Below are positions 1 to 20,504 of a DNA stretch of 20,504 bases, one piece after another; the stretch's first letter is position 1, and every line of letters begins with the position of its first letter. This DNA comes from a virus. The stretch is from positions 1-20,504 of the IMG/VR virus record IMGVR_UViG_3300020417_001093, one strand, 5' to 3'. The notes below the pieces were generated by a model that saw nothing but the letters and a program-made list of their open reading frames with translations, was not told the origin of the DNA and ran no database searches. A program made the position numbers and the translations under genes.

Positions 1-3000
1 TAAAATCAAATTGTGTTTTAAGGTAATCAAATAATAAATATAGAGAATTAAAGTTCTCAGTATCAAGTGAACCGAACCCTTCGTCAATGGCTATGAAGTT
101 TGGTCTTGGTAGGTTTGATACATTTATTAATGCTGTTCTAATTGCTATTGATGATATGAATTTTTCCATACCACTTGTTAATTCGAGAGGCCAATATTCA
201 TCACTTCCGTATGCAATGTATGAGTTGATATTTCTACCATCCGTATTCAATAACACTTGGAAGTCTACTATTGGTGATAGTATATTGTTTATCTCTATTT
301 CTAATTTTGGTAATACTTCGGATATTAATTGATATGGGATTCCATCTCGTCTAACACATTTAATGTAATATTCGTATCCGTCATATTTGATTTCCATTTC
401 ACGAAGTTTCTCGATTGACTCGTTAACTTGTTGTATGGAATTTTCTGCTAATGTAATCTCAGAGTTGACAGTCATCATTTCACCACCAACCTCATCTATC
501 TTCTCTTTTATAGAATCTCGTGTGAGTTTAAAAGATTTTATCTTTTCGTTTACCTGCTTGTTATGCTTAACTGCTTGTTCTTGGTTCTTTGCTTTCTGAA
601 GTTTAGACTTTAGTTCTTTTAACTGTATATCTAAATCTCTAACGTCTTGTATACACGACTCGTAAATCTTAGACGCAGTTAACCATTCCTTCTCTAAATC
701 TATCTGTTGTTTAGTAAGGGTGTCAAAGTCTTTTAAATCGTTTTTAACGTTAAAACTATCTCTTTCATCAATAAGTTTAACTTTCTTCTCTAAAAGGTCT
801 TTAAAACTCTTCTGTAGACCTTCTATGTCTTTTTGTAATTTATCTGCCTTTTTTACAATAGGAGTATTCTTGTTCTGCACACAATGTTCACAATCATCAT
901 CGAAAGTTAATTGACCGATTCCTTCTAAGGTATCTTTTTTATGAGTTATTTCTACATTGATGTTTTCCATCTTATTATCTAACTCGTTGAACTTTTTATC
1001 TAATCTATTAAACTTAGTATCTTTCTTTTTTAACTCTTTGATATCTAAGGTTTTAAGTTTACCTTCTATATCGTTTTTAGATACTTCGATATTTTTAAGT
1101 TCTGAAAGATTGTGGTCACACTCTTTGTTTTGAGTATCCCGAACTAATTCTAAATCTTTTAGTTCTTTTGAGATGTCATCTACATTACCAATATCCTCAA
1201 CGGGTTTTAGTTTTCTCATTTCAAACTCTATCTTAGTATTAGTATTTTCTAATTTAAGATTTAGTTCATCTTTTTTAGATTGTAATTCATCCAACGAACC
1301 CGTGATACTTGATAGTGTATTTTCTGCTTCAATTAGTTTTGTAGGAAAGTCTTGTTTTTTATATTCTCTAAGTAAAGTATTTAGTTCTCTAATCTCTTCA
1401 CTTGCGAGATGATATAAATCTTCGAATATATCCATATCCAAAAACTGTGCTAATAATTCTTTTCTTTCCTTTTGAGATTTTTCTATAAACCCACTGTTAT
1501 TAGATTGTGTTGACATTGCTGTTAAAACAAAATCTTCATATGTTCCAATGTAGTTTCTAATTATTGCGTTTGTCTCTCTACGTTGTTCACCATTCAATGA
1601 TTCTTTTTGTCCATCAATCATTCTATAGAAATCAACGTCAACTTTTACAGTTCCTCTTTTTGGACTTTTCTTTGCTTTTCTTTCTATGAAATATTCAACA
1701 CCATTTAACTCGAATTCAAACTTACAATCAAAATTCATTTTAGAGTAATTCATTACATCTTCTGCTCTGATTGTTCTTGAACACTTGTCAAACATACAAA
1801 ATGATAATGCGTCCCATAAAGTTGACTTACCACTTGCGTTTGGTGCAAAGATTCCATATGCACCTTTCATATTTGTAAAGTCAATTACATTGTTAGTTCC
1901 ATATGAGAACATATTAGAAAACTCAAATCGTTTTGGAATCCACGTTGAGTTACTTACAATATTTGGTTTTCCAAGTTTATCATTTATATCTTTATTGATA
2001 TTGGTAACTACACTTAGTTGTTCTTTTGTAAGGTGTTCTGTTTCTTCTAAATATTCTTCGATAAGTTTATTTTGAAAACCTGTATCTCTTACATTTTGTA
2101 ATACTATTGATTGATGTTCTACATCTCTTTTACGAGTTAAAACTTTTTGTACAGTTAGTTCTTGTACTTGTGCTTGTTTTTTAATCTTTGCGATTAATCT
2201 ATTAAGTTGTGAAGTCTTAGTATCTTTTACTCTTACCCTAACTCTTGGTTTATTAGGCATATAATTGTCAGATACTATTTTACCATTTTCAATATCAACA
2301 GTCACATATCCATAATCATTGTGTATTGGAACAAATTCACTTTTTAGATTTTTCATATCCCAAACTAAGATACCGTGAATAGGATATTTAGCTTCACCGT
2401 GATTTTGAACTATCAATGAGCCAGAATATTTGATATGTGATTTACCCATTACCTCGTTGTTTGGTTTATGGATATCACCTAACAATACTAAATCATAATT
2501 TTCAAAGTGTGATACTTTTACATTTTGATTCTGTATTACAAATCCGTGTTCAGTTTCAATGTTATCAACAGGACCGTGTAACATTGCAATTCGTCCATTG
2601 TTTTTCTTGTAGTCTGTAGCAGGTGGGAATCCTTCTGACTTATCCCATATTGATTTGTGTACAAACGTGTAACCACCGATTCCAACTGCACCTGTATCTT
2701 TTACATAGTGTAAGTTTGGGTGGTCTAATGCTTTTATGATAGGACTAAGAGCGTCCAATCTTGAAGTATTGTTTAGATTTGCGTCGTGATTGCCAGGAAT
2801 TACGATAGTTGGTAGTAAGTCTGATAACTTACATAAAAATTCTTGAGTTAAATCAACAACCTCAGGTGACATATCAGTTTTTGCGTGTACGATATCACCT
2901 GCGATATAAATGATGTCATTTTCCCTCATTGTGGATAAGATGTATCCATAAAGGTTGGAAAATACCTCACGGTATTCTTTATGTCGTTGAAGGTTTCTGA

Positions 3001-3073
3001 TATGCACATCTGCGATGTGATATATCTTTCCGATATCGGACACACCGACATCGATATACTTTATTCTTCTCAT
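1..3073 (-). CDS. Fused SbcD/Mre11 (gp47-like) nuclease and SbcC/Rad50 (gp46-like) ATPase, partial at left edge
   Basis: One reading frame stays open for 1024 codons from the ATG at 3073-3071 to the left edge. The N-terminal part is a calcineurin-like phosphoesterase with the Mre11/SbcD metal motifs: D22-V-H24, G59-D60, GNHD 94-97, LHG around H166 and GDIH 199-202. Residues about 285-375 are charged and helical, where SbcD carries its SbcC-binding region. A Rad50-type ATPase begins near W378: Walker A APNASGKST (K416, S417), a long coiled coil with a CxxC zinc hook C728-EH-C731, a second coiled coil, signature LTSG (S967, G968), Walker B IAIDE (D997, E998) and D-loop SLD. The H-loop and terminus lie beyond the edge. 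In T4 and bacteria these are two proteins that form an exonuclease/endonuclease acting on DNA ends in recombination-dependent replication and repair. I saw no stop, and no good internal start with a ribosome binding site, between the halves. The ATG overlaps the primase stop (ATGA), suggesting translational coupling. Confidence 0.93.
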   Translation of the reverse strand, partial: MRRIKYIDVGVSDIGKIYHIADVHIRNLQRHKEYREVFSNLYGYILSTMRENDIIYIAGDIVHAKTDMSPEVVDLTQEFLCKLSDLLPTIVIPGNHDANLNNTSRLDALSPIIKALDHPNLHYVKDTGAVGIGGYTFVHKSIWDKSEGFPPATDYKKNNGRIAMLHGPVDNIETEHGFVIQNQNVKVSHFENYDLVLLGDIHKPNNEVMGKSHIKYSGSLIVQNHGEAKYPIHGILVWDMKNLKSEFVPIHNDYGYVTVDIENGKIVSDNYMPNKPRVRVRVKDTKTSQLNRLIAKIKKQAQVQELTVQKVLTRKRDVEHQSIVLQNVRDTGFQNKLIEEYLEETEHLTKEQLSVVTNINKDINDKLGKPNIVSNSTWIPKRFEFSNMFSYGTNNVIDFTNMKGAYGIFAPNASGKSTLWDALSFCMFDKCSRTIRAEDVMNYSKMNFDCKFEFELNGVEYFIERKAKKSPKRGTVKVDVDFYRMIDGQKESLNGEQRRETNAIIRNYIGTYEDFVLTAMSTQSNNSGFIEKSQKERKELLAQFLDMDIFEDLYHLASEEIRELNTLLREYKKQDFPTKLIEAENTLSSITGSLDELQSKKDELNLKLENTNTKIEFEMRKLKPVEDIGNVDDISKELKDLELVRDTQNKECDHNLSELKNIEVSKNDIEGKLKTLDIKELKKKDTKFNRLDKKFNELDNKMENINVEITHKKDTLEGIGQLTFDDDCEHCVQNKNTPIVKKADKLQKDIEGLQKSFKDLLEKKVKLIDERDSFNVKNDLKDFDTLTKQQIDLEKEWLTASKIYESCIQDVRDLDIQLKELKSKLQKAKNQEQAVKHNKQVNEKIKSFKLTRDSIKEKIDEVGGEMMTVNSEITLAENSIQQVNESIEKLREMEIKYDGYEYYIKCVRRDGIPYQLISEVLPKLEIEINNILSPIVDFQVLLNTDGRNINSYIAYGSDEYWPLELTSGMEKFISSIAIRTALINVSNLPRPNFIAIDEGFGSLDTENFNSLYLLFDYLKTQFDF

Positions 3074-4002
3074 ACGTTAAATAGTTGATACTCCATTAAC
3101 TTTCTTAAATCAAGTGGTGGTGTATCATAAATTTTTTGGTTTATACGTTCATATCCCATTTCAGATGGGTCCTCATCACCTAAGTCTACCAAATGAGTCT
3201 GAATCCCGTAGGACATAAACTTCTTGGACAGACCTATTGCGTTAGATATAGCATCCGAATCTAATACAATATACAACTTTTTTACCGAATTTCCAATTAT
3301 TTTCTTCTCTAATTTTGATTGTATACTTTTTCCAAACAATGGAACTGCATTTCTTCGTATTGCTATTGCGTCAAATGCTCCTTCACATAAAACCAATGGT
3401 ATATCCCAATTCACTAAAAGGTCAAACCCTACAATGTCTTTAGATACCTTTGGATTTTTGTGTTTGTATTTTGATTGATAGAATGACCTACCAACAAAAA
3501 AGTTTAGTTTTCCATCATCGTCATAAGATGGTATAATAATTTTATCTTCATATTCTCCTGTTTCACAATATCCTATATTATATTTCACAATATCCTCAGG
3601 TCTAAGTCCACGTTTTAACAAATAGTTAAGAGCGTGTTTGTACTTAAACGAGTTTGATTTTTTGTAAAGTGGTTTAAATTCTTTTGGAAGTTCAACTTGA
3701 TTTACCTGTATCTGATTATCGGAATGAACGTAACGGTTTATTCTACTGAATATACTATTATACTCATCCCAAGTTTGTTTAGATACACGAAGTTTTTTAA
3801 AAAGGGTTTTTATTGTTCTACCCTTTTCGTCAGATATCCAACAATGCCATGGATTCTTTCCATCAGAAGTAATTCTAATATTTACTTCTAACTTAGGTTT
3901 ATAGTGGTCTACAAACGGGGAATAAAAGGCATAATTATCACCCGATGTTTTCTTGGATTTACCAAGAACAGACTCCAATAATTCAAGTAATCTATCTTCC
4001 AT
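3070..4002 (-). CDS. DNA primase, TOPRIM-type (DnaG / T4 gp61-like)
   Basis: The 310-residue protein has a TOPRIM catalytic core: VLCEGAFDA (E207, G208) followed by IVLDSDA (D248, D250), the metal-binding acids of DnaG-type primases. It would make RNA primers for lagging-strand synthesis in the phage replisome. Residues 24-70 have the rhythm of the CHC2 zinc ribbon (YAFYSPF... then PWHCW... GRTIKTLFKKL), but the usual zinc cysteines are replaced and only C54 remains, so that domain seems degenerate and probably binds no zinc. Residues 118-175 fit the N-terminal part of the RNA polymerase domain, including RGLRPEDI and IIIPSYD. At 310 residues it is close to T4 gp61 in size and much shorter than bacterial DnaG; no helicase-interaction domain is apparent. 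The start is the first ATG of the frame and has no clear Shine-Dalgarno sequence, only an AT-rich leader. The stop overlaps the start of the SbcD-SbcC gene by 4 nt. Confidence 0.9.
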   Translation of the reverse strand: MEDRLLELLESVLGKSKKTSGDNYAFYSPFVDHYKPKLEVNIRITSDGKNPWHCWISDEKGRTIKTLFKKLRVSKQTWDEYNSIFSRINRYVHSDNQIQVNQVELPKEFKPLYKKSNSFKYKHALNYLLKRGLRPEDIVKYNIGYCETGEYEDKIIIPSYDDDGKLNFFVGRSFYQSKYKHKNPKVSKDIVGFDLLVNWDIPLVLCEGAFDAIAIRRNAVPLFGKSIQSKLEKKIIGNSVKKLYIVLDSDAISNAIGLSKKFMSYGIQTHLVDLGDEDPSEMGYERINQKIYDTPPLDLRKLMEYQLFNV

Positions 4003-4031
4003 TTAGTATAAACTTACACTAATATACAAAA

Positions 4032-4466
4032 TTATTTTGAATAATCAAAGAAATTTTCCTTTTGTTTTTCCTCAATCCATTCTTGGGGTATTTCTTTTTT
4101 AGCCCATTTGAAACCATTCTTCTCACACCATTGAGCGTAAGTAGTTTTAGAACCTTTGTATATTTTACCGTTTGGGGACTGTAAAACAAATCGTAAATCC
4201 ATCTCAGGATTCTGTTCTCTGATGAGTAAATGTTTCTTTCTGTCCTCGGGTAAAAACCAACCCTTTGATTCAATGTAGATACCGTTTGGTAATTTGAAAT
4301 CGGGTTTGTAAGTGTGGTGTGTTGCTGGTACTGTATATGATACTTCGTGTTGTTCATATTCACCGTCAATTCCTTGTTGTTTGAGTTGTTCATCTATACG
4401 AGTTTCCAACCCACTTTTGTGTCCCTTCATTTTTTGGATGTGGGACCAATTTCCTTTTTTATTCAT
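4032..4466 (-). CDS. T7 gp3-type endonuclease I (Holliday junction resolvase)
   Basis: The 144-residue protein resembles phage T7 endonuclease I over almost its whole length: SGLETRIDEQL, THHTYKPDFKLPNGIYIE, DRKKHLLIREQNPE, the YKGS..TYAQWCEK segment and EIPQEWI. The T7 catalytic residues E20, D55, E65 and K67 correspond to E21, D56, E66 and K68, so the enzyme should be active. The family cuts four-way junctions and other branched DNA, resolving recombination and replication intermediates before packaging; T7 also uses it to degrade host DNA. T4 itself uses an unrelated resolvase, endonuclease VII, so this gene gives the cluster a mosaic character. Its ATG lies 2 nt after the stop of the upstream structural gene and has no clear ribosome binding site, suggesting translation coupled to that gene. 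Primase follows after 29 nt. A 124-codon open frame in another phase at 4019-4393 is a shadow. Confidence 0.94.
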   Translation of the reverse strand: MNKKGNWSHIQKMKGHKSGLETRIDEQLKQQGIDGEYEQHEVSYTVPATHHTYKPDFKLPNGIYIESKGWFLPEDRKKHLLIREQNPEMDLRFVLQSPNGKIYKGSKTTYAQWCEKNGFKWAKKEIPQEWIEEKQKENFFDYSK

Positions 4467-4468
4467 AA

Positions 4469-6196
4469 CTATTCAAAATCTAATCTAACATCAACTGTTA
4501 CATCAACATCCTGTCTTTTCTTCATTGGTGAACCCATCTTACCAATCGCAAGTAATTCACCTTCATTGTTATATAATCCTATGGATGTTATATATGGTCT
4601 AAACGCAGACCCCGTAACAAAGTCTCTTAGTACATGACCACTTTCGTCACCTGTTAGTCTTAATGTATTATTTTGTGAGACGTTAAACTCACCTCTTCCT
4701 ATTTCACATAGGATTGATTGTTGTTCTATTTTTTTAGTAGAGTTGTATGTGAACTCAAAACCTTTTCCTGTGTAGTTAAAGTCACCATCACCCAAAAAAC
4801 AATTTTGATATTTTGGTCTTGGGTCTGTTACTACTATTAATCCCTTTTCATAAAATGTATATCCAACGTTTCTTGTTTGATATGCTGAACCACTGATTAC
4901 ATGATTGTTACTCAGTGATGAAATATTATCTGCTGTAAGGTTTGTGTTATAGAATCTAACTTCATCTATTGAACCACTTGTACCTGTATCACCCATTCCG
5001 TTTCTACACATTATCATTACATCTTGTTCATTACCGATTGGTCTCCTAACATGAGTAGCGGCAAAATCATCAAGTTGAACTCCGTCAACGTAGAATTTCA
5101 TAGTCCCACCATTTTGTCCACCTGTATGATTTACAATAATATTATGCCATTGATTGTCATTAACCTTTGATGAGGTTACTATGAGTTGACTTCTTTTATT
5201 TTCTCTTCCATCAAAAAATTGGAATTGTAATTTACCATTTAACTCTCCCGCTAATTGATTATATACACTTATTTTAAATGGATATGCAGGTGGGTCAATG
5301 ATTTGTCTTGAACCGAAAACGTTTCCTCGTTGTATTGAACTTGGATTGTAATCAAGATATGGATTATATTCTTGACCTGCTTTTGCTAATATTATATTAT
5401 TATTTCTTTCTAACATAGATTGACTTGGTGGTAGTTTAATCCATGTTGATATCGACCAATTTTCAAATGAATTAAAGAAGTCGGTATTACTACCTGCGGC
5501 AGGTATGTAAAGTGATGATGATGTTTGTAAGAATCCACCATAACCACTTGCTGTTGCTTCACCTGTTGTATCTATTCCATTTACTATGGTTACATTTTTA
5601 CATTCAAGATTATTACCAAATGGTCCTTCGTCTTTTTGAATTTTATAGATTGTATTGTGTGGATACTTATTAAATCCTAAATAGAATTTTAAATATTTGT
5701 CATCTACAAATTTAGTGTGGTCTATTGCTGTATCATATAAAACACCACAGTTATTATCAAACTTTGATTCACTTAGGTGTAATGAAGCAGAACCTGCTGC
5801 TCTTGAAAAGTCTGAGATAGTTACTGATTCAGGTTTGATTCCTAAACCAAATTTATTTTGTGGTATCGAAACAATTGATGCTGTTGGATATAAATGTTTA
5901 TCCCCATAATCCTTAAAACATACTGAGTTAAGTGTACTCCACATAATTTTCTGTGGAACTTTATTTAAGTCTCTTGAAATTGCACCTGAACCTGTTAGGA
6001 TAGTAGTATCATATTCAATACCTTGGTGTTTTGATTTAGAAACTTCTAACTTAGTATTAAATGGGGATATTGCTCTAAAAGTAGATATCTCGAATGATGA
6101 CGAATAGTTTACATCCGTTACCTCATATCTTTTATGAGCTTTGTAGGGACGTGTGGTTATTCCCTGATTGAATATCCTTTTGAATACTTTTGCCAT
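4469..6196 (-). CDS. Virion (tail/fibre-type) protein with inserted LamG-like domain
   Basis: The 575-residue protein is probably a tail or baseplate appendage. Residues 106-155 contain SIPQNKFGLGIKPES...GVLYD, and residues 443-460 contain VGYTFYEKGLIVVTDP. In my recollection of related phage structural proteins these two pieces lie close together, but here about 270 residues separate them. The insert (about 165-432) looks like a concanavalin/LamG jelly roll: GFLQTSSSLYIP, FENWSISTWIKLP, NDNQWHNIIVNHTG, MKFYVDGVQLDD and finally SGSIDEVRFYNTNLTADNI. That fold usually binds glycans or proteins, so a host-surface role is inferred. The C-terminal 130 residues, ending YITSIGLYNNEGELLAIGKM...VDVRLDF, match the C-terminus of the next gene upstream. 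No signal peptide or membrane segment is seen. It follows the 447-residue gene after 16 nt and precedes endonuclease I by 2 nt. The exact structural role is unknown. Confidence 0.85.
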   Translation of the reverse strand: MAKVFKRIFNQGITTRPYKAHKRYEVTDVNYSSSFEISTFRAISPFNTKLEVSKSKHQGIEYDTTILTGSGAISRDLNKVPQKIMWSTLNSVCFKDYGDKHLYPTASIVSIPQNKFGLGIKPESVTISDFSRAAGSASLHLSESKFDNNCGVLYDTAIDHTKFVDDKYLKFYLGFNKYPHNTIYKIQKDEGPFGNNLECKNVTIVNGIDTTGEATASGYGGFLQTSSSLYIPAAGSNTDFFNSFENWSISTWIKLPPSQSMLERNNNIILAKAGQEYNPYLDYNPSSIQRGNVFGSRQIIDPPAYPFKISVYNQLAGELNGKLQFQFFDGRENKRSQLIVTSSKVNDNQWHNIIVNHTGGQNGGTMKFYVDGVQLDDFAATHVRRPIGNEQDVMIMCRNGMGDTGTSGSIDEVRFYNTNLTADNISSLSNNHVISGSAYQTRNVGYTFYEKGLIVVTDPRPKYQNCFLGDGDFNYTGKGFEFTYNSTKKIEQQSILCEIGRGEFNVSQNNTLRLTGDESGHVLRDFVTGSAFRPYITSIGLYNNEGELLAIGKMGSPMKKRQDVDVTVDVRLDFE

Positions 6197-6212
6197 ACTT
6201 CATCACTAATTC

Positions 6213-7556
6213 TTAGAAATCTAATTTAACCTTGACCAATACTTCGTTTTGGAATGATTTCAAAATTGGTTTAGAAAGTTTAGCGATTGCGAGTAATTCA
6301 TTATCATTGTTATATAACCCAACACTTGTAATATAAGTTTTTGGGTCACCAACGAAAGTTGATTGATTCAATCTACCCTCTGAACCTGAAATATAAGTCG
6401 GGTTGTTACTAAAGTTATATTCACCATTCTTAGCTCTAACAAAGTAGAAAGTTGATTTAACTTCTTCTTCGTTTCTTGCTTGGAATCCGTTTGATGTACT
6501 ATCAACTGCTGAACCACTAATTGCTTCAAACAATCTATTATGGTTTTGATTATCTGCTACAGTTCTTACAGTTCCTAATGATGATGAATCATCAAGTGCT
6601 GCTGCACCTAATATGATTATACCATGTTGTGGATAAACTTCACCAAATATTTCTGTTGAGTTTTGAATACCACCTGTAAGAGAACCTGATACTACATTGT
6701 ATTTAGTTTGTCTTGCGTTACCTGCTTGGTTAGTATCACCACTATCATCAATTAGTCTTAATAGTTTTTTACCACCTGAACCTGAGATACACAATTCCCA
6801 ATTGCCAGGGTCTAATCTATCTTTTAGTCTAGCTCTGTTGATTGCGATTGCGTAAATATCATCTTGGTTTCTATCTTGCCATTTGAAGAATTTTTGGTTA
6901 GACGGTAACAAGACTTGTTGCATTTGTGAGTATATTGCAGATGAAGGTGAATCTTCATTTGTTCCTGCCGAACCACTACCTGCGTAGTGTCCGTATGCTA
7001 CTGAGAACTGAGGTTCGTTTGTAGATACTGATGGAAGTCCGTTATATACTTCATAGTAATATGATTTTTGAGTATTTGATAAGAACGATGATGTGTGGAA
7101 TACAGTTAGTTCACCACTTCCACCTGACCATAGTCCTCTTGTTACTCTCTTAGTACCACCTTCTACTACATCTTCAGTAGTAAAGGCAGTATAAACTTTT
7201 CCACTACCATAATCATATGCTCCTGCTGGAACGATTGGAGTGTCATTTGCTGCGACATCATCATTTAGTATGACATCAATTGGTGATACGTTTACTCCAC
7301 TACTTGGTCCTTGACCTGAGGTTGGACTCAAAATAGATGGTCTTGGTGCTACCTGTGGAGTAACTGATACGTTTGATGCTCCACCACCATTTTGAAGGTT
7401 TTGTGATATTACGTTTTGTCCACCATTTCTTGGACCATTAAGGAACGGCATACCATTAAATCCATTAATGCCAGGAAATCCACCTGGCGGTGAATTGAAT
7501 CCACCGTCAAAGTATGAGTTAGGTCCACCGAATCCGAAGTTGTTTAAAAATGCCAT
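6213..7556 (-). CDS. Virion structural protein with Gly/Asn/Pro-rich N-terminus
   Basis: The 447-residue protein has a low-complexity N-terminus (residues 1-60, rich in Gly, Asn, Phe and Pro, with GFGGPNSYFDGGF and PPGGFPG) and a flexible Pro/Ser stretch to about 95. A globular part follows with FFKWQDRNQDDIYAIAINRARLKDRLDPGNWELCISG (residues 223-259, written here in overlapping pieces from one stretch). Residues 303-447 are paralogous to the end of the downstream 575-residue protein: VYPQHGIIILG near 308, then YITSVGLYNNDNELLAIAKL and a VKVKLDF end. This suggests both proteins use the same module for assembly or attachment to a common partner. It lies 11 nt after the 213-residue gene, and AAGGAG about 8 nt before the ATG supports the chosen start. 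Membership of the virion is inferred from its position among tail genes and from its Ser/Gly/Asn-rich composition; I do not recognise a named T4 counterpart. Confidence 0.83.
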   Translation of the reverse strand: MAFLNNFGFGGPNSYFDGGFNSPPGGFPGINGFNGMPFLNGPRNGGQNVISQNLQNGGGASNVSVTPQVAPRPSILSPTSGQGPSSGVNVSPIDVILNDDVAANDTPIVPAGAYDYGSGKVYTAFTTEDVVEGGTKRVTRGLWSGGSGELTVFHTSSFLSNTQKSYYYEVYNGLPSVSTNEPQFSVAYGHYAGSGSAGTNEDSPSSAIYSQMQQVLLPSNQKFFKWQDRNQDDIYAIAINRARLKDRLDPGNWELCISGSGGKKLLRLIDDSGDTNQAGNARQTKYNVVSGSLTGGIQNSTEIFGEVYPQHGIIILGAAALDDSSSLGTVRTVADNQNHNRLFEAISGSAVDSTSNGFQARNEEEVKSTFYFVRAKNGEYNFSNNPTYISGSEGRLNQSTFVGDPKTYITSVGLYNNDNELLAIAKLSKPILKSFQNEVLVKVKLDF

Positions 7557-7567
7557 AATTTATCTCC

Positions 7568-8209
7568 TTATTCGTTTACCTTAGGTGTTACCGTTACATC
7601 TAACTCTGCTCTACCACCTGTTTCATTACCAATAATGATAATTCTTGTATTGGTTGTTTGGTTTGTTGGTAGATTGTTTGTTGGAGTGAATATAAATGAA
7701 TTCAATCCTGTTACTGCTAATGCTTGATTAGTAGCATATGAATTGATATTAATAATAGGTGAAGTTGTTCCTGGCACTCCTGCGTTACCACTGATTGAAC
7801 CTACATCACTATTAAGTAATATTGCTGTATATCCTAAATTTTCATTACCACCATTCTTAGTAGTTACGTTTATAGTACTTGCTGTTCCTTCTTCTGCTGA
7901 AGAGATAGAAGTTACCGATAGTTCTATAAATGGTAATTTTACCGTTGATTTCGGTAATGATAATAATTTGTATTTCATTAAATATGAATCGTCAGTAATC
8001 GCCTCCAAGATTGGCATATTTTCAATAACGATTCCATAGTAGTCACTACCTAACGAGTGAGCAGGATTCCAAAGGTCGTAATCGACCTCATCATCCGCTA
8101 ATGCGAATTGGGTAATTGAAAATTTGTCTCTACCTTCCGCGAGTAATTCTCTTCCCCTCTTGGTAAGGATAGCGTCTACTGTTACAGATGAATTGTCTAA
8201 AAATCCCAT
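7568..8209 (-). CDS. Putative virion protein with C-terminal beta-rich domain
   Basis: I recognise no named family with certainty. The 213-residue product starts MGFLDNSSVTVDAILTKRG, then RELLAEGRDKFSITQFALADDEVDYDLWNPA. This N-terminal pattern resembles hypothetical structural proteins I associate with large tailed phages. Residues about 95-213 (FIELSVTSISSAEEGTAS... onward) are rich in Thr, Asn, Ile and Val with alternating hydrophobic residues, ending RIIIIGNETGGRAELDVTVTP. This looks like an immunoglobulin-like beta sandwich of the kind that decorates phage particles. It is the first gene after the 64-nt AT-rich gap at 8210-8273, where a putative promoter lies, and GAGG about 10 nt before the ATG fits a ribosome binding site. 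The next gene follows after 11 nt. Confidence 0.8.
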   Translation of the reverse strand: MGFLDNSSVTVDAILTKRGRELLAEGRDKFSITQFALADDEVDYDLWNPAHSLGSDYYGIVIENMPILEAITDDSYLMKYKLLSLPKSTVKLPFIELSVTSISSAEEGTASTINVTTKNGGNENLGYTAILLNSDVGSISGNAGVPGTTSPIININSYATNQALAVTGLNSFIFTPTNNLPTNQTTNTRIIIIGNETGGRAELDVTVTPKVNE

Positions 8210-8273
8210 AGTTGTTTTCCTCTTTTACTTATATAAATATAGTTTTTTTTATTTTTAAATCATTTTTTTGTTT
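8210..8273 (-). promoter_or_regulatory. AT-rich intergenic spacer with putative promoter motif
   Basis: This is the largest gene-free gap in the window. Its coding-strand sequence is nearly all A and T, and it contains ATATTTATATAA at 8240-8229, about 20 nt upstream of the 213-residue gene's ATG. The same 12-mer occurs at 18770-18759 before another gene that follows a gap. It resembles a phage late promoter -10 box in composition and position, but the T4 late consensus TATAAATA appears only on the opposite strand (8232-8239), so this is not a canonical T4 late promoter. No hairpin for a terminator was found after the 1488-residue gene. Promoter activity is inferred. Confidence 0.45.
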
Positions 8274-11200
8274 TTAACCACCTCTATTCGAAAATAATCC
8301 ACCTGACCTACGATTTCTTTGTTGTTGAAAAATATCGTCTAACGGTCCATTTGTAGTAGCTGCTGCTCCAAATGTTGAGTTATTATTTACAGGTGGTGGT
8401 GGTCCATATCCAAACGACACATTAGTCGTTGGTGGTGGTGTAGAACTTATTCTTGGTGCACCACCATTTCTATAAGCTCTTGCCGCTTGTTTTCTCGCTA
8501 CATTCTCAACTGCTCTTGATGTAGCGTTTACGTTTAACGTAACATTCTTTTGTGCAATTCCAACAGACGGAATAAAACTAAATGATACTTTTGTATCATC
8601 GCCTGGTATTTTCCCAATAGGTCTTTTTCTTCTTTTAGGTAATAATGGTAGTGCTGGTGGATTTCTAAATAAATCGTCTTCAATTGCTTTATCTATTGCT
8701 TTTGATGTTGATTTACTTATAGTTTCCACTGTATCAATGTGTTTTTTAACTGATACTAAATCCTCAGATTCCATAACATTTATTACCTTTGTTGCTCCCT
8801 TTGAATCAAGTTCAACTTCTTTTGTAGTACTTACTACGATATCAGTATCACTAACCTGAGTTACTTCTATTACAGGACTGTTGTCAGGAGTATCCGCTGA
8901 ATTTGCTGTTAAAGATGTACTTGATATTTTACATCCTAAATAGAATAAGTTATTTAGATTACCTGTCAATCTATCATCTTGAACTCTTGCAAAATGGAAT
9001 GACGCGGAACTTGCGAACTCAGGACCTTTTGATGCACTTATTTCGTTTGTGTAAAAATATCTTGGTTCCAATGCTGTTCTTGAAAGTCTTGCGTCTAATA
9101 TAGTAGAACCTGTTGGTGAGTATTCCCAATATGGATTTGTATCTGTAAAGTAATCACCTGAAGAACTAAGTCTTTGGATGTCGGTGTATTTGTAAACAGA
9201 CGGTTTAAATACATCTTTGGTTATACTACTTGTGTAAGTTAAGTAAGAACCTGATATTATACTTAACGTTGTTACTCCACTACTCTCATATTGATTTTGT
9301 GTGAATGAGATTCCTTGTGGTCTTAAATAATTGTTTCTCTCAAAAATATGTGGTTCAACTAAAATACCTTTATGCCAATCAGCTCTTGCTGGAACTAACT
9401 GTTTCATTGAATCAAAGATAGACATATCATATCTTGATAACATATCTAATTGAATCTGAAGTGCGGTTCTTCCTGTATATTTTTGGAAATAGTTTCTTGC
9501 TCTAAAATCTAATAAATCATATCCGTCATTATTTCTAACATCAGTATCACCAACCAAATCACCTGCGTCAAAGTAACCTTCAGACGCGTAGATATCAAAG
9601 TTGACTGTATCTGTTGTAGAGAAATAAGTTCCTAATAAATTAGAATCAAGAGGCGCTTCATCGTATTGACTTTTTTCATTACTAACATCAAATTGTAATG
9701 GACCTCTTAATGATGAAGATTCTATTCTTACTTTCTTATTTGTTAAGTTTAGTGCTCCAACAGATGGAATAGAAACAAACTGAGTATCTACTTCACCTGA
9801 TAATCTTGATGCGTCTGCTTGTCCAAATCTATCAAAAGACGCAGATAATATAAGACCCGTTGCTGATGAGGTAAACTGCTGATTAGGATGTCTTGATGAT
9901 ATAGAACCACTAATGTTATTGTATGTACTATCAGGGAAAATTCTATATAGAAGATTCTCATATGATGTGTCGATATCTAAATCAGTTGTATTATCATCAG
10001 AATAATATGCGTCAGTATTTGCTGCGTGACCAAGTATGACTTCGTTTGATAACTGTTTTTTGTAGTATCTTATTTCTTGGATACTTGATGTAGTATTTCC
10101 CGCATTAGTAAATGGTATAGAAATAGACGCACTTCTACCTGTTGGTGATGTTGGGTTCCAAATACTATCTATGCTACTATCATCCCAAGACGCAGTTGGA
10201 TTTGCTAATGTGAATCCCCAATCGTCAACCCATGCTGAGTTAAGTGTATATCCACCTGACCCCGATGATATTGCTACTATAACATTTCTTTCTTGTTTGT
10301 AAGGAACATATGGTGTTGATGCTAACGCTCCACCACCAACATAATTAACAACCCATCTTGCTTTTCCCGTTACTTGGTTATACTCCCATTTTAAATCATA
10401 GGTGTCGGAAATATTATGTCTCATGATTGTGTGATTACCCTGTGGTAGTTTTGCTATTATTTCAATAGTCTTTGGTCTATGACCATTAATTTTATCCCAT
10501 GGGTTCTCTGAACGACATGCTCCGTCTAATTGTAGTTTGTAGATATATCTTTCGTGTTCGTATATCTCTTTAGTATCTTTTATTCTCGGTCCACCGTACT
10601 CTCTAATCTTTAAGAATGCACTTGGAACACCATAAGAAGATATCAATGTTTTAAATGAACGTGCAGTACCTTTACTTTTGTATATTCCTGGCACGTTATT
10701 TAATAATCTTCTCCAAGTTTCGTGAACAATCTCTTTTGTTGGTTTAGAATATAGAGAACCTGATTGTATTGGATTACCTGTTTGGTCAACTCCGAATTCG
10801 TATTTCCATAATGAAGTATCGGAGTATCCATTAAATAGTTTCCAACCAAATGAGTTTGTAATAACCTCAATCAAATCCTGTGCCATACCATCTTTAGGAT
10901 GTTCTTCTCTATCATTGATTTGAGTAATTTCTTTTATGTAGTTGTAGAATATATCAAAATGTTGACCTAACATTTTTACAAACTCAACATACTCTTCGTT
11001 CTTTTCATCAAACGCTAAATTAGCAGGAATCATTTCTGTTAACTTAGTATCATTTAATGCGTCATATGCTTTTGCTGTCTCAATTGTATTATTAAACCAA
11101 CTTGTACCGTTTGATGATGTCAAGTCATATAACGTATGTGGGTTCTTTAATTCTTTTGGATATGGGTCTATTACAAACTGTGACGAACTAAAGTGTGTAT

Positions 11201-12740
11201 ATAAAGATGACTCATGATTATAGTACATCCAATATTCAAAGTCATCAAACCCACCAATCAACGCGTCTCTTCTACTTGTTGATGATGAAATGTTTGTTAT
11301 TGCTTCAGAACCACTTACTCCTGTTAAAGTTTGGATTCTCGTGTTGTATCCTTCTACAAGTTGTAGTTTGTATTTAAAGTTTCTAACTCTTTCTTCTGCT
11401 GATGAAAAGTGAATAAAGTTTTTTAAGTCAGAATAATCTATATTTAGTGTTACGTTTCCAAGTGAACCACTGAAAAACTTATCTACGATTTGTTGTCTTG
11501 TTGGTAGACCTGCGTCTAATAAAGAATCCCAAGATTCGAACTCACCTGCTGCTCCTTTGTTGTCACCCAAATCAATGTTGAAGTTTGGATTTGAAAAGAA
11601 AGGAATCATATTAGGGTCTTCGAGTCCCTCGTATATGATTATATTATCTATATACGGTTTTACTAATTGTAGTGAGATATCAAGTGTATCATTAACATTT
11701 ATAGTTGATGGTAATTCTTGACTTAGTTTAACAATTACTTCATTTACAGTATTTAGATTAAGGTCAAATGCATTATATCGTACATCTAATGCGTTTATGT
11801 TTAATGACGAGTAAGTTGGTTGAATAAATGCGTCTCTCGTCGCTTGGTCTACATCAGATGGTAATTCTTCTGGCGATAAATACGTTTCATTTTTTCTTAA
11901 CCAACTTAAAGATGTGTCTGCGTTTCTGACAAGTTTAAATCTATCAAAAATACCTGTTAATCTATATTTTGTTATAGGGAAGAAAGTGTTACCACCTTGA
12001 ACAGTGTCATCTAAGTCAACTTCTGCAAATGTAACAAAGTCTGTTGTATTGTCGTCACCAAATCCTGTTTCTAATGGTGTTTGTGTTACGGGGACAAATA
12101 TTGTATTTCTATTAGAGTCATTAACACTCGTGTCACCAACAGGAAATGGTAGTGACGCGGAAAAGAGTCCACCACGTTGTCCCATAAACTGTGCATTAAC
12201 AATTGGATATAAATTGTTTGCTCCAAAGTTTAATTGTGCTGGTAAAAATGTATCATCACCTGAGAATGTGTTCCCCACAAGACCATTTGGTGTACTGTAT
12301 AGTTGGTATAGGTTTGATAGACCGTTTATGTTTGAGGATTGGATTTTTACTTCTTTTCTGTTTGGTGAAATCTCTGTTATTTTCAATCCTGATGCTGCTT
12401 GGTGTAAAAAGTTATACACCATTTTATATGTACCACTTTTGTAACCACCATCTCTTATGTCTTGACCTGGCCTTATGAAAAGAGTTTTATTACCAACGTC
12501 ACCGACTGTGTTAAATGGTAAACCGGCTCTACCACCCAAGTACGCTCCTTGTGGTGTATAGTAATGAACTTCTAAGTTTGGTGTAGTAAATGATGGAATA
12601 CCTGTGATGTCTTCGTCACTTAAAACAGGGTATGTTGCTCCCTCTGCTATTAGTGCAACATCTTCAGGTGAAAACACCTCTCCGAAGATAGGTTGTTTAC
12701 CATTTACTTCATCTTCATTAAAAAATCTATCTAAAGGCAT
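8274..12740 (-). CDS. Large tail/baseplate protein with internal LamG-like domain
   Basis: The 1488-residue protein is the largest complete gene. The N-terminal part (about 50-135) contains LEVHYYTPQGAYLGG, GTYKMVYNFLH and LKITEISPNRKEVKI. Residues 560-715 are helical and end with LLNNVPGIYKSKGTARSFK and ISSYGVPSAFLKIREYGGP, a pattern reminiscent of tail-tip/baseplate proteins. Residues about 730-910 look like a LamG/concanavalin fold ending SIQEIRYYKKQLSNEVI. Residues about 1095-1135 contain DSMKQLVPARADWHKGILVEPHI. The C-terminus from about 1360 is a Pro/Arg-rich then Gly/Asn-rich disordered tail. It occupies the region where T4 has gp7 after gp6, but I see no direct gp7 similarity, so an equivalent role is only positional inference. 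Its ATG lies 14 nt inside the end of the nucleotidyltransferase gene, with a weak ribosome binding site, so translation is probably coupled. Confidence 0.88.
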   Translation of the reverse strand: MPLDRFFNEDEVNGKQPIFGEVFSPEDVALIAEGATYPVLSDEDITGIPSFTTPNLEVHYYTPQGAYLGGRAGLPFNTVGDVGNKTLFIRPGQDIRDGGYKSGTYKMVYNFLHQAASGLKITEISPNRKEVKIQSSNINGLSNLYQLYSTPNGLVGNTFSGDDTFLPAQLNFGANNLYPIVNAQFMGQRGGLFSASLPFPVGDTSVNDSNRNTIFVPVTQTPLETGFGDDNTTDFVTFAEVDLDDTVQGGNTFFPITKYRLTGIFDRFKLVRNADTSLSWLRKNETYLSPEELPSDVDQATRDAFIQPTYSSLNINALDVRYNAFDLNLNTVNEVIVKLSQELPSTINVNDTLDISLQLVKPYIDNIIIYEGLEDPNMIPFFSNPNFNIDLGDNKGAAGEFESWDSLLDAGLPTRQQIVDKFFSGSLGNVTLNIDYSDLKNFIHFSSAEERVRNFKYKLQLVEGYNTRIQTLTGVSGSEAITNISSSTSRRDALIGGFDDFEYWMYYNHESSLYTHFSSSQFVIDPYPKELKNPHTLYDLTSSNGTSWFNNTIETAKAYDALNDTKLTEMIPANLAFDEKNEEYVEFVKMLGQHFDIFYNYIKEITQINDREEHPKDGMAQDLIEVITNSFGWKLFNGYSDTSLWKYEFGVDQTGNPIQSGSLYSKPTKEIVHETWRRLLNNVPGIYKSKGTARSFKTLISSYGVPSAFLKIREYGGPRIKDTKEIYEHERYIYKLQLDGACRSENPWDKINGHRPKTIEIIAKLPQGNHTIMRHNISDTYDLKWEYNQVTGKARWVVNYVGGGALASTPYVPYKQERNVIVAISSGSGGYTLNSAWVDDWGFTLANPTASWDDSSIDSIWNPTSPTGRSASISIPFTNAGNTTSSIQEIRYYKKQLSNEVILGHAANTDAYYSDDNTTDLDIDTSYENLLYRIFPDSTYNNISGSISSRHPNQQFTSSATGLILSASFDRFGQADASRLSGEVDTQFVSIPSVGALNLTNKKVRIESSSLRGPLQFDVSNEKSQYDEAPLDSNLLGTYFSTTDTVNFDIYASEGYFDAGDLVGDTDVRNNDGYDLLDFRARNYFQKYTGRTALQIQLDMLSRYDMSIFDSMKQLVPARADWHKGILVEPHIFERNNYLRPQGISFTQNQYESSGVTTLSIISGSYLTYTSSITKDVFKPSVYKYTDIQRLSSSGDYFTDTNPYWEYSPTGSTILDARLSRTALEPRYFYTNEISASKGPEFASSASFHFARVQDDRLTGNLNNLFYLGCKISSTSLTANSADTPDNSPVIEVTQVSDTDIVVSTTKEVELDSKGATKVINVMESEDLVSVKKHIDTVETISKSTSKAIDKAIEDDLFRNPPALPLLPKRRKRPIGKIPGDDTKVSFSFIPSVGIAQKNVTLNVNATSRAVENVARKQAARAYRNGGAPRISSTPPPTTNVSFGYGPPPPVNNNSTFGAAATTNGPLDDIFQQQRNRRSGGLFSNRGG

Positions 12741-13308
12741 TCTTTAAGTCCATATATTTTCCCGTATAAGTTTTTTCTCTCATACGTTTGTTAACTTTAG
12801 ATGCTGTCATATAATCGTATCCTGTTACTTCATATAGACCATCTATAATTTCTTTACATCTCATGTCTTTTGGCATATTTCTTTTTTCTAAAGTTCTACC
12901 ATTGACCGTTTTGATACTGTAATTGTAATTCTTTATTCTTGTGAACTTACTTAACTTAGAAGGTCGTTGACACTTTTTTCTAAGACCAAGATGTTCTGTC
13001 CAAAGAGTTTCACAACTCCACTTTATATCTATAAACATTTTAGATTCAAATCCCATTATCATTGCTGTATCTAAAATATGTTTTAGTTTTGTATAATCTT
13101 TTACTTCGTTTCTTAACACAATATCCACATCCATTGTTGGGATATTTGCTCCATAAATATTCTCTGCGAATGAACCAACTAAATATACTCTATAGTCTGA
13201 TAAGTCAACCTCTCGGTTGAATCTATTCCACCAACCCCTAAACGTGTCAAACCTTGGTTGTTCCCAAGGTGTGAAAGTTTTTATATTTCCGATTGTAAAT
13301 TCAAACAT
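12727..13308 (-). CDS. Nucleotidyltransferase-fold protein inside the tail operon
   Basis: The 193-residue product carries the minimal polymerase-beta-type nucleotidyltransferase signature: YLVGSFAENIYG (G45-S46) followed by MDVDIVL (D60, D62), and a third acidic strand FIDIKW with D94. All three metal-binding acids are present, so catalysis is plausible. After the core the protein is basic (RKKCQRPSKLSKFTRIKNYN), and the C-terminus is helical and Lys/Arg-rich, consistent with binding RNA or DNA. The family transfers nucleotides to tRNA, protein, antibiotics or other acceptors, and the substrate cannot be read from the sequence. It sits between virion genes and overlaps the start of the 1488-residue tail gene by 14 nt, so it is expressed late with them. 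The ATG is the first in frame after a stop at 13318-13320, with only a weak ribosome binding site. It might be a moron gene or part of a virion-delivered activity. Confidence 0.82.
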   Translation of the reverse strand: MFEFTIGNIKTFTPWEQPRFDTFRGWWNRFNREVDLSDYRVYLVGSFAENIYGANIPTMDVDIVLRNEVKDYTKLKHILDTAMIMGFESKMFIDIKWSCETLWTEHLGLRKKCQRPSKLSKFTRIKNYNYSIKTVNGRTLEKRNMPKDMRCKEIIDGLYEVTGYDYMTASKVNKRMREKTYTGKYMDLKNAFR

Positions 13309-13321
13309 ATCATATACTCAT

Positions 13322-13852
13322 TTATAGATAATTCATAGTAAAGTTTCGGTCAGGGCCCGAGTCTGTGTTAAATCCATATGAATCGTATCCACCTACTCCA
13401 ATTGGACTTCCGTCTTGGGTGTTACCACCTGTACCACCACCACCTTGACTACCACCACCTGTAGAAACTACTCCACCTGTGGTTCCTGCTGAACCTGCTG
13501 CTGCTTGTCCTGTTGATGGGTTGGATGGTGTACTTGCAACACCACTTGATTGGAATCCACTTGACGCTAAACTCCCACCACCTGTTGCTCCTGCGAGTGA
13601 TGTTCTAACGTTTGCGTTTGTTCTGACACTAACACCTACAAACTGTAATTCAGATATAACTGAATCAGTACCTTCTAATACTCTTCCTAATCTAAACCTT
13701 TCGGGAGTTGTTGCTCCACCATCTTGTGATGTAATATACACTTTAGAGTATGACGGAAGTGGTGTTCCTACAGGTACCTGTGCTGGTTGTGGAATCTCAT
13801 AGGAGACAATCTGTCCCCTTACGTTTCTTTTTAAGTCTCTATCTACACTCAT
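13322..13852 (-). CDS. Small virion-type protein with Gly/Ser/Thr-rich tail
   Basis: The family is not recognised. Residues 1-90 of 176 look globular (RGQIVSYEIPQPAQVPVG, YSKVYITSQDGG, then RFRLGRVLEGTDSVISEL), predicted mainly beta. From about residue 88 to 155 the protein is almost only Gly, Ser, Thr, Ala and Gln, with GGVVSTGGGSQGGGGTGG, and then ends DSYGFNTDSGPDRNFTMNYL. Such linkers are common in appendage or baseplate proteins, where they give flexibility. The ATG shares one base with the stop of the upstream 691-residue gene (TAATG), which indicates translational coupling. The nucleotidyltransferase gene starts 13 nt downstream. A structural role is inferred only from this context. 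Confidence 0.75.
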   Translation of the reverse strand: MSVDRDLKRNVRGQIVSYEIPQPAQVPVGTPLPSYSKVYITSQDGGATTPERFRLGRVLEGTDSVISELQFVGVSVRTNANVRTSLAGATGGGSLASSGFQSSGVASTPSNPSTGQAAAGSAGTTGGVVSTGGGSQGGGGTGGNTQDGSPIGVGGYDSYGFNTDSGPDRNFTMNYL

Positions 13853-15927
13853 TATCTAATTACCTTAAAGTAAAAGTTGTCATCGTAGTATCTTACATTA
13901 CCACCTTGGTCAACTCTAAAACAAAATTTGTAAAATCTTTCAGGTTGTAATCCGTTGAACCAAAAGTTAAAGTAATTACCACTACTATCACAACTCAACT
14001 TTGTGTAGTTAGTATCAAATGGAACAATGACTTGTTCTGTTTCTGCGTCAACTACTGAGTAATATGATGTGGTTGGTAAATACTTTACAGTCTTCAATGG
14101 ACTTGTAGAGAAACTTCTGTTAGGATATCTCTCTCTACCAAATACTCTTATTTTTCCTTTGGATGATTCTTTATATTCTGTTTGTAAATTTTTAACATAA
14201 AGAATTAAATCGTCACCACTTAGTGCGTCTAACGACCCTGTATCGAATGATGAGTCGTCCCACCTTGCTTCTAAGACAGGTGGATATATTGTATGTGTAT
14301 CAGTTGAGAAGAACTTAATCTTACCAAAGTTGATTGTTGAATTCTCATCTGTTTTGGATTTCTTAATTATGAATCCGTTGTTTGTTCTTGTTCCATCAAT
14401 CCATTCTGATACATAATCAGTTACTTCAACATTGATGTTATCAGTATTTCTGTTAAAAGATTGATAGTAATGCTTCCCACTTCCAAATGAAGAAGTAAAC
14501 CATGTACCACCACCTGATGTTTTACTAAAATGTGCGTCATATTTGTTATCATTAAATCTTGCACTTGTTGTATCGTGGTCAAACGATTTTATTAAAATAT
14601 TATCTAACGATGCACTTGCTTGTAAGTCACTACCACTTGCATAGTAAGACCATCTAAATAAATGTTGTCCTGATTCTCTTGCTTGGAATATAATTCTTTG
14701 AGTCATACTTGATGTTATGTATCTTGTATAACCTGTAAAGTCGTTTATGTCTACCAATCTACCCGTTGGTGTTTGTACTGTAAACTCAATACCTAATGGA
14801 CTACCATCACCTCGTGTATCAGGGAAGTTTCCTGGCACTATATCAAAACTAGCTGTATAGTTTGCGTTTTCTTGTAGAGTAAACTTTCTGTTTAGTGTTG
14901 CTCCACCAAACTTTGACGATGTCATAGTCAATGTATTGTTCAATACTTCTGCTGAACCTGTAATACCATCTAAGTTTTGAATCCCCTCATTTATTATATA
15001 AGTTGAAGGTAAGTCAGTTAAGTTTGATGCGAATTGGTCAAACACTAAAGTGTTAGGGTCGGTTGTTGTGTAAAGGAAAAAGTTATCTATGTTTCCTTCT
15101 GACCCGTCTGACCCGTCTTCGTCAAAATATGTAAACTGTAATTTGTGAACTCCTGGCATACTTGCTGTAAATGCCATTTTATATGTTGCTGTTGATACTA
15201 ATGATTCTTGGAACCCAACGATGTCTGAGTTTAATCGAGACCCACTTGGATTGATTACATTGAAATCAACTCCTGTTAAAGATTCTCTGTTAAAATCAAA
15301 TTGAATATTGTATACTGACCCCGAGTCTAATGATGATGATAGATTTGCTGTACCACCACTAAAATCTGATGCTGACATAATTAATCTACCACCCGATACA
15401 AATAGTAATGGGTCATCTCCGTTTGTACCTTTTATCTTATCAACTAATTCAAAGTTACCAACACTTCCTGCGAAGTTGTAATATGCGTTTAACGAACTTA
15501 GTGTGTCTGCGTTTAATGCTTTTCCTTCTGTAGAGTTGTCTACGTCCCATTTAGAACCACTGATTCTAAATACCCAATTTGATGCGTGTTCACTCTTTGG
15601 TGAATCACTAAACTGACCAAGTCCTTCATTCCATGATTCTTTTAGTGGGTATACAAATAAATCAAAGTCGTCTTGTAATTCTGAACTTTCTATATTTTCT
15701 AATCTTAGTCTATATTGAGGTGACGTAATTGTTCCGTCTGCTACAGAGGATGATATTGGTGTCAAATCGAAACCAAGAAGTATTCTACTGTTTCCAACAA
15801 ACGTTATGTTGTCGTCACCATAGAACTTACCTACTTCAAGAATTTGGTCTTTACCTGTATTCTGAAGTTTCAGGTTGTCCTTCTCGTAGATAGTGTTGTC
15901 TTTATTTGGGTATATTCTATATATCAT
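13852..15927 (-). CDS. Virion protein: DNRLRE-like domain with two inserted beta-sandwich modules
   Basis: The 691-residue protein begins IYRIYPNKDNTIYEKD...NTG...SRILLGFDL, and residues 90-127 include LKESWNEGLGQF, resembling the DNRLRE beta-sandwich family found in secreted and phage-surface proteins. The matching second half seems to resume only at about 493-560 (INVEVTDYVSEWIDGT, NNGFIIKKSK). Between them are two similar modules, about 150-288 and 295-450. Each has the order L-[IT]-M-[ST]-[AS]-S-x-F-[SG]-G, a strand with FDF or FDI, PSG or PTG, a strand ending [HQ]HL-type, and a final [IL]DN[FI] strand, typical of carbohydrate-binding jelly rolls. Residues 565-691 may form a third beta domain (FNGLQPERFYKFCFRVD). 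It directly follows gp6, with AAGAGGTGA before the ATG overlapping the gp6 stop, so it is probably a baseplate or short-fibre component that contacts the host. Domain names are inferred from sequence pattern alone. Confidence 0.82.
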   Translation of the reverse strand: MIYRIYPNKDNTIYEKDNLKLQNTGKDQILEVGKFYGDDNITFVGNSRILLGFDLTPISSSVADGTITSPQYRLRLENIESSELQDDFDLFVYPLKESWNEGLGQFSDSPKSEHASNWVFRISGSKWDVDNSTEGKALNADTLSSLNAYYNFAGSVGNFELVDKIKGTNGDDPLLFVSGGRLIMSASDFSGGTANLSSSLDSGSVYNIQFDFNRESLTGVDFNVINPSGSRLNSDIVGFQESLVSTATYKMAFTASMPGVHKLQFTYFDEDGSDGSEGNIDNFFLYTTTDPNTLVFDQFASNLTDLPSTYIINEGIQNLDGITGSAEVLNNTLTMTSSKFGGATLNRKFTLQENANYTASFDIVPGNFPDTRGDGSPLGIEFTVQTPTGRLVDINDFTGYTRYITSSMTQRIIFQARESGQHLFRWSYYASGSDLQASASLDNILIKSFDHDTTSARFNDNKYDAHFSKTSGGGTWFTSSFGSGKHYYQSFNRNTDNINVEVTDYVSEWIDGTRTNNGFIIKKSKTDENSTINFGKIKFFSTDTHTIYPPVLEARWDDSSFDTGSLDALSGDDLILYVKNLQTEYKESSKGKIRVFGRERYPNRSFSTSPLKTVKYLPTTSYYSVVDAETEQVIVPFDTNYTKLSCDSSGNYFNFWFNGLQPERFYKFCFRVDQGGNVRYYDDNFYFKVIR

Positions 15928-15937
15928 TTTTCACCTC

Positions 15938-17851
15938 TTAAAATAATGGTACCACTCTACCTCTAATGTCTGTATCAGGATATTTAACCTCAAATATAGA
16001 CGGGTCTTTAGGTGGATAGATTACACCATTTCTTGTTGCGTATTTCATGTCGTATCTTCTCGGTGAGTAGGTTCCACCATACTTGTTGGTGATTTGTAAT
16101 CCACCAAGTCCATCTTTGTCAGGTCTTACAACACTCTGTACACCATCTACATCATCTAACATGACATATACATCCGACAATAATATCGGTTGATTTATTT
16201 GTTGGTTGTCTACTTTAAAATAATCTCTTAATTTACTTATACATTTTAAAAGTATTTCATTTGAGTTGTAATTTGGTTTTACTACTATCTCGAAATCGAT
16301 TCCTATATTTACAATGTATGCGTTTTTAATATTAATCGCATCTGTAAGTATTCTATAGAACGATAAATAATTCGCAAGATTTTGTTTTGTTGCGACATTT
16401 AGTTCTGTAATGTTTTTGTTTGAGTCATATCCTAATACATAAAAGTTTATACCAAGTGGATTGGATATTGGATTAGGACCATCATCTAATGATGTCTCTA
16501 TTTGAAAGTCAGGAGCGACAAATGCTTTTGCTACCGAACCAAATTGTGGTGGCATCGCATAAGTTCTAACTACATAGTCTTCTCTTGTTACTGACCTGTT
16601 CTGTGCTCCGAAATATGCTTTTGCATTTTCTCTTACTTCATCAACAGTTTCTTCGAACTTACCACCAACTGCGGCTGCTTCGTTTGACATTGCTATAGAG
16701 TTTCTTGCTTGATTGTACAATGATGTATCAAGTCCTAACGTTGATGTTTCGATTTGAATGTTTCCAATTTGTGTTAAATCATTACTTGGAACATTATCTG
16801 ATACACCTTGACTTACTCTATATGTAACTGTTAGTGTTTGGTTAGCAGGAGCTACTCCATATGTTTTAGAATACAGAAAGTTTGATGGGTCTAAACCTTG
16901 ATTTAAGTTACCACTTGCATTATATAATGCGGACCCAACATTGTCAGGGTTAGGAAGTAGTTCTTCGTCTGCGTTTGCAGATATACCTGCTCCAAACTGA
17001 ATATGTATTTCACCATCGTCTGATACTCTTGTGATGTATCTCTTCGGTACTTTTTTTAATTTTAGTAACGAAGGTGTATCAGAACTATATGCTGAATACT
17101 CTAATGAGTACTCTTCAGTATTTGGAGTTTCTTCAAATACGGTGTCTTGACCAAGGTAATCTACCTTTGTCCAATCCTCACCGTCATCATCAGATATTTT
17201 GATTACATCTATAAGACCGTCTTCGTCTTGTAATCTAATTTTATCATATATCTTTGGGGTACCAAATGTAAAAGTCTGTGTCTTTTCTTTACCACTTGTT
17301 GCTTTTACATACTTCTTTAAAAGATATTTAATTGGTTCGTTGTTGTTGTCATCAATTTGATAAACAGAAACTTCAGTCGGGTCGAATGAAGATGAATAGT
17401 TAAATCTTACTTTTTGATTTGTACTAAACTCAACCTCACCGTTAGATTCCGCGGTTACTGTCGCTCCTTCTTTAATTGTAAGAGCGTATCTCCAATCGGG
17501 TCTAACACTGTCACCACTTCCTATTGAAGGTACTATTTGATATACACTTAAGGTTGTTGTAGCAGGTACATTTAGTTTTGGTTTGTAACCATATGCTTGT
17601 GAGATTGTAAATATATTTTTCTTTTCCTGAGCTTCTTCTAATAAAGATTCTCTTAACTGAACATCAGTATAGTAAGAAAGTACGTCACCAACATATGACG
17701 CAAGTTCCAATATCATCATACCTGGCGATGACTCGTTAAAATCGTTATATGTTTGTGGGAAGTAAGTTTTTGTGAAGTCAACAAGATTATTTCTTATTTC
17801 TCCAAAATCCCTTCCTAAAAGTTTTACTTCCTTTTTTATTTTGTCTGCCAT
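15938..17851 (-). CDS. gp6: Baseplate wedge protein, gp6-like (baseplate J family)
   Basis: The 637-residue protein has the hallmark N-terminus of T4-type gp6: LLGRDFGEIRNNLVDF, then YNDFNESSPGMMILELASYV and GDVLSYYTDVQLRESLLEEA (residues 11-74). A second conserved block, NRSVTREDYVVRTYAMPPQFG at about 418-438, is shared by Baseplate_J proteins. T4 gp6 dimerises and joins the baseplate wedges into the ring around the hub, and holds the dome-to-star switch; T4 gp6 is similar in length at about 660 residues. The adjacent upstream gp25-like gene is the natural partner, as the two interact directly in the T4 wedge. It starts 9 nt after the gp25 stop and lacks a strong Shine-Dalgarno sequence (AGGGTTAG is the nearest). 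No truncation is apparent. Confidence 0.93.
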   Translation of the reverse strand: MADKIKKEVKLLGRDFGEIRNNLVDFTKTYFPQTYNDFNESSPGMMILELASYVGDVLSYYTDVQLRESLLEEAQEKKNIFTISQAYGYKPKLNVPATTTLSVYQIVPSIGSGDSVRPDWRYALTIKEGATVTAESNGEVEFSTNQKVRFNYSSSFDPTEVSVYQIDDNNNEPIKYLLKKYVKATSGKEKTQTFTFGTPKIYDKIRLQDEDGLIDVIKISDDDGEDWTKVDYLGQDTVFEETPNTEEYSLEYSAYSSDTPSLLKLKKVPKRYITRVSDDGEIHIQFGAGISANADEELLPNPDNVGSALYNASGNLNQGLDPSNFLYSKTYGVAPANQTLTVTYRVSQGVSDNVPSNDLTQIGNIQIETSTLGLDTSLYNQARNSIAMSNEAAAVGGKFEETVDEVRENAKAYFGAQNRSVTREDYVVRTYAMPPQFGSVAKAFVAPDFQIETSLDDGPNPISNPLGINFYVLGYDSNKNITELNVATKQNLANYLSFYRILTDAINIKNAYIVNIGIDFEIVVKPNYNSNEILLKCISKLRDYFKVDNQQINQPILLSDVYVMLDDVDGVQSVVRPDKDGLGGLQITNKYGGTYSPRRYDMKYATRNGVIYPPKDPSIFEVKYPDTDIRGRVVPLF

Positions 17852-17860
17852 ATTCTAACC

Positions 17861-18298
17861 CTATGCGATTGAAAGACTACCCTGTTCATCTACGTTTACT
17901 ATAATTATCTGATTTGCTCCACTTTCTCCTACAGAAAACGAAAAAGAAATATTAATTCTATTTTCATTTGGTAAATCATCTACTATAATTTCTTTTATAT
18001 TAATGTAAGGTAACCAAAATTCTATATCCTTCTGCAATCCCGCTTTTAGATTGTCAAGTAGGTTTTTTGTTATATTTTCAAACAAGAAAGATGGGACATC
18101 AGTTCCAAATAATGGTTGAAACGGTCTCTCACCTTTTCTTGTTAATAATAAGTTTTTTAAGTTAGATAGTGCCTGTTCTTCTGTCGTAAACGTGCTTGCG
18201 AATATAGGAGTCCCACCCAATGGTAATGGAATACCCACACCTATGTTTTTCTGTAGGTCTAATGGGTGATACTTTTTCTCTTCACGTTTTCTTGACAT
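17861..18298 (-). CDS. gp25: Baseplate wedge protein, gp25-like
   Basis: The 145-residue protein matches the gp25/lysozyme-like baseplate family (also TssE of type VI secretion): LLLTRKGERPFQPLFGTDVPSF, cut here as LLLTRKGERPF (about residues 50-60) followed by QPLFGTDVPSFLFE, then ISFSFSV near the end. In T4, gp25 sits at the junction of wedge and tail sheath and is needed to start sheath assembly. Length is close to T4 gp25 (132 residues), with a short charged N-terminal extension (SRKREEKKYHPLDL). The ATG overlaps the stop of the upstream gene by one base (TAATG), and the gp6-like gene follows after 9 nt, a baseplate gene order also found in T4 relatives. Confidence 0.93.
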   Translation of the reverse strand: MSRKREEKKYHPLDLQKNIGVGIPLPLGGTPIFASTFTTEEQALSNLKNLLLTRKGERPFQPLFGTDVPSFLFENITKNLLDNLKAGLQKDIEFWLPYINIKEIIVDDLPNENRINISFSFSVGESGANQIIIVNVDEQGSLSIA

Positions 18299-18744
18299 TA
18301 TACTCTACCCTTCTTCGTATCTATTGCTTTCATTAACTGAGAATAGTCTCTTGTTAATGCGTTACCAACACCTGAGTTCATCACTGCGTTTACATCAACT
18401 GCTCTACCATCAGAATCTTGTGTTGGTATCATTGATTGTTGTGTTGGTTGATTACTAAGACCCATCATCGACGCCATAGTTTGTCTATCCATACCTTGAG
18501 CATGTTGTGATGTCAAGGTTTGACCACCCATGGTATCCCAAGTGTCTACTGTTTCGTTTAACAAATCAGAAAACTTGTTACCCTTGAACTTGACCTTTGG
18601 TTTTTTACTTTGAGTTTTAGTTTGAGGCGTACTCATCTCTTTAATAACAGATTCTCTGATAGTTGTTTTTTGTTTTTCAACTTCCTTACGAACCTCTTCT
18701 TTTATTAAGAGTTTTAACGCTTTTACAAATTTATTAGTGTCCAT
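18298..18744 (-). CDS. Small unknown protein with N-terminal helix, upstream of gp25
   Basis: The family is not recognised. Residues 1-38 of 148 are strongly helical and charged (KALKLLIKEEVRKEVEKQK, then IRESVIKEM), probably a coiled coil. A Lys-rich segment (KKPKVKFKGNKFSDLL) follows, then a Met/Gln-rich stretch (MDRQTMASMMGLSNQPTQQSM) that looks flexible. The end is ALTRDYSQLMKAIDTKKGRV. Its place between the spike-type and gp25-like genes suggests a virion or assembly role. It follows a 44-nt AT-rich gap that contains the putative promoter motif. No Shine-Dalgarno sequence precedes the ATG, unlike most neighbours. Its stop overlaps the gp25 start by one base. Confidence 0.78.
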   Translation of the reverse strand: MDTNKFVKALKLLIKEEVRKEVEKQKTTIRESVIKEMSTPQTKTQSKKPKVKFKGNKFSDLLNETVDTWDTMGGQTLTSQHAQGMDRQTMASMMGLSNQPTQQSMIPTQDSDGRAVDVNAVMNSGVGNALTRDYSQLMKAIDTKKGRV

Positions 18745-18788
18745 AATTGTATTTGTTTTTATATAAATATGATTTAATTAAATTATTA
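18745..18788 (-). promoter_or_regulatory. AT-rich gap with second copy of the putative promoter motif
   Basis: This 44-nt gap is the second largest in the window. On the coding strand it holds ATATTTATATAA at 18770-18759, identical to the 12-mer at 8240-8229, and 15-20 nt before the ATG at 18744. A TTTAATTAAA palindrome lies just upstream (about 18773-18782). The repeat at two gene-initial gaps suggests a promoter, possibly for late genes. The strand is assigned from the genes it precedes; TATAAATA itself lies on the plus strand at 18762-18769. Confidence 0.45.
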
Positions 18789-19268
18789 TTACGACCAAGG
18801 TGAAACTGTTGTACCAATTGTGTATGTTCCTGTTCTCATATACACGTCAACAGCATTTGAAAACTTAGTCGCAAATATTTGTCTTGATTGATATATGGGG
18901 GACACGGGGGTACCCCAAATAGTTAATAATGTTATCTTTAACGCTCCTAATCCTGCTGGTGGAGTTGCTGCTGTTGCTCCCGCCGCTATCATTCCCGCGG
19001 GAAATTGAGCAGTATACGCTGCTAACCAATCTGCAAACATTAACATAAGTTTACCGTTTGGTGCACTTGGTATTGCACTCGTAGCAAGATTTGCTTTAAA
19101 TGATTGGTCCATTGGTGGTTTACCATTGACTGCATATATTATTGGATTAGAATAGGAAATAATTGCCTCACCTATTGTTTCTGCTGCGGATTCATATGTG
19201 GTTCCATCATCTACCGCATTAAAATAATTTAAGATATCGTTTTTTAAATTTGCTTTTATTAAAGGCAT
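18789..19268 (-). CDS. Small unknown protein, probably virion-associated
   Basis: The family is not recognised with certainty. The 159-residue product begins MPLIKANLKNDILNYFNAVD, then SAAETIGEAIISYSNPI, a helical start. The middle is Ala/Gly/Pro-rich and hydrophobic (PAGMIAAGATAATPPAGLGA, residues about 90-109), and the end is Thr-rich (MRTGTYTIGTTVSPWS). The hydrophobic middle contains several prolines and is not a clear membrane segment. AGGAAGT before the ATG is a good ribosome binding site. It lies 9 nt after the spike-like gene in the same unit, so a role in tail or baseplate assembly is inferred only from position. Confidence 0.75.
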   Translation of the reverse strand: MPLIKANLKNDILNYFNAVDDGTTYESAAETIGEAIISYSNPIIYAVNGKPPMDQSFKANLATSAIPSAPNGKLMLMFADWLAAYTAQFPAGMIAAGATAATPPAGLGALKITLLTIWGTPVSPIYQSRQIFATKFSNAVDVYMRTGTYTIGTTVSPWS

Positions 19269-19277
19269 TGTAACTTC

Positions 19278-20240
19278 CTATTGACTAATCTTAGCTTTAA
19301 GTGCTGCCACTTTAGATACTGCAGGTGCTAATGGACCTGTAGGACCAACGGGTGTTGGATACTTTCCGTCTGCTATTATTTTTAGTATCTCTAATAAGTC
19401 ATCTAAATACTCATTTAGTAATAACTTATATCCACTTGTACTAATAGCAAGATTATCTTTAGACGATAGTATAATTGATTCGTCTCTTGCGTTCAAATGA
19501 ATTCTACCCGAGTTCATGAAGATACCTTTATCACTATATCCACTTGTCGCAGATATTGGTGGTAAAGAATTTGGTGTTGATAATTTTACAGTCTGTCCCG
19601 ATGTTAAATAAATTGACGAATCATCTTTATCAACATCTTCAATAACAAATTTATTCCAACCACCTTCTTCTTGATGGTTTCTAATTATTGTTATTGGTTT
19701 AGTTGGGTCACCACTCCAACTTGGGTCTTTTGATGTACCTGCTCCTGACGGTGTGTGACCAAGTCTTATTGATTGACCATATCTACCTTCTATCAAAACG
19801 TCACCACTAAATGGTTGAAGTCCTGATAAGTCTTTTACTTCATCAAAACCTGCTTCAAATTCAAAATCTTTTTCGTTATTGGATTCAGGATTACCTGCTG
19901 CTGCTTCATCGTAACCACTTGACCCACCTTTACCTTTTGATGCGGTTATTGACTTTGGTAGTACATTGTGGTTTATATTGTGTTGTAGTGAATTACTTGT
20001 AACATAAAAATATCGTCTTCCACCACCACTCGTTTTGCTATCAGAACTTTTTCCTTTTACTAAGTAAACAAGTTCACCTACTACGGGAACTCTTTTGATA
20101 TTTACGTCAAGTGGATATACGATTTCTGTAGTTAGTGAAGACCCTGTAGAGGTTTTTATCGCTACTTCTATTCCATGTAGGTTATCACCATCACTATCTA
20201 CTAACTCTATCTTTGTTACAAGTCCATAAAGATTACTCAT
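19278..20240 (-). CDS. Baseplate hub/spike-like protein with OB-like start and needle-type beta repeats
   Basis: The 320-residue protein has a beta-rich N-terminus (residues 1-65, YGLVTKIELVDSDGDNLHGI to VPVVGELVYLVKG), consistent with an OB fold as in phage spike proteins. A Gly/Ser linker covers about 100-125. After it comes PFSGDVLIEGRYGQSIRLG (143-161), then KPITIIRN, SSIYLTSGQTVKL and GIFMNSGRIHLNARDESIIL SS (two pieces), where short strands succeed each other every 8-10 residues, as in the trimeric beta-helix needle of T4 gp5 or P2 gpV. No lysozyme domain is visible, unlike T4 gp5. The C-terminus is helical then Pro-rich (YPTPVGPTGPLAPAVSKVAA). The protein would form the membrane-piercing tip at the baseplate centre. 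AAAGGAG lies upstream of the ATG, and the start overlaps the upstream gene by 8 nt. Confidence 0.75.
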   Translation of the reverse strand: MSNLYGLVTKIELVDSDGDNLHGIEVAIKTSTGSSLTTEIVYPLDVNIKRVPVVGELVYLVKGKSSDSKTSGGGRRYFYVTSNSLQHNINHNVLPKSITASKGKGGSSGYDEAAAGNPESNNEKDFEFEAGFDEVKDLSGLQPFSGDVLIEGRYGQSIRLGHTPSGAGTSKDPSWSGDPTKPITIIRNHQEEGGWNKFVIEDVDKDDSSIYLTSGQTVKLSTPNSLPPISATSGYSDKGIFMNSGRIHLNARDESIILSSKDNLAISTSGYKLLLNEYLDDLLEILKIIADGKYPTPVGPTGPLAPAVSKVAALKAKISQ

Positions 20241-20504
20241 CTTCGTCTCCTTTGACAGGTAGGTCCTTTTCTACCTCGTCTATGGCATCCATTAGTTGTC
20301 TTTTCTCTTCGTCACTTAATAATAGACCACCACCTTCGTTGTTGTTATCTTTCATTAATCTCTGTACGATTGCTGCTAACTTAATTAATGCGTCATCGTT
20401 CTTTACAGATATCTCAAGATATTCTTTTATTAAAGGAACAACTACTGAAGCATCATTTAGGTTCTTGACCATTGGTTCAAGTTGTGCAATCAGTAGTTTT
20501 ATTT
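20233..20504 (-). CDS. Unknown small protein, partial: start beyond the right edge
   Basis: The frame is open up to the right edge. An ATG at 20472 would give 79 residues, but the upstream codons (KLLIAQLEP then MVKNLND) continue in the same frame with a helical, hydrophobic pattern that fits the following VVVPLIKEYLEISVKNDDAL, and no ribosome binding site is evident before that ATG. The true start is therefore probably outside the window. The visible part is helical, with IKLAAIVQRLMKDN, a Gly-rich break (EGGGLLLSDEEKR) and an acidic end (DEVEKDLPVKGDEDE). The product is likely an assembly or virion component, since its 3' end overlaps the spike-like gene by 8 nt; I do not recognise the family. 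Confidence 0.72.
   Translation of the reverse strand, partial: IKLLIAQLEPMVKNLNDASVVVPLIKEYLEISVKNDDALIKLAAIVQRLMKDNNNEGGGLLLSDEEKRQLMDAIDEVEKDLPVKGDEDE

Follow-up and report, generated by a model that had tools for sequence, protein, structure and literature searches.

A single reading frame for nuclease and ATPase

The window, by which we mean the whole 20.5-kb virus record analysed here, carries at one end a minus-strand gene encoding an SbcD/Mre11 nuclease joined to an SbcC/Rad50 ATPase in a single chain. The first genes of the window are the following.

2..3073, minus strand: SbcD-SbcC (Mre11-Rad50) fusion gene; 1024 codons in the window, 3' end lost at the contig end
3070..4002, minus strand: DnaG-type primase, the end of which overlaps the fusion start by 4 bases (3070-3073)
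4032..4466, minus strand: T7-endonuclease-I-type nuclease (PF05367, E 2.8e-55)

The open reading frame of the fusion starts with an ATG at 3073 and continues through 1024 codons with zero stops to base 2, running off the contig end. The last 32 residues thus lie outside the window and are supplied by two relatives, L004 and L005 (99.9% identical), which give a complete protein of 1056 residues. Pfam assigns residues 16-204 to Metallophos (E 5.4e-11) and residues 386-609 to AAA_23 (E 3.3e-12), and chance is excluded because both matches fall within one protein. The nuclease motifs are DVH (22-24), G59-D60 as part of GDIVH (59-63), GNHD (94-97), H166, and GDIH (199-202), while the ATPase part contains GKS (415-417, with K416), CEHC (728-731), LTSG (965-968), and DEGF (997-1000). 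The first-pass annotation, which had placed both sets of motifs in one frame of this length, is confirmed by the reading frame, the two Pfam domains, and the presence of every motif it named, the one correction being that it had given LTSG as 966-968. The junction at residues 330-380 is stop-free, as it had also claimed. Across junction residues 321-385, substitutions at the first, second, and third codon positions number 5/4/24 against the relative L012 and 10/3/30 against L015; most changes fall on the third position, as predicted for translated sequence, and the junction evolves as coding DNA.

Domain architecture and structure prediction

The protein can be divided into the following parts, all on the minus strand.

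2354..3031, minus strand: Mre11/SbcD nuclease domain, residues 15-240 (Pfam, motifs, structure match with 7dog)
2141..2353, minus strand: capping-domain region, residues 241-311 (alignments with SbcD/Mre11 chains extend to residues 309-316)
2084..2140, minus strand: probable flexible linker, residues 312-330 (pLDDT below 50 at 312-324)
1973..2083, minus strand: junction helix-loop-helix (HLH), helices 331-345 and 350-367, sitting where the Rad50-binding HLH of Mre11 belongs
1946..1972, minus strand: 9-residue tether, residues 368-376, to the first Rad50 strand (model)
1394..1945, minus strand: Rad50/SbcC ATPase head, N-terminal half, residues 377-560 (Walker A PNASGKST; structure match with 7yzo)
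929..1393, minus strand: coiled-coil arm 1, about residues 561-715 (model)
881..892, minus strand: zinc-hook motif CEHC, residues 728-731 (sequence)
404..853, minus strand: coiled-coil arm 2, about residues 741-890 (model)
2..403, minus strand: ATPase head, C-terminal half, residues 891-1024 in the window (signature TSGME, Walker B AIDEGF)

The AlphaFold2 model, built for the complete L004 protein from an alignment of 53 sequences, has a mean pLDDT of 81.8 and a pTM of 0.43, so that its single domains are usable and its domain arrangement is unreliable. In the model, residues 15-311 resemble the SbcD nuclease with its cap (7dog; 276 aligned, Z 25.0, rmsd 3.5) and residues 378-1056 resemble the head of SbcC (7yzo; 349 aligned, Z 29.0, rmsd 3.5), with the first Rad50 strand formed by residues 377-386. 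The hallmarks of SbcC/Rad50 are all present: Walker A, Walker B, the signature (SGME, as opposed to SGGE), and a CxxC hook between coiled coils. Nuclease activity is uncertain because the motifs deviate, with GDIVH in place of GDxxD and GDIH in place of GHxH.

By their position and topology in the model, the junction helices may represent an Mre11-type Rad50-binding HLH. A profile of this stretch matched no Mre11 among solved structures at E<=10; its sole matches there were two entries of the single-strand-binding protein gp32 (E 0.032), and within T4 gp32 was likewise the sole match (E 0.008). In phage Mosig, a protein annotated as an AAA ATPase and encoded next to the sliding clamp scores alike (E 0.012). 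In bits, T4 gp32 reaches 12.4, whereas non-fusion frames of the loci reach 8.7 at most and 1673 scored gp32 shuffles peak at 7.3. A search of seven records for gp32, run without a positive control, found none. The likeness to gp32 is treated here as chance; a remote relation is compatible with the controls.

That fusion fixes nuclease and ATPase at 1:1 and tethers one to the other is backed by sequence, conservation, and model. The first-pass annotation had gone further and placed the nuclease next to its own ATPase head, so that its interpretation stands in part: the 9-residue tether makes such a cis placement plausible, but the prediction is of a single chain at pTM 0.43 and does not secure the contact.

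One gene might nonetheless yield two proteins, if translation also began internally, ahead of the ATPase, or if the linker were cleaved, and so give an ordinary two-subunit SbcCD. The former route would be suited by two ATG codons in the frame, at residues 388 and 402, the first of them encoding a methionine (M388) invariant in 53 aligned proteins, and the latter by the low-confidence linker at 312-324. However, a product starting at M388 would be truncated, since the first Rad50 strand (377-386) precedes it, and neither of the two in-frame ATGs between residues 301 and 417 has a Shine-Dalgarno-like motif ahead of it, on which ground the internal start is rejected. A two-protein outcome as a whole is very improbable.

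Relatives and conservation

Related loci were drawn from a first scan of viral contigs (16), a profile scan (at least 80, of which 76 were new), bacterial genome contigs (3), and phage records (3); in the profile scan, at least 481 of 600 candidate stretches encode a relative. Counts are given for 97 loci, leaving out the window, its copy L020, and L099, for which no blastp match was found. Among the matches listed, a single open reading frame extends from residue 20 or earlier to residue 440 or later, past Walker A, in 91 of the 97, among them relatives with as little as about 25% identity. The others are L041 and L097, cut by the contig start (beginning at residues 168 and 90) and in one frame thereafter; L017 and L019, which stop at residues 437 and 57, where their contigs end; L002, interrupted inside the nuclease and resuming at 216; and L098, which starts at 265 and is without a nuclease domain. 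Among the 91 is L028, in which an in-frame TAA (L028:8842-8844) falls at residue 842 of an otherwise open fusion gene and may be a sequence error or mark a broken copy. Single proteins with both domains, which the first-pass annotation had proposed to look for in phage DNA, are thus numerous.

Members of the main group are between 100% and about 40% identical to the window protein, and L003 is 26% identical to it. Motifs were counted in the 81 proteins that reach both ends (76 of them distinct, four ending at a contig edge), a set that leaves out the window, L020, L002, L028, and loci cut short. The 77 proteins free of contig edges are 1035-1073 residues long, apart from L003 with 1202. GDIH, CxxC, and SGME are each found in 81 of 81; GNHD occurs in 80, with GNHE in the remaining one, and GDxxH likewise in 80 of 81, while a GKS/GKT P-loop is universal in the set, 15 proteins having it as GKSA. 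The Rad50 signature reads SGME rather than SGGE in all 81 as well as in Tenacibaculum phage pT24, and SGFE in L098. An alignment of 52 of these locus proteins together with the window protein (A2) and one of 43 of the 52 junction stretches (A3) were also made.

The order of the two domains is that of neighbouring genes in other phages, and a lost stop or a frameshift introduced by sequencing or assembly could in principle have joined a pair in gp47-gp46 order. In five phages with separate genes, SbcD does lie upstream of SbcC on the same strand, the two overlapping in Stubb and being separated by one or two small genes in P-SSM2, Troll, Mosig, and T4. Against such an error, the same frame recurs on other contigs at 40-100% identity and in the record of phage Mel-JY01, and third-position substitutions dominate across the junction. 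With independent assemblies sharing the frame and the junction substitutions being coding-like, an artefact is rejected as almost inconceivable. Neither a stop or frameshift in the junction nor an erroneous fusion amid separate-gene relatives, either of which would have overturned the first-pass annotation, turned up.

Gene neighbourhood

Upstream neighbours were counted in 90 loci, including L002, L003, and L098, the other 7 of the 97 having too little upstream sequence. A primase lies upstream in 89 of them: within the set distance in 82, overlapping the stop-to-stop frame slightly beyond the set limit in 5, and about 850 bases off in 2. L003 is the sole exception, with no primase found upstream. 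T7-type endonuclease I is encoded within 2 kb upstream in 73 of the 90. Farther along the window lie structural genes, including baseplate-wedge proteins recognised by PHROGs. Among six proteins encoded at 8274-20240, four are unmatched in PHROGs (8274-12740, 12727-13308, 13852-15927, and 19278-20240); the one at 13852-15927 matches a DNRLRE domain in NCBIfam.

Within the near group, nine larger records (Mel-JY01 plus eight viral contigs 96-181 kb long) were searched for further Mre11 or Rad50 proteins, and in most of them the fusion is the sole match. It is the only AAA_23 match in 8 of 9, G002 having no AAA_23 match at all, and the only Metallophos match in 8 of 9, G006 containing two more such ORFs of 219 and 247 aa. 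With PHROG 77 (SbcC-like) it is the sole match in 6 of 7 records, G002 among them, and Mel-JY01 has two further weak matches. RecA was found in seven of the nine larger records and a search of the other two found none. More distant huge-phage records differ in number of matches, with three for AAA_23 and four for Metallophos in LR756501, and one and two, respectively, in LR756508.

Rad50 relatives also occur in defence systems, and the ATPase part could be taken for an LmuB-like protein of the Lamassu type rather than part of a replication and recombination nuclease. PADLOC, run on two fusion proteins, matches its LmuB model to residues 392-1029 (E 2.6e-26), and Lamassu chains are among the Foldseek rows. 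Against this, the N-terminus is an Mre11 nuclease domain with its motifs, the neighbours are a primase and T7 endonuclease I, and scans of window proteins with Pfam, PHROGs, and NCBIfam name no LmuA-type effector, the sequence beyond the 3' end of the gene falling outside the window. As the LmuB model covers the ATPase part alone and the neighbours are replication genes, a Lamassu defence protein is rejected as extremely improbable.

Phylogeny and unusual relatives

In the ATPase tree, a 100% branch sets the window-type fusions, L001 and L002 among them, apart from T4, P-SSM2, Mosig, Troll, Stubb, and E. coli, and the fusions L003 and pT24 together with the nuclease-less L098 fall on the side away from window-type fusions. 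In the nuclease tree, for which E. coli SbcD was used without its first residues, weakly supported branches place the separate proteins, along with L003 and pT24, within the fusions. The trees are compatible with a single or a repeated origin of the fusion and do not decide between them.

Two relatives depart from the common layout. In the 484-kb phage record LR756508 (L002:5989-10214), a 305-aa ORF interrupts the fusion gene just past GDIH, the three ORFs of the interrupted gene overlapping or abutting. The inserted ORF matches a TnsA-like endonuclease in Pfam and HNH endonuclease and head-closure families in PHROGs, and the gene may have been fractured by a homing endonuclease; a comparison of the interruption with Rfam gave no match at the gathering score and, with E allowed up to 1, a single unrelated hit below threshold, and thus no sign of an intron. 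On a contig of a yak-rumen metagenome-assembled genome assigned to Paludibacteraceae (L098:1527-3953), an 808-aa Rad50-like protein without a nuclease domain has a primase ORF upstream. Its N-terminus is likely a fusion-type HLH (E 8e-6 for the protein and 7e-5 for the stretch, among 16 sequences), and it may be a fusion whose nuclease has been lost or is encoded elsewhere.

Proposed function

In SbcCD and Mre11-Rad50, the ATP state controls the access of the nuclease to DNA ends. The fusion very likely constitutes a complete Mre11-Rad50 (SbcD-SbcC) end-processing machine in one chain, which would act as a homodimer and serve recombination-dependent replication. The single frame, the motifs, the order of the domains, their conservation, and the gene neighbours are observed; the dimer, switching by ATP, contact in cis, and the part played in replication are inferred. 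A homodimeric M2R2 complex with an ATP-gated nuclease is the simplest reading because the parts and their order match those of Mre11-Rad50: nuclease, capping domain, flexible linker, helix-loop-helix, short tether, and Rad50 head with the CxxC hook at the tip of the coiled coil. Two chains would thus assemble into the usual M2R2 complex, in which ATP-bound heads would clamp DNA ends. Upon hydrolysis, each nuclease may swing on the linker preceding the HLH and cut or resect the end; this linker would let the nuclease move while the HLH stays at the root of the coiled coil. The resulting 3' strands would be passed to the RecA-type recombinase of the phage for recombination-dependent replication and repair, the primase and the T7-type junction nuclease working alongside. 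Such a role in end resection is likely because RecA, primase, and the T7-type nuclease occur in the same phages. For T4 gp46/47, a role in recombination-dependent replication is discussed in passages of PMC3175470.

A more far-reaching reading would make the fused chain the only and obligatory Mre11/Rad50 of a large group of aquatic phages, the uniform GDIH and SGME motifs and the tether reflecting a changed cycle such as a cis-locked endonuclease with little exonuclease activity; this is unlikely. The fusion leaves the understanding of Mre11/Rad50 unchanged. With nuclease and ATPase fixed at 1:1, a 1056-residue single-chain enzyme would be handy for structural and single-molecule work, and many full-length phage versions are now available.

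Comparison with known systems

Fusion of nuclease and ATPase has been known since 2011 and is common in viral DNA from natural waters. In the parts of PMC3175470 (Yoshida, Claverie & Ogata 2011) drawn on here, an Mre11/Rad50 fusion is described in Mimivirus R555 and twelve further proteins, among them a Bacillus phage 0305phi8-36 protein and plasmid proteins, and 249 R555 homologs of the GOS metagenome are analysed, the fusion being confirmed only for a few long metagenome sequences. The novelty implied by the first-pass annotation therefore fails, the fusion being published, abundant in viral contigs, and present in host-named phages; as that annotation itself had set out, such abundance removes the novelty and leaves the call in place. 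Besides PMC3175470, literature searches found no paper on the Mre11/Rad50 fusion itself. Passages of PMC7824862 describe SbcC and SbcD as nearly universal in jumbo phages and mention no SbcC-SbcD fusion.

The window protein fits the fused, non-canonical viral Mre11/Rad50 group of PMC3175470 (R555 type) as its text describes it. Both have the nuclease followed by the ATPase in one chain. According to the paper's text, R555 has His for the third Asp of GDxxD, which GDIVH of the window protein matches, and Asp for His206 of P. furiosus Mre11, as GDIH can be read. Deviations of the GDxxH and GDIH kind also occur outside the R555 type, as in Stubb D12, a separate protein with GDVFH and GDLH. The tether, estimated at 9-12 residues in the text of PMC3175470, has 9 in the window protein. 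Primase and T7-gp3-type endonuclease genes, the neighbours found in the window, are shared by marine metagenome scaffolds with R555 homologs described there, some of which were suggested to be phage-derived. R555 differs, by that paper's text, in its 1351 aa, its longer coiled coil, and its origin from a giant amoeba virus, whereas the window protein has 1056 aa and lies in a stretch with tailed-phage baseplate genes. BFVD, which holds viral proteins only, agrees in part with this grouping: seven of its best nine rows are named proteins of giant or large eukaryotic viruses (969-1389 residues) and two are unnamed; the top row, from Tupanvirus, has 25% identity over 1321 columns. TM-scores of these nine are only 0.24-0.40, presumably on account of long coiled coils that superpose poorly, and phage rows follow with pT24 (row 10), LMTA-57 (13), and PTm1 (14).

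Of the phages with a named host that carry a fusion, Microcystis phage Mel-JY01 encodes WWT39521.1, a 1066-aa chain 40% identical over its full length and likewise with a primase upstream; it differs in its Microcystis host and in a small ORF between primase and fusion, and its annotation as 'AAA domain containing protein' omits the nuclease part. A literature search found no paper naming this phage. BPT24_019 of pT24 (phrog_35725) resembles the window protein as a 1310-aa chain with Metallophos, GDIH, CxxC, and SGME and is matched by the fusion profile at E 9.4e-29, but is distant: Pfam AAA_23 is not reached at E 0.1 and a GK[ST][ST] P-loop was not found.

The PHROG 77 profile extends about 290 positions ahead of the start of T4 gp46, and from position 213 on it matches the fusion, beginning at residue 287; this family may already hold fused or HLH-bearing members. 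Among the matches listed, separate-gene phages align with the fusion in the ATPase part, at 21-24% identity. SbcCD of E. coli and archaeal and thermotogal Mre11-Rad50 share the folds and most catalytic motifs with the fusion but are encoded by two separate genes, and E. coli has SGGE and GHIH where the fusion has SGME and GDIH. T4 gp47/gp46 and the T5-type D12/D13, the phage SbcD/SbcC pair, have their genes in the order in which the two parts follow one another in the fusion, yet they are made as separate proteins.
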